Positions 1 to 64,000 are shown, counted from the stretch's first letter. The stretch: DNA of 64,000 nt from Cytophagales bacterium (GCA_025056215.1 JANWWC010000001.1:248001-312000), one strand, 5' to 3'. Notes: generated by a model from the sequence alone, not told the origin. Translations and numbers: made by a program.

Positions 1-1
1 T

Positions 2-238
2 CAAGCAGATTTTGATGCTGCTTTAGAAGGTATTAAAAAACTCCCGTTCTCAGCTAGAACAGGTGTTTACCTTGCGTATGTATATTACTTAAAGCTTTTT
101 GAAAAAATAAAAACAGTAGAAGCAAAGAAAGTATTACAAGAGCGCATCAGAGTGCCCGATCTTGCTAAAATATGGCTACTTTTCAAAAGTTATTGTTACT
201 TGCACCTTTCAGAAAAGTACTTGTACAAAGCAGGATAA
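2..238 (+). CDS. crtB: Phytoene synthase, C-terminal end (partial)
   Basis: Open frame entering from the left edge and ending in TAA at 236-238, 78 codons visible. The residues 'SARTGVYLAYVYYLKLF' followed by 'KI' and a closing 'RIRVPDLAKIWLLFKSY' segment are what I recognise from the end of Bacteroidetes phytoene/squalene synthases, which join two geranylgeranyl diphosphates in carotenoid synthesis. The aspartate-rich active-site motifs lie outside the window, so substrate preference cannot be read. rnhB follows after 9 bases on the same strand and is probably co-transcribed. A flavoprotein of the carotenoid desaturase/isomerase family at 10008-11471 makes a carotenoid role more plausible. 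Confidence 0.75.
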   Translation, partial: QADFDAALEGIKKLPFSARTGVYLAYVYYLKLFEKIKTVEAKKVLQERIRVPDLAKIWLLFKSYCYLHLSEKYLYKAG

Positions 239-247
239 TTTCGCCAT

Positions 248-835
248 ATGCTTAAATCACATTATCAGGGAGGAATTTATGAAGCGGGTGTAGACGAGGT
301 CGGAAGAGGGTGTATTGCAGGACCCGTAGTAGCTGCTGCTGTCGTTCTTCCGAGCGATTTTTATTGTGAAGCTATCAAAGATTCAAAAAAACTCTCTGCA
401 TCTCAGCGAAAATTTCTCGCCCAATACATTTCCAAGCATGCCATAAGTTATGGCATCGGAGAAGCAAGCGTAGAAGAAATTGAAAAGCTTAATATTTTGC
501 AGGCTTCTTTTTTAGCTATGCATCGCGCAATTGCTCATTTAACTCCTCAGCCAGAGCTATTGCTCATCGATGGAAATTATTTCAAACCTTATCAAAGCTG
601 CCCTCATGTTTGCATTATAAAAGGAGATAGTCAATATTTATCAATTGCAGCGGCCTCCATTTTAGCCAAGGAGCACAGGGATAATCTTATGAAACAGTAC
701 GCTTTGTTCTATCCTGGTTATGAATGGGAACGAAATGTAGGATATCCTACAAAATCGCATCGAAAAGCAATTGCTACACTGGGAATCACCCCTCTACATC
801 GCAAATCTTTTCAGTTGCTTCCCCTTACAGAATAG
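248..835 (+). CDS. rnhB: Ribonuclease HII
   Basis: Cytoplasmic endonuclease that cuts the RNA strand of RNA/DNA hybrids and removes single ribonucleotides from DNA. The 195-residue length is normal for the family. The N-terminal 'GVDEVGRG' carries the first two acidic metal ligands (D16, E17); 'LLIDGN' near residue 108 supplies another, and 'SIAAASILAKEHRD' is the typical helix. The ATG at 248 lies 9 bases after the phytoene synthase stop and gives the usual start about 15 residues before the DEVGRG motif. Ordinary housekeeping gene. Confidence 0.95.
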   Translation: MLKSHYQGGIYEAGVDEVGRGCIAGPVVAAAVVLPSDFYCEAIKDSKKLSASQRKFLAQYISKHAISYGIGEASVEEIEKLNILQASFLAMHRAIAHLTPQPELLLIDGNYFKPYQSCPHVCIIKGDSQYLSIAAASILAKEHRDNLMKQYALFYPGYEWERNVGYPTKSHRKAIATLGITPLHRKSFQLLPLTE

Positions 836-971
836 TTTCATTAAAAAAAGCTTTATTAAGATATTTAGCTTTTCTTAGAACCTTTTATTACTATTCTGTT
901 AAATATTCTTTCTCGACGAGCATAAAATCATTCTTTTACAGAAATTTGAATATCTTCAAATAAAAACTTCA

Positions 972-3900
972 ATGAGTATTTTCAAGATAGTATTCATCGG
1001 TAGTTTCGTAGGTTTTTATTGTTCTTCATTTGCTCAAATTCTTTTTCAAGACAATTTTAATTATACGTCTTTTTCGAGTTCTCTCAATAGTTGGACAGCT
1101 GTACATAGCGCAAGTTCTTTTACGGCTCCCGACTCTTTTTTCAGTGTAACAGGCACAAAGCTCCAATCGCGCACTATTTCAGGAACGGGAAATCGCAATA
1201 CAAGCCTATCAGCACCTTTATCTTCTTCTTTAGCACTCAACAGCCAACTGTTGCAATGGACTTTCAATGTAGAAATTCAATATACACAACCGCTTTCTGC
1301 TGCCCTCACTGCCACTAATCACGCCAGAGTGTATTTGGTAGCCTCCAACAATACCGATTTGAATAGTGCAAACGGCTATTACGTTCGCGTAGATACTATG
1401 GTATATTTGTACGCCACATCCTCTTCTACTCCTCTAATTTCTTCGACGCGTTTGGCTGATGGTTTAGTAAACGTAGGCGTGCGCGTAACGAGGCAAACCA
1501 ACGGCACGTGGGAACTCTTTGTAAACAACGTTTCGCAAGGAACTGTCAACAATACTGCTTTTACTACATCCGAAAGAATAGGCTTTAATATACGCTATTC
1601 TTCTAATGCACGCAGTGGACAGTTCGCTTTTGATAGTCTTGTTTTGCGCCAAATCGTGCCCGTAGATAGTACGCCTCCGACCTTAGATAATGTCACCGTA
1701 AATAATGCTAGAACGCTTACACTCAAATTTTCTGAACCTGTAATGCTTTCTACTGTAATTCCCGCCAACTTCGTAGTGAATGGCTCTATTAATCCGCACA
1801 CAGCAGTTCGCAACGCATTGGATAGCTCTGTTGTAAGTCTCACCTTTTCGAGCGATTTGCCAGATGGAAGCAATACGCTTTCCATTAATAACATACGCGA
1901 TACTGCCAATAATTTAGCAGGAACACTCACACGCAGTTTTACAGTAGTGTCAGGCGTTTTGTTTAGCGACAATTTTAATTATGCTTCACTTTCAAGTTCT
2001 CCTAACACTTGGACTGCTAAAGATGCGCAAGGACTTACCACCCTTTCCTCGTTGTTTACGATTTCAAATAACGACTCTTTGCGTTCTGTGTCGCGCTCTA
2101 ATGCTTTGCCTTCTCCCACTTACATTTCTGCTCCACTTGGCTCAACCGTCAATTTGAACAGTGCACCTATAGAGTGGACTTTTGTACATGCCATTTATTT
2201 TAATCCGCGCACAGTAACAGTTTCTACCAACAACAGCCGTTTCTACTTGGTTTCTGATATTGACGACCTCAACGGAACTGTAAACGGTTATTATTTGCAA
2301 ATCGATACAATGGTTTCTCTCTTCAAAACAGGAACTACACCTACCTTGTTGAAAAGTTCTTCTCCTTTGCCCAACGGTAATGTGAACATAAGTGTTCGCG
2401 TTATTCGGCTTACAAATGGACTTTGGGAGTTGTTTGTCAATAATGTTTCACAAGGTACAGCAACAGACAACCAGTTCACAACCTCGTCTTACATTGGAAT
2501 GCAAACGCGCTTTTCGGCTGGCACGCGCGCCGGTGCTTTTGCCTTTGATAATATTTTAATGCGAAACTTCGTATTTGTAGATACTGTCGCACCTTCTATT
2601 GCAGATATTACACAACTCAACGCAACAACTTTCAACATTCGATTTACAGAACCTGTGCGCGCTTCATCTGTTCAAACATCAAACTTTCTGCTGAACGGAA
2701 CTACAAATCCTTCCACTGCTATCCGAAACTCTCCTGATAGCAGTTTGGTAACGATTACTTTTGCTTCTGCTCCTAGTATAGGAACAAATACTTTAACAGT
2801 TCTCAATATAGCGGACTCTGTTGGAAATGTTCGCACTTCGCAAACGCGCACGTTTGAAGTTTCGTTGCCTTCTCCTCAATTCGGCGATTTGATTATTACG
2901 GAAATCTTTGCCGATGTAAACCCTGCTCCATCTGGTATGCCTGCCAACGAATACTTTGAAATCTATAATCGTTCCAATCATCGCATCACGTTAAGAAATT
3001 GTACGATTACAGCAGGAACTAAAACAGCTACCTTTCCTGATTCAGCTCTCAATCCTGGACAATACGCCATTGTCGCGCCTACTAGTACGGCTTCATCATT
3101 CAGTGCTTTCGGATATGTGATTGCGCTCAGCGGCTGGGCAACTAACGAACTCAACGATACGGGAGAGCCACTCACATTGCGCAATCCGTCAAATGTTGTT
3201 CTGCACGAGTTGAATTATAGCGACGCTTGGCATGAAAACAGTACTAAACGCGCTGGCGGTTGGTCTCTCGAAATGATAAACTTCTCTTCACCCTGTTTTT
3301 TTTCACTGCCTTCTAATTGGACTTCTTCGCAAGACACGCGTGGCGGAACGCCCGGCTCCCAAAACTCCGTTTTCTCTAACGCACCAGACCTTACACCGCC
3401 TTCCGTGGTTCGTACTCAAACCAACGACACCAAAACCACTATTACCGTATTTTTTTCTGAACCAATAGATGTTTCAACAATCGTTACAGGAAATTTTGTT
3501 TTGCGCAACGAAGCCAATCAAGTTGTTCCGTTAGCTTCGGCAACTGCTTCAACTGATAATCCTTCTGCCATTCTTACTGTAAGTTCGCCTTTGGCTCAAC
3601 AAACACATTCGCTCACTATCAGCAGCATACGCGACTGCCCGCAAAATACGATGCCAACAACCACCGTTTCTATTTCTATTGGTGTTGCACCCAATGTGTA
3701 TGATTTGATTATTACAGAAATTATGGCAACTCCTTCGCCCTCTGTTGGCTTGCCAGAATTTGAATATATAGAAATCTTGAACAGAAGTGGAAAAATTATT
3801 GATTTATCGGGTATGCGAATCCGTATTGGTTCGGCAGTCAGAAACTTGACAGCGACTACCCTTCAGCCTAACGAATACGGCATTATTTGTTCTGCTACTG

Positions 3901-6900
3901 GAGCAACGCAACTTTCTACTTTTGGAAAAGTCATCATTGCTACGAGTATGGCTTCTGACGAACTCAACAAAACAGGCGAAAACGTAGAACTCTTAGCAGC
4001 AGATGGCAAAATTATTCACGATGTGATTTATACAGACGATTGGTACGGCTCTACACTCAAAGCGAACGGAGGTTACTCTCTGGAAATGATAGATACAGCG
4101 CGCTATTGTTTAGAAATAGGCAACTGGACAGGGGCTTCCAACAATTCGATTGGTGGAACGCCGGGCAGCAGAAACTCTATGAGTAACATTGTGCAAGATA
4201 CGCGTGCTCCTTTCGTACAAGGCGTGTATGCAGAAAGTGAAAGCAGTGCTATCGTGTATTTCTCTGAAAAGATGAGCTTGACAGCCTTTACAACACTTGC
4301 AAATTATCAGATAGACAAAGGTATTTCCATTAGTTCAATTGTAGATACAAGTTATAGAGCCGTTCGCCTAAACTTCACATCGCCTCTTGTGCAAGATACA
4401 ATTTATACCCTTTCAGTTTCAGGGGTTCGCGATTGTGCAGGCAATTTACTCAACGTGCGTCCATTTCGATTCGGATTGGGAACTGAACCTAATTATCACG
4501 ACGTAATTATTACAGAAATCATGGCTGACCCTACGCCGCAAGTAGGCTTGCCCAACGCCGAGTTTATCGAAATTTATAATCGTACCAACAGGATTATTAA
4601 TTTGAACGGCACAAAACTCAACACCGGCTCTGACAGAACGTTCGGAGGCGTTTCTCTCCTCCCTAACGAGTACATGATTGTTTGTGCACCTGCCTTTACG
4701 CCTCTTTTTGAAAATTTTGGCAAAGTGTATGGCTTGCCTGGCATGACTTCGAGTAGCTCAGGAGAACTTACTAACAGCGGAGAACAACTTGCTCTATTCA
4801 CACCGAGCGGTAGTTTGATGTTTGCTGTAGAGTATAAATCTTCTTGGTACAACGACACCAAAAAAGACGATGGAGGTTGGAGTTTAGAAATGATAGATAC
4901 CGACTTCCCTTGTGTAGAATCTTCAAATTGGTCTGCTTCTGTTCATCCGAATGGTGGAACGCCAGGAGCTCCTAACAGCGTCAGACGCGCTAATCCTGAC
5001 AATACGCGCCCAGAAATTGCCGAAGTGATTCGCCTTTCTTCTGTTATGATTGAAGTAGCTTTTACAGAGCGATTAGATACTACTGGCATCCGAAATCCTT
5101 CAAACTATTTGATAAATAGAGGAAAAACCGTTAGCCAAGTGATTTATTTAAACCAAAAACGCGTGCGTTTGCGCCTTTCGCCAGAAATTAGCTTAGATTC
5201 CGTCTATGAAATTAGAGCGCAAAATCTTCGTGATTGTGCTGGAAATCTTATCATTTCCAATACATTTCAATTTGGTGCGGGCAACATTCCCCAACGCCAT
5301 GAGGTGATTATCACAGAACTTTTTCCATCTCCTTCGGCTTCCTCCTCTACTTCCCTTTCGGCTACATATGAATATTTAGAACTGTATAACCGAACCAACA
5401 AACCGCTGAGCCTTGACGGCGTTCAGCTCATTATAGGAAGTGCTATACGCACCTTTGAAGGTGTTGAAATCTTTCCGAACGAATATCTGATTGTTTCTGC
5501 TCCTGCAGCAGTGAGTACATGGCAACCCTACGGCAGAACTATCGGACTGCGAAACCTTTCAACATCAGAACTCAACAATACGGGCGAACTAGTGCGCCTT
5601 GTCAATCAGAATGGAGAAACTATTTTTAGCATTACCTATTCTGATAGCTGGTATCGAGATAACGCTAAAAAATCAGGATGGGCATTAGAAATGATAGATA
5701 CCGATTTCCCGTGCGTAGAATCACCCAACTGGACTGCTTCTGTACATCCGCGAGGAGGAACGCCTGGTGCTCCTAACAGCGTAAGAGCCTTTAATTCTGA
5801 CAATATTCCTCCCATAATAGCAGACGTCGCTGTAACAAATGACAACGAAATCACCGTAACATTCAATGAAAAAATGAATTTTGATAACATCTCAGAATCT
5901 AACTTTTCTGTCGATCGAAATGTAACAGTAGAGCAAGTATTAGTAAACGACGATTTCAGCGTTTCTCTGCTTCTTTCTGCCAGTATAGAAATAAGTATTC
6001 CTTATACGCTTTCAGTTAGCGACGTAGTAGATTGTTCGGGCAATTTGAACGGCAGTACTCAAACGCGGACATTCGCAAGAGGCGTTCAACCCAAATTGTA
6101 TGATATTATCATTACAGAAATTTTTCCAGATTATGAGCCGCAAGTAGGACTTCCCAAAACAGAATTCTTAGAACTTTATAACCGCACCAACCAATATATT
6201 GATTTAGAAAATAGTCAATTAACTATTGGGACAAAAGTAGCTACCTTCCCCAAAGTAGTGTTAGCACCAAAAGAATTTGTAATCGTGTGTGCCAATTCTC
6301 GCGTAGCGGATTATCAGCCTTTTGGTAGAACAATCGGCATGAACATCAGCGTAGATGAACTTAATGTAAGCGATGAATTGGTGATGATAACCAACCCACA
6401 AGGCGAATTGGTGTTCGATATTACGTATTCAAGCGATTGGTACGGCAACAGTGCTAAGTCGTCGGGAGGTTGGTCTTTGGAAATGATTGATACAGCCAGT
6501 TTTTGTTTAGAGGGCGACAACTGGACTGCTTCCATCGATGCCAAAGGAGGTACACCCGGCAGACTCAACAGCGTGTTTAGAGCTAACCCAGACACAAAAC
6601 GCCCTAATGTAGTGGGTGCAAGTTTGGTTTCTAATAACGCGGTTGAAATCAGTTTTTCAGAAAAATTAAAACCTATCGGTTTAGATAATAAAAACAATTT
6701 CCTACTTTCTGACAATTTAGCAGTTAGTGCATCGCAAATTGTCAATAGCAGCCGCATCAGATTAGATTTCTCTCCTACTATTCAACCTAATAAGCTTTAT
6801 ACAGCGCGGGCTATCAATCTACAAGATTGCGCTGGCAACCCCTTAGAAAATAATACCACCCAGTTCGGCAAAGGAATAAGACCTACCTTTAATCAAATTC

Positions 6901-8555
6901 TCATTACTGAAATATTCGCCAACCCCAATCCTGCATCAGGTACTGAAATGCCAAACTTTGAATTTATTGAAATCTATAATCCAACAGATTTGATATTAGA
7001 ATTAGACAGTATGTTTTTGATAGTAGGAAGTGCTGTAAGGCGTTTTCCTGCTAGCGTCATTTTACCCAAAGAATATGTAATCGTTACGGCTCCTTCGGCT
7101 ATGAGTGAATTTACGAGATTTGGCAAGGTGATTGGTATTCCAAGCCTTTCAACTACGGAGTTTAACAATTCGGGAGAACCTGTTGTTTTGCGCAATCCGA
7201 ATGGAAGCCTCATTTTTGAAATCACTTATTCCGACAAATGGTATCGAGATGATAAGAAAAAAGGTGGCGGCTGGTCTTTGGAAATGATAGATATCGGAAC
7301 CCCTTGCTTGGAGGCTGAAAACTGGATAGCCTCTGCAGATATGAGTGGAGGCACGCCCGGACGCGCCAACTCCAACAAAGGAACAGCCACGGACAAACGT
7401 GCTCCTAAGCTCATTCGCGCCAACGCTATGGACTCCATTACTGTCCAACTTGTGTTCGATGAAAAATTAGACAGTATTAGTGTCGCCTCCGCCCAATATG
7501 CTTTTGACAATAGCGCACCTATCACAAGCATACGTTTTCGCGTGCCGCAAACCAATGTGCTTACTCTTACTACTAATCAACCCTTTGAAACGCGCAAGCC
7601 TTACACAATTTCTGTTGCAGGACTTTCCGACTGTTCAGGCAATCGCATTGCAAACAACAATCCCGAAAAAGCTACTTTCTTTATTCCTGAGCCAGGCATT
7701 CGAGGCGATATTCTATTGAATGAAATCCTTTTTAACCCGCCTGCAGGAGGTGTTGATTTTGTAGAGCTTTATAACAATTCGCTTAAGCATATCAACCTGC
7801 AAAACTGGGCATTAGGACGCATCAATACGCGTGGCGAAATAGAACGCAAAACCATTACAACAGACATTTATATCCTTCCGCCCGGCGGTTACGTCGCTAT
7901 TACTCCTGATGTTTTGCAACTACAATCTCAATATCCAACAGCATCAAACTATTTCAAAAATTTCTTAGAGGCTTCTCTTCCTACTTATCCAGATAATGAA
8001 GGAACTGTTCTCTTATTTGGAACAACAGATACAATACCGCTGCAACGCTTCGACTACAACGAAAAAATGCATCTTAGTTTTATTGACAATGTAGAAGGAG
8101 TTAGTTTGGAGCGCATCAGTTTCAACGCGCCTACCAACAATCCGAATAGTTGGAAGTCTGCTTCTGCTAATGTAGGCTTCGGAACGCCTGGCTATCGCAA
8201 TTCGCAATTCCTGACTGAAGGAAAAGGATATTCAAAAAATTGTTTTACAATAGACCCAGTCGTGTTTACTCCATACTTTGGCGATGGTGTACAAGATTTT
8301 ACTACCATCAAATACGATTGTAATACCAACAATACATTGGCAAATGCAACAGTTTACGATTCACAAGGTCGTCCTGTACGCACGTTGCTTAAAAACGAGC
8401 TGCTCTCCACAAATGGCTTTTACATATGGGACGGCACTGACGACGATGGTAAAAAAGTGCGCACTGGATATTATATGATTTGGGTAGAAACATTTGATAA
8501 TGAAGGAAATACGAATCAACATAAGCTGAAAGTAGTAGTAGGAACGAGATTTTAA
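972..8555 (+). CDS. Giant secreted protein with seven lamin-tail/Ig-like repeats
   Basis: 2527 residues. A signal peptide (about 1-21) is followed by two related units (about 22-327 and 328-637), each opening with 'FxDNFNY' and looking like a concanavalin/LamG-type sandwich plus an Ig-like 'PPxLxxVxxxNARTLTLKFSEPV' segment. Then come seven lamin-tail-domain starts ('IITEIMADPTPQVGLPNAEF' type) at about residues 638, 910, 1176, 1443, 1710, 1974 and 2245, a period of 264-272 residues. Between them are Ig-like domains with 'FSEKM' and 'RDCAGN' and a recurring 'GGWSLEMID...GGTPGxxNS' end. The final 100 residues ('FTPYFGDGVQDF', 'WDGTDDDGKKVRTGYY') resemble a FlgD-type Ig domain and the gliding-motility type C-terminal domain, which suggests type IX export to the surface. 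Probable adhesin or matrix protein; the ligand cannot be read. No convincing promoter seen. Confidence 0.85.
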   Translation: MSIFKIVFIGSFVGFYCSSFAQILFQDNFNYTSFSSSLNSWTAVHSASSFTAPDSFFSVTGTKLQSRTISGTGNRNTSLSAPLSSSLALNSQLLQWTFNVEIQYTQPLSAALTATNHARVYLVASNNTDLNSANGYYVRVDTMVYLYATSSSTPLISSTRLADGLVNVGVRVTRQTNGTWELFVNNVSQGTVNNTAFTTSERIGFNIRYSSNARSGQFAFDSLVLRQIVPVDSTPPTLDNVTVNNARTLTLKFSEPVMLSTVIPANFVVNGSINPHTAVRNALDSSVVSLTFSSDLPDGSNTLSINNIRDTANNLAGTLTRSFTVVSGVLFSDNFNYASLSSSPNTWTAKDAQGLTTLSSLFTISNNDSLRSVSRSNALPSPTYISAPLGSTVNLNSAPIEWTFVHAIYFNPRTVTVSTNNSRFYLVSDIDDLNGTVNGYYLQIDTMVSLFKTGTTPTLLKSSSPLPNGNVNISVRVIRLTNGLWELFVNNVSQGTATDNQFTTSSYIGMQTRFSAGTRAGAFAFDNILMRNFVFVDTVAPSIADITQLNATTFNIRFTEPVRASSVQTSNFLLNGTTNPSTAIRNSPDSSLVTITFASAPSIGTNTLTVLNIADSVGNVRTSQTRTFEVSLPSPQFGDLIITEIFADVNPAPSGMPANEYFEIYNRSNHRITLRNCTITAGTKTATFPDSALNPGQYAIVAPTSTASSFSAFGYVIALSGWATNELNDTGEPLTLRNPSNVVLHELNYSDAWHENSTKRAGGWSLEMINFSSPCFFSLPSNWTSSQDTRGGTPGSQNSVFSNAPDLTPPSVVRTQTNDTKTTITVFFSEPIDVSTIVTGNFVLRNEANQVVPLASATASTDNPSAILTVSSPLAQQTHSLTISSIRDCPQNTMPTTTVSISIGVAPNVYDLIITEIMATPSPSVGLPEFEYIEILNRSGKIIDLSGMRIRIGSAVRNLTATTLQPNEYGIICSATGATQLSTFGKVIIATSMASDELNKTGENVELLAADGKIIHDVIYTDDWYGSTLKANGGYSLEMIDTARYCLEIGNWTGASNNSIGGTPGSRNSMSNIVQDTRAPFVQGVYAESESSAIVYFSEKMSLTAFTTLANYQIDKGISISSIVDTSYRAVRLNFTSPLVQDTIYTLSVSGVRDCAGNLLNVRPFRFGLGTEPNYHDVIITEIMADPTPQVGLPNAEFIEIYNRTNRIINLNGTKLNTGSDRTFGGVSLLPNEYMIVCAPAFTPLFENFGKVYGLPGMTSSSSGELTNSGEQLALFTPSGSLMFAVEYKSSWYNDTKKDDGGWSLEMIDTDFPCVESSNWSASVHPNGGTPGAPNSVRRANPDNTRPEIAEVIRLSSVMIEVAFTERLDTTGIRNPSNYLINRGKTVSQVIYLNQKRVRLRLSPEISLDSVYEIRAQNLRDCAGNLIISNTFQFGAGNIPQRHEVIITELFPSPSASSSTSLSATYEYLELYNRTNKPLSLDGVQLIIGSAIRTFEGVEIFPNEYLIVSAPAAVSTWQPYGRTIGLRNLSTSELNNTGELVRLVNQNGETIFSITYSDSWYRDNAKKSGWALEMIDTDFPCVESPNWTASVHPRGGTPGAPNSVRAFNSDNIPPIIADVAVTNDNEITVTFNEKMNFDNISESNFSVDRNVTVEQVLVNDDFSVSLLLSASIEISIPYTLSVSDVVDCSGNLNGSTQTRTFARGVQPKLYDIIITEIFPDYEPQVGLPKTEFLELYNRTNQYIDLENSQLTIGTKVATFPKVVLAPKEFVIVCANSRVADYQPFGRTIGMNISVDELNVSDELVMITNPQGELVFDITYSSDWYGNSAKSSGGWSLEMIDTASFCLEGDNWTASIDAKGGTPGRLNSVFRANPDTKRPNVVGASLVSNNAVEISFSEKLKPIGLDNKNNFLLSDNLAVSASQIVNSSRIRLDFSPTIQPNKLYTARAINLQDCAGNPLENNTTQFGKGIRPTFNQILITEIFANPNPASGTEMPNFEFIEIYNPTDLILELDSMFLIVGSAVRRFPASVILPKEYVIVTAPSAMSEFTRFGKVIGIPSLSTTEFNNSGEPVVLRNPNGSLIFEITYSDKWYRDDKKKGGGWSLEMIDIGTPCLEAENWIASADMSGGTPGRANSNKGTATDKRAPKLIRANAMDSITVQLVFDEKLDSISVASAQYAFDNSAPITSIRFRVPQTNVLTLTTNQPFETRKPYTISVAGLSDCSGNRIANNNPEKATFFIPEPGIRGDILLNEILFNPPAGGVDFVELYNNSLKHINLQNWALGRINTRGEIERKTITTDIYILPPGGYVAITPDVLQLQSQYPTASNYFKNFLEASLPTYPDNEGTVLLFGTTDTIPLQRFDYNEKMHLSFIDNVEGVSLERISFNAPTNNPNSWKSASANVGFGTPGYRNSQFLTEGKGYSKNCFTIDPVVFTPYFGDGVQDFTTIKYDCNTNNTLANATVYDSQGRPVRTLLKNELLSTNGFYIWDGTDDDGKKVRTGYYMIWVETFDNEGNTNQHKLKVVVGTRF

Positions 8556-9200
8556 AAATTTTGTTTGTCTGATTATAGCAATTTTTTTACTAAAAATTTA
8601 TGTTCATTGTTTTTTGGAAGTATTTCCCTAATATGGAAAAATGATGATCTACCCTGTTGTCCTTCAGTACGAAAAATAACACACAAGTGGCTGGTTATCA
8701 ATGAACAAAATCAGCTCGTTATGCAGGACTAATAACTTGTACTCGTTTTGGGTAGTTTGCAGAAGTGTAAATTATCACAGAAACGCCTAAGCTGTTAATC
8801 TGTAGGAAACAGTGCTACGCTCTTATTTTGGGAAATCTAAACAAGTATTTGAAAAATTTCTTGTAAGCGCTTATGTTAAGTAAGATTCTATAAAGAATTT
8901 ACAAGTTTTGTAAGAATCATCCTTTAACACGAGCGTGTTTAACAAATCCTTCGCGCAAGAAAATAATGCTGATTAAGTAAACTCACAATTTTAAAAGCAT
9001 AAATTGATTTATTTTGATAAAAATTGCATTTTGACAAGTTTTTTGACATTTTGGTTCACTTAAAAGTTTCAGGTATCTAATTTTTACGAATCTTAGAATA
9101 TTCAAATAAAAGAAAAAAATTTGGTCGCTCTTTTTGTAAGCAAGATACTTAAAAGTTGCAAAAACTTGTTAGTTTTGTAAAACTTTAATTTTAATTAAAA
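8556..9200. other. 645-base intergenic region, no convincing gene
   Basis: No frame here is long enough or well enough composed to call a gene. It is AT-rich and holds two inverted repeats: TTACAA-GTT-TTGTAA at 8899-8913, and an imperfect 20-base palindrome at 8923-8942 with a perfect AACACG/CGTGTT core. A short frame around 8660-8720 reads like coding sequence but is closed by stops. The last 30 bases hold the probable promoter of the following lipoprotein gene. Confidence 0.5.
9170..9177 (+). promoter_or_regulatory. Probable -7 element for the DUF4197 lipoprotein gene
   Basis: TAGTTTTG matches the Bacteroidetes -7 consensus TAnnTTTG exactly and sits 23 bases before the ATG at 9201. I see no clear TTTG -33 element at 19-21 bases upstream, so the call rests on one hexamer-like match and its position. 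Confidence 0.45.
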
Positions 9201-10007
9201 ATGCAAGGATTTCTAATAAAACTTTGGTTTGGAATAGGAATTTGGGGTTTAAGTGCTTGTTCGCTCGATTTGCTTTCTCCTCAAAACTCACAGCTTTCAG
9301 AATCTGAAGTGGTAGCAGGTCTCAAACAAGCACTGAATGTAGGAACAGATTCTGCCGTTACCAAACTTATGAAACCAAACGGATTTTTAGGTGACTCTGT
9401 GGTGCGAATTCTTTTGCCAGATGAAATTCAAAGAGCTATTGTGCAATTGCGAAGCAACTCGGAAGGAGAAAAAGTTTATCAACTTCTTTTAAAAACGTTC
9501 GTAGAAGATAGTCTTATCAAAAGTTTCAATCGAGCTGCTGAAGACGCAGTAGTAGAAGCACTGCCTATTTTCAAAAATGCTATTACTTCTATGAATATTT
9601 CAGACGCATTTGGAATCTTGCGAGGCTCAGATTCAGCTGCTACTACTTATCTAAAGCAAAAAACTTACGACAGTTTAAAATTTCGTTTTCAACCTAAAAT
9701 CGATGTTTCTCTTAACAAAAAACTAATAGGTTCATATTCTGCTAACGAAATGTGGACTCACTTCTATGAAAAATACAATCAAGCAATAGAAATCTATAAT
9801 ATTGCAGCGCGCGCTTATAATTTGCTGAATAGCTCTAATCCACTTCCAATTTTAAGTAGGCTCCAATCGGTCTCACTTTCAGAGTACGTAACTACCAAAG
9901 CGCTAAATGGTGTTTTTATCAAAATTAAGGATATAGAAAAAGAAATTCGCCTCAATCCGCAAGCTCGGGTTACGGAGTTGTTGCGAAAAGTATTCGGTAG
10001 TAAATAA
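9201..10007 (+). CDS. DUF4197 family lipoprotein
   Basis: 268 residues. A hydrophobic N-terminus ends in the lipobox LSAC (C20), so this should be a periplasm-facing lipoprotein. The body matches what I know of DUF4197: 'SESEVVAGLKQALNVGT', 'KPNGFLGD', 'FNRAAEDAVVEALPIFKNAI' and 'DAFGILRGSDSAATTYLKQK'. No biochemical role is established for the family as far as I know. The gene stands alone behind a long intergenic region and is tail-to-tail, with no spare bases, against the leftward flavoprotein gene. It is not part of an obvious operon. Confidence 0.85.
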   Translation: MQGFLIKLWFGIGIWGLSACSLDLLSPQNSQLSESEVVAGLKQALNVGTDSAVTKLMKPNGFLGDSVVRILLPDEIQRAIVQLRSNSEGEKVYQLLLKTFVEDSLIKSFNRAAEDAVVEALPIFKNAITSMNISDAFGILRGSDSAATTYLKQKTYDSLKFRFQPKIDVSLNKKLIGSYSANEMWTHFYEKYNQAIEIYNIAARAYNLLNSSNPLPILSRLQSVSLSEYVTTKALNGVFIKIKDIEKEIRLNPQARVTELLRKVFGSK

Positions 10008-11471
10008 TTATTGAGAATCTTGAAGAAGTTTATTGGCAGCAATAATTCCGCTTAATGTGACACCTGGAATCCCTTGTCCTGGATAAGTGCTATCGCCGCA
10101 GATATAGGCTCCACGATTGTCTAAGCGATGTTCGTTCATTTGCCAAGGCTTAATATGAAAAAATTGAGGGTATCCTCCTACGAAACCCCATTTTCGGAGT
10201 GTCCATTTTTCCCATGTATCAGGCAAAGCTACATGGTAATAAATGACTTCTTTTCTGCAAAAAAAGCCTTGTTCTTCTAAAAATTCGAGAACTGATTCTG
10301 CTACAGTCTGCTTTTCTAAAGCATAATTGGGAAGTTGATGAATGTGAGTACTTACGGAGGCTACGGTTACCCCAGAGACATCAGAGCGCGTCCTATCTTG
10401 GGGATGTGAGAGACTTACAAATAAACTTTTTGAACCTATGAGAGCTGAAAGTTTAGAAGAAAGATGCAACTGGTAATGAAGACAATCCCAATGTTTTTGA
10501 GTTCGGAAAGCGATTCCCATCTGAAAGGCGCTGTTCAATTGAGTAGCATTCATGAGCCCTTTATTTAACGATGAACGAACATTTCCTTGAAATATTTCTA
10601 GAGCATTATTCAATGGAATTGCAAACACAACTTTTTTTGCAATCAAAGAACTGTGTTTTTCAATCTCAATACGATAATGAGAACCTTCATCTACTACTTT
10701 CGTAACTTTTTTTCTAAGTTCCACAGAAGAGCCTCTGCTTCTGATATATTCGCATAAGGGATTTACCAAGTTAAAAAGCCCGCCGTTAATATAATAGTTG
10801 CCATACAACGTATAACAAAGTGCAGTAGCTCCAAACAGTACGTTTACTTGAGACGCATAATTTTGAGCAGTGATGATAAGTTGTTCATTAACAAACTGAA
10901 CGAACCTTTCGTTTTGTGATAATTCGAACCTTTCAAGAAGATGTTGCATCGATTCAAATGCTAATGGAGCGTAATAGAGTTGTTCGAAATTAAGATTTCC
11001 AAGGCATTTTACTACATCTCGCCAATGAGAAGGTGGAAAGTATTGTTGTTGCAAAGAAGTTTTCCATACGAAGTCACTAATAGTTTTACAAAAGTGCCAG
11101 AATCTTTTTTGATTTTTTGTGCCAAAATGATATTCACATTCTTGTATCCACTGATTCAAATCGGAATATCGAGTAATTAGTGAACCATCAGCCAACTTTA
11201 CGCGCATGGGAATAGAAAGCTCTACCACTTGAATAGAAACTCCAATTTTATGAAACAGATAAGCAAGTGGCATACCTTCGTCGAATCCTACAATTGTGGT
11301 AGCGCCACTCTCAAAAACAAATCCTTTGCGCCAATAAGAGCTTGTGCAACCTCCAGGCAAGTAGTTTTGTTCTAAAACGAGAACTTTTTTTCCTGCATGC
11401 ACAAGACAACTTGCTGCCGAAAGCCCCGCCATACCTCCTCCTATTACTATTATATCGCATTTTTTTTGCAT
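10008..11471 (-). CDS. Carotenoid desaturase/isomerase-like FAD oxidoreductase
   Basis: 487 residues from the ATG at 11471. That start is preferred over the longer frame to 11576 because the dinucleotide-binding motif 'DIIVIGGGMAGLSAAS' normally begins within a few residues of the start. 'LEQNYLPGGCTSSY' and the C-terminal 'GAYICGDSTYPGQGIPGVTLSG' are the FAD-binding signatures of the CrtI/CrtN/CrtH and retinol-saturase superfamily. Members desaturate or isomerise carotenoids or reduce retinoids at the membrane. I cannot tell which: the fold is closest to my memory of CrtH-like isomerases, but CrtI-like desaturases share the motifs. It is divergent from the S41 peptidase gene. The phytoene synthase at the left edge is about 10 kb away, so they do not share an operon. 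Confidence 0.75.
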   Translation of the reverse strand: MQKKCDIIVIGGGMAGLSAASCLVHAGKKVLVLEQNYLPGGCTSSYWRKGFVFESGATTIVGFDEGMPLAYLFHKIGVSIQVVELSIPMRVKLADGSLITRYSDLNQWIQECEYHFGTKNQKRFWHFCKTISDFVWKTSLQQQYFPPSHWRDVVKCLGNLNFEQLYYAPLAFESMQHLLERFELSQNERFVQFVNEQLIITAQNYASQVNVLFGATALCYTLYGNYYINGGLFNLVNPLCEYIRSRGSSVELRKKVTKVVDEGSHYRIEIEKHSSLIAKKVVFAIPLNNALEIFQGNVRSSLNKGLMNATQLNSAFQMGIAFRTQKHWDCLHYQLHLSSKLSALIGSKSLFVSLSHPQDRTRSDVSGVTVASVSTHIHQLPNYALEKQTVAESVLEFLEEQGFFCRKEVIYYHVALPDTWEKWTLRKWGFVGGYPQFFHIKPWQMNEHRLDNRGAYICGDSTYPGQGIPGVTLSGIIAANKLLQDSQ

Positions 11472-11587
11472 AAATGAGAAACGTATTTTTGGAAAATAAA
11501 GACTTTGTTTCAAGTTTTGTTTAAAATTTGGGTAGTACTCAAAGTTTGTTTGAAGTTCGAACAAATAGCAAAACACTTTCTTTTAGA

Positions 11588-13300
11588 ATGCGTTTTAGTG
11601 GTAAAACTAAATTTCATCGCTGTATGTCATTTCGATGGGTTAGAACGACGATGTTGGCTTTAGCAGGAACAGGGTTATTTTTATTATTTTCCTTTCAGAG
11701 TCCTTTTGTGGACAAATATTTTGAGATAGTCAAAAACTTAGAAATTTTTGCGTCTGTCTACAAAGAGTTGAATCGGTATTATGTAGATGAACTTAATCCA
11801 TCGGAAGTGATAGGAGGCGGAATCGAAGGAATGCTCTACTTACTCGACCCGTATACTACTTTTTTCTCAGAAGATGAAGTGGAAGACTTTCGAACCGAAA
11901 CCACAGGAAAATACGGAGAAATAGGAGTTGATATCATGAAAAACTCCTCAGGAAAGATTATGATTTATTATCTACTCAAAAACTCTCCTGCTGAAAAAGC
12001 GGGTCTTAAAATAGGAGACGAAATCTTACAAATCGACGGGCTTTCTCTTCAAAACAAGAATGTTCACGACATCAATAATCTTCTTCGAGGACAAGTAGGT
12101 ACAAAAGTAGAGCTTCTTATTAGAAAAAATCAAAATCAATCTCAAAAAATCTTAAAAATATCACTCACAAGAGAACATATTAAAACTTCTTGTGTAAGCC
12201 ATTACGAAATCGTAAAAGATGACATAGGCATCGTACAACTCAAAGATTTTAATCCTGATGCATCTAAAGAAGTAAAACAGGCTATTCTCGATTTAACTAA
12301 CAAAGGAGCTAAAAAAATCATTTTAGACCTTCGCGACAACCCAGGAGGGCTTCTTTCAGAGGCGGTTAATATTATCAATCTTTTTCTCCCTAAAGGAACA
12401 GATGTAGTGAGCGTAAAAGGACGAACCAATGAATGGAATAAAACTCATAAAGCACTCAACCAACCCTTAGACGTAGAAATCCCACTAGCTGTGCTCGTAA
12501 ATGAACAAAGTGCTTCCGCATCTGAAATAGTATCAGGTGTGTTGCAAGATTACGATAGAGCTGTAATCATTGGCAAACGTACCTTCGGAAAAGGATTAGT
12601 GCAATCGACTTTTTCCCTGCCTTACAATGCAAAAATTAAAATTACTGTAGCGCGCTACTACATTCCCAGCGGGAGATGTATTCAAAAAATTAATTATTCA
12701 AATAAAGACGAAACATCTCAACAAGAAAAATCCTCAACTGTTTTTCGAACAAAAAATGGAAGAATTGTTGATGAAAAAGGAGGCATCTTACCTGATATTC
12801 TTACTACCACTCCCAAAGAGCCTCTCGAACTAATTGACAAGCTAACAAAAGAGCTTGTTATCACAGATTTTGTATTAGAATTTATTAAACAAAAGCCCGC
12901 CCCACAATCGCCTGAACATATTGTTTTTACAGACAAAGATTATGAAGAATTCAAAAAATGGGTAACACCCAAACTTACAGAATGTAAAATTCCTATTGAA
13001 GAGACTGTGCAAGAACTCGATACGCAAACCACCCAACTTCAGAGTGAATGGGTGAAGAAAGAACTTTCTTTACAGGTAGAAGCTTTGAAAAATAAAATAA
13101 ATGATATCAAAATCAGATTGCTTGACGAGAACAAACGTCTCATTATCAAAGCCATCAAAAATCAAATCGCGTTGTATTATTTTTATGAAGTAGGCAAATC
13201 GCATCTCTCCTTGCTCGACGACGAAGATGTAACAAAAGCTATCGAAATTCTATCCGACTCATCAAAATACTACCACATTTTGAATCCTAAAAAACAATGA
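11588..13300 (+). CDS. C-terminal processing peptidase, S41 family
   Basis: About 570 residues from the ATG at 11588. The frame is open back to 11528, and an ATG at 11624 is also possible. Domain order: an N-terminal signal anchor ('TTMLALAGTGLFLLFSF'), a helical N-domain with 'LDPYTTFFSEDE', a PDZ domain ('GEIGVDI...GLKIGDEILQIDG'), the protease core, and a long charged C-terminal extension. The Ser-Lys dyad is visible as 'SASASEI' and 'GKRTFGKGLVQ'. Such periplasmic proteases trim or degrade proteins at their C-terminus. The stop overlaps the ATG of the glycosyltransferase by four bases (ATGA), so they are co-translated. Substrate unknown. Confidence 0.9.
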   Translation: MRFSGKTKFHRCMSFRWVRTTMLALAGTGLFLLFSFQSPFVDKYFEIVKNLEIFASVYKELNRYYVDELNPSEVIGGGIEGMLYLLDPYTTFFSEDEVEDFRTETTGKYGEIGVDIMKNSSGKIMIYYLLKNSPAEKAGLKIGDEILQIDGLSLQNKNVHDINNLLRGQVGTKVELLIRKNQNQSQKILKISLTREHIKTSCVSHYEIVKDDIGIVQLKDFNPDASKEVKQAILDLTNKGAKKIILDLRDNPGGLLSEAVNIINLFLPKGTDVVSVKGRTNEWNKTHKALNQPLDVEIPLAVLVNEQSASASEIVSGVLQDYDRAVIIGKRTFGKGLVQSTFSLPYNAKIKITVARYYIPSGRCIQKINYSNKDETSQQEKSSTVFRTKNGRIVDEKGGILPDILTTTPKEPLELIDKLTKELVITDFVLEFIKQKPAPQSPEHIVFTDKDYEEFKKWVTPKLTECKIPIEETVQELDTQTTQLQSEWVKKELSLQVEALKNKINDIKIRLLDENKRLIIKAIKNQIALYYFYEVGKSHLSLLDDEDVTKAIEILSDSSKYYHILNPKKQ

Positions 13301-14505
13301 AAATTTTGTATGTTTCCTACGATGGTATGACAGACTCTCTTGGTTTATCTCAGGTGATTGCTTATCTTACCAAAATTGCGGACTCAACTACTCAGATCGA
13401 TATTATAAGCTTTGAAAAACCTGAAGTTTATTCAACAATGAAAGAAATAGTTCAAAAGGCAATCGCCTCCAAAAATATTCGTTGGATGCCACTTTCTTAT
13501 ACTAAAAAACCTCCTATTTTTTCTACCTTGAAAGACCTTAGAAACGGGCTCAAAACAGCTCTTCAGCTTCATGCTCGTCATCGCTATGATATTGTACATT
13601 GCAGAGGCTATCTTCCTGCTCTCATCGGAAGAGAACTTCAACGAAAAGGAGCAAAATTCATTTTTGATATGCGAGGATGGTGGGCTGACGAAAAAAAGGA
13701 AAGTGGTGCCTGGAATTCGTGGTTTTATTATCCGATTTATCAATTTTTTAAGCAAAAAGAAAAAGAATTTTTTAAAAAAGCGGATAAAGTTATTTCTCTT
13801 ACGCACGCAGGCAAAAATTATATTGTTGCAAAAGGTTGGCAAGAAAGTAATAAAATAGGCGTGATTCCTACTTGTGTAGATTTTGATATTTTTCCACCTT
13901 TTTCAGAAGAAACTCGACAAATTACTCGAAAAAGACTCAATATTCCTCCTCAAGCGAGCGTATTGGTGTACAGCGGTTCTATAGGAGGAAACTATAAAAT
14001 AGAAGATTTTCTCACTACTATAAAAGTATGGATACAAACTCAACCTAATTCATACTTTTTAATGCTTTCTAAATACGCGCCTTCCTCTGACTTTCAAGAG
14101 AAATTAGCAACTTACCAAATTCCACAAGAGCGCGTTATTATTACTTCAGTACCTTTTCCAGAAGTATATGCGTATTTGCAAGCATCTGATATAGGTCTGA
14201 TTTTGTACGAACTTACTTTCTCGGTGATTGGAAGAAGCCCTACTAAATTAGGCGAATACTGGGCCTCGGGTATTCCTGTAATTTCTTTAAGAGGAATTGG
14301 AGATTTAGACGCTATCATTGCTAAATATCCGCAAGGAGGCTATCTGATGGAAAATATTACAGAAAATTCTCTCAAAGTTGCTTTTGAGCGATTTGAAAAA
14401 CTACCTGATAAAACATCTTTGCGAAATTACGCTCTCGAATACTTTCATATAAACAAAGGTGTAGAGTTTTACAAAAATATTTATGCTGAACTTCTTAAAA
14501 TATGA
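13297..14505 (+). CDS. Glycosyltransferase, family 4 type
   Basis: 402 residues, GT-B fold. The N-terminal half begins 'MKILYVSYDGMTDSLGLSQV' and contains 'DIVHCRGYLPALIGREL'. The C-terminal nucleotide-sugar half starts near 'VLVYSGSIGGNYKIEDF' and carries 'SPTKLGEYWASGIPVI', the glutamate-containing motif expected for GT4 retaining transferases. It probably adds a sugar to a lipid- or protein-linked glycan at the inner membrane; donor and acceptor are not readable. It is coupled by ATGA overlaps to the protease upstream and to the saccharopine dehydrogenase-like gene downstream, an unusual functional mix that looks like a housekeeping operon and not a polysaccharide cluster. Confidence 0.85.
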   Translation: MKILYVSYDGMTDSLGLSQVIAYLTKIADSTTQIDIISFEKPEVYSTMKEIVQKAIASKNIRWMPLSYTKKPPIFSTLKDLRNGLKTALQLHARHRYDIVHCRGYLPALIGRELQRKGAKFIFDMRGWWADEKKESGAWNSWFYYPIYQFFKQKEKEFFKKADKVISLTHAGKNYIVAKGWQESNKIGVIPTCVDFDIFPPFSEETRQITRKRLNIPPQASVLVYSGSIGGNYKIEDFLTTIKVWIQTQPNSYFLMLSKYAPSSDFQEKLATYQIPQERVIITSVPFPEVYAYLQASDIGLILYELTFSVIGRSPTKLGEYWASGIPVISLRGIGDLDAIIAKYPQGGYLMENITENSLKVAFERFEKLPDKTSLRNYALEYFHINKGVEFYKNIYAELLKI

Positions 14506-15704
14506 AAATTGGTATCCTTCGCGAAGAGAAAATTCCTGTAGACCGCCGCGTAGCACTTGTTCCCCAGAGTTGCAAACAATTACTCGAACAGTATGCTCAT
14601 CTACAAATTTTCGTACAACCAAGCGACTTTCGTTGTTTCAAAGATGAGGAATATCAAAGGGTTGGCGCCATACTTACAGAAGACTTAAGCCACTGCGATA
14701 TTTTATTAGGTATTAAAGAAGTTCCTATAAAAAACTTAATTCCTGAAAAAACTTATCTTTTTTTCTCACATACTATCAAAAAGCAACCTCATAATCGAAA
14801 ATTATTGCAAGCTATTTTAGCAAAAAAAATTCGACTTATTGACTGGGAAACACTTACAACGCCTAACGGAGAAAGACTTATCGCTTTCGGGCGCTTCGCT
14901 GGCATTGTAGGCGCTTACAACGCTTTGCGCGGATGGGGAATACGAGAAAATTCTTTTTTTCTAAAACCTGCTTATCAATGTAAAAACCTTACAGAAGTGT
15001 GGGAACAACTTCAAAAAGTATCCCTTTCTTCCGTTAAAATTGTCATCACAGGCGATGGGCGCGTCGGAAAAGGAGCTAAAGAAACTTTAGAAAAATTAAA
15101 TATTCGTCAGGTAACTCCCAAAGAATTTCTTTCTGAATCGTTCTCAGAGGCTGTTTTTACGCAACTTTCTATGGCTGATTATCACTTTAAAACCAAAAAC
15201 GGCTCCTTCGAACAGCAAGACTTTTATAAAAATCCTCAAGAATATTCTTCAAGTTTTTTGAAATATGCTAAAGTAGCAGATATGCTCATCGCCTGTGCTT
15301 TTTGGGATCCGCGCGCTCCTCTCCTATTCACACGACAAGAAATGAAACGACCTGATTTCCGAATTCGATTGATAGCAGATATCACATGCGACATAAATGG
15401 CTCTATTCCTTCAACGATGCAAGCCACTACTATCGAAAATCCTTTTTACGACTACTCTCCTACTCAAGAAACTATCGAAAAACCGTTTTCTTCTAAAGAT
15501 CATATCACAGTAATGGCTATTGATAATTTACCTAATGAACTTCCAATAGAAGCATCTTCTACATTTAGCCAAACTTTTTGTGAAAAAATATTTCCGTGTT
15601 TTGGGCACGATGCAGATTCCATTCTCGAAAGAGCTACCATTTGCCAGGAAGGAAAACTTACAAGACGATTTTCTTATCTTCAAGATTACGTAGAAAAAGA
15701 GTAA
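14502..15704 (+). CDS. Saccharopine dehydrogenase (lysine-forming)-like NAD(P) enzyme
   Basis: 400 residues. The N-terminal 'MKIGILREEKIPVDRRVALVP' and the Rossmann motif 'IVITGDGRVGKGA' place it in the alanine dehydrogenase/transhydrogenase superfamily. The later 'LIADITCDINGSIPST' and 'ITVMAIDNLPNELPIEAS' segments are those of the LYS1-type saccharopine dehydrogenases that interconvert saccharopine with lysine and 2-oxoglutarate. No lysine-pathway partner is visible, so the reaction is inferred from the family. It overlaps the upstream glycosyltransferase by four bases and is the last gene of the run, one base short of the convergent flavin reductase gene. Confidence 0.8.
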   Translation: MKIGILREEKIPVDRRVALVPQSCKQLLEQYAHLQIFVQPSDFRCFKDEEYQRVGAILTEDLSHCDILLGIKEVPIKNLIPEKTYLFFSHTIKKQPHNRKLLQAILAKKIRLIDWETLTTPNGERLIAFGRFAGIVGAYNALRGWGIRENSFFLKPAYQCKNLTEVWEQLQKVSLSSVKIVITGDGRVGKGAKETLEKLNIRQVTPKEFLSESFSEAVFTQLSMADYHFKTKNGSFEQQDFYKNPQEYSSSFLKYAKVADMLIACAFWDPRAPLLFTRQEMKRPDFRIRLIADITCDINGSIPSTMQATTIENPFYDYSPTQETIEKPFSSKDHITVMAIDNLPNELPIEASSTFSQTFCEKIFPCFGHDADSILERATICQEGKLTRRFSYLQDYVEKE

Positions 15705-15705
15705 C

Positions 15706-16179
15706 TTAGCTGCGCACAAGTCTTTTTTCTTGCAAAAAATGATAGGTCATGGGTTTTTTATTAGGATGAAGCAAAAACTGACCAATTACGGGACAAGTAA
15801 AGATGGTATGGTCACCCGAACGCGCTTCATCCAATACAGTGCATTGTATGAATCCGATGGCTTGGGTTAAATAAGGACAATTTCTGTTGTCTAAGGCGTA
15901 TGGCAATCTTTTAAATTTGTCTGTATCTCGGCCCGATTTTCTGCCGAGTTTAGTAATTAGAGCAGTTTGTTCTTCTGATAGCAAATTAATATTGAGTATT
16001 TTACTTTTTCTCACTAATTCAATAGTATAATCGTGCTCATACAAAGCGACTGTCATGAATTTTCCTCTCATTGCTGATTGCATCACCCAAGTAGCAATGT
16101 TTGCATTCATTTTTCCTTCAAAAATTGTTGTAATAGAATGCACTTCGTAATTTTTGTATTTAAGTAACGATTTTCTCAT
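15706..16179 (-). CDS. Flavin reductase-like domain protein
   Basis: 157 residues. The order of motifs fits the FMN-binding split-barrel of flavin reductase-like proteins: 'NANIATWVMQSAMRGKFMTVALY', a middle 'NINLLSEEQTALITKLGRKSGRDTDKF', and a C-terminal 'GFIQCTVLDEARSGDHTIFTCPV'. Close relatives bind FMN and either reduce flavin for a partner oxygenase or act alone. It starts three bases after the stop of the AAA+ gene and is surely in its transcript. No oxygenase partner is nearby, so the physiological role is open. Confidence 0.8.
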   Translation of the reverse strand: MRKSLLKYKNYEVHSITTIFEGKMNANIATWVMQSAMRGKFMTVALYEHDYTIELVRKSKILNINLLSEEQTALITKLGRKSGRDTDKFKRLPYALDNRNCPYLTQAIGFIQCTVLDEARSGDHTIFTCPVIGQFLLHPNKKPMTYHFLQEKRLVRS

Positions 16180-16182
16180 GAT

Positions 16183-17748
16183 TCAGCGGAATCTTCCTGT
16201 AGAAAAATGGTCGTCATCATCTTCATCCAAAAACTTATTAGAAGTATGCACTGTTTCAGATTGCGTAAACGTTTTGTGAAGCAAATCTTGAAAAGCAGTG
16301 CTGACAGAAAGAAACTGTTTGCTTAGAAGCGCGTATTCTGCTAATCCATGCAAAAGAAGTTCCATTAAAAAGAACTGAGTAGCTTCATTTTCTTGAGAGT
16401 ATTTTTGTTTTACAAGGTGGGCGAGTCCTTCTACTCGCAGCAGTTGAGATTTGTACTCTTTATCAGACGAATCGTTCAAGATTTCTAAAGTGTTATTGAG
16501 CGAAAACCAATCTAAGATAGGTTGATATACGTTTGATGTTTTTCCCTTTTTTTTCATTTCTGCACTTGGGTCTGGAAAATATCGGAGCAGTTGTTGTTTG
16601 ATAGCTCTTCCTACAAGTTTCACTGCTACGACTCCAGTTCCTTCTACTTCTCCTTCGTACACCAACTCCACTTTTCCTGTGATAGCAGGCAAGACACCCC
16701 AAAAGTCGCTGACGCGCACAAAAGTTTTAGATTCGTTGTTGAGTAAAAGGCGTCTTTCAGCAGTGCTAAGTAGATTTTCATAAGCAGAAATGGTCAATCG
16801 GGCAGATACGCCACTTTTGGTGTCTGTAAATTCGCTTTCGCGTGCTACCACAGCAATAAGCTCAACAAGATCTTTCGCAATTTCTGGCACAAAAATTTTT
16901 TCTTTCTGTTCAGGTTTGATTTCTGCTTCTTGTTGCGTGATTTTTTTACCTATTTCGATACTTTTAGGATAGTGTGTAAGGATTTGACTGTCAATTCTAT
17001 CCTTGAGAGGAGTTACAATACTTCCGCGATTGGTATAATCTTCTGGATTAGCTGTAAACACAAATTGTATATCTAATGGAAGTCGTAATTTGAAACCGCG
17101 AATTTGCACATCTCCTTCTTGTAAGATATTAAATAAAGCCACTTGAATGCGAGCCTGTAAATCGGGCAACTCATTAATTACAAAAATGCAGCGATTCGCT
17201 CGTGGAATCATTCCATAATGCAACACACGCTCATCAGAATAAGGAAGTTTTAAAGTAGCTGCTTTGATAGGATCTACATCTCCGATGAGATCTGCTACTG
17301 TAACATCGGGAGTAGCTAGCTTCTCAAAATACCTTTCAGAACGATGAAGCCACGCAATAGGAGTTTCATCTCCTTTTTCGGCAAGTAGTTGTTTGCCTAA
17401 GGCAGAAATAGGGTTAAAAGGATCATCGTTAAGCTCTGTACCAGCAATATAGGGAATGTATTCATCTAAAAGTTCTACCATTAAACGCGCCATTTTGGTT
17501 TTAGCCTGTCCGCGCAACCCAAGTAGAATAATATCGTGCTTAGATAGTAGAGCACGTTGCATATCAGGAATTACAGTATCTTCATAGCCATGTATGCCCT
17601 CGAATATTGGTTCTCTGCGTTTGAGTTTGGCTATTAAATTCTGACGAATTTCTTCTTTAATAGAACGAGGTTGATACCCTACTGCTTTTAGCTCGGCTAA
17701 CTTAGATAGCCGGAGGCGTTGCGAAAAAGGAATGCTTTGATATTCCAC
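16183..17748 (-). CDS. Magnesium chelatase subunit I-like AAA+ ATPase
   Basis: 521 residues. An AAA+ module of the MoxR/ChlI clade: Walker A 'GLRGQAKTKMA' near residue 97, then 'GMIPRANRCIFVINELPDL' as Walker B, 'ALFNILQEGDVQIRGF' and 'FVFTANPEDYTNRGSIVTPL' as the sensor region. A C-terminal half of about 200 residues is less conserved. Relatives either drive metal insertion into tetrapyrroles with ChlD/ChlH or remodel proteins with a von Willebrand-type partner. No ChlD, ChlH or VWA gene is visible here, so it is more likely a stand-alone remodelling ATPase than part of chlorophyll synthesis. It is the fourth gene of a leftward run that includes CcmB. Confidence 0.8.
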   Translation of the reverse strand: MEYQSIPFSQRLRLSKLAELKAVGYQPRSIKEEIRQNLIAKLKRREPIFEGIHGYEDTVIPDMQRALLSKHDIILLGLRGQAKTKMARLMVELLDEYIPYIAGTELNDDPFNPISALGKQLLAEKGDETPIAWLHRSERYFEKLATPDVTVADLIGDVDPIKAATLKLPYSDERVLHYGMIPRANRCIFVINELPDLQARIQVALFNILQEGDVQIRGFKLRLPLDIQFVFTANPEDYTNRGSIVTPLKDRIDSQILTHYPKSIEIGKKITQQEAEIKPEQKEKIFVPEIAKDLVELIAVVARESEFTDTKSGVSARLTISAYENLLSTAERRLLLNNESKTFVRVSDFWGVLPAITGKVELVYEGEVEGTGVVAVKLVGRAIKQQLLRYFPDPSAEMKKKGKTSNVYQPILDWFSLNNTLEILNDSSDKEYKSQLLRVEGLAHLVKQKYSQENEATQFFLMELLLHGLAEYALLSKQFLSVSTAFQDLLHKTFTQSETVHTSNKFLDEDDDDHFSTGRFR

Positions 17749-17808
17749 GACTGAAAATATTTGATTGATAGTGAAACTAAAAAACTGAAAAATTGTTTTT
17801 ATAAAAAG

Positions 17809-18483
17809 CTATTCTTTCCAGCTGAATGGAAATAAAAGCAGAGAAGTTGCAATACTAATCAAAATAATAGCCCAAATAGTAATAAGTTGTTGATATACTA
17901 AACTTCTTTCAAGTCCCTCTATAGCATGTTTTGAGATTTTGATAGTAAGTAACAAAACGGGCAATATAAGCGGAAAGCCTAAAACAGCGGTTAGAGTTGC
18001 TGAATTTTGAGCCTTGTGAGCAATTGCGCTCACCATTGTAAAACCGATAGCAATACCCATACATCCACTTACAAGATTGACAAGAAATAAAAAAGTATCT
18101 TGAACAGGATTTTGCATCACAATCCCATACAAAAACCAAGTGACTAATCCTATTACCACGGAAAAAAATCCATTGTAAAGCATTTTCGCTATTATTATGC
18201 TTTCAGGTCGGAATAAAAAATAATAAAAATACCATCTTTTATCTGATTCTATATTGAAACTTTTTATGCTGTTATTTACCAAAGCAAATAAGATTGCTAT
18301 CCAAAATAAAGCGTTCCAAGTAGAAGGCGTCAGCATCTGATTTTTTAAGCGAAAACTTAGGTAGCACACAAAAATAATACATACTAAGTAAAGTAATAAT
18401 CCGTTGAGCGCAAAACGATTTCTCCACTCAAGAAGCCATTCTTTAGAAAGACAGGCAACAATCTCTCTCCAAAATAATTTCAC
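17809..18483 (-). CDS. ccmB: Cytochrome c maturation permease CcmB
   Basis: 224 residues with about six hydrophobic segments. The N-terminal 'CLSKEWLLEWRNRFALNG' followed by the first membrane span is typical of Bacteroidetes CcmB, and the conserved 'ALVNNSIKSFNIESDKRWYF' and 'FRPESIIIAKMLYNGFFSVV' segments follow. CcmB is the membrane subunit of the CcmABCD complex that loads haem onto CcmE during cytochrome c assembly. No ccmA, ccmC or ccmE lies alongside. Its ATG overlaps the stop of the upstream membrane-fusion gene by four bases, so it is translated with an efflux-type adaptor, an unusual neighbour. Confidence 0.8.
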   Translation of the reverse strand: MKLFWREIVACLSKEWLLEWRNRFALNGLLLYLVCIIFVCYLSFRLKNQMLTPSTWNALFWIAILFALVNNSIKSFNIESDKRWYFYYFLFRPESIIIAKMLYNGFFSVVIGLVTWFLYGIVMQNPVQDTFLFLVNLVSGCMGIAIGFTMVSAIAHKAQNSATLTAVLGFPLILPVLLLTIKISKHAIEGLERSLVYQQLITIWAIILISIATSLLLFPFSWKE

Positions 18484-19664
18484 GGTTGTTGAGATATCAA
18501 GTAATTTTCTAAAACTGCTACATTTCCGTTAGCAATCAAGAATGAAGGAGGAGCAGGGTTAAGAAAATTAAACTCCATCACATCATCGTTCCGTTCTTCA
18601 ATAGAAACTTTTTCCTTTCGAATTTTAATAGGCTTATGTTCGTCTTCGCTACTCTCTGATGTATAAAAAATGTAATAAGATTCGTCTTGCTCTAAGAAAG
18701 CAGATAAGGGAGCTAAATAAGCAGTAGCTTGTTCAGATTGTTTTTCTGAAAGCGTAGCGTGAACGCTCATTCCGGGCAATACTAAATGGTTTTTAGGTGC
18801 TTTAAAATATACGTAAATCATTCCTGCTTTTGTGACAGGGTCAATACTGCGCGCAATGTGTGTAACTGAACCTTCTACAGGAGGAAAAGTATGATTCACA
18901 AAATCGAGTTGTAGTTTTAAACCTACTTTTATTTCATCTAAATCCTTATCGTACACAGCCATTTCGGCGACAAGCTCATCCGTATTAACAATTTCTACTA
19001 ATACATTTTCTCCTTTGATAAGTTGTCCGATAGCTACAGGCAAATTAGTAACATATCCATTGATTGGAGATTTGATATAGAGATAGGGGCTTACTACTGC
19101 TTGGGCAGAATCTTCCAACTTTTTTACATCTACTCCTAAAAGTTCGAGTTTGGCGGTAAGCGCCTTTTTCCGGTTGTTTGCCTCCCGTCTTTGCGCTTCT
19201 ATAGTTTGAAAGTCAGCTAACGCACCAATTTCCTTGCGCATCATTTCTTCTTGACGACGAAATTTGATATCCAACAAATCTTTTTCACTTTTAGCAGTTA
19301 AAAAAGATTCTTGGAGCTCAATAAATTCCATACTCGATAATATCATCAAAACCTGACCTTTCTGTACTATATCCCCTTCATGAATCAAAATTTTGTCTAC
19401 AATTCCACTAATATTAGAGTTGATAATCGCTCGGTTATTAGGTAAAGACTGTACTTTCCCATTTAAATGAATTTCTTCAGTAAGAATTTTTTTTTCGGGT
19501 TTAATAAGTTTTATTTCTAAGTTTTTTAATTGCAAGGGGGTAACAAAAACTACTTGGATGTCACTAAGAACAGGCATTCCGTTGTTAGTATTTTGCTGAG
19601 ACTGAGAGCTACACCCTCCTAGGAAAATAACAAACAATATTAAAAAGAGAAACTTAATAGTCAT
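18480..19664 (-). CDS. Membrane-fusion (periplasmic adaptor) lipoprotein
   Basis: 394 residues. Signal peptide with lipobox LGGC (C18). The adaptor layout is clear: a beta-barrel strand 'EEIHLNGKVQSLPNN', the lipoyl half-motif 'IVDKILIHEGDIVQKGQVLM', a helical hairpin rich in Glu/Lys (about 125-185), the second lipoyl half 'YIKSPINGYVTNLPVAIGQL', then the barrel and membrane-proximal domains. This resembles CusB/CzcB-type adaptors that link an inner-membrane pump to a TolC channel. Neither an RND pump nor TolC is adjacent; the upstream gene on the same strand is an FtsX-type permease, so the pair may form part of a tripartite ABC exporter. It overlaps ccmB by four bases. Confidence 0.85.
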   Translation of the reverse strand: MTIKFLFLILFVIFLGGCSSQSQQNTNNGMPVLSDIQVVFVTPLQLKNLEIKLIKPEKKILTEEIHLNGKVQSLPNNRAIINSNISGIVDKILIHEGDIVQKGQVLMILSSMEFIELQESFLTAKSEKDLLDIKFRRQEEMMRKEIGALADFQTIEAQRREANNRKKALTAKLELLGVDVKKLEDSAQAVVSPYLYIKSPINGYVTNLPVAIGQLIKGENVLVEIVNTDELVAEMAVYDKDLDEIKVGLKLQLDFVNHTFPPVEGSVTHIARSIDPVTKAGMIYVYFKAPKNHLVLPGMSVHATLSEKQSEQATAYLAPLSAFLEQDESYYIFYTSESSEDEHKPIKIRKEKVSIEERNDDVMEFNFLNPAPPSFLIANGNVAVLENYLISQQP

Positions 19665-19711
19665 ACATAATTATTTATTAGTAAAAATAACAAATTTTTA
19701 ACTCATTTTGC

Positions 19712-20908
19712 TTAACTTTGATTGAGAATTTGAATTATTGTTCTTTGATAAGTTCTTACAACGATCGGCAGAGCAATTCCTATTCCTACTACGATGCTAA
19801 CAGCAGGCAACAACGCAATAGTAGGCCAAAATTTCCAGTTGAAAGTTTCCCAAAAAGAAAATAAAAAAACAAAACCAATGGTCATTCCTAACACACAACT
19901 CGTGAAAACTATTAATACACTTTCTATGCACAAAAATTTTACAATTTGTTTATGACTAGCTCCTAAAAGACGCAATAAAGCCAAGTCTGTCTTTCTTTCT
20001 TGAAGGAGTGAAAACAAAGTAACAATCACTGTAATGCAAGATGTTACAAAAGAAATTCCAATTAAAAAAGAAACTATTTCTAATCCTTTGTCTATCAAAG
20101 CATTTAAACGCCCAATCTCATAAGCGGGATTTGCAGTAATAAGATTGTTTTTTTGATTTATCCATTTAGGAAATTGAATTAGTGCAGCAGGTGTTTTAAA
20201 AGTAAGCAATAATGCGGTGATTTGTTTTTCATCTTCTGGAATTGATGTAAGAAGTGCTTCAATAGTGTGCTGATTTTCTGGTGTTTCATGCTCTAAGTGA
20301 GTGAGCCAAATGCTGGAAGTATCTGTGAGTAACAAGTTATCAATAGTAAGTCCGCAAGGAGAGAGTATTCCTACAACAGAATAAGACAAATTTTCGTGCG
20401 TATGCTCAGTTTTTGAATTTATTCCATGAGTGCTATGGAAAGTATTTCCCAAAGAAAGATTGAGTCGGCGCGCGGCATAGGCTCCTGCGACGATTTCCAT
20501 AGGTTTTTTCCATATTCTTCCTACAGACAAAGAAGCACGATAATGCTCTATTAACTGAGGAGATGTTCCTACAATCCGATGATTTTTGTAAGAATCTCCA
20601 ATAGAAATTGGAATTGCTCGTTCTATCATCGGATGATGTAAAATACTTTTTACATCTTTCAACAAAATATTTCCCGTAGGATCGTCTAAATGGAAAACGC
20701 AAGAGAGCAACAGTTGTAAGGGGCTTCCTTTAGCTCCTACAATTAAATGTGTGCGGTGAAGTTCTTGCAGAAGTCTGTTTTCTATGTTCGCATGTAACAA
20801 ATTAATTACTGTAATCACTCCAAAACATACGCTCATGACAAACACGCTGAGCAATATTCTCCCGTAATTTTTTTTCCAGTAAGCAAAAATCAAAGCAAGA
20901 TAAGGCAT
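19712..20908 (-). CDS. FtsX/MacB-type ABC permease with His-containing loop
   Basis: 398 residues. One membrane span near the N-terminus ('ILLSVFVMSVCFGVITVINL'), a large periplasmic domain of about 230 residues, and three spans at the C-terminus with 'LLQERKTDLALLRLLGASHK', the standard MacB/FtsX permease layout. The motif 'VGAKGSPLQLLLSCVFHLDD' marks a particular subfamily that I recall as having His-rich periplasmic loops and lying near zinc-regulated genes in proteobacteria. Here the loop reads 'HSTHGINSKTEHTHENL' (five His, counting both ends). That suggests metal sensing or export but does not prove it. No ATP-binding subunit is next to it. Confidence 0.75.
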   Translation of the reverse strand: MPYLALIFAYWKKNYGRILLSVFVMSVCFGVITVINLLHANIENRLLQELHRTHLIVGAKGSPLQLLLSCVFHLDDPTGNILLKDVKSILHHPMIERAIPISIGDSYKNHRIVGTSPQLIEHYRASLSVGRIWKKPMEIVAGAYAARRLNLSLGNTFHSTHGINSKTEHTHENLSYSVVGILSPCGLTIDNLLLTDTSSIWLTHLEHETPENQHTIEALLTSIPEDEKQITALLLTFKTPAALIQFPKWINQKNNLITANPAYEIGRLNALIDKGLEIVSFLIGISFVTSCITVIVTLFSLLQERKTDLALLRLLGASHKQIVKFLCIESVLIVFTSCVLGMTIGFVFLFSFWETFNWKFWPTIALLPAVSIVVGIGIALPIVVRTYQRTIIQILNQS

Positions 20909-21030
20909 ATTCTAAACCTAAAGTGAGTCGAAGTACAAACTATCCTTTCAACTCATAGTAAGGTACAACAAAGGTACAAATATCCCATAAAACAAGTTGG
21001 CAACACAAAAAAAACTTACATTGTAATCAT

Positions 21031-21058
21031 TAAAAAAGTTCTTATTTACAGGAACTTT
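21031..21058 (-). terminator. Probable intrinsic terminator after mnmE
   Basis: Read leftward, the strand gives a 7-base stem AAAGTTC/GAACTTT with a 10-base loop, running directly into a T-tract (A32-A37 on the + strand). It lies 38-66 bases past the mnmE stop. The stem is short and AU-rich, so termination may be weak. Confidence 0.45.
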
Positions 21059-21096
21059 ATATTAGTTTTCTATGGATTTGTTATTTGTTTTTGTGG

Positions 21097-22491
21097 TTAC
21101 TTCCCAATACAAAACTTACTAAAGATATGTTCTAAAAGGTCTTCTGTGGTTATATCTCCTGTAATCTCGGAAAGAAAATAAAGCGCTTGCCTTATATCAA
21201 TGGCTAACAGATCTCCAGAAATTTTGCTTTGAAGCCCTAAGAGAATTTCGTTAAGCGATTTTTGGCAATTCTGCAAAGCTTCGTAATGGCGAGAATTTGT
21301 TACTATAACATTACTTGCTTGAAACTCTTGTCGATGTACAATCTCTATAAAACTTGCTTTTAAACGTTCAATCCCTATTTTTTGAATAGCCGATATAAAC
21401 ACTACCTGATAATTTAGCGACAGATCTTCTAATGCTGTAAGAGTTTCTTTTGTAACAGCATCTATTTTGTTACCTACCAATAAAAAAGGTTTTTTAAGTG
21501 CTTCAAGGCGATGAACTTCCTCCAAAAGTTCTTTTACAGGAGTATTTTGCAAGTCGAACAAGTAAAGAATGATATCTGCTTGTTGCATTTTAGCTTTCGT
21601 TTTTTCAATGCCGATTTCCTCGATGCGGTCTGAAGTATACTCTCGCAAGCCAGCAGTATCGATAAAACGAAACAAATGTCCTTCTATTACTACTTCATCT
21701 TCAATACAATCGCGCGTAGTGCCTGCTATTTCGCTAACAATTGCTTTTTCTTCGTTAAGAAGAGTATTCAACAAAGTGGACTTTCCAGCATTAGGTTTTC
21801 CTACAATTACTACTGTTACTCCGTTCTTGAGTACATTTCCCCATTGAAAAGATTGTAATAACTCCTTAATAACGGACTGAATTCTATGGACCAACTCAAT
21901 TAACTGACTTCTATCAGCAAATTCTACGTCTTCTTCAGAAAAATCGAGTTCTAATTCGATCAAAGCAGCGAACTGAATAAGTTGTTGCCTGAGTTCTTTG
22001 ATTTGAGCAGAAAATCCTCCTCGCATTTGTTGAATGGCAGCTCGGTGTGCAAGTGCTGTTTCGCAAGCGATAAGATCTGCAACAGCTTCCGCTTGAGCAA
22101 GATCCAACTTTCCGTTCAAAAATGCACGCTGCGTAAACTCTCCCGCTTTAGCATGCCGAACGCCATTTTTGAGATACAGTTCAATAATTCTTCTTATAAT
22201 ATAAGAAGAACCATGGCAAGAAATTTCTACCACATTTTCGCCTGTATAGGATTTGGGCGCAATGAAAATAGTCACCAATACTTCATCTATGATTTCTTCT
22301 CCGTCTACCAAAACTCCAAAATGAACAGTGTGAGAAGGCTGTTTTTCTAAATTTTTCCCTTTAAAAAAACGATTAGTAATAGAAATGGCTTCTTTCCCAG
22401 AAATGCGCAAGACGGCAATAGCTCCCTTCCCTGGCGGAGTGGCTAAGGCAATAATTGTTTCTTGAAAATCGAGATAGCGCAACGATGACAT
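21097..22491 (-). CDS. mnmE: tRNA modification GTPase MnmE
   Basis: 464 residues from the ATG at 22491; the longer frame to 22641 would overlap the upstream GNAT gene and adds an atypical N-terminus. MnmE with MnmG makes the cmnm5/nm5 modification of wobble uridine. N-terminal folate-binding domain ('ETIIALATPPGKGAIAVLRI'), helical domain, G domain with P-loop '[11 protein letters not shown]', 'DTAGLRE' and 'GNKID', and the C-terminal 'CIGK' that carries the essential cysteine. Length is normal. It begins 11 bases after the GNAT stop, so the two genes are probably one transcript. Confidence 0.95.
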   Translation of the reverse strand: MSSLRYLDFQETIIALATPPGKGAIAVLRISGKEAISITNRFFKGKNLEKQPSHTVHFGVLVDGEEIIDEVLVTIFIAPKSYTGENVVEISCHGSSYIIRRIIELYLKNGVRHAKAGEFTQRAFLNGKLDLAQAEAVADLIACETALAHRAAIQQMRGGFSAQIKELRQQLIQFAALIELELDFSEEDVEFADRSQLIELVHRIQSVIKELLQSFQWGNVLKNGVTVVIVGKPNAGKSTLLNTLLNEEKAIVSEIAGTTRDCIEDEVVIEGHLFRFIDTAGLREYTSDRIEEIGIEKTKAKMQQADIILYLFDLQNTPVKELLEEVHRLEALKKPFLLVGNKIDAVTKETLTALEDLSLNYQVVFISAIQKIGIERLKASFIEIVHRQEFQASNVIVTNSRHYEALQNCQKSLNEILLGLQSKISGDLLAIDIRQALYFLSEITGDITTEDLLEHIFSKFCIGK

Positions 22492-22502
22492 AATTCTACA
22501 AT

Positions 22503-23225
22503 TTAATATCTCCAAACGTGGTAAATAGGAACAACAGATGCAAGCTGAAATCCGTACTTTTCGTATAATCGACATGCATTTAAATTCTCTTGCTGGGTAA
22601 CTACGCTTAAAGTTGTGAGATGTGGTTGCTGAGCACACCAATTTTCAGCAGTTTGAAGAAGTTTTTTGCCAATTCCTTGTTTTTGGTAAGCAGGTGAAAC
22701 AGCAATCAGCCCGATTTGTGCACAATTTTCCTGAACTTGGAGTGTACAAAATCCTACAATTTGGGTTTTGTACGTAGCTACCCAAACCTGGTTTGCATAC
22801 GAACCTTGTAAAGAATTTTCTAACCATCTCCGATATAAGGCTTGTTGTATGGAAGGTCCTAACTTAGGATCGCGCAAAAAACGAGAATATTGCCCTGCTA
22901 GTATAGCTAACTCATACAACTGTTGAGGAATAGTTTCATAAGAGTACGTTTGAATGACAAAAGGTTCATATGCACTTTCTAACACTTTTTCTATTTTTTT
23001 TTCAAATGTTACTTTTGTATCTACCTGATAAAAATTATTATATTCACGTATTTTTTCAGGAAGAATACCTCTGCAAAGGTCATATAAGTAAATGAGCCTA
23101 AAAGAGCTTTGCTGAATAAGCGCACAAAGCTCCTCAAAAGAAGCAAAGTTTGTAAAAAGAATTTTACCGACTGGGAAACCTAAAAAACGAGAATCCCAAT
23201 CGAGGTAATAGCTTTGCAGAGTCAT
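22503..23225 (-). CDS. GNAT family N-acetyltransferase
   Basis: 240 residues. The C-terminal half is a GNAT domain with the acetyl-CoA motif 'LIAVSPAYQKQGIGKKLL' and the closing 'NLNACRLYEKYGFQLAS'. The N-terminal 'LDWDSRFLGFPVGKI' resembles the start of WecD/RffC-type enzymes that acetylate dTDP-fucosamine, but no aminosugar genes are nearby, so the substrate is uncertain. It is the first gene of the pair with mnmE and is divergent from recQ across 113 bases. Confidence 0.75.
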   Translation of the reverse strand: MTLQSYYLDWDSRFLGFPVGKILFTNFASFEELCALIQQSSFRLIYLYDLCRGILPEKIREYNNFYQVDTKVTFEKKIEKVLESAYEPFVIQTYSYETIPQQLYELAILAGQYSRFLRDPKLGPSIQQALYRRWLENSLQGSYANQVWVATYKTQIVGFCTLQVQENCAQIGLIAVSPAYQKQGIGKKLLQTAENWCAQQPHLTTLSVVTQQENLNACRLYEKYGFQLASVVPIYHVWRY

Positions 23226-23338
23226 TTTCTGATATGATTCAACAAAATTGAGAGCAATATTTTTTATTTTTTTTGTGATTATTTATAGTGATGTAGAAAT
23301 TTGTATTCTTTTGAATAAACCTCATAAATCCTTTCGCT

Positions 23339-25564
23339 ATGGAAGTTGATTCAAGTGCAAATTTAATGGAAAAAGCCCGCGAGAAACTAAAGGAAGTATT
23401 CGGGTATGTATCGTTTCGAGGCAACCAAGAAGCAATCATCCATAATATTTTGCAAGGGAGAAATACTTTTGTAATCATGCCTACAGGAGCAGGCAAGTCG
23501 CTTTGTTATCAACTACCAGCTATCGTATTAGAAGGAACTGCTATCGTGATTTCTCCACTCATTGCTTTGATGAAAAATCAAGTGGACCAAATGAACGCTT
23601 TTGGAGTGAATGCTCAGTTTCTGAACTCTACTCTTTCAAAAGCTGAAATCACAAAGGTAAAAAAAGAAACTTTAGCAGGAGCTGTAAAGTTGCTCTATGT
23701 GGCTCCTGAATCCTTAGCGAAGGAAGAAAACATCGAATTTTTGCGCAAAGCGAAAATTTCTTTTATTGCCGTCGATGAAGCGCATTGTATTTCTGAATGG
23801 GGACATGATTTTAGGCCAGAGTATCGACGCATTAAAACTATTATTGACCATTTAGGAAACAATTTGCCTATTATAGCACTTACCGCTACTGCTACTCCCA
23901 AAGTGCGGCAAGATATTCAAAAAAATCTTCGCATGGAAAATGCTGATTTGTTTCTTTCTTCTTTCTTGCGCAGTAATCTGTATTATGAAGTAAAACCCAA
24001 AATTGATAGCAAAAAACAACTTGTTCGCTTTATCAAACAGCATAAAGGAAAATCTGGTATTGTTTATTGCTTGAGCCGCAAAAAAGTAGAAGAAATCGCT
24101 GAGTTTCTTAAAGTAAATGATATTCGAGCTCTTCCTTATCATGCAGGCATGGATTCTGCTCAACGCATGGCAAACCAAGATGCTTTCTTAAATGAAGATT
24201 GCGATGTTATTGTCGCCACAATCGCTTTCGGAATGGGCATTGATAAACCCGATGTACGCTTTGTAGTACATTACGATGCTCCCAAGTCGATAGAAGGATA
24301 TTATCAAGAAACAGGAAGGGCAGGAAGAGATGGACTCGACTCTCATTGTTTGATGTTTTTTAGTCCTAAGGATATAGATAAACTCGAAAAATTTCAAAAA
24401 GACAAATCTGTTACGGAACGCGACAATGCAAAAATTCTTTTAGAAGAAATGACCTATTATGCAAACAGTTCAGTATGCAGAGCAAGGCAACTTCTCCACT
24501 ACTTCGGAGAGTATATGCCTCATGACTGCGGAAATTGTGATAACTGTTTGCGAAAAGAAGAAGGGAAAGCTGAAGAGTTCGATGCAACTGAAATGTTACT
24601 CACTGTTCTTAATACTGTCGTTAAAACAGGTCAGCGCTTCGGAATTCGCCACATCGTAGATGTGATCACAGGAAACACGAGCGATAATAAATACATCGAA
24701 AGTTACGGACATGATAAACTACCTGAGTTTGCCACTGGCAAAGAAGAAAGCCCTTCATTATGGGAAACAGTGGTACGTCAGGCGCTTATATATGGATTTT
24801 TAGCTAAAGATACCGACGATGTTACAGTTATCAAAATCACTGACAAAGGAAAAGACTTCATTGAAAATACATTCAATATCAAATTTGTAAAAGATCACGA
24901 CTACAACAGCGCAGAAATCGAAGAAGATAGCGAACTTCTTCACAGTATGCATACTCCTCAAGCAAGTGCAGCAGATGAAGTACTGCTAGAAATGCTTAGA
25001 TCGCTTTGCAAAAAGATTGCAAAACAGAAAAAGCTGCCCCCGTATGTAATCTTTCAAGAAGCTTCTTTAGAAGAAATGGCAACTACCTACCCTACTACTT
25101 TAGAGGAGTTGGCTCGTGTAAATGGTGTAGGACAAGCCAAAGCTCAAAAATTTGGACAACCTTTTGTAGAAATGATTGCTAAGTACGTCGAAGAAAATGA
25201 AATCGAAACTGCCAACGACGTTGTAGTAAAAACTACTGTAAACAAATCGAAAACCAAAATTTTTATTATTCAACAAATCGATAGAAAAGTTGATCTAGAC
25301 GACATTGCCGAAGCAAAAGATATCACTCTAAGCGAACTTATTGAAGAAATCGAACATATTTGTTACTCTGGTACTAAGCTCAATATTGATTATTATATCA
25401 ATCAAATTCTTGACCCAGAAAAACAACAGGAAATTTACGAATATTTTATGAATGCTGAAAATGATAGCATTAAAGATGCTATGGAAGCGTTTGCTGATGA
25501 TGACATCACAGAAGAGGAACTTAGGCTTATGCGTATCAAATTCTTGAGCGAAGTAGCCCTCTAA
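23339..25564 (+). CDS. recQ: ATP-dependent DNA helicase RecQ
   Basis: 741 residues. 3'-5' helicase for recombination and fork repair. Motif I 'MPTGAGKSLCYQLPA', DEAH box 'VDEAHCISEWGHDFRPEY', motif VI 'YYQETGRAGRDG', the zinc-binding RQC cysteines ('CRARQ', then 'DCGNCDNC'), winged helix, then an HRDC domain ('YPTTLEELARVNGVGQAKAQ') near residues 580-620. It continues about 100 residues beyond HRDC with another helical segment, as in other Bacteroidetes RecQ proteins of this length. Divergent from the GNAT gene; the ATG at 23339 places the helicase domain at the usual distance. Confidence 0.95.
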   Translation: MEVDSSANLMEKAREKLKEVFGYVSFRGNQEAIIHNILQGRNTFVIMPTGAGKSLCYQLPAIVLEGTAIVISPLIALMKNQVDQMNAFGVNAQFLNSTLSKAEITKVKKETLAGAVKLLYVAPESLAKEENIEFLRKAKISFIAVDEAHCISEWGHDFRPEYRRIKTIIDHLGNNLPIIALTATATPKVRQDIQKNLRMENADLFLSSFLRSNLYYEVKPKIDSKKQLVRFIKQHKGKSGIVYCLSRKKVEEIAEFLKVNDIRALPYHAGMDSAQRMANQDAFLNEDCDVIVATIAFGMGIDKPDVRFVVHYDAPKSIEGYYQETGRAGRDGLDSHCLMFFSPKDIDKLEKFQKDKSVTERDNAKILLEEMTYYANSSVCRARQLLHYFGEYMPHDCGNCDNCLRKEEGKAEEFDATEMLLTVLNTVVKTGQRFGIRHIVDVITGNTSDNKYIESYGHDKLPEFATGKEESPSLWETVVRQALIYGFLAKDTDDVTVIKITDKGKDFIENTFNIKFVKDHDYNSAEIEEDSELLHSMHTPQASAADEVLLEMLRSLCKKIAKQKKLPPYVIFQEASLEEMATTYPTTLEELARVNGVGQAKAQKFGQPFVEMIAKYVEENEIETANDVVVKTTVNKSKTKIFIIQQIDRKVDLDDIAEAKDITLSELIEEIEHICYSGTKLNIDYYINQILDPEKQQEIYEYFMNAENDSIKDAMEAFADDDITEEELRLMRIKFLSEVAL

Positions 25565-25651
25565 ATTTTATTCTAATGATAGGTTTGAGCTATAAATTGT
25601 TTTTCAAAACACGCTTTTAGCAAAATTACATTTTTAAATGTTAGAAGCAAT

Positions 25652-25683
25652 TTTGAAATTCATTTGTTTTTCATTTACCTTTG
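25652..25683 (+). promoter_or_regulatory. Promoter of accA
   Basis: TTTG at 25652-25655, a 20-base spacer, and TACCTTTG at 25676-25683 form a full match to the Bacteroidetes consensus. The predicted transcript start (about 25690) falls inside the longest possible accA frame, which decides for the ATG at 25720. Confidence 0.75.
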
Positions 25684-25719
25684 TTGCAGGCATTTTTCAA
25701 ACAACACTCTGCAAGCACT

Positions 25720-26673
25720 ATGTCTAACTACTTAGATTTTGAGAAACCTATCATAGAACTTGAGGAAAAGCTGGCTGAGATGAAGCGAATCGCTGAAGAA
25801 AACGATGTGGATGTTAGTACAGCAGTAAGTGAATTGGAAGGGAAAATTGAACAACTCAAAATAAATACTTTTAACAATTTAACAAGGTGGCAACGCGTGA
25901 TGCTTTCGCGTCATCCCGACCGACCTTATACGCTTGATTATATTTATGAAATTACCTCTGATTTCATAGAACTTCATGGAGATAGACTCGTAAAAGACGA
26001 CAAAGCTATTGTAGGGGGGTGGGGACTTATCGATGGAAAAACTTACATGATTATCGGACACCAAAAGGGTAGAAATACTAAGCAGCGTCAAATGCGAAAC
26101 TTCGGAATGGCAAACCCTGAAGGATATCGCAAGGCGCTTCGCCTTATGATGTTGGCCGATAAGTTCCGAAAACCTATCGTAACACTTATAGACACTCCTG
26201 GTGCTTACCCTGGCTTAGAAGCAGAGGAGCGCGGACAAGCGGAAGCTATTGCAAAAAACCTGCGCGAGATGTTTCGCTTGAACGTACCTATCGTTTGTAT
26301 CATCATCGGAGAGGGAGCTTCTGGCGGAGCATTAGGAATCGCCATTGGCGATAAAGTAGCAATGATGGAAAACACATGGTATACGGTGATATCCCCTGAA
26401 TCGTGCTCCTCTATTCTTTGGAGAAGTTGGGATTACAAAGAACAAGCAGCAGAGGCCCTAAAATTAACCGCTAAAGATATGCTATCTTTCAAGCTTATTG
26501 ATGATATTATTGAGGAACCTTTAGGAGGAGCGCATACCAACGCTAAACAAGCAGCTCAAGTACTCAAAAATTATATCATTTCCAAAACAGAAGAACTTTC
26601 TAAATTGTCTCCTGAAGAACTAAAAAGGCAGCGAATTGCTAAATTTTGTACAATGGGAAGCTTCATAGAATAA
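25720..26673 (+). CDS. accA: Acetyl-CoA carboxylase carboxyltransferase, alpha subunit
   Basis: 317 residues from the ATG at 25720 ('[10 protein letters not shown]'); the open frame back to a TTG at 25681 overlaps the promoter and is rejected. AccA with AccD moves the carboxyl group from carboxybiotin to acetyl-CoA, making malonyl-CoA for fatty acid synthesis. Family features: N-terminal coiled coil '[17 protein letters not shown]', '[12 protein letters not shown]', '[20 protein letters not shown]', '[20 protein letters not shown]' and '[19 protein letters not shown]'. Stands alone with its own promoter; convergent with obgE across 27 bases. Confidence 0.96.
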
Positions 26674-26700
26674 AAATTCCCCTTTATTGGAAGGAGATTG

Positions 26701-27690
26701 TTACGCATGGAGACTTTTCCATATAAGGTCTTTAAGCTCTTGAATTCCGTATCCAGTAATAGAAGAAATAAATACATATGGAAGAGAAGGCAAATCCCTA
26801 GCCAATTCCGTTCTCAATTCTTCATCAGCCAAATCCGATTTTGAAATTGCAAGAATTCTTTGTTTATCGAGTAGTTCAGGATTGTATTTCTTAAGCTCGT
26901 TAAGAAGTATGTGATATTCTTTTTTGATATCTCGACTATCTACAGGAATGACGAATAAAAGAATGGAATTTCTTTCGATGTGGCGCAAAAATCGCAATCC
27001 CAATCCTTTCCCTTCTGCTGCTCCTTCAATAATTCCAGGAATATCCGCTACTACAAAAGATGTTCCGTCGTAATAGGGTACTACTCCTAAATTAGGCACA
27101 AGAGTCGTAAAAGGATAATCGGCAATTTCAGGCTTAGCAGCACTTATTACCGAGAGCAATGTCGATTTTCCTGCATTAGGGAAACCTACTAGTCCTACAT
27201 CTGCTAGTAATTTGAGTTCAAGAACAAACCAACCTTCTTTGCCAGGCTCACCAGGTTGCGCATAATGAGGAGCTTGATTGGTAGAGGTTCGAAAATGCCA
27301 ATTACCCAACCCCCCTCTTCCTCCGGCTAACAAAATGCGCTCTTCGCCGTGTTGTGTAATCTCAAATAATTTTTCTTGTGTATTTCCATCTTTCACAACT
27401 GTTCCTAATGGAACTTCTATAATGCGATCCTTCCCTTCTCTACCAGTGCAATTCTGTCCTGAGCCAGCTGTTCCGTCTTCTGCATGTACATGCTTAGTAT
27501 ATTTGAGATGCAAAAGCGTCCAAAGTTGAGAATTCCCTCTCACGATAATATGCCCTCCCCTTCCTCCATCGCCGCCATCAGGTCCTCCAAAGGGCACGTA
27601 CTTTTCACGTCTGAAATGAACTGAACCTGCTCCTCCTCTACCAGAGCGGCAAAAAATGCGCACATAATCAATAAAATTGGACGATGCCAT
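26701..27690 (-). CDS. obgE: GTPase Obg/CgtA
   Basis: 329 residues. Ribosome-assembly GTPase. N-terminal glycine-rich Obg fold ('[18 protein letters not shown]', '[12 protein letters not shown]'), then the G domain with '[14 protein letters not shown]', '[17 protein letters not shown]' and the guanine-specificity motif 'SKSDLAD'. It lacks the C-terminal OCT domain found in longer Obg proteins, which is usual in Bacteroidetes. Last gene of the leftward run murF, repeat lipoprotein, obgE. Confidence 0.95.
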
Positions 27691-27781
27691 GTAAAAAAAT
27701 TAAAATTGTTTTTTTTATGAATGCGAATTTAATAAAAAACTCAACATCTTTTTATCGTTACTTTTCAAACGAGTTAGTTGT

Positions 27782-29062
27782 TTATATCTTTCCCCACCGA
27801 TTGGTTTTCACAAGAAATAACATTTTGTTTTGTCCGAAGCGCAAAGTTCCTCCGATTGCAAACGTACCATCTCGAAGTGCTACTAAAGAAAGCGGCAAAA
27901 TTTGGTTTTCTGCAATATTAAGCTCTCCTCCAAAACTTTCTTTAAAAATTAGTTTTCCATTTCCTAAGCATTCTGCAATAGAAAAACCTTGCGTAAGGGC
28001 ATCAATATTTCCAAGAAAATGTTGCCCTACTAATACGAAAGAATTCTCAGAAGTAGAAACGGCTTCTCCTGCTTTTAAAAATCCATTAAACTCAACGTCA
28101 TGAATAGCCATAAGTTCTCCTTGTCGAGAAATTTCAAGAATTTGACTGTTTGCTATTTTATTTCGTTCGCTCCATGCTACTACTCTATAGCCATTTGCAA
28201 AAGAAAGAAGAGCCGTAGGAAATTCCCGATGAGGCGGTTGCGGGTAAACATAGTCCCAAATTAAATTGCCAAATTTATCTGCTTTTACAAGGCGAATATC
28301 GTAATTTTGATTATCGTTTGCGCTTGCTTGTACGCTTCCTAACCATATCATTTCTCCATCAGAATCGGGAACTTCACGCACTATAGAACTAAAATCGTGG
28401 CGGAAGCCATCGTTGCCGTATTTTTTTTGCCATAATAGTTGGCCATCTAAATCAAGGCGTGCAACGTACATATCTTGTGCAAATACATCATTTTTTAAAG
28501 AATCAATATTTCCTAACACGATAAAATCTCCATTGTAAGATTGAATAATATCGACTACCTGACAAGCTACTTTTGAAGAATCTCCAAGTATAGTTTGCCA
28601 AAGAATGTTTCCGTTATTATCTACCTGCGTAACCCAAATTTGAGCGTAAAAACGTCCTTCACTTAAAATAGGCATATAATATTTAGGAGGTGTACTACCT
28701 GCTTCAAACACAGTAGCAGCTATAATAAAATTACCTTGTTTCGTGATTTTGATAACAGTTCCTTTTTCTGATGTACCAGTAAATCCGAGATTTTTTTGCC
28801 AAACTACGTTGCCTTGTGCATCGGTCCGAATTAATAACACGTCGTAAGGCTTGATGCGCGTAGTATCTACAATTCCTGCCTGAAAAGACTGAGTAGTACC
28901 CACTAACACAAAAGAGTTATCAGGCATTGCAATTACATCGCCAAATAAATTATCGTATGCTCCTCCATAATATTTTACAAAAGTAGATGAATTTTCTATT
29001 TCAGAACGACAAGCCATTAGCAAACTTATCCCTATCCAACAAATGCATCTTCCTATTTCCAT
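27782..29062 (-). CDS. Beta-propeller-like repeat lipoprotein
   Basis: 426 residues. Lipobox LMAC (C18). The mature part is built of about seven repeats of the type 'DGNFVVLGTT..., D.Y..R.D..GN..WQK..G', for example 'NSFVLVGTTQSF' with 'RTDAQGNVVWQKNLG', and 'LDLDGQLLWQKKYG'. Such repeats are common in Bacteroidetes surface or secreted proteins and are expected to fold as a beta-propeller; no catalytic motif is visible and function is unknown. It lies between murF (76 bases upstream) and obgE (91 bases downstream) on the same strand. Confidence 0.7.
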   Translation of the reverse strand: MEIGRCICWIGISLLMACRSEIENSSTFVKYYGGAYDNLFGDVIAMPDNSFVLVGTTQSFQAGIVDTTRIKPYDVLLIRTDAQGNVVWQKNLGFTGTSEKGTVIKITKQGNFIIAATVFEAGSTPPKYYMPILSEGRFYAQIWVTQVDNNGNILWQTILGDSSKVACQVVDIIQSYNGDFIVLGNIDSLKNDVFAQDMYVARLDLDGQLLWQKKYGNDGFRHDFSSIVREVPDSDGEMIWLGSVQASANDNQNYDIRLVKADKFGNLIWDYVYPQPPHREFPTALLSFANGYRVVAWSERNKIANSQILEISRQGELMAIHDVEFNGFLKAGEAVSTSENSFVLVGQHFLGNIDALTQGFSIAECLGNGKLIFKESFGGELNIAENQILPLSLVALRDGTFAIGGTLRFGQNKMLFLVKTNRWGKI

Positions 29063-29138
29063 ACTTTCTAAAACATCTGCTTGTACAACTTATAGCAATT
29101 TAGAAAAATTAAAAAAATACTGCTTACTCATGGCTCTC

Positions 29139-30416
29139 CTAAAATACATCTATGAGAGTTTCTAATTTCATTCCTCGAGAGCCCTTCAATAGAATCAGAG
29201 CATTCTGAATAGGATTATTTTTTAACCATTCTATAGCTTCTTGTTTTTCTTTAAAAAATAAAATTCCATCTGTTTGTTGCCGCATGAAGTGTTCACCTAT
29301 GCAAATTTTTAGAGAAGCATCCATAACCGAAAGTTTTTGTACAATATGAAGATGCTCTTCTTCAGCAATGTCTCCAAGTTCTAACATATCGCCCAAGATA
29401 ATTACCTTATGTTTGTTGGTTTTCCAGTCTGCGAAGTTCTCTAAAGCAGCCTCCATCGACGACGGATTAGCATTATAGGCATCTGCTACAATTTGATTCG
29501 TATTCTTCTCAAGAAGTTGAGAACGATTGTTTGTCGGAACATAGGAAGCAATCGCGCGATGAATACTAGTCTCTTGAATACCAAAGTATTTTCCTATGAC
29601 AATAGCAGTCAGAATATTTGCAAAATTGTATTTTCCGATAAGCTGCGTTTGGACACGTATCTGATTGCTTTCATAAACAATAAAGGGAGAGGTTTCTATA
29701 AACCGAGCATGTTCATGGTTATCAGCATATAAAATAGCATTTTGAAATCTTTTTGCCATATTGGCTAGTACTTCATCATCAGTATTTATAAAAGGAACGC
29801 CTTGATTTTGAAGAAGAAAATCGAACAATTCGCTTTTTGCGCGTATATTAGCTTCCCAACTGCCAAATCCTTCGATATGGTCCTTACCGATATTAGTAAT
29901 AATTCCGTGAGTAGGTTGAGCAATTTTACAAAGAAGTGCTATATCGCCCAATTTGTTATCTCCCATCTCCAATACTATCATTTGAGCATTCAAGGGTGTA
30001 CTAAGCAACGTAAGTGGCAATCCAATATGATTGTTATAATTTCCAGCTGTGGCATGTGTTAAAAATTGAGTTTGAAGAACCTTTGTAATAAGCTCTTTTG
30101 TAGTAGTTTTTCCATTAGAGCCTGTAATTGCTATAACAGGAATTTGAAAATATTTTCGATGAAAATTAGCAAGTTCTTGTAAAGAAGTAAGGACATCGTT
30201 TACTAATAAACATCTTTCATCAGTTAAATACGCAGGATTATCGATTACAACATAGCTTGCACCTTTTTGAAGCGCTTCTTGGGCAAAAGTGTTTCCGTCG
30301 AAATTTTTACCTTTTAAAGCAAAAAACATGCTTTTAGGTTGGATGTTTCTCGTATCAGTGCTGATTTTTTGATGTACCTCTAAAAAATATTCATAGAGAT
30401 TTTCAATTGATATCAT
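29139..30416 (-). CDS. murF: UDP-MurNAc-tripeptide--D-Ala-D-Ala ligase
   Basis: 425 residues. Adds D-Ala-D-Ala to the peptidoglycan precursor. Visible are the N-terminal UDP-binding part ('STDTRNIQPKSMFFALKGKNFDG'), the ATP motif 'AITGSNGKTTTKELI', 'TAGNYNNHIGLPLTLL', 'IVLEMGDNKLGDIA', 'NIGKDHIEGFGS' and 'VADAYNANPSSMEAAL'. Length is normal. It is not beside murE, mraY or other dcw genes; mraY is at 59865. It is divergent from cmk across about 70 bases. Confidence 0.95.
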   Translation of the reverse strand: MISIENLYEYFLEVHQKISTDTRNIQPKSMFFALKGKNFDGNTFAQEALQKGASYVVIDNPAYLTDERCLLVNDVLTSLQELANFHRKYFQIPVIAITGSNGKTTTKELITKVLQTQFLTHATAGNYNNHIGLPLTLLSTPLNAQMIVLEMGDNKLGDIALLCKIAQPTHGIITNIGKDHIEGFGSWEANIRAKSELFDFLLQNQGVPFINTDDEVLANMAKRFQNAILYADNHEHARFIETSPFIVYESNQIRVQTQLIGKYNFANILTAIVIGKYFGIQETSIHRAIASYVPTNNRSQLLEKNTNQIVADAYNANPSSMEAALENFADWKTNKHKVIILGDMLELGDIAEEEHLHIVQKLSVMDASLKICIGEHFMRQQTDGILFFKEKQEAIEWLKNNPIQNALILLKGSRGMKLETLIDVF

Positions 30417-30435
30417 GCGAAAAATTTGTTTCTAA

Positions 30436-30467
30436 TTTGATTCTTCGAGCGAAATTTACCATTTTTG
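30436..30467 (+). promoter_or_regulatory. Promoter of cmk
   Basis: TTTG at 30436-30439, 20 bases, then CATTTTTG at 30460-30467 (one mismatch to TAnnTTTG). Predicted start of transcription near 30474 rules out the upstream part of the open frame and agrees with the ATG at 30488. Confidence 0.6.
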
Positions 30468-30487
30468 GAAAACCTATCACTTGTATC

Positions 30488-31180
30488 ATGAAAAAAATTA
30501 ACATCGCCATCGATGGATATGCAGGGTGTGGGAAAAGTTCTACAGCAAAAGAGGTCGCCAAGCGCTTGAATTATATTTACGTAGATACGGGAGCTATGTA
30601 TCGTGCCGTCACTTTTTACTTACTAGGCACTAATGTCGATTTGAATAATGAATCACAAGTAGAAGCACTTTTGCCTTATATTCATTTAAGTTTCGAAAAA
30701 AATCCGGAAAGCGGCAAACTAGAAGTATATCTCAACAATGAGCCAGTAGAACCTTTTATCCGAAGCATGGAGGTTTCTAATAAAGTCAGTGAAGTGAGCG
30801 CTTTAGGGGTAGTTAGAAGATTTTTAGTGGAGCAACAAAAAAAGATTGCGCAAGGAGGAGGAATCGTAATGGATGGAAGAGATATCGGAACTGTCGTTTT
30901 ACCTGATGCAGAACTCAAAATTTTTATGTTTTCTGACATAGAAGTCCGAGCAAAGCGCCGACAAACAGAGCTTCTTGAAAAAGGCGAATTTGTATCTTTA
31001 GAAGAAATTATCGAGAATCTTCAAAAAAGAGACCTTATCGATACTACTCGTGCCGAGTCGCCACTCCGCAAAGCAGAGGACGCCATCGAACTCGATACTT
31101 CTTGTACTACCATGGAAGAACAGATAGAACAAATTCTTCGCTGGGCAGAAGAAAGAATCAACGAACTCCAACCTCTTTAA
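30488..31180 (+). CDS. cmk: Cytidylate kinase
   Basis: 230 residues from the ATG at 30488. Phosphorylates CMP/dCMP with ATP. P-loop 'IAIDGYAGCGKSSTAKEVA', then 'YVDTGAMYRAVTFYLL', the CMP-binding insert, 'VMDGRDIGTVVLPDAELK', and the lid/arginine region 'VRAKRRQTELLEKG' and 'RDLIDTTRAESPLRKAEDAI'. All are expected for the family and the length is normal. Its own promoter lies just upstream. Confidence 0.95.
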   Translation: MKKINIAIDGYAGCGKSSTAKEVAKRLNYIYVDTGAMYRAVTFYLLGTNVDLNNESQVEALLPYIHLSFEKNPESGKLEVYLNNEPVEPFIRSMEVSNKVSEVSALGVVRRFLVEQQKKIAQGGGIVMDGRDIGTVVLPDAELKIFMFSDIEVRAKRRQTELLEKGEFVSLEEIIENLQKRDLIDTTRAESPLRKAEDAIELDTSCTTMEEQIEQILRWAEERINELQPL

Positions 31181-31264
31181 CAAAAACACTGCCAAAATTT
31201 TTGAACTTTTGTTTTTTTTTTTAGTATAATTAGTAGTAAATTTTGGTTGTATACAAGCTTGCCA

Positions 31265-32377
31265 ATGACAATTTGTGTTTTATATATTGAAGACAATCTC
31301 GCAGATTTTAAACTACTTGCTAAAAAATTAGAAGTTTCTTCTCCTTACGGTAAAATTAATTTGTGTCATTGCCAAACCTTAAAAGATGCTACAAAATATC
31401 TTGAAGAGCGACCTGCTGATCTGATTTTACTTGACCTTTCACTTCCCGACGCCATGGGAATGGAGGGAGTAAACTATTTACAAAGCAAATTCCCAAGCAT
31501 TCCTGTTGTAGTACTTACAGGCAACACTAATACAGAAGTAGGTTTAGAAGCCATTCGTTCTGGTGCACAAGATTATTTAGTAAAAAACGATTATTCCATA
31601 GAGCTTTTTTATAAAACGTGCTGGTATGCTGTCGAACGCAAGCGCATCCAAACAGAACTTCAACAAACTATTGAGGCGCTGCAAACAGAAAAAAAGATAG
31701 TAGCTCTTCAAAACCAACAAATATACCGATTTGTAAATGTGCTTGTAAGCGACCTTAAAAATCCTCTTATCTCCATCACTGCTCTAACCGAACTTTTGTT
31801 GAAAGACAAACAAAAACTTACTGCTACTCAACTCAACTACCTTACTCAAATTCATTATTCCTCTGGTTCTATGTTAGACAATATTTTGTCTATCATCGAA
31901 ACAACTCAACTTCAAGAAGGCAACATTCCTATTCAGATGTTATGGGAAAATCCCTATCACACTATTAATGCTGCTATCGATAAATTTATTGTAGAGGCCA
32001 TTACACGAGATGTTCTCTTTGATATCAAATACGACAAGAACCTTCCTAAAGCTTATTTTGATAAACGCTTGCTACACAATGTTCTATCTAATTTATTAGA
32101 AGTTTCCATTGCTTATACTCACAAAGCAGCTCGCATTAAAATTCAAGCAGAGAAGCAACAAGAAAATCTTCTCAAAATCAGCATTTTTAACAACGGATTT
32201 TTGCTTTCGGATGATGAGCTGCAAAATATTTTTGACGATACTACGCTTTCTGAAGCGCAACAAGGTCTTAAACTTTCACTTGCCAAACGAATGGCTTCTC
32301 TCATGGAAGCTAATATAGGAATTGAAACATCTACAAAAGGAACTAATCTTTGGGTAACTCTAAAAACCAAACATTAG
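31265..32377 (+). CDS. Receiver domain fused to a degenerate histidine-kinase-like module
   Basis: 370 residues from the ATG at 31265 (a TTG at 31247 is less likely). Residues 1-125 are a complete receiver domain: acidic pair E9/D10, phospho-acceptor D57 in 'LILLDLSLPD', Thr in 'VVVLTGN', Lys in 'DYLVKND'. A coiled coil (about 130-155) leads into a HisKA-like helix, 'VLVSDLKNPLISITALTELL', where the phospho-accepting His of the H-box is replaced by S162. The ATPase-like part has 'NVLSNLLEVSIAYT' in place of the N-box and no clear glycine boxes. Probably a non-catalytic signalling protein that dimerises and passes on a signal through its receiver. Its stop overlaps the convergent hemA by four bases. 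Confidence 0.8.
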   Translation: MTICVLYIEDNLADFKLLAKKLEVSSPYGKINLCHCQTLKDATKYLEERPADLILLDLSLPDAMGMEGVNYLQSKFPSIPVVVLTGNTNTEVGLEAIRSGAQDYLVKNDYSIELFYKTCWYAVERKRIQTELQQTIEALQTEKKIVALQNQQIYRFVNVLVSDLKNPLISITALTELLLKDKQKLTATQLNYLTQIHYSSGSMLDNILSIIETTQLQEGNIPIQMLWENPYHTINAAIDKFIVEAITRDVLFDIKYDKNLPKAYFDKRLLHNVLSNLLEVSIAYTHKAARIKIQAEKQQENLLKISIFNNGFLLSDDELQNIFDDTTLSEAQQGLKLSLAKRMASLMEANIGIETSTKGTNLWVTLKTKH

Positions 32378-33648
32378 TGTTTATGCTCTTTGACAGATTC
32401 CAAATTGAACAAATCGTTCAGCACATCTACTAACGTTTCTGCTTCCCCGCGCTTGCAAGCAGCCTTCAATTGTAAAACAGGAAGTTTGATAATTTTTTGC
32501 ATGATGTTTTTAGTAATCATGTCTATTTTTTGAGCTTCCTCTGTATCCATTCTTTTGAGGTATTTGCTAATTTCTTCTTGTCGGATTTGTTCGAGTGCTG
32601 ACTTTAACTTTTGAATCGTAGGCGAAAAAATCATTTCCCGAGACCAATCTAAAAACTCTTGAATCGCTTGATTTACAATGCTTTCTACTTGCGGAATAGC
32701 GCTCTTTCTACGTTCAAGAGCTTCACTTGTTCTTATATTAATATGGTCGATATCATAAACAAGTACACCTGGAAGTTCTTCTACTTCGCGCGCTACCGAA
32801 CGAGGCACTGATAAATCTATAAAGTATTTGAAGGCAAAATTCAATTTTTGAACAGATTCGCTATCGAACAACGGAGAAGGAAGCGACATAGAAGAAATGA
32901 TAACATCAGCTTTTTCGACTTCTTGCCAAAGCCGTTCGAACGCACAGGCCCTAAATCCGCACTCCTGAGCAATTTGTTGGGCTGTTGCAAAAGTGCGATT
33001 CATTACGGTAATTTCAGCAAAGCGCTCCGATGCCTTGAAATTGCGCGCAACATCTGCTCCTATTTCACCAAGTCCTACTACTAAAACTTTTGGCTCAATA
33101 ATCGAATGACAAAGTTCTTCTGTAAGTTCTACAGCAGCGTAAGACACAGAGGCTGCACCATCTCGAAAAGCTGTTTCTTGTACAACGCGCTTGTTAGTAA
33201 AAAATATCGTATGTAATAAGCGATGCAAAAAAGGACCTGCCATATTTTCATCAGCTGTCCATTGATAAGCCTTTTTTACCTGATTACTAATCTGCAAATC
33301 GCCTATTACTTGAGACTCCAACCCTATCGAAACACGAAACAAGTATTCTACTGCTTGATGAGTTTGATTAAAACTAATAAAATATTTATGGTATTCCGCT
33401 GGATTAGTAATGTTTTTTATTTGACATAACAAATGAATAATAGAGCTAAAATAATCTTTTTCAGAGAGATAGTAAATTTCCGTACGATTGCAAGTTGAAA
33501 GGACAAGTGCTTCTGAAATTCCTAAAATGTCTTTTAATTGGTGAAGAAGAGTTTTAGTTTCTCTTTCAGAAAGAGAGAGCTTCTCGCGAACCGCGAGGCC
33601 CGCTTGCTTGTAATTCACGGAAATTGCTTTGAAATAAAATGGTGCCAT
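32374..33648 (-). CDS. hemA: Glutamyl-tRNA reductase
   Basis: 424 residues from the ATG at 33648. First enzyme of C5-pathway tetrapyrrole synthesis, reducing glutamyl-tRNA to glutamate-1-semialdehyde. 'FKAISVNYKQAGLAVREKLS', catalytic Cys in 'VLSTCNRTEIYY', 'GLESQVIGDLQI', the NADPH site 'VVGLGEIGADVARN' and 'DLSVPRSVA' are all present, with a C-terminal dimerisation helix. The open frame extends to 33678 but a -7 element at 33676-33683 makes the shorter start the right one. No other hem gene is adjacent; it is divergent from the photolyase gene with a palindrome between them. Confidence 0.95.
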   Translation of the reverse strand: MAPFYFKAISVNYKQAGLAVREKLSLSERETKTLLHQLKDILGISEALVLSTCNRTEIYYLSEKDYFSSIIHLLCQIKNITNPAEYHKYFISFNQTHQAVEYLFRVSIGLESQVIGDLQISNQVKKAYQWTADENMAGPFLHRLLHTIFFTNKRVVQETAFRDGAASVSYAAVELTEELCHSIIEPKVLVVGLGEIGADVARNFKASERFAEITVMNRTFATAQQIAQECGFRACAFERLWQEVEKADVIISSMSLPSPLFDSESVQKLNFAFKYFIDLSVPRSVAREVEELPGVLVYDIDHINIRTSEALERRKSAIPQVESIVNQAIQEFLDWSREMIFSPTIQKLKSALEQIRQEEISKYLKRMDTEEAQKIDMITKNIMQKIIKLPVLQLKAACKRGEAETLVDVLNDLFNLESVKEHKH

Positions 33649-33675
33649 CGCCTTTACTTCCCTACTACTTAAGAG

Positions 33676-33683
33676 CAAAATTA
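33676..33683 (-). promoter_or_regulatory. -7 element of hemA
   Basis: On the minus strand TAATTTTG is an exact TAnnTTTG match, predicting a transcript start about 21 bases before the hemA ATG. No clear -33 TTTG is seen. Confidence 0.5.
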
Positions 33684-33749
33684 CATTACTATTAAATTTT
33701 AAACATGATTTTTGTCACCTAAATTGTTAAAATTTAAAGCTTTTTCTTA

Positions 33750-33768
33750 ATTTAGAATCGTTCTAAAT
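33750..33768. promoter_or_regulatory. Perfect 19-base palindrome between hemA and photolyase genes
   Basis: Arms ATTTAGAA and TTCTAAAT are perfect inverted repeats separated by TCG. The site lies 68 bases before the photolyase ATG and 102 bases before the hemA ATG. It covers the place where the -33 element of the photolyase promoter would fall, if the -7 is CATTTTTG at 33789-33796. It has the shape of a dimeric repressor operator. No known regulator could be assigned. Confidence 0.5.
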
Positions 33769-33835
33769 ACATTAGACCATAAATAAAACATTTTTGAGAG
33801 CAAAAAAGTTTAATCGTGCATTAAAGCTATTTGTT

Positions 33836-35140
33836 ATGATAAATGTTTTTTGGTTTAGACGCGACCTTCGTTTGGATGACAATGCAGGATTGTACTACGC
33901 TCTTAGATCTAGTAATCCGGTGCTTCCCATTTTTATTTTTGATAAGCATATTTTAGAAAAACTCGATGACAAATTTGATAAACGACTCACATTTATTTAT
34001 GAATCGCTTCAAAACTTACAATCTGAACTTATTTCGTTGGGAACATCGCTCGATGTTCGATACGGTACACCTGAAGAAGTATGGAAACAACTCATTGAAG
34101 AGTATGAAATTTCCGATGTTTTTACAAATCATGATTATGAACCTTATGCTATAAAAAGAGACAAAACTATTCATGCTCTTTTACACGAATGCGGTATCGG
34201 TTTTCATTCTTATAAAGATCAAACAATTTTTGAAAAAAACGAAATACTCAAAGATGACGGAAAACCTTACACTATATTTACACCGTATAGCAAGAAATGG
34301 CATCAATTATTGGCTACTAATCAGAAGTTTTATCTTAAATCTTACCCTACTGAAAAATACTTTCACAATTTCTTGAAAATATCTCCTAAGCCTTTGCCGC
34401 CTTTAGAGAGTTTCGGCTTCCAAAAAGTAAAAGAAATTCGCTTTCCTTCTAAGCAACTAAAAGAAGATATTTTAAAAAATTATGCAGAAAAACGAGATTT
34501 CCCTTCGGTTCAGGGCACTACGCGATTGAGTGTTCATCTGCGATTCGGTACGGTTAGCATTAGAAAATTAGCGCAAAAAGGATTAGAATTGAGTCAAAAG
34601 TGGCTTACTGAACTCATTTGGCGCGATTTTTATATGATGATTCTTTATCATTTTCCTCATGTAGTAGAAAGATCATTTCAACCTCGATACGATCGCATCG
34701 AGTGGAGAAATTGTCCTGAGGAATTTCAGCGCTGGTGCGAAGGAAAAACGGGATATCCTATAGTAGATGCTGGTATGCGCGAACTCAATGAAACTGGTTA
34801 TATGCATAACCGCGTACGCATGATTACAGCTAGCTTTTTAACTAAACATTTGCTTATCGATTGGCGATGGGGAGAAGCTTATTTCGCTAAAAAATTACTA
34901 GATTTCGACCTTGCCGCCAACAACGGAGGATGGCAATGGGCAGCAGGAACAGGGTGCGACGCTACTCCTTATTTTCGAATCTTTAATCCTTTTGAGCAAA
35001 CTAAAAAATTTGATAGACATTTACTTTACATTCAAAAATGGATTCCTGAACTTTTTACTGAAGAATATCCTAAGCCTATTGTAGAACATAAAACCGCACG
35101 GGAACGCTGCTTGCAAACCTACCAAAAAGCTGTATTATGA
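33836..35140 (+). CDS. phr: Deoxyribodipyrimidine photolyase
   Basis: 434 residues from the ATG at 33836 ('MINVFWFRRDLRLDDNAGLY'). Light-driven repair of UV pyrimidine dimers with FAD. The N-terminal antenna-domain fold is followed by the FAD domain with 'TRLSVHLRFGTVSIRKL', 'WLTELIWRDFYMMILYHFP', 'YPIVDAGMRELNETGYMHNRVRM' and 'NNGGWQWAAGTGCDATPYF'. This is a class I-type photolyase; the antenna cofactor cannot be read. Its stop overlaps the LptF/G-like gene by four bases (ATGA), so a membrane lipid-transport subunit is translated with it. Confidence 0.92.
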   Translation: MINVFWFRRDLRLDDNAGLYYALRSSNPVLPIFIFDKHILEKLDDKFDKRLTFIYESLQNLQSELISLGTSLDVRYGTPEEVWKQLIEEYEISDVFTNHDYEPYAIKRDKTIHALLHECGIGFHSYKDQTIFEKNEILKDDGKPYTIFTPYSKKWHQLLATNQKFYLKSYPTEKYFHNFLKISPKPLPPLESFGFQKVKEIRFPSKQLKEDILKNYAEKRDFPSVQGTTRLSVHLRFGTVSIRKLAQKGLELSQKWLTELIWRDFYMMILYHFPHVVERSFQPRYDRIEWRNCPEEFQRWCEGKTGYPIVDAGMRELNETGYMHNRVRMITASFLTKHLLIDWRWGEAYFAKKLLDFDLAANNGGWQWAAGTGCDATPYFRIFNPFEQTKKFDRHLLYIQKWIPELFTEEYPKPIVEHKTARERCLQTYQKAVL

Positions 35141-36216
35141 AAATTTTAGACAAGTACATTCTTAAACAATATTTTCAAACCTTTTTTTTCTCAGTCCTTA
35201 TTTTCATCCCTGTTATTTGTGTGATTGACTATGCTGAAAAAAGCGAAGACTTTGTAAAAAACAAAGCACCGTGGGACGCTATTTTGTTCGATTACTTTGG
35301 AAGTTTTGTTCCTTTTATTATCAATGCGCTAAGTCCTATTTTTGTCTTTTTATCGACAGTATGGGTAGTCTCACGATTGGCAGCTCGCACCGAAGTGATT
35401 GCTATGCTTAGTTCAGGCATGAGCTTCTTGCGCTTTATGACTCCTTTCTTCTTTGGCTCCGTTTTGTTAGGATGTATGATTTTTTATTTAGTAGGCTGGG
35501 CTGTTCCGATCACTGCCAAAAGAAAAATTGCTTTTGAAAATCAATATTATAAAGATCCTTTTTACTTTGATGGGAGAAATGTGCATTATCGCGTAAGCGA
35601 CTCTACGTATGTTTATTTAGAAAGCTATAACAACATTTCCAATACAGGATTCAAATTCACATTAGAGCATATTCAAAATCAAAAACTTATCAAAAAACTC
35701 TCCGCTGATATTATTCAGTGGGATACTCTTAAACGCAAATGGCATCTTGATAAATACATGGAATATTCTTTTGATGGTATTCAAGAAAAATTGCATTACG
35801 GCACTAATTTGGATACGGTTTTTAATCTTACAGAAAAGGATTTTCAATCGTCTTATGGTTTAGAAGAAATGCTCACCATGAATGAATTAGATCAATACAT
35901 TGCAGACCTTCGCTTGCGAGGAGCGGACAACGTAAACATGTATTTAAACGTAAAATACGAACGCTATGCTTATCCTTTTGCAATTATCATTCTTACTATG
36001 ATGGGAGTCATCATCTCAGCGCGCAAATCCAGAAGAGGTACAGGGTATCAGATTGCTTTTGGAGTAGCTTTAGCCTTTGCCTTTATTTTATTTGTATTTT
36101 TAAGCAGAAGTGTAGCGCAAGCCAATGCAAACATTTCACCCTTGCTATTAGCCTTTATTCCTAATATTACGTTTGCGATTATTACCCTGATTATGTACTT
36201 TACTGTTCCGCGATAA
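35137..36216 (+). CDS. LptF/LptG family permease
   Basis: 359 residues, YjgP/YjgQ family. Starts 'MKILDKYILKQYFQTFFFSVLIF'; three N-terminal membrane spans with 'VVSRLAARTEVIAMLSSGMSFLRF', a periplasmic beta-jellyroll of about 180 residues, and three C-terminal spans. LptF and LptG form the membrane part of the ABC complex that extracts lipopolysaccharide from the inner membrane. The two subunits are hard to tell apart from motifs alone; neither a partner permease nor LptB is here. Confidence 0.88.
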   Translation: MKILDKYILKQYFQTFFFSVLIFIPVICVIDYAEKSEDFVKNKAPWDAILFDYFGSFVPFIINALSPIFVFLSTVWVVSRLAARTEVIAMLSSGMSFLRFMTPFFFGSVLLGCMIFYLVGWAVPITAKRKIAFENQYYKDPFYFDGRNVHYRVSDSTYVYLESYNNISNTGFKFTLEHIQNQKLIKKLSADIIQWDTLKRKWHLDKYMEYSFDGIQEKLHYGTNLDTVFNLTEKDFQSSYGLEEMLTMNELDQYIADLRLRGADNVNMYLNVKYERYAYPFAIIILTMMGVIISARKSRRGTGYQIAFGVALAFAFILFVFLSRSVAQANANISPLLLAFIPNITFAIITLIMYFTVPR

Positions 36217-36222
36217 AGTTTT

Positions 36223-37302
36223 TTATTTCTTTGGAGTAAAACTCACTTTAAGAGAAAAAATGTGAGAGTAGAGGCCTTGTCCTATGCTTCCGACGTTTGT
36301 TAAAGCGTAGTCAATCGTAAAATTTTTAAACTGAAATCCTACTCCAAAGTTAGGTTGATAACTCCAAAACAACGAGTTATCAAAGTTTTTGATGCGCTGA
36401 AAATTGCCAATCCCTCCTCGCAGGAAAACTATTTTTTTATAGTCAAGTTCAATGCCTGTTTTAGGTTCTATAGAAGCCAATTGACTACGCACAAGAGTAT
36501 TTCGTTTCCCATCAAAAGTCATTTCAAAACCAGCTACGGCAAGAAAACCAAAGTTTTTCGTAACGACACTGTAAGCTGCATCTGCCACGAGACGAGGTAA
36601 AGTGATTTCAGTACTATTCGAGGGAATTTGATTTGCTGTAGCTGCAAAAACATCTTGAAAAGTTTCAGGATTATAGTTCCACACATTATAAGTACCTGTA
36701 ATGTCGCGAGCAGTTACTCCAAATTGCCATTTTTGCAAAGTATATTGGAATGCAGCATCAAGCCCCATTCCCCAAGCATTGGCAAATTGTCCTACATTGC
36801 GATGAATAACTTTAAAATTAACTCCCCAACAAAGATTTTTTAAAAAAGATGTTTGCGATGCATAAGAAAACAAAAAACCATAATCAGACGCAGAAAAAGA
36901 ACGAACATTGGCATAATTGACGCGCCCTTCCGTATCAAACAAAAATCGCGTATCTGGAATGTTATCTATTCCAAATCGAATTACTGAGAGTGCTATAGCA
37001 TTTTTTCCTGAATCGATTTGTGTTGCAAAAGCTGCGTAATCGTAATTGGCAATTCCTCCAAAATAAGATGCATGCATAAGGGCACCTTCGTACTGCTGTT
37101 GAAGTTTCACCAATCCCGCAGGATTCCAATAACCTGCTGTAACATCATTGGCTATTGAACTCTGCAAATTGCTCATTGCTAAAGCTCGCGCACCTACCCC
37201 GATCGAAAGAAATTCGTTGCTATACTTAGGCACAGTTTGAGCCTTTATAAGAGAAAAACTAAAAATTAACAAAACTAGAAAATGAAACGGGAATCTTTTC
37301 AT
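36223..37302 (-). CDS. PorV/PorQ family outer-membrane protein
   Basis: 359 residues. Signal peptide ending near 'FSLIKAQTVPKYSNEF', then a FadL-like beta-barrel beginning with the family signature 'LSIGVGARALAMSNLQSSIANDVTAGYWNPAGL' (shown as pieces of one motif, about residues 32-64) and ending in strands that close with 'FSLKVSFTPKK'. PorV is the type IX secretion shuttle that binds cargo C-terminal domains; PorQ and other paralogues share the fold. It is not next to other por genes. Which paralogue it is cannot be decided here. Confidence 0.8.
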   Translation of the reverse strand: MKRFPFHFLVLLIFSFSLIKAQTVPKYSNEFLSIGVGARALAMSNLQSSIANDVTAGYWNPAGLVKLQQQYEGALMHASYFGGIANYDYAAFATQIDSGKNAIALSVIRFGIDNIPDTRFLFDTEGRVNYANVRSFSASDYGFLFSYASQTSFLKNLCWGVNFKVIHRNVGQFANAWGMGLDAAFQYTLQKWQFGVTARDITGTYNVWNYNPETFQDVFAATANQIPSNSTEITLPRLVADAAYSVVTKNFGFLAVAGFEMTFDGKRNTLVRSQLASIEPKTGIELDYKKIVFLRGGIGNFQRIKNFDNSLFWSYQPNFGVGFQFKNFTIDYALTNVGSIGQGLYSHIFSLKVSFTPKK

Positions 37303-37325
37303 TTTGTAAATATCCGAAAATTCAA

Positions 37326-38564
37326 TTAAATTCCTGTACGAATAGCTTCTACAGGATGAAGCCTAGAAGCCTGATAAGCGGGAGCAATCCCTGCTATTAT
37401 CCCAATACAAGTAGCAATTACATTTCCTAATACAATTTTTTTCCAAGATAGAGAAATCAAAAATGCCTCGGTAGAAAACCAACTTATTCCTAAAACAGGT
37501 ACAATCCCTAAAATTCCTCCTGCCAAGCTCAAGAATATTGCTTCTAATAAGAACTGTAAAAGAATAAAAGAATTTTTAGCACCCAGAGCTTTTTGAATTC
37601 CAATAATATGTGTCCGCTCTTTGACACTGACAAACATGATATTAGCAATTCCAAAACATCCTACTAAAAGCGAGAAGCCACCGATAAACCAACCTGCTAT
37701 AGTCAGGATTGTGATAATGTTTTGAATGATTTCTGCTATCATTTCTGGACGATTAATAGAGAAATTATCTTCTTGCAAAGGCTTAATACCTCTTTTAGCG
37801 CGCAATAATGTGCGTATTTCGCTTTCTAACGTTTCCAAATTATTATCATTGTCATAGCCTTTGGCTACTAAAACTGTGCTCGCAACTTGTTGTGAAGCAA
37901 ATATTTTGGTAAAAAGCTGATAAGGAATCATACATATATCGTCATTGCTAGGAAAGTTTAAAAGATTTTCGCCCTGACGTTCAAACACTCCGATCACTTT
38001 AAAAGGAACCTCTTTAATTTTAAACACTTTGCCAATAGGATACTGATTGCCAAAAAGTTCAGTAACAATATTTGCTCCTAAAATAGCTACGGCATACCCT
38101 CCTGCAATCTCAGTAAAAGTAAAGTATCTTCCTTGTACTATTGGCAAATAAGCTACTACATTTTGTTTGAATGTAACTCCCTGTACAGAAAGATTGCTAA
38201 CAGAATTATTCTGATAGCGCGCTGTTTGCCCTGCCTGAACGGCATATAAAGAAATAGCAGATGCAGAACGGAGTTTATTTTCTAAAAAATCAAGTTCTTC
38301 TAAAGTAGGATTAGGACGTCCTAAATATTTCCACCAAGGTAAGTTTCTATCAAACTTCCAAGGGAATTTTCCGACGTACAAAACATCGCTTCCTAAAAAA
38401 GAAAGACTTTTACGAATGCTTGCATCAAGTGCTTCTACAATAGTGAGCACAGATACTACTATAAAAACGCCTACTGTTACGCCTAATAAAGAAAGTATCG
38501 AACGCAAAGTATTTTGTTTCAGCGCGTCAAAAGCTATTCGAATGCTTTCTTTGAAAAAGAACAT
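37326..38564 (-). CDS. MacB-type ABC transporter permease
   Basis: 412 residues from the ATG at 38564; the longer frame overlaps the adaptor gene and starts with a lysine run. N-terminal span 'NTLRSILSLLGVTVGVFIVVS', a periplasmic MacB_PCD domain with 'SFLGSDVLYVGKFPW' and 'VAILGANIVTELFGNQYPIG', then three C-terminal spans with 'VSVKERTHIIGIQKALGAKN' and a final 'AYQASRLHPVEAIRTGI'. This is a complete MacB/YknZ-like permease without the fused ATPase. It begins four bases after the HlyD-like gene, so the two are an adaptor/permease pair. No ATPase gene is adjacent. Confidence 0.9.
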   Translation of the reverse strand: MFFFKESIRIAFDALKQNTLRSILSLLGVTVGVFIVVSVLTIVEALDASIRKSLSFLGSDVLYVGKFPWKFDRNLPWWKYLGRPNPTLEELDFLENKLRSASAISLYAVQAGQTARYQNNSVSNLSVQGVTFKQNVVAYLPIVQGRYFTFTEIAGGYAVAILGANIVTELFGNQYPIGKVFKIKEVPFKVIGVFERQGENLLNFPSNDDICMIPYQLFTKIFASQQVASTVLVAKGYDNDNNLETLESEIRTLLRAKRGIKPLQEDNFSINRPEMIAEIIQNIITILTIAGWFIGGFSLLVGCFGIANIMFVSVKERTHIIGIQKALGAKNSFILLQFLLEAIFLSLAGGILGIVPVLGISWFSTEAFLISLSWKKIVLGNVIATCIGIIAGIAPAYQASRLHPVEAIRTGI

Positions 38565-38568
38565 TATT

Positions 38569-39975
38569 TTATTTAATTTCTTGTTCTGCTTCTTCTTCTT
38601 TTTTAGTCCTGTTTCCAATTTTTAATGGCGCGCCTCCTTTTTGGTAAGCTTGCAAACTAGGAGGGAATCCATTAAGTTGGCGCCATATTTCAAACCATAC
38701 TGGCACATCATCGAGCATAACCCATCCAAATACTCCTGAGCCAATTCTGAGCTCTTTAGGCCAATCTTCGTCGTAACTATTTTTGTCAGGTACAACTAAA
38801 ATGCGGTATTTCCCATTTTTGGAGTTTACATAATCTATCACTTGTACTTTTCCTCCAAAGGTACCTACTGAAACAGAAGGCCATCCTGTAAATTGCAAAG
38901 CAGGCCATCCATCAAATTGCAAACGAACATGTCTTCCTACAGAAATAAGTGGAACGTCCATAGCTTTTACATAAAGAGCAACTGCTTTTTGTGGATTATC
39001 AGGCATAATGGTTACAATCGGTTCTCCTTCTTTTACAGTTTCTCCGATTCCTTGTTTTAAGGCATTGACTACAAAGCCATCTTGAGGGGCAAGAATAGCA
39101 TACTGCTGATTTCGAATTTTCATATTTGCGTATTCGTTTTTTAGCTTAGCCAAACTTCCTTGAGAATCAGCAATATCTGCTAAAGTAGCTTCCCGCTCTG
39201 ATTCTGCTTTTGTGATTTTTTCTAATGTTTCCATTTCTAATGTGTTAATTCCAATAATTTCAATATTTAAATCGTTGCGAGAAGCCCAATACTTATTTTC
39301 TGCCGCAATTAGTTTAGCTTCCGATTGTTGAAGTTTACTTCTTACTGATTCAAGTTTTACTAATGAAATCAAACCGCTGTCGTACATAGTTTGATAGCCT
39401 TGCATTTGCCTTTTAGCAATCTGATAATCGACCTGAGCAGCTACCCAATCGTTACTATCACTTGTTACTTTGAGTTGTTTTTGAATAATTTTTTGTCTGT
39501 TTTGCGCTAACTTAAACTCTAATCCTGTTTTCATGGCTTGAATCTGACGCACCAAAGCTTCTACCTTTGCTTCTTTAGATTCAATATTTTCCTGTTTGGC
39601 TTTAATTTGCTCTTCTAAGCGTTTGAGAAGTTCTGGGTCGAAATATTTTTCTTTGATTTCTGAGATGATGGCAATTGTATCATTTTTCATAACATATTGC
39701 CCTTCCATTACGAACCACTGTTTGATTCGTCCAGCAATCACAGCTTCTACTGTTTGAGGCCGTTCACTCGGGCGCAGGGCTGTTAGCTCTCCTTCGGCCA
39801 TTATGTTTTGCTGCCAAGGCATAAAAAGTACTACAAAGCCCATGAGCCCTATTCCAAAAATCCAAGAAGCAATCATTTTAGCAATAGGAGGCGTATGCAA
39901 ATGCTTCAGAGAATAGAGTTTCTCCTTGTACAATTCATCACCTTTGAAGACGTATCCTTCTTTTAGGTTTGGCAT
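38569..39975 (-). CDS. HlyD-family membrane-fusion protein
   Basis: 468 residues. Cytoplasmic N-terminus, one membrane anchor ('IASWIFGIGLMGFVVLFM'), then 'AEGELTALRPSERPQTVEAV' and a lipoyl half-motif 'IAGRIKQWFVMEGQYVMKND'. A long helical hairpin (about residues 120-280) is followed by the second lipoyl half 'YAILAPQDGFVVNALKQGIG' and a beta-barrel end. It should bridge the inner membrane and an outer-membrane channel for export. Paired with the permease immediately downstream; starts eight bases after the arginine decarboxylase gene ends on the same... strand order being decarboxylase, adaptor, permease. Confidence 0.88.
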   Translation of the reverse strand: MPNLKEGYVFKGDELYKEKLYSLKHLHTPPIAKMIASWIFGIGLMGFVVLFMPWQQNIMAEGELTALRPSERPQTVEAVIAGRIKQWFVMEGQYVMKNDTIAIISEIKEKYFDPELLKRLEEQIKAKQENIESKEAKVEALVRQIQAMKTGLEFKLAQNRQKIIQKQLKVTSDSNDWVAAQVDYQIAKRQMQGYQTMYDSGLISLVKLESVRSKLQQSEAKLIAAENKYWASRNDLNIEIIGINTLEMETLEKITKAESEREATLADIADSQGSLAKLKNEYANMKIRNQQYAILAPQDGFVVNALKQGIGETVKEGEPIVTIMPDNPQKAVALYVKAMDVPLISVGRHVRLQFDGWPALQFTGWPSVSVGTFGGKVQVIDYVNSKNGKYRILVVPDKNSYDEDWPKELRIGSGVFGWVMLDDVPVWFEIWRQLNGFPPSLQAYQKGGAPLKIGNRTKKEEEAEQEIK

Positions 39976-39983
39976 AGCAAGTA

Positions 39984-41378
39984 TTATTTATATCCTAAGA
40001 TTTTAAGCATTTGATCAGGAGGTTGCTCTTCGCTAAAAAGTTCTGTAATGATGTTGTCATCATTATCTAAATCGATAATTACGTGCCTGGCAGCAGGGAT
40101 TAGACAGTGTTGGATTCCTCCAACTCCTCCAAGAGATTCTTGGTAAGCACCTGTATGAAAGAACCCTATTACCAGAGGTTCTGCACCTTGTTCGAGAACC
40201 GGCAAAAATACATGAGTGCTATGAACCTCGGAGTTGTAATAATCATCACTATCGCACGTAAGCCCCCCTAAATGTACTTGCTGGTATTCTTTGTCCCAAT
40301 AGTTGAGAGGAAGCATAATAAATTTTTGATTCTTTCCCCACGTATCTGGTAAATGTGTAATAAAAGAACCGTCTATCATGTACCAAAGTTCCTTATCATT
40401 TTGCAATTTTTGGTTAATAATAGAAAAAAAAGTGGCTCCACTTTCTCCAACAGTGTAGCTTCCAAATTCAGTAGTAAGATTAGGAGTTTTAACAAAATTC
40501 TTTTTACAAACCCATTGAATATTTTCAATAATTTGCTCTACCATATATTTTGTATCGTATTCGTAAGCTAAAGAGGTCCGAATAGGAAATCCTCCACCAA
40601 TATCGACAGTATCTAAAGTATCGCATATTTTTTTTAGCTCGCAGTATTTATAAATAAATTTCGAAAGTTCAGACCAATAATAAGCTGTATCGCGAATACC
40701 AGAATTGATAAAAAAATGCAACATCTTAAGTTGAACAAGCTCATCTTGTTTGATGACTTCCACATAAAACCGCGTAATATCACTGTAACGAATTCCTAAA
40801 CGGGAAGTATAAAAATCAAAATTAGGTTCCTCGTCTGAAGCGATGCGAATGCCCATTTTGTAAGGCTTCTTAATGTGTTGCTTGTAAAAATAATATTCTT
40901 GCATGTTATCTAATATGGGAATGACATTTTCAAATCCATCGTTAATCAGATCTGAAATGCCACGCATGTAAGATTCTCGTTTGAAGCCATTACATAGAAT
41001 TGTAGTCTGCTTATCGATAAGTTTAGAACGATATAAACTCCGAATAATTTCTATATCATAAGCAGATGAAGTTTCAATTTGAGCGCCAGCATCTAACACT
41101 TTTTCAAGTACGAATTTAAAATGAGAAGATTTTGTACAGTAACAATACATGTAGTCTCCTTCATAATTGTACTTTTTAAAAGCGTTGTTAAACAAGCGCT
41201 TGGCAGATTTAATTTTATCCGTAATTACAGGCAAATAGCTGATTTTCAGAGGAGTTCCGTATTTACGAACTAAATCCATAGTATTAAAATCGTGAAAATA
41301 AAGTTCGTTATTACGCACAGAAAACTCTTTGGTTGGAAAATCAAATGTTTGTTGAATGAGATCAAGGTAATTTTTCAT
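39984..41378 (-). CDS. speA: Arginine decarboxylase (PLP, fold III)
   Basis: 464 residues from the ATG at 41378 ('MKNYLDLIQQTFDFP'); the longer frame adds a spurious hydrophobic leader. Converts arginine to agmatine for polyamine synthesis. Visible are the barrel-domain PLP lysine region 'YCYCTKSSHFKFVLEKVLD', 'IETSSAYDIEIIRSL', 'LHFFINSGIRDTAYYWSEL', the glycine-rich phosphate site 'VDIGGGFPIRTS', 'TTEFGSYTVGESGA' and the C-terminal 'LTCDSDDYY' with 'FFHTGAYQESLGG'. It is shorter than E. coli SpeA and typical of the Bacteroidetes form. Followed after eight bases by the adaptor gene, so possibly one transcript with the exporter. Confidence 0.88.
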   Translation of the reverse strand: MKNYLDLIQQTFDFPTKEFSVRNNELYFHDFNTMDLVRKYGTPLKISYLPVITDKIKSAKRLFNNAFKKYNYEGDYMYCYCTKSSHFKFVLEKVLDAGAQIETSSAYDIEIIRSLYRSKLIDKQTTILCNGFKRESYMRGISDLINDGFENVIPILDNMQEYYFYKQHIKKPYKMGIRIASDEEPNFDFYTSRLGIRYSDITRFYVEVIKQDELVQLKMLHFFINSGIRDTAYYWSELSKFIYKYCELKKICDTLDTVDIGGGFPIRTSLAYEYDTKYMVEQIIENIQWVCKKNFVKTPNLTTEFGSYTVGESGATFFSIINQKLQNDKELWYMIDGSFITHLPDTWGKNQKFIMLPLNYWDKEYQQVHLGGLTCDSDDYYNSEVHSTHVFLPVLEQGAEPLVIGFFHTGAYQESLGGVGGIQHCLIPAARHVIIDLDNDDNIITELFSEEQPPDQMLKILGYK

Positions 41379-41842
41379 CGCAATAGGATTGTAAAACTCA
41401 TCAGCAATAAAACTAATAAAAACAAAAAGCAAAAATATAAAATTCCTATGATTCAAGAGAGCATTTCAATCTTTTTAAAGAAAACTAAAAACATATCAGA
41501 AAACTTACATTGTTGCAAAACATACGTAATGATTGATTTGTTTCTAAAAATTTAAAATTATCTTTTTTGCTGATTCTGCTGATTATAATTTCTAGTTCGA
41601 TCGCAGGAAAAAAATGTTGGTAATTTTATCTGTTTATACAACCTCATTAAAACAAAATTTAAAGCGTCTTGAAACCGACTTTTGTTGGTAAATTTTTGAA
41701 ACTATGTTAAAATATTAAAGTGAAGCAACTAAAAAAGTTGTAATTAAACTCTTAAAAAATGTTAAAATTTAATTGGTGGCGTGGCAAAAACCTTCTATAT
41801 TTGTCTTGAACATGAGCGAATCATCAAACTTTTTTGTCAGTG
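41379..41842. other. 464-base intergenic region between divergent genes
   Basis: AT-rich spacer between the leftward arginine decarboxylase and the rightward sugar transferase. No gene is convincing. The right end carries the sugar transferase promoter at 41772-41803. The left part should hold the decarboxylase promoter, but I see only near matches to the consensus. Confidence 0.5.
41772..41803 (+). promoter_or_regulatory. Promoter of the sugar transferase gene
   Basis: ATTG at 41772-41775 (three of four bases of TTTG), a 20-base spacer, and TATATTTG at 41796-41803, an exact TAnnTTTG. It lies 39 bases before the ATG at 41843. Confidence 0.65.
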
Positions 41843-43225
41843 ATGCAAACCTACAGATACTCAAAATACTTGAATTTTATTCATATTTTAGGAGATTTAT
41901 CTACTGTAAATATTTCTTTTGTTATTGCATATTACCTAAAATTTGAAACAGTTCAAGGTATTTTACAATATCCTTATTTGCATCTGCTGATTTGGTACAA
42001 TGTCGCTTGGCTTTCTTTAACGGCTTTTTTTAAGCCTCACAATATTTCCCGAGCTTCTCGTATTCCAGATATTTTGCGCGCTTATTTCACACAAATTATT
42101 CTTCACTTATTCTTGGTAGCGATCTTTTTTGTGGTAAACAAAGCATATTATTACTCTCGCGAACATATGCTGTTTACCTATATCTTGCTCACTTCCCTTT
42201 TAGTAATGTGGAAAATTGCTATTATTTACCTTATTCGCATCTACCGAAAAAAAGGATTCAATTACAGGAACGTCATTATCGTAGGATATGGCGAAGTAGC
42301 TCAAGAGCTCAAAAAATTTTTTCGACTTCATCCCGAATACGGTTATCGTCTATTAGGTTTTTTCGATAATAAAGCTAAAAATGAACAAATTCTCGGAACT
42401 TTTGATGATATAAAACAATATATCAAGGAAAATCAGGTAAATGAAATTTATTGTTGTCTTCCTTATGTAGAATACCCTGTTATCAAAGAGTTAGTAGATT
42501 TGGCAGATGATAATTTGCTTAAAGTAAAATTGCTCACCGATTTCCGAGGCTTTTCTTACAAGACTGTAGAAGTAGAGCATTATGACCATATACCAGTACT
42601 AAATGTTACTTCCATTCCTTTGGATAATTGGAAAAATAGAGCAATTAAACGAGCCTTTGATATCGTTTTTTCTCTTTTTGTCATTATTTTTATTTTATCA
42701 TGGCTAATGCCTATTATCGCTATTTTAATTAAACTTGACTCCAAAGGGCCTATCTTTTTTAAACAAAAGCGAACAGGGAAAAACAACAAAACATTTTGGT
42801 GTTATAAGTTTCGTTCTATGTACGTGAATGATGACTCAGACACTAAACAAGCTACTCGCAAAGATGCAAGAATTACCAGAGTTGGCGCTTTCTTGAGAAA
42901 AACGAGCTTAGACGAGCTACCTCAATTTTTTAATGTACTGATTGGCGATATGTCAGTAGTGGGACCAAGACCGCATATGCTCAAACACACAGAAGAATAC
43001 TCTAAAGTAATTGAAAAATTTATGGCGCGTCATTTAGTTAAACCTGGCATTACGGGATTAGCACAAGCAAAAGGCTATCGCGGTGAAACTGAATCGCTTA
43101 TCAAAATGAAGAACAGAGTAAAATTCGACCGCTTCTATATCGAAAATTGGTCTATTTTTCTTGATATCAAAATCATTTTTCTTACAGTAGATTCTATGTT
43201 ACGCAGAAATGAAAATGCTTTCTAA
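41843..43225 (+). CDS. Undecaprenyl-phosphate sugar phosphotransferase (WcaJ type)
   Basis: 460 residues from the ATG at 41843 (the frame is open from a TTG at 41834). Four N-terminal membrane spans, a Rossmann-like middle domain ('VIIVGYGEVAQELKKFF'), a fifth hydrophobic segment, and the catalytic bacterial sugar transferase domain with 'GPIFFKQKRTGKNNKTFWCYKFRSM' (about 310-335), 'LRKTSLDELPQFFNVLIGDM' and 'VGPRPHMLKHTEEY'. It loads the first sugar phosphate onto undecaprenyl phosphate to start an exopolysaccharide or glycan chain. The next gene looks like a chain-length protein, but no full polysaccharide cluster follows. Confidence 0.9.
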   Translation: MQTYRYSKYLNFIHILGDLSTVNISFVIAYYLKFETVQGILQYPYLHLLIWYNVAWLSLTAFFKPHNISRASRIPDILRAYFTQIILHLFLVAIFFVVNKAYYYSREHMLFTYILLTSLLVMWKIAIIYLIRIYRKKGFNYRNVIIVGYGEVAQELKKFFRLHPEYGYRLLGFFDNKAKNEQILGTFDDIKQYIKENQVNEIYCCLPYVEYPVIKELVDLADDNLLKVKLLTDFRGFSYKTVEVEHYDHIPVLNVTSIPLDNWKNRAIKRAFDIVFSLFVIIFILSWLMPIIAILIKLDSKGPIFFKQKRTGKNNKTFWCYKFRSMYVNDDSDTKQATRKDARITRVGAFLRKTSLDELPQFFNVLIGDMSVVGPRPHMLKHTEEYSKVIEKFMARHLVKPGITGLAQAKGYRGETESLIKMKNRVKFDRFYIENWSIFLDIKIIFLTVDSMLRRNENAF

Positions 43226-43306
43226 AATCTCTTTTTCATTTGTAAATTAAGCTTCTTATACTTGCATTAAATTTCGAGTTATCCCACAACAGAGAATCTA
43301 CTCACG

Positions 43307-44281
43307 ATGTCAAACGAAAAAAACGCAGCCGAAGAAATCAACTTACTTGACTTATTGCAATCTATTGCAAAGTTTTTGATCAACATTTTACTTAAAGTTC
43401 GCCGCGACTGGATTCACTATGCTCGCATTTTGCTTATAGCATTTGGAGTAGGTTCGACTCTATACCTTCTTCGAAATTTATGGACAAATAATCTTTATTC
43501 TACTACAGCTTTAGTATATAGTCGCTATTTAAGAGGTAAAATATTTTTAGAAACAGTTGAACAATTCAACCAAATCTTTAAAGAAAAAAATTTTAATTAC
43601 CTCAAACAAATTTTGGGAAACCAGTACGATGAATATTTACTTCAATCAATCCTTTACGTAAAAGTTGACACTTCTTACAAACCATCTGCTGTTGATTACA
43701 ACTATTTTAGATACGAAGATGGATATTTTAAAATAGAATGTATCCTAAGAGATTCCATTTCTGTCGATAAACTGAAGGATATTCAACATCTTTTATTTCA
43801 GTATTTTCAATCTATAGAAACAATTCAAAAATTGTATCATCGCGATAGTATTAGTCAATCTTTGTGTCGAGAGCGTTATCTGGCAGAGATTCGTTCTATT
43901 GAACAACTAAGAACGACGTTGAATACATCTCTTGAAAAAGGAACTTTCTACCAGTCTTTCGCTACCAAAGAAGGTATTTATTTTAATCTTTTACCTACCA
44001 CTGAACTACACCGCGAGATTATTGATTTATATAACAAATATGTAGAACTAGATAATTATTTGAATGCTATTTCTCCTCTAAATTATTTACAAACCTTTTC
44101 AACTGCAACTAAGCTTCAAATAAGAAGTCCGCTTTATCAATGGATACTAGGGAACGAATGGATTAATCTCCTTTTAAAATCAATCTTAGCAGGCTTTTTA
44201 TTTGCTTTAGGAATTTACACCATTATTTTGCTTCTAACTTTTAATAGATGGCTTTCTCAGCAAGAGAAATCATTAGAATAA
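43307..44281 (+). CDS. Wzz-like membrane protein, divergent
   Basis: 324 residues. One membrane span near residues 40-60 ('ILLIAFGVGSTLYLLRN') and another at the C-terminus ('LLLKSILAGFLFALGIYTII'), with about 220 periplasmic residues rich in helix between them. This is the topology of polysaccharide chain-length determinants (Wzz), and the short linker 'NLYSTTALVYSR' after the first span fits that family. I do not see the proline-rich motif usually found before the second span. Its position 81 bases behind a WcaJ-type transferase supports a role in glycan assembly, but the assignment is inference. Confidence 0.5.
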   Translation: MSNEKNAAEEINLLDLLQSIAKFLINILLKVRRDWIHYARILLIAFGVGSTLYLLRNLWTNNLYSTTALVYSRYLRGKIFLETVEQFNQIFKEKNFNYLKQILGNQYDEYLLQSILYVKVDTSYKPSAVDYNYFRYEDGYFKIECILRDSISVDKLKDIQHLLFQYFQSIETIQKLYHRDSISQSLCRERYLAEIRSIEQLRTTLNTSLEKGTFYQSFATKEGIYFNLLPTTELHREIIDLYNKYVELDNYLNAISPLNYLQTFSTATKLQIRSPLYQWILGNEWINLLLKSILAGFLFALGIYTIILLLTFNRWLSQQEKSLE

Positions 44282-44294
44282 ATTATCCCGGTTT

Positions 44295-45668
44295 ATGACA
44301 AAAGTTTCCTCTATGATAGAAGAGACAAACTTTCCTACGCCTCAACAAATTGTTGATGAATTGGATAAATACATTATTGGGCAACACGAAGCCAAACGAC
44401 ACGTGGCAATTGCTCTGCGCAACCGCTGGAGACGCATGCAAGTCAAATCGGACATGCAAAAAGAAATTGTTCCGAATAACATTTTGATGATAGGGGCTAC
44501 TGGTGTCGGGAAAACCGAAATTGCGAGAAGATTAGCCAAAATTGCACGAGCTCCTTTCGTAAAAGTAGAAGCTTCCAAATTTACAGAGGTTGGTTATGTA
44601 GGAAGAGACGTAGAAAGCATGGTGCGCGACCTTGTCGAGCAAGCGGTAGGAATGCTAAAAACGGAAAAAGAAAAGCAAGTGCGCGAAAAAGCACTCGAAA
44701 CAGTTGAAAATATGTTGCTAGACTTGCTAATTCCTCCCGTTAAAGATTCTGCTTCCGACTCTGATAAAGAACTAAACGCTAAAACAAGGGAGCGTTTCGC
44801 CGAAAAACTCCGCAATGGAGAGTTAGAAGACCGAAAAGTAGAAATTAAAGTAGAAACTAATGTGACTACAGGCGTCAGTATTATGGGAGGTAATATACTT
44901 GATGAAGCGTCTCTAATAAATCTTCAAGAAATGTTAAGTGGGATTGCTCCTAAAAAAACTAAGAAACGAAAAGTACCCATTAGCGAAGCTAGAAGAATTT
45001 TATTAGAAGAAGAAATTGCTAAACTCATTGATTTCGACGAAATTAAGTCTGAGGCACTTAAATGGGCAGAGAACTCAGGCATCATTTTTATCGATGAAAT
45101 TGATAAAATAGCAGGAAGGGGAAGTAATACTTCTGGTCCTGATGTGAGCCGAGAAGGAGTTCAACGCGACCTACTTCCCATAGTAGAAGGATGTACTGTG
45201 CATACCAAATATGGTGTCATCAATACGGATCATGTCCTATTTATTGCAGCAGGCGCATTCCACGTAGCAAAACCTTCCGATTTGATTCCTGAACTACAAG
45301 GGAGATTTCCTATTCGGGTAGAACTAAACAGCCTTACAAAGCAAGACTTTGTTAATATTCTTACAGTTCCTCAAAACTCTCTTACCAAACAGTACATCGC
45401 ACTCTTAGAAACAGAAAATGTACATCTTCATTTTACTCCTCAAGCTATTGAAGCAATTGCTGACTTCGCTTTCCAAATCAATACGGAATTAGAAAATATA
45501 GGAGCAAGAAGATTGCATACTGTTATGAGTCATCTGCTTAACGAAATTCTTTTTGGCGTTCCAGATAAAATCCAAGGCAATACTACTATAGAAATTACGG
45601 AAGAAATGGTAATTGCCAAGCTTTCTAAGCTCGTTAAAAACAAAGATTTGTCTCAATATATTTTATAA
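44295..45668 (+). CDS. hslU: HslU, ATPase of the HslUV protease
   Basis: 457 residues. AAA+ unfoldase that feeds the HslV peptidase. N-terminal 'PTPQQIVDELDKYIIGQHEAKRHVAIAL', Walker A 'MIGATGVGKTEIARRLA', the pore motif region 'EVGYVGRDVESMVRDL', the variable I domain (about 115-225), Walker B 'GIIFIDEIDKIAGR', 'HVLFIAAGAFHVAKPSDL' and the C-terminal domain. Length is right for the family. hslV is not adjacent, and the gene follows the Wzz-like gene by 13 bases, so it may be transcribed with it. Confidence 0.95.
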   Translation: MTKVSSMIEETNFPTPQQIVDELDKYIIGQHEAKRHVAIALRNRWRRMQVKSDMQKEIVPNNILMIGATGVGKTEIARRLAKIARAPFVKVEASKFTEVGYVGRDVESMVRDLVEQAVGMLKTEKEKQVREKALETVENMLLDLLIPPVKDSASDSDKELNAKTRERFAEKLRNGELEDRKVEIKVETNVTTGVSIMGGNILDEASLINLQEMLSGIAPKKTKKRKVPISEARRILLEEEIAKLIDFDEIKSEALKWAENSGIIFIDEIDKIAGRGSNTSGPDVSREGVQRDLLPIVEGCTVHTKYGVINTDHVLFIAAGAFHVAKPSDLIPELQGRFPIRVELNSLTKQDFVNILTVPQNSLTKQYIALLETENVHLHFTPQAIEAIADFAFQINTELENIGARRLHTVMSHLLNEILFGVPDKIQGNTTIEITEEMVIAKLSKLVKNKDLSQYIL

Positions 45669-45734
45669 AGCGTTTGCGTTTTATTTATATTGCACGACGA
45701 TACGGTTAAGTTCGAAAAAGTTGCTATTTCAAAG

Positions 45735-46943
45735 ATGAATATGAAAATGCGCCTGGTAGTTCGATTTTTTTTGCGATGGATAGTTTTAGCTACAATCTTA
45801 TTGGAATCTTGTGATAGTTGGCAAAAGGATATTTCAGAGATTGCTCCATCAAGCAAAGTTCCTTCTACATTTGAAAAAGTAAAAGCAATCGCCGATTTGA
45901 GCCAGGCGGTTGACGCTTTTGTTTACTCTCGCGATACGATTATTTCTATTTTAAGCGAATTAGACTCTTTCACAGTTTTTATGCCAACTAATCAAGCAAT
46001 TGCAGATTTTCTTTCTAAGACTCCTAACTATTCTACAGTAGCAGATATAGGAGGAAATTATTCTGAAAATCCGCCGCCTTCTGGGAAGGCTCCATTAGGC
46101 GATCGAAGGTTAATCAATCTGCTTCGCTTTCACATTATTCCATCGCGTGTTTTATTTTTACCTAACAACGATTCTCAAGGAAGAGATTCTTTGAAAACAG
46201 GGATATACCCTACTTTGCGCGCAGGTGCATCTTTAAGAGTTTTGGCTAACCACGCTCACGATATTAAAATTATTAACACTACTTCCGCTACCTTTTCAGA
46301 CACAGCTCGCGTAATTGTTTCTAAAAGTAATATTATTGGAAGAAATAAAGTAGTAGTGCATGCAATTGATAAAGTACTGTTTCCGGGAGGAAGTGTCAAC
46401 ACTAATATTCAAAGCTTATTGCAATTATATGGGTACGACTCTTTGTATAGAATTTTAGAAAATCGCCCTCAAATTTTTAATGTATTAGCAGGAGTACAAA
46501 GCGGTGCCACCTTTTTTGCTCCCTCCAACTTAGCAGTGACGAGATTTATGTTAGCTTATCAGATCCCATCAATAGATTCGATTGCGCCCATCATGTGGAG
46601 AAAATTTAGAAAAACAGAAACAGATACTGTTTATACAACCGCTAAAGGAACAAATGTTCTAATTGAAATTTTACGCATGCATCTTTTGGCCGATATCAAC
46701 AATGCGATTACTATGGAGAAGTTTTTGCAAGACCTTCAAACAGAATACGCTGTCTTTCCACTTCAACAAGCTACCGTTGGTTTACCACCAGCACCATTTC
46801 TTACCATCAATCGAGGTTTGAATACAGTATTTGTGGGAGATAATCGCGCTCGTATTACTCACCCTAATCTGCGCGCCTCGAATGGCATTATTCATGGCAT
46901 TGATAAAGTAATTTTGCCTCCAGATTTTCTACAAATCCGATGA
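45735..46943 (+). CDS. Lipoprotein with two fasciclin (FAS1) domains
   Basis: About 402 residues from the ATG at 45735 (further ATGs at 45741 and 45747; the frame is open to 45690). The hydrophobic leader ends in LESC, a plausible lipobox. FAS1 domain 1 includes 'SFTVFMPTNQAIADFL', 'LINLLRFHIIPSRVLF' and 'VVVHAIDKVLFPGG'. Domain 2 includes 'GATFFAPSNLAVTRFM', 'EILRMHLLADINNAITM' and 'ASNGIIHGIDKVILPPDFL'. Fasciclin domains mediate adhesion; in Bacteroidetes they are usually surface-exposed lipoproteins. No partner gene is evident. Confidence 0.85.
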   Translation: MNMKMRLVVRFFLRWIVLATILLESCDSWQKDISEIAPSSKVPSTFEKVKAIADLSQAVDAFVYSRDTIISILSELDSFTVFMPTNQAIADFLSKTPNYSTVADIGGNYSENPPPSGKAPLGDRRLINLLRFHIIPSRVLFLPNNDSQGRDSLKTGIYPTLRAGASLRVLANHAHDIKIINTTSATFSDTARVIVSKSNIIGRNKVVVHAIDKVLFPGGSVNTNIQSLLQLYGYDSLYRILENRPQIFNVLAGVQSGATFFAPSNLAVTRFMLAYQIPSIDSIAPIMWRKFRKTETDTVYTTAKGTNVLIEILRMHLLADINNAITMEKFLQDLQTEYAVFPLQQATVGLPPAPFLTINRGLNTVFVGDNRARITHPNLRASNGIIHGIDKVILPPDFLQIR

Positions 46944-46946
46944 AAT

Positions 46947-46978
46947 TTTCGCATAATTAGCGCAAGCCATTAAGTTTG
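46947..46978 (+). promoter_or_regulatory. Promoter of the family 2 glycosyltransferase gene
   Basis: TTTC at 46947-46950 (three of four bases), 20-base spacer, and TAAGTTTG at 46971-46978, an exact TAnnTTTG. Predicted transcript start near 46985, 16 bases before the ATG. Confidence 0.55.
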
Positions 46979-47000
46979 AGGCAAGTAGATTTTTTAGAAT

Positions 47001-47741
47001 ATGTACAAAGGAAAAAAAGTAGTAGTAGTTTTGCCGGCCTATAATGCTTCTAAAACCCTCGAACAAACGTACCAAGAAATTCCATTTGAGTGGGTAGATG
47101 AAGTCGTTTTAGTAGATGATTATAGCAAGGATAATACTATTGAAATAGCTCGAAAATTGGGCATCCAACATATTATTCGCCATGAGCGGAACAAAGGATA
47201 CGGAGGCAATCAAAAAACGTGTTACAAAAAAGCACTTGAATTAGGAGCAGACATTATCATTATGCTTCATCCCGACTATCAATATACTCCTTTGCTAATT
47301 CCTGCTATGATCAGCATCATTGGCAATGGTTTGTATCCTGTTGTTTTTGGTTCTCGCATATTAGGAGGAGGAGCGCTCCAGGGAGGAATGCCACTTTATA
47401 AATACATAGCGAACAGAATTCTTACTTTTACACAAAATCTTTTTATGGGTCAAAAGCTCAGCGAATATCATACAGGTTATCGCGCTTATGCACGTAAAGT
47501 TTTAGAAACAGTTCCTTTCGAGAAATGCTCAGACGATTTTATTTTCGATAACGAAATTATTGCTCAAATTTTTGCAAACCGTTTTGAAATCGCTGAAGTG
47601 ACATGTCCTACTAAATATTTTCCTGATGCCTCTTCTATCAATTTCAAAAGAAGCTTAATCTATGGATTAGGAGTTTTGCGCGTATCCCTTTTGTATTTTT
47701 TGGATTCAATAGGGTTTAAATGGAATCTATTGCGTAGATAA
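47001..47741 (+). CDS. Glycosyltransferase family 2 (dolichyl-phosphate mannose synthase-like)
   Basis: 246 residues. GT-A fold: 'VVVVLPAYNASKTLEQTYQ', first Asp pair 'VLVDDYSKDNTIEIA', 'HERNKGYGGNQKTCYKKALE', 'IIIMLHPDYQYTP' as the DxD-equivalent, and 'KLSEYHTGYRAYARKVLE'. Relatives transfer a sugar from a nucleotide donor to polyprenyl phosphate. No C-terminal membrane span is obvious apart from 'GVLRVSLLYFLDSIGF'. It has its own promoter and stands as a single gene. Confidence 0.88.
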   Translation: MYKGKKVVVVLPAYNASKTLEQTYQEIPFEWVDEVVLVDDYSKDNTIEIARKLGIQHIIRHERNKGYGGNQKTCYKKALELGADIIIMLHPDYQYTPLLIPAMISIIGNGLYPVVFGSRILGGGALQGGMPLYKYIANRILTFTQNLFMGQKLSEYHTGYRAYARKVLETVPFEKCSDDFIFDNEIIAQIFANRFEIAEVTCPTKYFPDASSINFKRSLIYGLGVLRVSLLYFLDSIGFKWNLLRR

Positions 47742-47751
47742 AATAAGTTTT

Positions 47752-47782
47752 TTTGAAGATTGTCAATTTTTCTTTATTTTTA
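47752..47782 (+). promoter_or_regulatory. Promoter of the cobalamin riboswitch operon
   Basis: TTTG at 47752-47755, a 19-base spacer, and TATTTTTA at 47775-47782 (one mismatch to TAnnTTTG). The predicted transcript start, about 47788, coincides with the 5' side of the riboswitch P1 stem. Confidence 0.6.
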
Positions 47783-47786
47783 CAAC

Positions 47787-47963
47787 GCTTTCGGTGTCTA
47801 ATCTCATTCGAGAAGCGACTTAATAGGGAATCATGTGCAAATCATGAGCTGTCCCCGCAACCGTGAATCGTATTTTTTTGAGTTTAGGTCAATACCCTTG
47901 CCACTGTTCTTCGGAATGGGAAGGCGACTTAAATGAACGATAAGCCGGGAGACCTGCCAAAGC
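47787..47963 (+). promoter_or_regulatory. Cobalamin (adenosylcobalamin-type) riboswitch aptamer
   Basis: The conserved core is unmistakable: 'AATAGGGAATCATGTG' from 47822, 'GAGCTGTCCCCGCAACCGTG' from 47846, and the B12 box 'AGCCGGGAGACCTGCC' at 47943-47958. GCTTT at 47787-47791 pairs with AAAGC at 47959-47963 to close P1. Vitamin B12 binding normally lowers expression of the genes downstream, here the four-gene unit 48026-52054. The subclass (adenosyl- versus hydroxo-cobalamin) is inferred from the long peripheral region between 47875 and 47940 and is not certain. Confidence 0.96.
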
Positions 47964-47977
47964 AATATCATTTTAAT

Positions 47978-48000
47978 ACATCTTTCGGGTGAAAAGATGT
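47978..48000 (+). promoter_or_regulatory. Hairpin of the riboswitch expression platform
   Basis: Arms ACATCTTT (47978-47985) and AAAGATGT (47993-48000) form a perfect 8-base stem with loop CGGGTGA. It ends 25 bases before the ATG at 48026 and has no T-tract after it, so control is probably at translation initiation and not by termination. A GTG inside the 3' arm (47999) is therefore an unlikely start codon. Confidence 0.55.
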
Positions 48001-48025
48001 GTTAATAAAAATAATTGTTTTTGCA

Positions 48026-49519
48026 ATGAAGATAATGCAAAGTCGATGGTGGCTTTGGGCAGTTTTTATTTGGTTCGAAGCAAAATCTAATAATCTTTTA
48101 CTGTACGAAATAAATTTAGTGGATGAAAAACAAATTCAAGTAAGTATTTCTTGGGAACATTCTTGGCGCTACGACAGTACGAAGGCTCCTTATAACCATG
48201 ATGCTGTTTGGATTTGGGGCAAAATCCAAGAAAACGGTATTTGGTCATCTCTTCTTTTTAAACGTATTCACACTATCAAAACAGAAACAGTTATTCAGAA
48301 GCCTATCGGTTTTTTGATTCGCCGCAAAAATATTGGTGAAGGAAATATTCAAGATAAAATTTATATCGAATTAGTGAATCCTATTTCAGAGAAAACAAGT
48401 GAAATACGGCTATTCGGCACTGAAATGGTATTTGTTCCAGAAGGAAGTTTTTATGTAGGAGATAGCGTCAGTCAATATACATTAAGAACAAAAGACGGAA
48501 ATCCCTATCAGATTGAAAATGAAGGTACTATTGAAAATCTTTTTGCTAAATCAGAACAAAACAACTTTCATCCTCAATCGCTCACCAGCCAAGCTCCTCA
48601 TTTGCCTATTCCTGCAAAATTTCCGAAGGGTTTTAAAGCTTTTTACTGCATGAAATATGAAATCAGCCAAGAACAGTTTGCTGACTTTCTGAACACACTT
48701 ACGTTTCAACAACAAAAAAAGCATACCGTTTCTTCGCCAGATGCACCTTGGGGAACGCCTGCCTTATACGAATCTTTTAGCCATTCAGCTCGAAACGACA
48801 TTGTGATCCTTCGTTCAGGCATTGAGCCTTGGCTCCCTGCAACTTATGGTTTCCTACAAGAAACCAATGGAAAACATAGAGCCTGCAATTTTCTTCATTG
48901 GCAAAATTTAATGGCTTATCTGGATTGGGCGGGACTGCGCCCTATGACAGAATTAGAATTTGAAAAAGCTTGCTTAGGATTCTCTTCTCCCTTTCCCAGA
49001 CAATTAGCCCATGGTACTGAAGAGTTTGTACGCGCAAAAACAATTTTACAAGACGGAACTCCATTTGAATTCGTTGCAGAGATAGCTACCTTCAGAGCAG
49101 GGGTAGTACTATCGGGTCGCGCGGCTCATGAACAAGGTATTATAGGTCCACTTCGATGTGGGTTTGCTGCTCTTTCTCAACCAAATCGGCTTCAGAGTGG
49201 CACAAGTTACTGGGGTATTTTTGAGCTTAGTGGAAATGTTTGGGAACAAGTCATTAACCTTTCTTCTCACGGCGTTCAGTTTGATGGACAGCATGGCGAT
49301 GGAAACCTTACTGAAGAAGGTTTTTCTGATGCCCTGCCTGCCGAAATTCTTTTAAATGGAAATGGTATCGGCTTGAGAGGAGGGGCATGGAATAGCTTTA
49401 TTAGCGACAATTTGACATATCCTTTCAGAGACCTCGCAATAGCTGATAGATATTATATCTATACTATTCCACAACGCTTAGCAACCGTAGGAGGAAGAGG
49501 AGTTTTAACCTTTGAATAA
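48026..49519 (+). CDS. Secreted formylglycine-generating-enzyme-like (SUMF1) protein, no catalytic Cys
   Basis: 497 residues from the ATG at 48026. Signal peptide about 1-22. An N-terminal beta domain (about 23-130) contains 'QIQVSISWEHSW' and 'YNHDAVWIWGKI'. Then an FGE/SUMF1 domain: 'EMVFVPEGSFYVGD', 'FKAFYCMKYEISQEQFADFL', 'LRPMTELEFEKAC', 'GIFELSGNVWEQV' and 'IGLRGGAWNS'. Active FGE enzymes have a Cys pair near the C-terminus; none is seen here after 'GGAWNS', so it is probably a binding or structural member like GldK/GldJ. It is the first gene after a cobalamin riboswitch, which ties it to B12 status. Two bases separate its stop from the next ATG. Confidence 0.8.
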   Translation: MKIMQSRWWLWAVFIWFEAKSNNLLLYEINLVDEKQIQVSISWEHSWRYDSTKAPYNHDAVWIWGKIQENGIWSSLLFKRIHTIKTETVIQKPIGFLIRRKNIGEGNIQDKIYIELVNPISEKTSEIRLFGTEMVFVPEGSFYVGDSVSQYTLRTKDGNPYQIENEGTIENLFAKSEQNNFHPQSLTSQAPHLPIPAKFPKGFKAFYCMKYEISQEQFADFLNTLTFQQQKKHTVSSPDAPWGTPALYESFSHSARNDIVILRSGIEPWLPATYGFLQETNGKHRACNFLHWQNLMAYLDWAGLRPMTELEFEKACLGFSSPFPRQLAHGTEEFVRAKTILQDGTPFEFVAEIATFRAGVVLSGRAAHEQGIIGPLRCGFAALSQPNRLQSGTSYWGIFELSGNVWEQVINLSSHGVQFDGQHGDGNLTEEGFSDALPAEILLNGNGIGLRGGAWNSFISDNLTYPFRDLAIADRYYIYTIPQRLATVGGRGVLTFE

Positions 49520-49520
49520 A

Positions 49521-49898
49521 ATGAAAAGTATTTTTACAGTAATCTTTTATCTCTTTCCAATTTGTTTGTTTGCGCAAGTTCATGCAGGTGGAAAAGGCGA
49601 TGGATATGCTGCTGTGCATCTTAAAATCAGAGAAATTGCCAGTCTTCAAAAGGAGATCGCACAAAAAATTTGGATTGCACCTAATCCGATTGAAAGTGCG
49701 GCATCTTTTCAAATCAACGGAGTTGAGCAAATCTACAACGCTATTCTGATTAACCCTGTTTCAACGTATACTTATAAACTTCATCTTAAAAAAGAGGGTA
49801 ATTCCTTTTTTGCAGAGCTTCCTGCTTTACCGTCAGGAATTTATTACTTGCAAATCACTTCAGAAGTTTCTGTTATCAAAAAAATTTTTATCCTATGA
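49521..49898 (+). CDS. Small secreted protein with type IX-like C-terminal sorting domain
   Basis: 125 residues from the ATG at 49521. Signal peptide ending 'ICLFAQ', then the glycine motif 'GGKGDGYA', a short helix, and from about residue 52 a domain of the type A sorting form: 'IAPNPIESAASFQI', 'AELPALPSGIYYLQI' and a final 'VIKKIFIL'. That domain normally directs export through the type IX system and attachment to the surface. Nearly all of the mature protein is sorting domain, so it may serve as an anchor or partner and not as an enzyme. Its stop overlaps the next ATG by four bases, and it shares the riboswitch transcript. Confidence 0.7.
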   Translation: MKSIFTVIFYLFPICLFAQVHAGGKGDGYAAVHLKIREIASLQKEIAQKIWIAPNPIESAASFQINGVEQIYNAILINPVSTYTYKLHLKKEGNSFFAELPALPSGIYYLQITSEVSVIKKIFIL

Positions 49899-50959
49899 AA
49901 CTGGTCCAACGTTGCGCGATCGCATGGATTTTTATATGGACAGCCTGCCAGTCATCTGAAGAAAAAATTTCTCCGCAGACCGAGAATAAAGGGAGATTTT
50001 TATACGTACTCAACGAAGGCTTGTTTCAACATAACAATGCTACGCTTACTCGATACAATCTCGATAACAAAATAGTTGAAAAAGATTTTTTCGGAAAAGT
50101 AAATCAACAGCGCTTAGGAGATACAGGCAACGATATTGGCGTTTATGGCAGCAAACTGTACATTCTAGTGACAGTATCTTCTCAAATTTTTGTTACAGAA
50201 AGGTTTTCAGCTAAACTCATTCGACGCATTCCCATTCTAAACGAAAGAAAATTAGCGCGCGAACCGCGTCAAATGGTGTTTCATGAAGGGAAAGTATACG
50301 TTTCTTGCTTTGATGGAAATGTGATTGTTTTAGACACAGCTTCCCTCGAAATTGTTCAAACAGTTTACAGCGGTCGAAATCCTGAGGGAATTGCTATTCA
50401 AAATCAAAAACTTTATGTTGCAAATTCAGGTGGAAAAGATTTTCCTAATTACGATTCTACTCTTACTATTTTTGAACTACCCACTCTGAAATTAGTCAAA
50501 AAAATAACTATCGGTATCAATCCGACTCAAATTGTTTCTACGAATCAAATTCCAAACCGTATTTTTATTTGTTTGAAAGGGAATTACTCCGAAATTCTTC
50601 AAAGATGGATAGCTCTCAATACATTAGCAGATACAGTTCTTTTTTTCTCTTTACAAGACGATCTACAATACCTTGCTGTAGACAACGAACTATGGGGAAT
50701 CAAACAAGAACATAAAAATATCATTGTAAAACGCTATAATCCACTTTCAGGAGATTTAATCAGCAGTTTTTCTCCTTTTGTCGAAGTACAAACTCTTTAC
50801 GGTCTAGACTACATTAAAGAAATAAAAAGCCTTGTTTTTTCAGATGCTCGTAGTTTTGTAAATACGGGTGTTGTCTACTTGTGCACTCAAACAGGAGAGA
50901 TCACCCACTCCTTTGCTGCAGAACTTAATCCAGCGCATTATGCTTTTATAAATTTTTAA
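49895..50959 (+). CDS. BtuG-like beta-propeller surface lipoprotein
   Basis: 354 residues. Lipobox WTAC (C18) followed by QSSEE, an acidic stretch of the kind that marks surface-exported lipoproteins in Bacteroidetes. The mature part matches the YncE/DUF5074 propeller family that includes BtuG of Bacteroides: 'RFLYVLNEGLFQHNNATLT', 'LGDTGNDIGVYGSKLYILV', 'EPRQMVFHEGKVYVSCFDG', 'GRNPEGIAIQNQKLYVANSG' and 'IGINPTQIV'. BtuG binds vitamin B12 at the cell surface and hands it to BtuB. The position behind a cobalamin riboswitch agrees with that job, yet no BtuB is present. Confidence 0.8.
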   Translation: MKLVQRCAIAWIFIWTACQSSEEKISPQTENKGRFLYVLNEGLFQHNNATLTRYNLDNKIVEKDFFGKVNQQRLGDTGNDIGVYGSKLYILVTVSSQIFVTERFSAKLIRRIPILNERKLAREPRQMVFHEGKVYVSCFDGNVIVLDTASLEIVQTVYSGRNPEGIAIQNQKLYVANSGGKDFPNYDSTLTIFELPTLKLVKKITIGINPTQIVSTNQIPNRIFICLKGNYSEILQRWIALNTLADTVLFFSLQDDLQYLAVDNELWGIKQEHKNIIVKRYNPLSGDLISSFSPFVEVQTLYGLDYIKEIKSLVFSDARSFVNTGVVYLCTQTGEITHSFAAELNPAHYAFINF

Positions 50960-50986
50960 ATTCTTTCACTTTTAAAATTTAATCAT

Positions 50987-52054
50987 ATGAAAAACTATCG
51001 TATTGTTCAGTTAGCTTTTTTAGTGTTTTCATTCGGATTTTGGGGTTGTAAAAAAGAAAAATCAGAAAATCCTAAGCCCTTAGTACCCTTTAAGTATCAG
51101 AACGGTGTGTATATCTTATACCAAGGACCGTTCGGAAGTGGAAGCGGCTCTTTAGACTTTTACAGTTTTACGGGAGATTCGCTCATCAGAGATTTATTTG
51201 GAAAAATTGGAAAAACAATTGGAACAGCTGCTTGGGATATGGCAATTGGAGGTACTAAAATGGCGATTACTGTTTCTATGAGCAAGCAACTCAAAATTGT
51301 AGATTTGGTAACCTTTTCTAACGTAGACTCGGTAACTAATCTAGAAAATCCGCGTTATGTAGCTATTTCTGGAGAAAAGGCATACGTATCAGATTGGGGA
51401 GAATACGATGCGGCTTTTAATAGTCCTTCTCCTAAAATTCGCGTTATCAATCTCAATAGCAAGACAATTGTAAAAAACTTTTTGCTTCCTTTTAATATGC
51501 GTCCCGAAGGAATTATTAATGCTAATGGCAAAATATACGTAGCACTTCAAGGCAACATCTATGGAACGACAGTCGGCACAAAAATATACGTTATCAATCC
51601 CAATACTGATGTAATTAGTGATTCTATTACAGTAGGGGGTTATCCATCATTATTCGCTATAGACGCCCGAAATCGCTTATTAGTAACTTGTCAGAAAGAT
51701 TCGGCTATTTATCGCATCAAACTTTCAGACAACACTGTTGAAAACAAAGTACAAGCTCCTACAAAGTTGAGCTTGAACGGTTCCATCGCTACAGGCGGAA
51801 ACGATACCTACGTAATTCTTCAATCTGGCGTTGCACGCTTCGGATTAGATGCTACTACTATCAGTAGCTCATTGCTTATAAGTGGAAATTCTTTTGAAGC
51901 CATCGGATTTGACAGTCGCAATCGCAGAATTTTTATTTCAGATAACGGATATTTTCTAAACAATGGCAAAGTGATGATATACAACATCGATGGCTCGCTT
52001 ATCAAAGAATGGGGAGCTTCAGTAGCTACCCCTCGTGCATTTCTTATGCAATAG
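50987..52054 (+). CDS. Second, divergent BtuG/YncE-like beta-propeller lipoprotein
   Basis: 355 residues. Lipobox FWGC (C21), then a Lys/Glu-rich linker. Propeller repeats are visible as 'WDMAIGGTKMAITVSMSK', 'NPRYVAISGEKAYVSDWGE', 'MRPEGIINANGKIYVALQGN' and 'NPNTDVISDSITVGGYPSLF', the same order of motifs as in the preceding gene but with low identity. It is probably a paralogue from an old duplication, also expected at the outer membrane. It is the last gene of the riboswitch unit, 27 bases after its neighbour and followed by an intrinsic terminator. Ligand inferred to be a corrinoid. Confidence 0.75.
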   Translation: MKNYRIVQLAFLVFSFGFWGCKKEKSENPKPLVPFKYQNGVYILYQGPFGSGSGSLDFYSFTGDSLIRDLFGKIGKTIGTAAWDMAIGGTKMAITVSMSKQLKIVDLVTFSNVDSVTNLENPRYVAISGEKAYVSDWGEYDAAFNSPSPKIRVINLNSKTIVKNFLLPFNMRPEGIINANGKIYVALQGNIYGTTVGTKIYVINPNTDVISDSITVGGYPSLFAIDARNRLLVTCQKDSAIYRIKLSDNTVENKVQAPTKLSLNGSIATGGNDTYVILQSGVARFGLDATTISSSLLISGNSFEAIGFDSRNRRIFISDNGYFLNNGKVMIYNIDGSLIKEWGASVATPRAFLMQ

Positions 52055-52063
52055 TTTTCCGAG

Positions 52064-52092
52064 CTGCACAAGAGTGCAGGTTTTTTATTTTT
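52064..52092 (+). terminator. Intrinsic terminator of the riboswitch operon
   Basis: CTGCAC (52064-52069), loop AAGA, GTGCAG (52074-52079), then G and a T-rich tract (six Ts, A, five Ts). It begins 10 bases after the stop of the second propeller gene and is the clearest intrinsic terminator in the window. Confidence 0.85.
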
Positions 52093-52314
52093 AAAGAAAC
52101 AAACTCAGAATCTCTCTTTGGACTAAAAAAAATTCCAAAAGAGAATTACAACGAACTTTGCCTCCTTGCCGTTAAAGACATCGAAATAAAACTATGAAAC
52201 TGATATTGGAAAAGCTTTAAAAATGCTTTTTTATAAAGATTGGAATTCCAGAAGACGCATACAAAAAGTTTAAAGATCTTTCAAATGTAGGAACTTTCAC
52301 TCTTCGCACTGATT

Positions 52315-53268
52315 ATGGACTTTCGCACCATTATTCCAGTAGCATTTGCATCTCAGCAATACAATTTATCACATCATTTCCTTACAATGGGTTCCTGTTT
52401 TGCGGAACATATCGGAAATTTTTTATTCAATTATAAGTTTCAAACTATCACAAACCCATTTGGAACAATTTTTAATCCATTATCTGTTTGTAAGTTGCTC
52501 ACGCAAAAAAATATTAATCCACATCGCTTTGTTTGTCGAGATGAAATTTGGCATCACTTAGATTTTCACAGTTCTTTTTGGGCTACTAGTCGAGAAAATC
52601 TTTTTCAAAAAATACAACAAACTTTCGATAAAGTCCGCCTCGAACAAATAGACGTTTTGATTTTTACACTTGGAACAGCATGGGTTTATGAATGGAAATC
52701 CGATAACCAAACAGTCGCTAACTGTCATAAGCTTCCTTCGGATAATTTCAGAAAGCGCTTGTTAGAGGTCGATGAAATTGTACAAGGTATTCAAAACCTT
52801 CTGAATCAATATCCTCATTTACATATCATTTTAACAGTAAGCCCTGTAAGGCATCTCAAAGACACACTTTTGGGAAACGCTGTAAGCAAAAGTGTCTTGC
52901 GTTTGGCATGTCATTTCTTATCACGGTATGAGCGCATTTTTTATTTTCCTGCCTACGAAATTCTATTAGATGATTTGCGAGATTATCGATTTTACGAACC
53001 TGATATGATTCATCCTACAGCGCAAGCAGTTGAATATATTTGTCAACACTTCTCACAATGTTTTTTAGATGAGTCTGCTCAAACATGGATAAAAAAATGG
53101 AAGGCTATTTTACAACAACTTCATCATCAACCTTTTTATTCACAATCCAAACCTTACAAAAGTTTTTTGGAAAACTTGCTTTCTACACTTCAGCAAATCA
53201 AGGAAACAGATGTTAGCCAAGAAATTTCACAAGTTCAAAAAATATTAGAATCGTTCTCGTATTCTTAA
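52315..53268 (+). CDS. GSCFA family protein
   Basis: 317 residues. Named for the motif seen here as 'LTMGSCFAEHIGNFL'; the Ser of that motif plus 'IFTLGTAWVYE', 'ILTVSPVRHLKDT' and 'FYEPDMIHPTAQAVEYI' are consistent with an SGNH/GDSL-like hydrolase fold in which GSCF supplies the nucleophile and the late D..H pair completes the triad. Substrate unknown; relatives occur in Bacteroidetes and proteobacteria, sometimes near glycan genes. No signal peptide, so cytoplasmic. Preceded by the operon terminator and a 220-base spacer with no clear promoter. Confidence 0.88.
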   Translation: MDFRTIIPVAFASQQYNLSHHFLTMGSCFAEHIGNFLFNYKFQTITNPFGTIFNPLSVCKLLTQKNINPHRFVCRDEIWHHLDFHSSFWATSRENLFQKIQQTFDKVRLEQIDVLIFTLGTAWVYEWKSDNQTVANCHKLPSDNFRKRLLEVDEIVQGIQNLLNQYPHLHIILTVSPVRHLKDTLLGNAVSKSVLRLACHFLSRYERIFYFPAYEILLDDLRDYRFYEPDMIHPTAQAVEYICQHFSQCFLDESAQTWIKKWKAILQQLHHQPFYSQSKPYKSFLENLLSTLQQIKETDVSQEISQVQKILESFSYS

Positions 53269-53276
53269 AAGCTCCC

Positions 53277-53313
53277 TTTGTCTACATTAAAGCAACGAAT
53301 GTTTGTAAATTTG
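53277..53313 (+). promoter_or_regulatory. Possible promoter of pcm
   Basis: TAAATTTG at 53306-53313 is an exact -7 match. TTTG at 53277-53280 could serve as -33, but the 25-base spacer is longer than usual. Confidence 0.4.
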
Positions 53314-53329
53314 TATAAAGAGCAGAGCT

Positions 53330-53995
53330 ATGCAAAGAGTAGATACGTATAAACATAAAGGGCTGCGGCAAAAATTAGTAGAACACCTCATCGAGAAAGG
53401 CATCTCGCAAAAGCGCGTTTTGGAAGCTATTAGCGCAATACCGAGACATTTTTTTATAGAAAGCGCGTTTGAGAGCCATGCTTATCAAGATAAACCATTT
53501 CCAATAGATGTAGGACAAACTATTTCACAACCTTATACAGTAGCCAGACAAACAGAACTTTTAGACGTACAAAAAGGAGAAAAAATCTTGGAAATCGGCA
53601 CAGGCTCAGGCTACCAAACTGCTATTTTAGCTTATTTGGGAGCGCACGTGGTTTCAATAGAATATCATCAAACTTTATATGTCAAAGCAAAAATATTGCT
53701 TTCACAACTTGGCTTTCAAGTTACTCTCTTGCATGGAGATGGTTCTGTTGGCGTTCCTGAATACGCTCCTTATGACAAAATTTTAGTAACAGCAGCAATG
53801 CCTTTTATTGCTAAAGAACTATTATTACAATTAAAAGTAGGAGGATACTTAGTTGCGCCTGTCGGAGAAAAACACAAACAACGCATGACACGCGTTCATA
53901 AGATTTCTGAGAACAAGTTTGAGCAAGAAGATTTTGGAGTATTTGTTTTTGTTCCACTTTTAGGCAAAAATGGCTGGGAAAATTCAATTCCTTAG
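53330..53995 (+). CDS. pcm: Protein-L-isoaspartate O-methyltransferase
   Basis: 221 residues. Repairs isoaspartyl damage in aged proteins using S-adenosylmethionine. 'ISAIPRHFFIESAFESHAYQD', 'PIDVGQTISQPYTVARQTELL', the AdoMet motif 'ILEIGTGSGYQTAILAYLGA' and 'LHGDGSVGVPEYAPYDKILVT' with 'GGYLVAPVG' are the complete set of family signatures. Length normal. Single gene with a probable promoter directly upstream. Confidence 0.95.
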   Translation: MQRVDTYKHKGLRQKLVEHLIEKGISQKRVLEAISAIPRHFFIESAFESHAYQDKPFPIDVGQTISQPYTVARQTELLDVQKGEKILEIGTGSGYQTAILAYLGAHVVSIEYHQTLYVKAKILLSQLGFQVTLLHGDGSVGVPEYAPYDKILVTAAMPFIAKELLLQLKVGGYLVAPVGEKHKQRMTRVHKISENKFEQEDFGVFVFVPLLGKNGWENSIP

Positions 53996-54056
53996 ATTTT
54001 TGTTTCAAGATTTTTTTTGATTTTTGCTTGCGAACCAATCAATCTTCTGACCTGCT

Positions 54057-55397
54057 ATGGAAAATATCGAAGTATCTTTTTTTGGAGAAAATCGAGTGAT
54101 TTTTCAAGGAGAAGCCACTGGCAGACTAGATGTTATGGGTGGAATCGCTGACTACTCAGGAGCACGAGTATTGCAAAAAGCTATCCGAGAAAAAACAACT
54201 GTCAAAATCGCATTTCGGACAGATAAACAATTTCGCATCCTTTCACGTTTTAAAGACTCCTCCAAAGAAGCGCAAATCCATCTAGATAAAATTTTAAAGC
54301 ACCAAAAAATTCATTTTGCACATGCACAAGACTTCTTTCGCCAACATCAAGAAATTCATTGGACAAGCTACATCATAGGTTGCTTTCTAGTAGTAGCATA
54401 TATCAAAAAGATTAACTTATCAGGATTCGATATTTTAGTAGAATCTCATGTTCCGATAGGAAAAGGCGTTTCTTCATCAGCAGCTTTGGAAATTGCTACT
54501 ATGAGAGCTATTGAGCGAGCCTATCAGTTTTCTTTTGAAGGGACAGAACTTGCTCGTCTGGCACAACAAGCCGAAAACTTTATTGCAGGTGCTCCTTGTG
54601 GTCTGATGGATCAGCTTGCTTGTCACTTTGGCAAGCCAAATGCTCTGCTGCCAATCGATTGCCGTCCTGATATTTTGCATCCCTTAATAGAAATTCCTAA
54701 AGATGTATATTTTATAGGAATTGACAGTGGCGTAAGTCATTCAGTGAAAGGAACTTCTTATACAAATGTTCGCACTGCTGCTTTCATGGGGTATACCATT
54801 ATCGCACTAAAAGCAGGGTGTACAGAGTCGCAACTTCTTCATGCAAAAGCTACTAACGACCGACATAGTCTGCCTTATCATGGCTATTTAGCAAATATTT
54901 CTCCTTCAGAATTTGAAAAAAAATATAGAAGAGATATTCCTTTTAGCATGGAGGGGACTTACTTTCTCAAAAATTTTGGCACCATCATCGATAACGTAAC
55001 AAGCGTTACACCTAAAAATTATGTTCTTCGCAATGCTGTCATGCATCCTATTCATGAAAACTATCGCGTAATTCTTTTTCAACATTTGCTAATGGGGCTT
55101 CATTCCTCATCAGAAAATCAAAAACACGATATACTTATTGCTATGGGTGAGCTGATGTATCAATCTCATGAGAGTTATGCTGCCTGTGGCCTTGGAGATG
55201 ATAACACAGATACCCTAGTAGAAATGGTACAAGAATTAGGCCCTGAGCATGGTTTGTACGGTGCAAAAATTACAGGAGGAGGCTCTGGAGGCACTGTTTG
55301 TATTTTGGCCTACGGAGAAAAAGGACTTCAAACAGCTAAACAAATTCATCAAAAGTACCAAGAAAAAGTAAAGCAGCAAGTGGCTTTTTTTGATTAA
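54057..55397 (+). CDS. GHMP kinase, galactokinase/L-arabinokinase-like
   Basis: 446 residues. GHMP fold: N-terminal 'GRLDVMGGIADYSGARVLQ' (the sugar-binding motif, in the form I associate with arabinokinase-like proteins and not with classic galactokinase 'GEHTDY'), the ATP loop 'VPIGKGVSSSAALEIAT', 'APCGLMDQLACHFG' and the C-terminal 'GAKITGGGSGGTVCILA'. It should phosphorylate a sugar at C1; galactose, arabinose or a uronic acid are all possible. No transport or nucleotidyl-transfer partner is adjacent, and no promoter is clear. Confidence 0.82.
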   Translation: MENIEVSFFGENRVIFQGEATGRLDVMGGIADYSGARVLQKAIREKTTVKIAFRTDKQFRILSRFKDSSKEAQIHLDKILKHQKIHFAHAQDFFRQHQEIHWTSYIIGCFLVVAYIKKINLSGFDILVESHVPIGKGVSSSAALEIATMRAIERAYQFSFEGTELARLAQQAENFIAGAPCGLMDQLACHFGKPNALLPIDCRPDILHPLIEIPKDVYFIGIDSGVSHSVKGTSYTNVRTAAFMGYTIIALKAGCTESQLLHAKATNDRHSLPYHGYLANISPSEFEKKYRRDIPFSMEGTYFLKNFGTIIDNVTSVTPKNYVLRNAVMHPIHENYRVILFQHLLMGLHSSSENQKHDILIAMGELMYQSHESYAACGLGDDNTDTLVEMVQELGPEHGLYGAKITGGGSGGTVCILAYGEKGLQTAKQIHQKYQEKVKQQVAFFD

Positions 55398-55429
55398 AAT
55401 TTTAGGTTTTTTAGATGTTGCCACTGCTT

Positions 55430-55459
55430 GAGTAGGAAATATTGGTTACTTTCCTATTC
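55430..55459 (+). promoter_or_regulatory. Stem-loop in the leader of the cyclophilin gene
   Basis: GAGTAGGAAA (55430-55439) pairs with TTTCCTATTC (55450-55459) over 10 positions including one G-U, with a 10-base loop. It lies 25 bases before the cyclophilin ATG and 33 bases after the kinase stop. It lacks a T-tract directly after it, so it could be a leader structure or a weak end signal for the kinase transcript. Confidence 0.4.
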
Positions 55460-55483
55460 AGATAAAGTTAATTTTTAAAACTT

Positions 55484-56125
55484 ATGACAACCCACATACT
55501 CAAAATTCTTATTAGCAGTCTTTTAGGAACATGTCTATTCTCTATTGGAGCTACGAGCGAACCTATTCCTAAAAGAAAAAAGACTGAATTGGTAATTATC
55601 TCTACTAAATTCGGAGAGATTACTATTTTTTTGTTTGACGAAACACCGTTACACAAAGCCAATTTTTTAAAATTAGTAAAATCAGGTTTTTATGATAGCA
55701 TTCGCTTTCATCGCGTAATCAAAGATTTTATAATACAAGCTGGTGATCCTTACACCAAGCCAGGAGCTGATTCTACGCGTATCGGTATCGGAGGGCCTGG
55801 CTATACCCTTCCTGCAGAAATTATCCCCCACTTTCGACATGAAAGAGGAACAGTAGCAGCAGCGCGCCAAATGGACGCCATAAATCCAAAGCGAGAATCG
55901 AGTGGAAGCCAATTTTACATCGTGCAATCTGAGAAAGGAGCCCCTCATCTCGATGGAAGTTACACAATTTTTGGAAAAGTAATTCGAGGCATAGAAATTG
56001 TTGATAAAATTGCATCCGTGCAAGTCTTATCTAGTGGAATGCCTGTTGAGCCTATCTATATTACCTTGAAAACCAAGAAAATCTCTTTAAAAAGACTCAA
56101 GTCGGAATATGACGTAAACCTATAA
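55484..56125 (+). CDS. Peptidyl-prolyl isomerase, cyclophilin type, exported
   Basis: 213 residues. A signal peptide or anchor at 1-23 is followed by a cyclophilin domain: 'GEITIFLFDETPLHKANFLKL', 'FYDSIRFHRVIKDFIIQAGDP', 'ESSGSQFYIVQ' and 'LDGSYTIFGKVIRGIEIVDKI'. The catalytic Arg in 'FHRVI' and the Gln in 'IIQAGD' are present. It folds proline-containing periplasmic proteins. It has a short insertion around residues 88-115 that is common in Bacteroidetes members. Convergent with the small ORFs and M1 peptidase to the right. Confidence 0.92.
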   Translation: MTTHILKILISSLLGTCLFSIGATSEPIPKRKKTELVIISTKFGEITIFLFDETPLHKANFLKLVKSGFYDSIRFHRVIKDFIIQAGDPYTKPGADSTRIGIGGPGYTLPAEIIPHFRHERGTVAAARQMDAINPKRESSGSQFYIVQSEKGAPHLDGSYTIFGKVIRGIEIVDKIASVQVLSSGMPVEPIYITLKTKKISLKRLKSEYDVNL

Positions 56126-56140
56126 AGAAACTACACAAAA

Positions 56141-56156
56141 GGTTAATTTTTTAACC
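56141..56156. repeat. Short perfect inverted repeat after the cyclophilin gene
   Basis: GGTTAA-TTTT-TTAACC, 15 bases after the cyclophilin stop. It could form a 6-base hairpin in transcripts from either side of this convergent region, but without a T-tract it is not a standard terminator. The rest of 56126-56291 shows nothing I can name. Confidence 0.35.
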
Positions 56157-56291
56157 CAAAACTTTTAACTTGAATTTGCAAGGCATAATATTTCAATCTT
56201 ATGTGAAATTCACAGCTTCTGCTGCCCGGTGTATGTTTTTGTTCCGCATTCTTGATGCAATTTTCCTATTTTTCTCCCAAAGTATTAGAAC

Positions 56292-56408
56292 TTAAGATAG
56301 AATCTGCTTTTTAGTAGGGTCTTCTTTTGAATACTTGCAAGGAATTCGCTGAGAAAATACCAAATAGAAAAGCACAGCTCCCAAAGCCCAAATTAAGAGC
56401 TTTTTCAC
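56292..56408 (-). CDS. Possible small membrane protein (38 aa)
   Basis: GTG start at 56408, TAA at 56292-56294. The peptide begins MKKLLIWALGAVLFYLVF, a clean lysine-flanked hydrophobic helix, followed by a charged tail with one cysteine (SQRIPCKYSKEDP). That composition is what a real one-span small protein or signal-bearing peptide looks like, but the frame is short and uses GTG. It lies 37 bases after the neighbouring small ORF on the same strand and could share its transcript with the M1 peptidase. No family recognised. Confidence 0.35.
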   Translation of the reverse strand: MKKLLIWALGAVLFYLVFSQRIPCKYSKEDPTKKQILS

Positions 56409-56445
56409 TTTAATAAACTATAACAAACATAAAATAACATTTACA

Positions 56446-56622
56446 CTATTTAGTTTCCAAATTTTTTTCTTTTTTGAGCTTTTTATCGTCAAGATTCTTA
56501 TTGAGAAACTCGTTTAACTTGTCTATATCAAAATTAGGGTTAATCTCGCCCAACATATTGATAGTAATATCAATGTTAGCAAGTTCACGATGCAAACGAG
56601 GTTTTTTAGTAGATGTTTTCAT
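56446..56622 (-). CDS. Small hypothetical protein (58 aa)
   Basis: ATG at 56622, TAG at 56446-56448. The product is highly charged and helical: MKTSTKKPRLHRELANID at the start, a middle 'NMLGEINPNFDIDKLNEFLN', and a Lys/Glu-rich end. Codon use looks like the neighbouring genes and the amphipathic pattern is not random. It begins 11 bases after the M1 peptidase stop on the same strand, so it is probably its operon partner. No family or function recognised. Confidence 0.55.
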   Translation of the reverse strand: MKTSTKKPRLHRELANIDITINMLGEINPNFDIDKLNEFLNKNLDDKKLKKEKNLETK

Positions 56623-56633
56623 AGTAAAGATAT

Positions 56634-58934
56634 TTAGTTTTTAGCATTTCTCATTGGATTATCTGTAGAAGGAACTGGTAAAGGTTGTAAGAACACTGCC
56701 CTCACTGGAATAGAGGCGCTCCAAGCGTTATTCGACGTATCGACATCCGCTGTTTCTAAATACGGGTCTAGCAAGATGTGGGTTACTTTTTTCTTAAAAG
56801 GAAATATTTTATACACCTCTTCGTTGTTCGTGCGCCAAATTTCAGCAGGCAACCGATAGTCTTCTTCTGTTCCGTCTTCGAAAGTAAACTTGAAAATAAG
56901 AGGAGAAGGAATTCCGCCTATATTTTTAAGTTTGATTTCATAATAAATTTTAGCAGAATCGAGAAGAGATTTTTCTCGTTCAGTTAGGTTAGCTACATAC
57001 TGTTCAAATTCTTCGTACTCTTGTTGAGTAGGTTTTTCGGCGTCATAGTCATTATAAAAATCTTTTAAATGCGGTCGTTCCTCGAGATAAGTCGTGCGAA
57101 TAGCAGTTTGGTTTCTAATATCACTAATATATCGAAAGTTTTGTTTTTCTCTTTTTTTGTAAGCTGCCAAACTATCAGGATTTCCGTCAAAAAGTCGGAA
57201 AGCTGTAACTTTCTCAATAGCAATGTCGACATGGTCAGTAGTATAAAACCAGCTTCGCCAGAACCAGTCTAAATCTACGCCAGAAGCATCTTCCATGGTT
57301 CGGAAAAAGTCAGCAGGTCTCGGATGTTTGAACGCCCACCGCCGCGCATATTCTTTAAAAGCAAAATCAAATAATTCTCTCCCTAAAATTGTTTCGCGCA
57401 GAATATTGAGCGCACCAGCAACTTTTGTATAATTGACTCCGCCTACATTGGTAATATTTTCAGGGTCGCTCATAATCGGTTGTTGTGTCTTTTTATCAGA
57501 CTTCATAAACTGCACTAACAAACTATGAGCAGGTCCTCGTCTGGACGGAAAACCTCGCTCCCATTCTTGTTCGGCGAGATACTCTAAAAAAGAATTGAGG
57601 CCTTCATCCATCCAAAACCAATGGCGTTCATCAGAATTTACAATCATTGGAAAAAAGTTATGACCTACTTCATGAATAATAACGCCAATCATCGAATATT
57701 TGATTCTATCGGTATAAGTTCCATCTTCGAAAGGTCTTCCAAAATTGAAAGAAATCATAGGATACTCCATTCCTACATTATCGACATGAACTGCCGTGCA
57801 TTGTGGATATGGATAATTGATAGTGTATTTGCTGTAAACCTTGAGCGCATGGGCTACTACATGCGTAGCATATTTTCCCCACAAAGGATTTCCTTCTTTA
57901 GGATAAAGCGACTGAGCTATTATATTTTTGCCTCCGATGGATACACTCATTGCATCCCAAATAAACTTGCGAGATGAGGCGAAAGCAAAATCTCTTACAT
58001 TTTCAGCCTTAAAAATCCAAGTTTTTGTATCAGAGACCCTTTTTTCTTCTTTTGCTTTTGCTTCTTCTGGTGTTACGATCAATACAGGTTCTGAGCTGTT
58101 TTGAGCTTTTTTCCAACGCTCTAATTGTAAGGAGGTTAATACCGCTGAGGCGTTTTGCAGCGTTCCAGTAGCTCCCACGATGTGGTCAGCTGGGACTGTA
58201 ATACTCACAGTAAAATTTCCGAACGAAAGAGCAAACTCTGAACCTCCCCAATATTGTCGATTGTTCCAGCCTTTTACATCGTCGTATACGCACATACGCG
58301 GATAAAACTGCGCGATCGCATACACACTATTGCCGTCTTTCGGAAAATATTCATAACCAGAGCGACCGTGTAACTTATTCAAATCGTTGATGTTGTATTT
58401 CCAACTCATAGAAAATTTGATAGATTGCTTTGGTTTAAGAGAAGTAGGAATATCTACTCGCATCATGGAGTTTACAACTGTATAAGGCAAATTTTTACCT
58501 TCCGAAGAACGGACATACTCGATTTTAAACCCTCCATCGAAATATTCTCGATCGGCATAGCGCAAGTCATAAGCCGTAATTTTATCTCCTACAGGTTTAT
58601 CGGGCATAGCTTGGTAAGTGTGTGCATGATGTTCTCGCTCGTTTTGGTCGAGTTGGAGCCACAAATAAGTAAGCTCATCAGGAGAGTTATTATAGTAAGT
58701 GATGATTTGCTTTCCGTAGATTGCGTTTTCTTTTTCATTGAGAGTAACCTGAATTTCATAGTCGGCGCGTTGTTGCCAATACAGATGACCTGGAGCACCT
58801 GAGGCGGTTCGGTAAGCATTAGGGGTAGGCAAAAGAGTCTCGAGTTGTTCAAACTTATTAGGCGCTTTCTGAGAATAACTCACAGTACACAAATAAAAAA
58901 AAGAAGTAACCCCGAAAAAGAAAGTTCCCTTCAT
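56634..58934 (-). CDS. M1 family zinc metallopeptidase
   Basis: 766 residues. Signal peptide ending near 'CTVSYSQ'. N-terminal beta domain with 'NEKENAIYGKQIITYYNNSP' and 'ELTYLWLQLDQNEREHHAHT', then the catalytic domain: 'VDNVGMEYPMISF' in place of the GAMEN loop, zinc motif HEVGH at residues 421-425 with the third ligand E444 in 'WMDEGLNSFLE'. These periplasmic or surface gluzincins remove N-terminal residues or act as broader endopeptidases; the altered GAMEN loop suggests the latter is possible. Two small ORFs follow on the same strand. Confidence 0.9.
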   Translation of the reverse strand: MKGTFFFGVTSFFYLCTVSYSQKAPNKFEQLETLLPTPNAYRTASGAPGHLYWQQRADYEIQVTLNEKENAIYGKQIITYYNNSPDELTYLWLQLDQNEREHHAHTYQAMPDKPVGDKITAYDLRYADREYFDGGFKIEYVRSSEGKNLPYTVVNSMMRVDIPTSLKPKQSIKFSMSWKYNINDLNKLHGRSGYEYFPKDGNSVYAIAQFYPRMCVYDDVKGWNNRQYWGGSEFALSFGNFTVSITVPADHIVGATGTLQNASAVLTSLQLERWKKAQNSSEPVLIVTPEEAKAKEEKRVSDTKTWIFKAENVRDFAFASSRKFIWDAMSVSIGGKNIIAQSLYPKEGNPLWGKYATHVVAHALKVYSKYTINYPYPQCTAVHVDNVGMEYPMISFNFGRPFEDGTYTDRIKYSMIGVIIHEVGHNFFPMIVNSDERHWFWMDEGLNSFLEYLAEQEWERGFPSRRGPAHSLLVQFMKSDKKTQQPIMSDPENITNVGGVNYTKVAGALNILRETILGRELFDFAFKEYARRWAFKHPRPADFFRTMEDASGVDLDWFWRSWFYTTDHVDIAIEKVTAFRLFDGNPDSLAAYKKREKQNFRYISDIRNQTAIRTTYLEERPHLKDFYNDYDAEKPTQQEYEEFEQYVANLTEREKSLLDSAKIYYEIKLKNIGGIPSPLIFKFTFEDGTEEDYRLPAEIWRTNNEEVYKIFPFKKKVTHILLDPYLETADVDTSNNAWSASIPVRAVFLQPLPVPSTDNPMRNAKN

Positions 58935-58987
58935 CCAAAAACAATTTTAATATCACAACTTTCAAAATTAAAAATTGTAAAAAAACT

Positions 58988-59803
58988 TTATTCTGAAAAA
59001 TAGTTAAATTCATGAAAGTTTTTTTCAAAAGCTATTGCAAATGTTCCGTTCCATTGTTGGAGCTGTAATTCTTGTCCGTCAAACACCGCAAAAGTTCGAT
59101 AATTGAGCCAATCTCCTAAATTGACATTCCACGCATTAAAATCTACTTTTAACCGCATAGGCAAGTGGCGATGTCCATAGATATAAAATTCGTGTGGCAT
59201 AGTTTGATGAATTTGTTTAGAATGCAGTTGGAGCCATTCTTTTTCTCCAAAAAATTGGATTGGCTCTCTTTGCTTTGTGCGGTAGCTATGCCTTACCCAC
59301 GCTTTTGCAAGACCCATTCCAATATCAGCAGGCAACACCGTGCGAAACAAGTACTGGGCTAATGGATTTCGAAACAATACAGTGCGAATAAACTTATAAA
59401 AATAATCTCCCGGACCGAGAGCATCTCCGTGAGCAATATAAAATTTTTTTTGATTAATAACAAACGATTTAGGTTGGTGGTATATTTCAACTCCTAGTTC
59501 TGTAGTGAAGTAATCATACATCCAACAATCGTGATTACCTGTAAAAATCGTAATAGAAATATTTTTATCGCGCATTTCAGCGAGTTTTCCTAAAAAGCGA
59601 ATAAAACCCTTAGGAACTACGTGCCGGTATTCAAACCACAAATCAAAAATATCACCTACTAAAAATAAATGCCCGACATCGCGCTGGATATGTTCTAACC
59701 AACTACAAATCAAACGTTCATGTTGATGTTTTTTTTCATTTTCATCGGGGTACCCTAAATGAAAATCTGAAGCGAAATAAACTTTTTTAGAATTATCAAG
59801 CAT
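58988..59803 (-). CDS. lpxH: UDP-2,3-diacylglucosamine diphosphatase
   Basis: 271 residues from the ATG at 59803; an ATG at 59815 is also possible. Hydrolyses UDP-2,3-diacylglucosamine to lipid X in lipid A synthesis at the inner membrane. Calcineurin-type metal motifs appear in order: '[11 protein letters not shown]', '[13 protein letters not shown]', 'FTGNHDCWM', '[12 protein letters not shown]' and 'YIYGHRHLP'. Slightly longer than E. coli LpxH, with a membrane-binding helical insert around residues 140-185, as in other Bacteroidetes members. Divergent from mraY with overlapping -7 elements. Confidence 0.9.
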
Positions 59804-59821
59804 TATTTGTATCATTTGCTT

Positions 59822-59829
59822 TAGTTTTG
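59822..59829 (+). promoter_or_regulatory. -7 element toward mraY
   Basis: TAGTTTTG is an exact TAnnTTTG and lies 35 bases before the mraY ATG at 59865. No good -33 at the usual spacing. The predicted transcript start would be near 59836, inside the opposing element. Confidence 0.45.
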
Positions 59830-59832
59830 CTA

Positions 59833-59840
59833 CAAAAGTA
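59833..59840 (-). promoter_or_regulatory. -7 element toward lpxH
   Basis: The minus strand reads TACTTTTG, an exact TAnnTTTG, predicting a transcript start near 59827 and a short leader before lpxH. It is three bases from the opposing mraY element. No good -33 seen. Confidence 0.45.
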
Positions 59841-59864
59841 ATGAGGAGAACTTTCTTGTATAAA

Positions 59865-61082
59865 ATGCTTTATCATTTATTCAAGTTTCTCGACAAACAA
59901 TTCGATTTTCCTGGAGCAGGTTTGTTCCAATACATTTCTTTTCGTGCCCTTATGGCAGCTGCTACATCACTGCTAATAGGAATAATTTTTGGCAAGAGAA
60001 TTATCAAATTCTTACAAAAAAAACAAATTGGAGAAACCATCCGCGACTTAGGATTGGAAGGTCAGCTACAAAAAAAAGGCACTCCTACTATGGGAGGTAT
60101 CATCATCTTAGCGAGTGTAATGCTGCCTACCCTACTCTTTGCAAGAATCGAAAATGTTTATATCTTGCTTTTGCTCCTTTCTTTACTTTGGTGTGGACTG
60201 CTAGGGTTTGCCGACGATTACATTAAAGTTTTTCTTAAAAACAAAGAAGGACTGAAAGGAAAGTTTAAAATTATCGGACAAGTGGGGCTTGGCATTATAG
60301 TAGGAATCGTTATGTACACCAATCCATACATTAAAATAAGAGAATTTAAGCACAAAGAGTACCACGAATACAAATTTGAAGCTGAAGAAAAAAAACATTA
60401 CGTCGATGTAAAATCTCTTAAAACCACTATTCCTTTCATCAAATATAATGAATTAGACTATGAAGAATTGTTCGACTTTTTACCTGATTCGCTAATTCCC
60501 GTCGCTTATGTGCTTCTTGTTACTTTTATCATCACAGCTGTATCGAACGGTGCTAATATCACCGACGGACTTGATGGGCTTGCAGCAGGAATTTCAGCCA
60601 TCATCATCACCACCTTAGCAATACTAGCTTATGTTTCAGGAAATGTAATTTTTGCGGATTATTTAAACATCATGTTTATTCCTCATACAGGAGAAATTGT
60701 TATCTTTTGTATGGCACTTGTAGGAGCATGTATCGGTTTTTTATGGTACAATTCTTATCCAGCTCAAGTTTTTATGGGGGATACAGGAAGCCTTTCGCTT
60801 GGGGCTGTGATTGCAGTGTTAGCTATCATTATAAGAAAAGAACTTCTTATTCCAGTTTTATGTGGAGTTTTTTTAATCGAAAACCTTTCTGTTATTATAC
60901 AAGTATATTATTTTAAGTATACAAAAGCTCGATATGGAGAAGGTAAGCGCATCTTTCTGATGTCTCCTCTGCATCACCATTACCAAAAAAAAAATATTCC
61001 AGAGCCTAAAATTGTCGCGCGTTTTTGGATTATCAGTTTATTATTGGCTATCATCACAATCGCTACCCTCAAAATTCGATAG
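59865..61082 (+). CDS. mraY: Phospho-N-acetylmuramoyl-pentapeptide transferase MraY
   Basis: 405 residues from the ATG at 59865 ('[19 protein letters not shown]'), the family start; the frame is open to 59841. Transfers phospho-MurNAc-pentapeptide to undecaprenyl phosphate, giving lipid I. About ten membrane spans; signatures '[16 protein letters not shown]', '[12 protein letters not shown]', '[19 protein letters not shown]', '[18 protein letters not shown]' and '[11 protein letters not shown]'. A loop of about 50 charged residues (about 165-210) is typical of Bacteroidetes MraY. It is separated from murF and all other dcw genes in this window. Confidence 0.95.
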
Positions 61083-61098
61083 TATGTAATAATAAAAA

Positions 61099-62178
61099 TT
61101 ACCACATTCTCGGTGCAGAAAGCATTTGCCAAGGAGATGGTATTGTCTTTTTTAACATATTTTTTGCTCCTTTTTTTCCGTAGCTATGATTTACTTCGAT
61201 TTGATAAGAAAGTGTAATCTCATGAGAAGACGCGCCATAACGCGCCAGTTCTGAAATAGTAATGTCGTAACTATAGGCTACTTTTAGTGCTCCAGTCTGA
61301 TAACCTAAACAAAAAGAAATAGCATCTTGATTTATAAAAGTTTTATGATAACGCTTTAAAGGAATTCCTCTGTACCACATCCCCACTAAAACAGGCTGTA
61401 TGATTGCATAAGCACCAAGACTCATTTGGTCTGATTGTCCTTGAAATTTGTAGTGAAACGCTGGAATTAAGTACCTTCTTATTGAAGGATGAAAAATTGT
61501 TTTTTTATGAAGTGCTAATACATAACCACCGTGTAAAGAACCTTTGAGCGGTAATCGGTCGGTTAATGAAAGAAAAGACTGGTTAGGCTGGGTAAGATGA
61601 TGTGCAGAAAAGCCTATCCAAAAATTGTGGCTATAAAAAACAGTTCCTGTAGAAAAATCTGCAAAGTTGACGCGCTCACTTGCAAAACTTTCACCAGAAG
61701 GCATATTTTTATCAAACTGATTAGTAAGCGAATTAAACTGTCTTGCAAACAGTAAGTTGCTATAATTCAAATTTCGGCTCACCATGCCTATCTGTAAACC
61801 AAAACTCATTTGATATTTTTTGTTAAAGGCTACATAGTATCCTCCGATAGCTGAAATTTCATTGTTTTGTAGAGTAGACGAACGAATACCTTGTTGGTCA
61901 TTTCGAGCTAAAAAACCCAAACTAATGTTATAACGCTCCAGATAATGGTCATAAGACGCAAGTGTTGTAACAAAATTTGCATCAAGTTGTGCCCACTGGT
62001 TGCGATATGCTACTATGGCGCGCGCCTGTTGTGTAGAGCCAGCGAAAGCCGGATTCAGATACAACGGCGTTGCATAAAACTGAGTAAACTGAGCGTCTTG
62101 CCCAAAACTTATATAACTAACTAAGCATAAAACAACGAATCTATTATATATAAAGCACAAAGCAGAGAGTTTTTTCAT
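61099..62178 (-). CDS. PorP/SprF family type IX secretion membrane protein
   Basis: 359 residues. Signal peptide to 'SYISFG', then the family start 'QDAQFTQFYATPLYLNPAFAGS' (about 27-48) and 'YRNQWAQLDANFVTTLASYD'; the remainder is an outer-membrane beta-barrel with many aromatic strands. PorP/SprF proteins work in type IX secretion and gliding, often each serving a particular large adhesin with a type B C-terminal domain. No such adhesin gene is adjacent; the giant lamin-tail protein at 972-8555 is the only large surface protein in the window. Confidence 0.88.
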   Translation of the reverse strand: MKKLSALCFIYNRFVVLCLVSYISFGQDAQFTQFYATPLYLNPAFAGSTQQARAIVAYRNQWAQLDANFVTTLASYDHYLERYNISLGFLARNDQQGIRSSTLQNNEISAIGGYYVAFNKKYQMSFGLQIGMVSRNLNYSNLLFARQFNSLTNQFDKNMPSGESFASERVNFADFSTGTVFYSHNFWIGFSAHHLTQPNQSFLSLTDRLPLKGSLHGGYVLALHKKTIFHPSIRRYLIPAFHYKFQGQSDQMSLGAYAIIQPVLVGMWYRGIPLKRYHKTFINQDAISFCLGYQTGALKVAYSYDITISELARYGASSHEITLSYQIEVNHSYGKKGAKNMLKKTIPSPWQMLSAPRMW

Positions 62179-62218
62179 TTTTTATATTTGCAAAGATAGC
62201 TTTTTTACGAACATTTCT

Positions 62219-63082
62219 TTATTTAGGAGTAAGTCGATCTATGATAGGAGCTATTCTATTAGCTTTTTCAATGTAATGATAAATTTCTCTTTGATCGTTG
62301 TTTTGAATTTTTTCTTTTATAAAATTTAGTTCGTCGATATATTCTTGAAGTGCTTCTAAGATAGCTTCTTTATTTTGTTCAAAAATAGGAGCCCACATAG
62401 AAGCTGGACTTTTTGCCAAGCGCGCCGTATCTCGAAACCCCGTAGCAGCAAACTTTAATATGTCAGGCTCGTAATATTGCTTTCTTAGCGCTGTATTAGC
62501 GAGTGCAAAAGAAGTTAGATGGCTCAAATGAGAAGCATACGCCAAATAAACGTCGTGTTTGTCGGGTTGTATATAATAAATATCCATGCTGAATCGCGCT
62601 CCAAAGAGATAGCGAACAGTGTCTAATGCGTCAAAGTCCGATTTTTCTTGCTCGCAAATAATAAGTTTTTTTCCTATTAACAGTTCTTTAAAAGCTGCGT
62701 CTGGTCCAGAGTTTTCTGTTCCTGCCATAGGATGAAGAGCTACATAGCGCCCTCTTTTAGGATGATAAGCCACTCTCTTACACATGGCATATTTTGTTGA
62801 ACCAAAATCAACCACTACGGCAGAGGCCGTAATGTAATCTAAAACTTCGGGCAGGATTTGCAAAATAACAGTAACAGGAGCTGCTAAAACAATAAGTTCT
62901 GCTTCTCGACAAGCCTCTTTCAGATTTGAACCTTTATCTGCAATCCCTAGTTCTATAGCACGTTCTGTAGTTTGTGTGGTGGAGTTTACTGCTGTAATGG
63001 AAATGCCACTAAAAAAGTCGCGCAGGGCTAAAGCAAAGGAGCCACCTAACAATCCCGTACCGACAATTGCTACTTTTTTCAT
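62219..63082 (-). CDS. tyrA: Prephenate dehydrogenase
   Basis: 287 residues. Oxidative decarboxylation of prephenate to 4-hydroxyphenylpyruvate in tyrosine synthesis. N-terminal Rossmann domain 'VAIVGTGLLGGSFALALRD', 'LIVLAAPVTVILQILPEV' and 'VVVDFGSTKYAMCKRV'. Then the prephenate-binding 'ALHPMAGTENSGPDAA' and the helical dimerisation domain with 'HDVYLAYASHLSHLTSFALA' and 'GFRDTARLAKSPASMW'. No fused chorismate mutase or ACT domain. A 17-base palindrome (TACAAAA/TTTTGTA) lies 75 bases upstream. Confidence 0.93.
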   Translation of the reverse strand: MKKVAIVGTGLLGGSFALALRDFFSGISITAVNSTTQTTERAIELGIADKGSNLKEACREAELIVLAAPVTVILQILPEVLDYITASAVVVDFGSTKYAMCKRVAYHPKRGRYVALHPMAGTENSGPDAAFKELLIGKKLIICEQEKSDFDALDTVRYLFGARFSMDIYYIQPDKHDVYLAYASHLSHLTSFALANTALRKQYYEPDILKFAATGFRDTARLAKSPASMWAPIFEQNKEAILEALQEYIDELNFIKEKIQNNDQREIYHYIEKANRIAPIIDRLTPK

Positions 63083-63156
63083 TTTAAAAACTTAGTCAAT
63101 AATTTTAAGCGAGTTAATTTTTCGAAATAAAAACAAGTTTCTTAAAAGTAAGAAAA

Positions 63157-63173
63157 TACAAAAAGCTTTTGTA
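63157..63173. promoter_or_regulatory. Palindrome upstream of tyrA
   Basis: TACAAAA (63157-63163) and TTTTGTA (63167-63173) are perfect inverted repeats around AGC, 75 bases before the tyrA ATG and 31 bases past the rpsP terminator hairpin. It could be an operator or part of the tyrA promoter; nothing more can be read. Confidence 0.3.
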
Positions 63174-63203
63174 AATTTTGTGATTAAAAAGATAAATATT
63201 TAG

Positions 63204-63237
63204 AAAAAAATAGGCGTCCTGCAACGCAGAAAGCCTA
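63204..63237 (-). terminator. Intrinsic terminator of rpsP
   Basis: On the minus strand TAGGC pairs with GCCTA, with an inner CTGC/GCAG stem, followed directly by seven Ts (A63204-A63210 on the + strand). It begins 25 bases after the rpsP stop codon and separates rpsP from tyrA. Confidence 0.8.
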
Positions 63238-63261
63238 ATTGTTATTTGTGTAGCTTAGAAA

Positions 63262-63684
63262 TTACTCCGCTTCTGTAGTGATTTTTGGTTGTTGCTCTGC
63301 TTTTTTACGAGCCAATTTTTCTTGATGCTCTTTTATTTTTTGAGCTAACTTTTGTTCTTTTTGAGCTTTCCATTCTTGAAAACGCTTATCTGCCACTTCT
63401 TGTGTGATAGCACCTTTGTTTACACCGATTTGCAAATGCTTCCGAAGCATGACTCCTTCACGAGAAAGCAAAGAACGAACTGTATCAGTAGGCTGTGCTC
63501 CCACCATTAGCCAATACACTGCGCGCTCGTGATTTACAGTTACCTTATGCGGAAAAGGATTAGGATCGTAAGTTCCTAATTTTTCAATAAACTTTCCGTC
63601 TCTTGGTGCACGAGAATCGGCAACTACAATATCGTAAAGAGCTACCTTTTTGCGTCCGCGACGCGCTAATCTGATTCTTACCAT
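63262..63684 (-). CDS. rpsP: 30S ribosomal protein S16
   Basis: 140 residues from the ATG at 63684 ('[20 protein letters not shown]'), the universal S16 start; the frame is open back to 63744 across the promoter's transcribed leader. '[22 protein letters not shown]' and '[19 protein letters not shown]' are the family core. The C-terminal 50 residues form a Lys/Glu-rich helical tail beyond the minimal S16, as in other Bacteroidetes. Not followed by rimM or trmD as in many bacteria: a terminator closes the transcript. Confidence 0.96.
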
Positions 63685-63713
63685 TGAAAAAACAAGTTTA
63701 GTGTTTACCTCTT

Positions 63714-63730
63714 GCGGATAACTCGTCCGC
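63714..63730 (-). promoter_or_regulatory. Hairpin in the rpsP leader
   Basis: GCGGA and TCCGC form a 5-base GC-rich stem with a 7-base loop about 30 bases before the rpsP ATG and within its predicted 50-base leader. Several ribosomal protein genes carry leader structures for autoregulation; this one is small and unproven. Confidence 0.35.
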
Positions 63731-63741
63731 TTTTCAAATCG

Positions 63742-63771
63742 CAAAGATAGATTCTAGAGTTTTTCTTCAAA
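63742..63771 (-). promoter_or_regulatory. Promoter of rpsP
   Basis: On the minus strand TTTG (63771-63768), an 18-base spacer and TATCTTTG (63749-63742) form a full match to the Bacteroidetes consensus. Predicted transcript start is near 63735. Confidence 0.7.
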
Positions 63772-63843
63772 AGATTTTTTAATAATTCGTTTGAGAATAT
63801 GTTCTTTCTCAAAAATAAATACTATCATTGCACTCCTTTTGAT

Positions 63844-63851
63844 TAAGTTTG
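63844..63851 (+). promoter_or_regulatory. -7 element before the right-edge gene
   Basis: TAAGTTTG is an exact TAnnTTTG, 19 bases before the ATG at 63871. The nearest -33-like sequence, ATTG at 63827-63830, is too close, so only the -7 is supported. Confidence 0.4.
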
Positions 63852-63870
63852 ATGTTAAAATAAAAAGAGT

Positions 63871-64000
63871 ATGAATTTATCAAAAAGAGATGTTCTTAAG
63901 CGCATGAAGCCTCAAGCTAAGAAAAAAACAGCTAAGCGCATGAATGCAAAGCCAGTGATTCGCAAAGTAGATGTGCAGGCTATTATTGCAGAATTTGAAT
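63871..64000 (+). CDS. Unidentified gene, N-terminal part (runs off the window)
   Basis: ATG at 63871, open to the edge (43 codons). The visible part is very basic (MNLSKRDVLKRMKPQAKKK, then more Lys/Arg) and turns towards 'VIRKVDVQAIIAEFE', which could start a folded helical domain. A basic N-terminus of this kind suits a nucleic-acid-binding protein, but that is only inference. Divergent from rpsP with a probable -7 element upstream. Confidence 0.55.
   Translation, partial: MNLSKRDVLKRMKPQAKKKTAKRMNAKPVIRKVDVQAIIAEFE

Follow-up and report, generated by a model that had tools for sequence, protein, structure and literature searches.

A cobalamin riboswitch operon encoding two BtuG-type propellers, with an unlinked BtuB, in a Cytophagales bacterium

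The capture of vitamin B12 in the Bacteroidota is known almost wholly from gut Bacteroides, in which BtuB and BtuG are encoded next to each other under one riboswitch. Adjacency of BtuB and BtuG was reported for 106 of 109 btuB operons in gut Bacteroides (PMC6143338), the lid-and-pore (pedal-bin) model of BtuBG (PMC10404256) provides the mechanism that we apply here by analogy, and cobalamin binding represses riboswitch operons in Bacteroides (PMC12751083). The BtuB-BtuG loci 1-3 of B. thetaiotaomicron (PMC10404256, PMC6143338) share with the operon described here a cobalamin riboswitch, seven-bladed BtuG-type surface lipoproteins and a BtuB in the genome, with propeller A of our operon being closest to BtuG1. 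Extra surface proteins within riboswitch-controlled B12 operons are a further shared feature, represented in B. thetaiotaomicron by BtuH, BtuJ, BtuK and BtuL, and BtuK1 is likewise a propeller (PMC8941943, PMC12751083).

The window, the whole stretch of DNA that was analysed, comprised 64 kb of contig C9 (C9:248001-312000) in a 2.83 Mb genome that was 99.5% complete. We consider it likely that the operon in this window makes up the surface-capture half, under B12 control, of a system for corrinoid uptake, in which propeller A would serve a BtuB encoded on another contig, C12.

Organization of the operon and its propellers

The features of the operon were as follows.
47774-47975, + strand: cobalamin riboswitch aptamer RF00174 (98.1 bits, gathering score 31.5; E 2.9e-23; model positions 1-189 of 189)
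47976-48001, + strand: hairpin directly 3' of the aptamer, a predicted stem and candidate expression platform
48026-49519, + strand: exported protein resembling formylglycine-generating enzyme (FGE-like; sulfatase-modifying-factor fold, PF03781), ATG start, alternative GTG at 47999
49521-49898, + strand: small exported protein, ATG at 49521, with signal peptide, N-terminal GGKGDGYA motif and type IX sorting-like C-terminal domain
49895-50959, + strand: propeller A, BtuG1-type lipoprotein by sequence, predicted fold, lipobox and tree
50987-52054, + strand: propeller B, divergent BtuG-type lipoprotein by sequence and predicted fold
52064-52090, + strand: likely terminator, a stem-loop and T tract (ca. 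-10.6 kcal/mol) 9 bases past the last stop codon

A preliminary description of this DNA had listed a complete cobalamin aptamer, four tightly packed genes and a terminator, with no TonB receptor in the unit, and our analysis bore this out. The aptamer match was full length and was the sole Rfam match within the window, the four genes shared one strand and were separated by 1, -4 and 27 bases (the -4 being an overlap of the small gene with propeller A), and no TonB receptor was present within the riboswitch unit. Downstream of the aptamer, the segment 47976-48025 was predicted to fold at ca. -9 kcal/mol, and the hairpin within it included the alternative GTG start of the FGE-like gene. The stem-loop directly after the last stop codon was called a likely terminator by its position, as the region had about as many terminator-like patterns as shuffled sequence (4 versus 3.8). 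For the promoter named in the preliminary description, a sigma-70 scan of the region returned fewer sites than shuffles and so gave no support; promoters of Bacteroidota differ from sigma-70. By analogy with the Bacteroides operons, B12 would be expected to repress the operon.

Both propellers, previously described as YncE/BtuG-type, were of the BtuG type by sequence and by predicted fold. They matched PF16819/DUF5074 at 41.5 (A) and 29.3 bits (B) against a cut-off of 27.2, and were the only two DUF5074 proteins in the genome. The best sequence match of propeller A was BtuG1 (8blw, E 1.2e-46), and the structures most similar to its AlphaFold model (pLDDT 88) were BtuG1 (TM 0.84/0.87) and then other BtuGs, with E. 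coli YncE far behind. Propeller B matched BtuG3 best (8p97, E 3.5e-12), and the 16 best PDB folds for its model (pLDDT 90) were all BtuG, with TM values of approximately 0.72-0.80, the longer full-length BtuG1 chain excepted. The structure search had been set beforehand as a possible refutation of the BtuG assignment, and it placed both propellers among BtuG structures. Identities were low, at about 30-43%. The lipobox cysteine after the signal peptide (Cys18 in propeller A) was invariant in 24 homologues. In the same alignment, propeller B had YQG in place of the near-invariant NEG motif and IGTAAWDM in place of LGDxxQSM. Because both motifs are changed, the ligand of propeller B is less certain than its fold class, and it could bind another ligand, or none. 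On these sequence and model comparisons we assigned propeller A as BtuG1-like and propeller B as a divergent BtuG-type protein. The work on Bacteroides suggests that the window proteins may bind B12.

An unlinked BtuB and its probable pairing with propeller A

The preliminary description had proposed that a BtuB elsewhere in the genome, or a different uptake route, would complete the surface module, and had suggested searching for btuB, btuC, btuF and other cobalamin riboswitches. Queries with seven operonic BtuBs of relatives identified a single clear BtuB at C12:180566-182560 (388 bits), the next TonB receptor matching at 62 bits over the plug region only. This protein carried the TonB plug PF07715 (34.7 bits), and its best NCBIfam model was TonB-B12, at 50.8 bits against a cut-off of 599.7, a score computed for the C12 receptor alone. 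The Pfam barrel family PF00593 matched 11 receptors in the genome but neither the C12 protein nor the operonic BtuB of a relative (L095). Loss of BtuB from the genome was accordingly rejected, as PF00593 misses such BtuBs and the operonic queries recovered the C12 copy. Two 715-aa TonB receptors (L024, L025) were also considered as BtuB and set aside, their best PDB match being the Cir colicin I receptor and their weak similarity to BtuB being confined to the plug. The proposal of riboswitch-controlled corrinoid capture with BtuB elsewhere was supported by the C12 copy, and no evidence was found for a different route.

The genome also encodes a permease that resembles BtuC, its best NCBIfam model although the score is below the cut-off, and one PF01497 periplasmic binding protein. 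Only two cobalamin riboswitches occurred in the genome, one in the window operon and one preceding metE (L003:9522-12197; from C13:181521 in the genome itself), and none was detected near the C12 BtuB. MetH is also encoded; metE under a riboswitch with metH also present constitutes a B12-sparing arrangement.

In the BtuB tree, the C12 BtuB joined the BtuBs of three loci (L115, L116 and L118) at 100/99 support, and in the BtuG tree propeller A joined the BtuGs of those three loci at 100/100. As both group with the same loci, propeller A and the C12 BtuB most likely represent a BtuB-BtuG pair that is now separated, and the trees suggest that they may form a complex. The gene for propeller A is not adjacent to btuB, against the near-universal adjacency in gut Bacteroides. 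Same-family relatives (G090, G198) retain a riboswitch-btuB-btuG order, which indicated that the split arrangement is derived. Propeller B was placed away from A, weakly beside the BtuG of L121 (82/76), indicating that the two BtuGs have different origins; no obvious cognate BtuB was found for it, and it looks like a BtuG without its BtuB. At L115:7007-8809, right after a riboswitch-BtuB-BtuG operon, we observed a 600-aa T9SS-sorted protein that is a candidate surface accessory.

A parallel was found in a second family, termed Bernardetiaceae-type from one genome through an identical FGE protein (L182). All 11 genomes of this family had the riboswitch in front of a BtuG standing alone. A BtuB was found in 10 of them, either on a different contig or at a distance of hundreds of kilobases, and no copy had a riboswitch. 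The window is thus not the only case in which the lid (BtuG) carries the riboswitch and the pore (BtuB) does not, and this recurrence suggests that the split is stable and tolerated, and perhaps selected.

The accessory module in relatives

A scan for FGE-like proteins across 84,980 species, with one genome per species, yielded 80 loci. The order riboswitch-P0-FGE-like-small T9SS protein-BtuB-BtuG was found at L095, L106 and L112, which belong to three genomes from a different family within the order (the small protein not being recognised in the L112 operon), and also at L165, L179 and similar loci; P0 is a T9SS-sorted propeller related to BtuG (hhalign probability 99.6%). Riboswitches were called by Rfam, as a strict B12-box text scan missed most. 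Among 20 high-ranking FGE-like loci, 15 had a riboswitch and 11 had a BtuB on the examined stretch, while none of nine more distant FGE-like control loci had a riboswitch. Several of the loci scored as negative came from short or truncated contigs. In a tree built by a quick method, 21 B12-linked FGE proteins (those with a riboswitch or BtuB at the same locus), including that of the window, fell within one clade of 34 rows (SH-aLRT 98), the other 13 rows having no observed B12 link and several of them coming from Bernardetiaceae-type genomes. A divergent layout was seen at L184:3701-9440, with the riboswitch, P0 and the FGE-like gene on one strand and the small T9SS protein and BtuB on the opposite one.

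The earlier suggestion that the FGE-like and T9SS genes stand in for BtuB was not sustained, as relatives carry them in one operon together with BtuB and BtuG. The expectation that the four-gene order recurs behind riboswitches was borne out in part: the nearest FGE-like relatives do sit behind cobalamin riboswitches, but the exact order occurred in no other genome. The refuting result named beforehand on this point, related genomes with these four genes but no cobalamin riboswitch, did not occur. The two genes are part of a wider and apparently undescribed B12 module. No literature joining formylglycine-generating enzyme, type IX secretion and cobalamin was found within our coverage, many subscription papers lying outside it.

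Plain operon decay could also have produced the window operon, an ancestral operon of the riboswitch-P0-FGE-T9SS-BtuB-BtuG type having lost BtuB and P0 and gained a BtuG, with no special logic and with BtuB expressed constitutively at its new site. The fuller operon in relatives, the riboswitch-btuB-btuG order kept within the same family and the separation of propellers A and B in the tree all fit such a history. Against it, the same split occurred in all ten Bernardetiaceae-type genomes in which BtuB was found, and the four window genes are all intact; we regard decay as a possible but, on balance, doubtful account. Capture or storage of surface corrinoids independently of BtuB, or in service of a different TonB receptor, is unlikely, as the genome has a BtuB whose relatives pair with the relatives of propeller A. 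Such independence would agree with the lack of a BtuB in cis and with the 18 TonB plug matches in the genome, one of them a Cir-like receptor with weak similarity to BtuB; likewise, three loci (L170, L173 and L183) had a riboswitch, P0 and an FGE-like gene with no BtuB on the examined stretch, a hint of BtuB-less versions elsewhere.

The FGE-like protein matched PF03781 at 41.9 bits (cut-off 23.3), and only the middle of the fold showed similarity to solved SUMF1 chains. In SUMF1 the catalytic cysteines sit in the region after the RGG (RGGAW) motif; the window protein has no cysteine there, and a cysteine at this place was seen in just 11 of 67 relatives. Because cysteines are missing from the expected catalytic position, an active enzyme was rejected, a formylglycine-generating function is very unlikely, and the protein is probably a non-catalytic binder. 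A formylglycine-generating or related enzyme modifying the propellers or the small T9SS protein is thus highly improbable despite the above-threshold Pfam match and the strongly conserved downstream partner, the mature small protein of the window also being free of cysteine. Most FGE-like proteins of the group end in GGRGVR or a near variant (local copy at 49484-49519), a conserved C-terminus.

The small window protein scored 18.8 bits against Por_Secre_tail (cut-off 27); its orthologues scored 30.3 (L095, above the cut-off) and 24.0 (L166, below). In B12 operons the partner is short, consisting of a signal peptide, a single conserved GG.G.G motif and a sorting domain. An N-terminal motif of the GGxxDG or GGxGxG type occurred in 59 of 81 genes downstream of FGE-like genes, compared with 16 among the 1056 remaining ORFs at these loci. 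The difference in proportions is large even though the Fisher p of 8e-65 overstates its strength, as the motif was defined once examples had been seen and loci that are related do not count as independent.

Away from B12 operons, the partner frequently carries several repeats. In the genome of the window itself, L162:6106-10386 (C9:682105-686385) encodes two FGE-like paralogues in tandem and, after them, a T9SS-sorted GGxGxG repeat protein, with no B12 context; a PF01497 binding protein lies ca. 5 kb further downstream (C9:691796). The pair of an FGE-like protein and a downstream, often T9SS-sorted protein starting with AQY.GG..DG recurred Bacteroidota-wide (L096-L128, L162, L165-L244), and contigs labelled Cloacimonadota, Lentisphaerae and Ignavibacteriae carried it as well. 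The partner repeats had a conserved cysteine (e.g., NTSCSIPAHFYAYFGG) at many of the loci L189, L191, L204, L219, L226, L238 and the like, although the FGE-like proteins of this group mostly lacked the usual catalytic cysteines. Cysteine modification of the partner was considered and rejected, as conserved cysteines occurred only in some partners outside B12 operons and not in the B12-linked small proteins.

Judged from this context, and speculatively, the FGE-like protein and the small GGxGDGY protein most likely act as a non-catalytic binder and its surface-displayed partner. An extended proposal, which we offer tentatively and think rather unlikely to hold in every part, is that the Bacteroidota possess an undescribed pair, with a non-catalytic FGE fold docking onto a T9SS-displayed N-terminal motif, that one branch was recruited to riboswitch-controlled B12 operons as a surface relay in environmental Bacteroidota, and that in some lineages the lid, but not the pore, has been placed under the riboswitch.

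Proposed control of the lid and comparison with known systems

The riboswitch, the gene identities, the single unlinked BtuB, the matching tree positions and the conserved operon context were established computationally, and on this basis regulation in this bacterium seems to act on the lid and not on the pore. At low intracellular cobalamin, the riboswitch would permit expression of the operon, so that more BtuG lids and accessory surface proteins would be available, with BtuB most likely being produced independently. Propeller A would bind a corrinoid at the surface, act as the lid on the C12 BtuB and pass the corrinoid to it, with the FGE-like and small T9SS pair helping to hold or hand over the ligand. 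The vitamin would then presumably reach the BtuC-like permease and the periplasmic binding protein and serve MetH, MetE being the product of the other riboswitch-controlled gene. Propeller B, its own BtuB apparently gone, may act as a reserve protein for capture or as an alternative lid.

Taken with its relatives, this locus suggests that environmental Bacteroidota have a distinct surface module with T9SS-exported and FGE-like parts. Lineages with cobalamin control on the lid only offer a way to test whether B12 uptake is set by lid supply alone. The operons also provide a likely context for a family of FGE-like proteins whose members would be labelled as enzymes by automatic annotation.

Compared with the BtuBG loci of B. 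thetaiotaomicron, the BtuB of the window's genome is unlinked and has no detectable riboswitch, there are two BtuGs for one BtuB, the BtuH fusion is absent, and FGE-like and T9SS-sorted genes are added. Searches showed no similarity of the FGE-like or small T9SS proteins to BtuH, BtuJ, BtuK or BtuL, and the small protein of the window is apparently T9SS-sorted and not lipidated. With the formylglycine-generating enzyme/SUMF1 fold, the window protein shares the PF03781 domain and detectable similarity to SUMF1 structures, but it lacks the catalytic-region cysteine, has a large N-terminal extension, is predicted to be exported and has a GGxxDG partner gene. The riboswitch-P0-FGE-T9SS-BtuB-BtuG operons of Cytophagales, Chitinophagales and Sphingobacteriales share with the window operon the riboswitch, the FGE-like gene, the small GGxGDGY T9SS protein and BtuG in the same order, whereas the window operon is without P0 and a BtuB in cis and carries two BtuGs.
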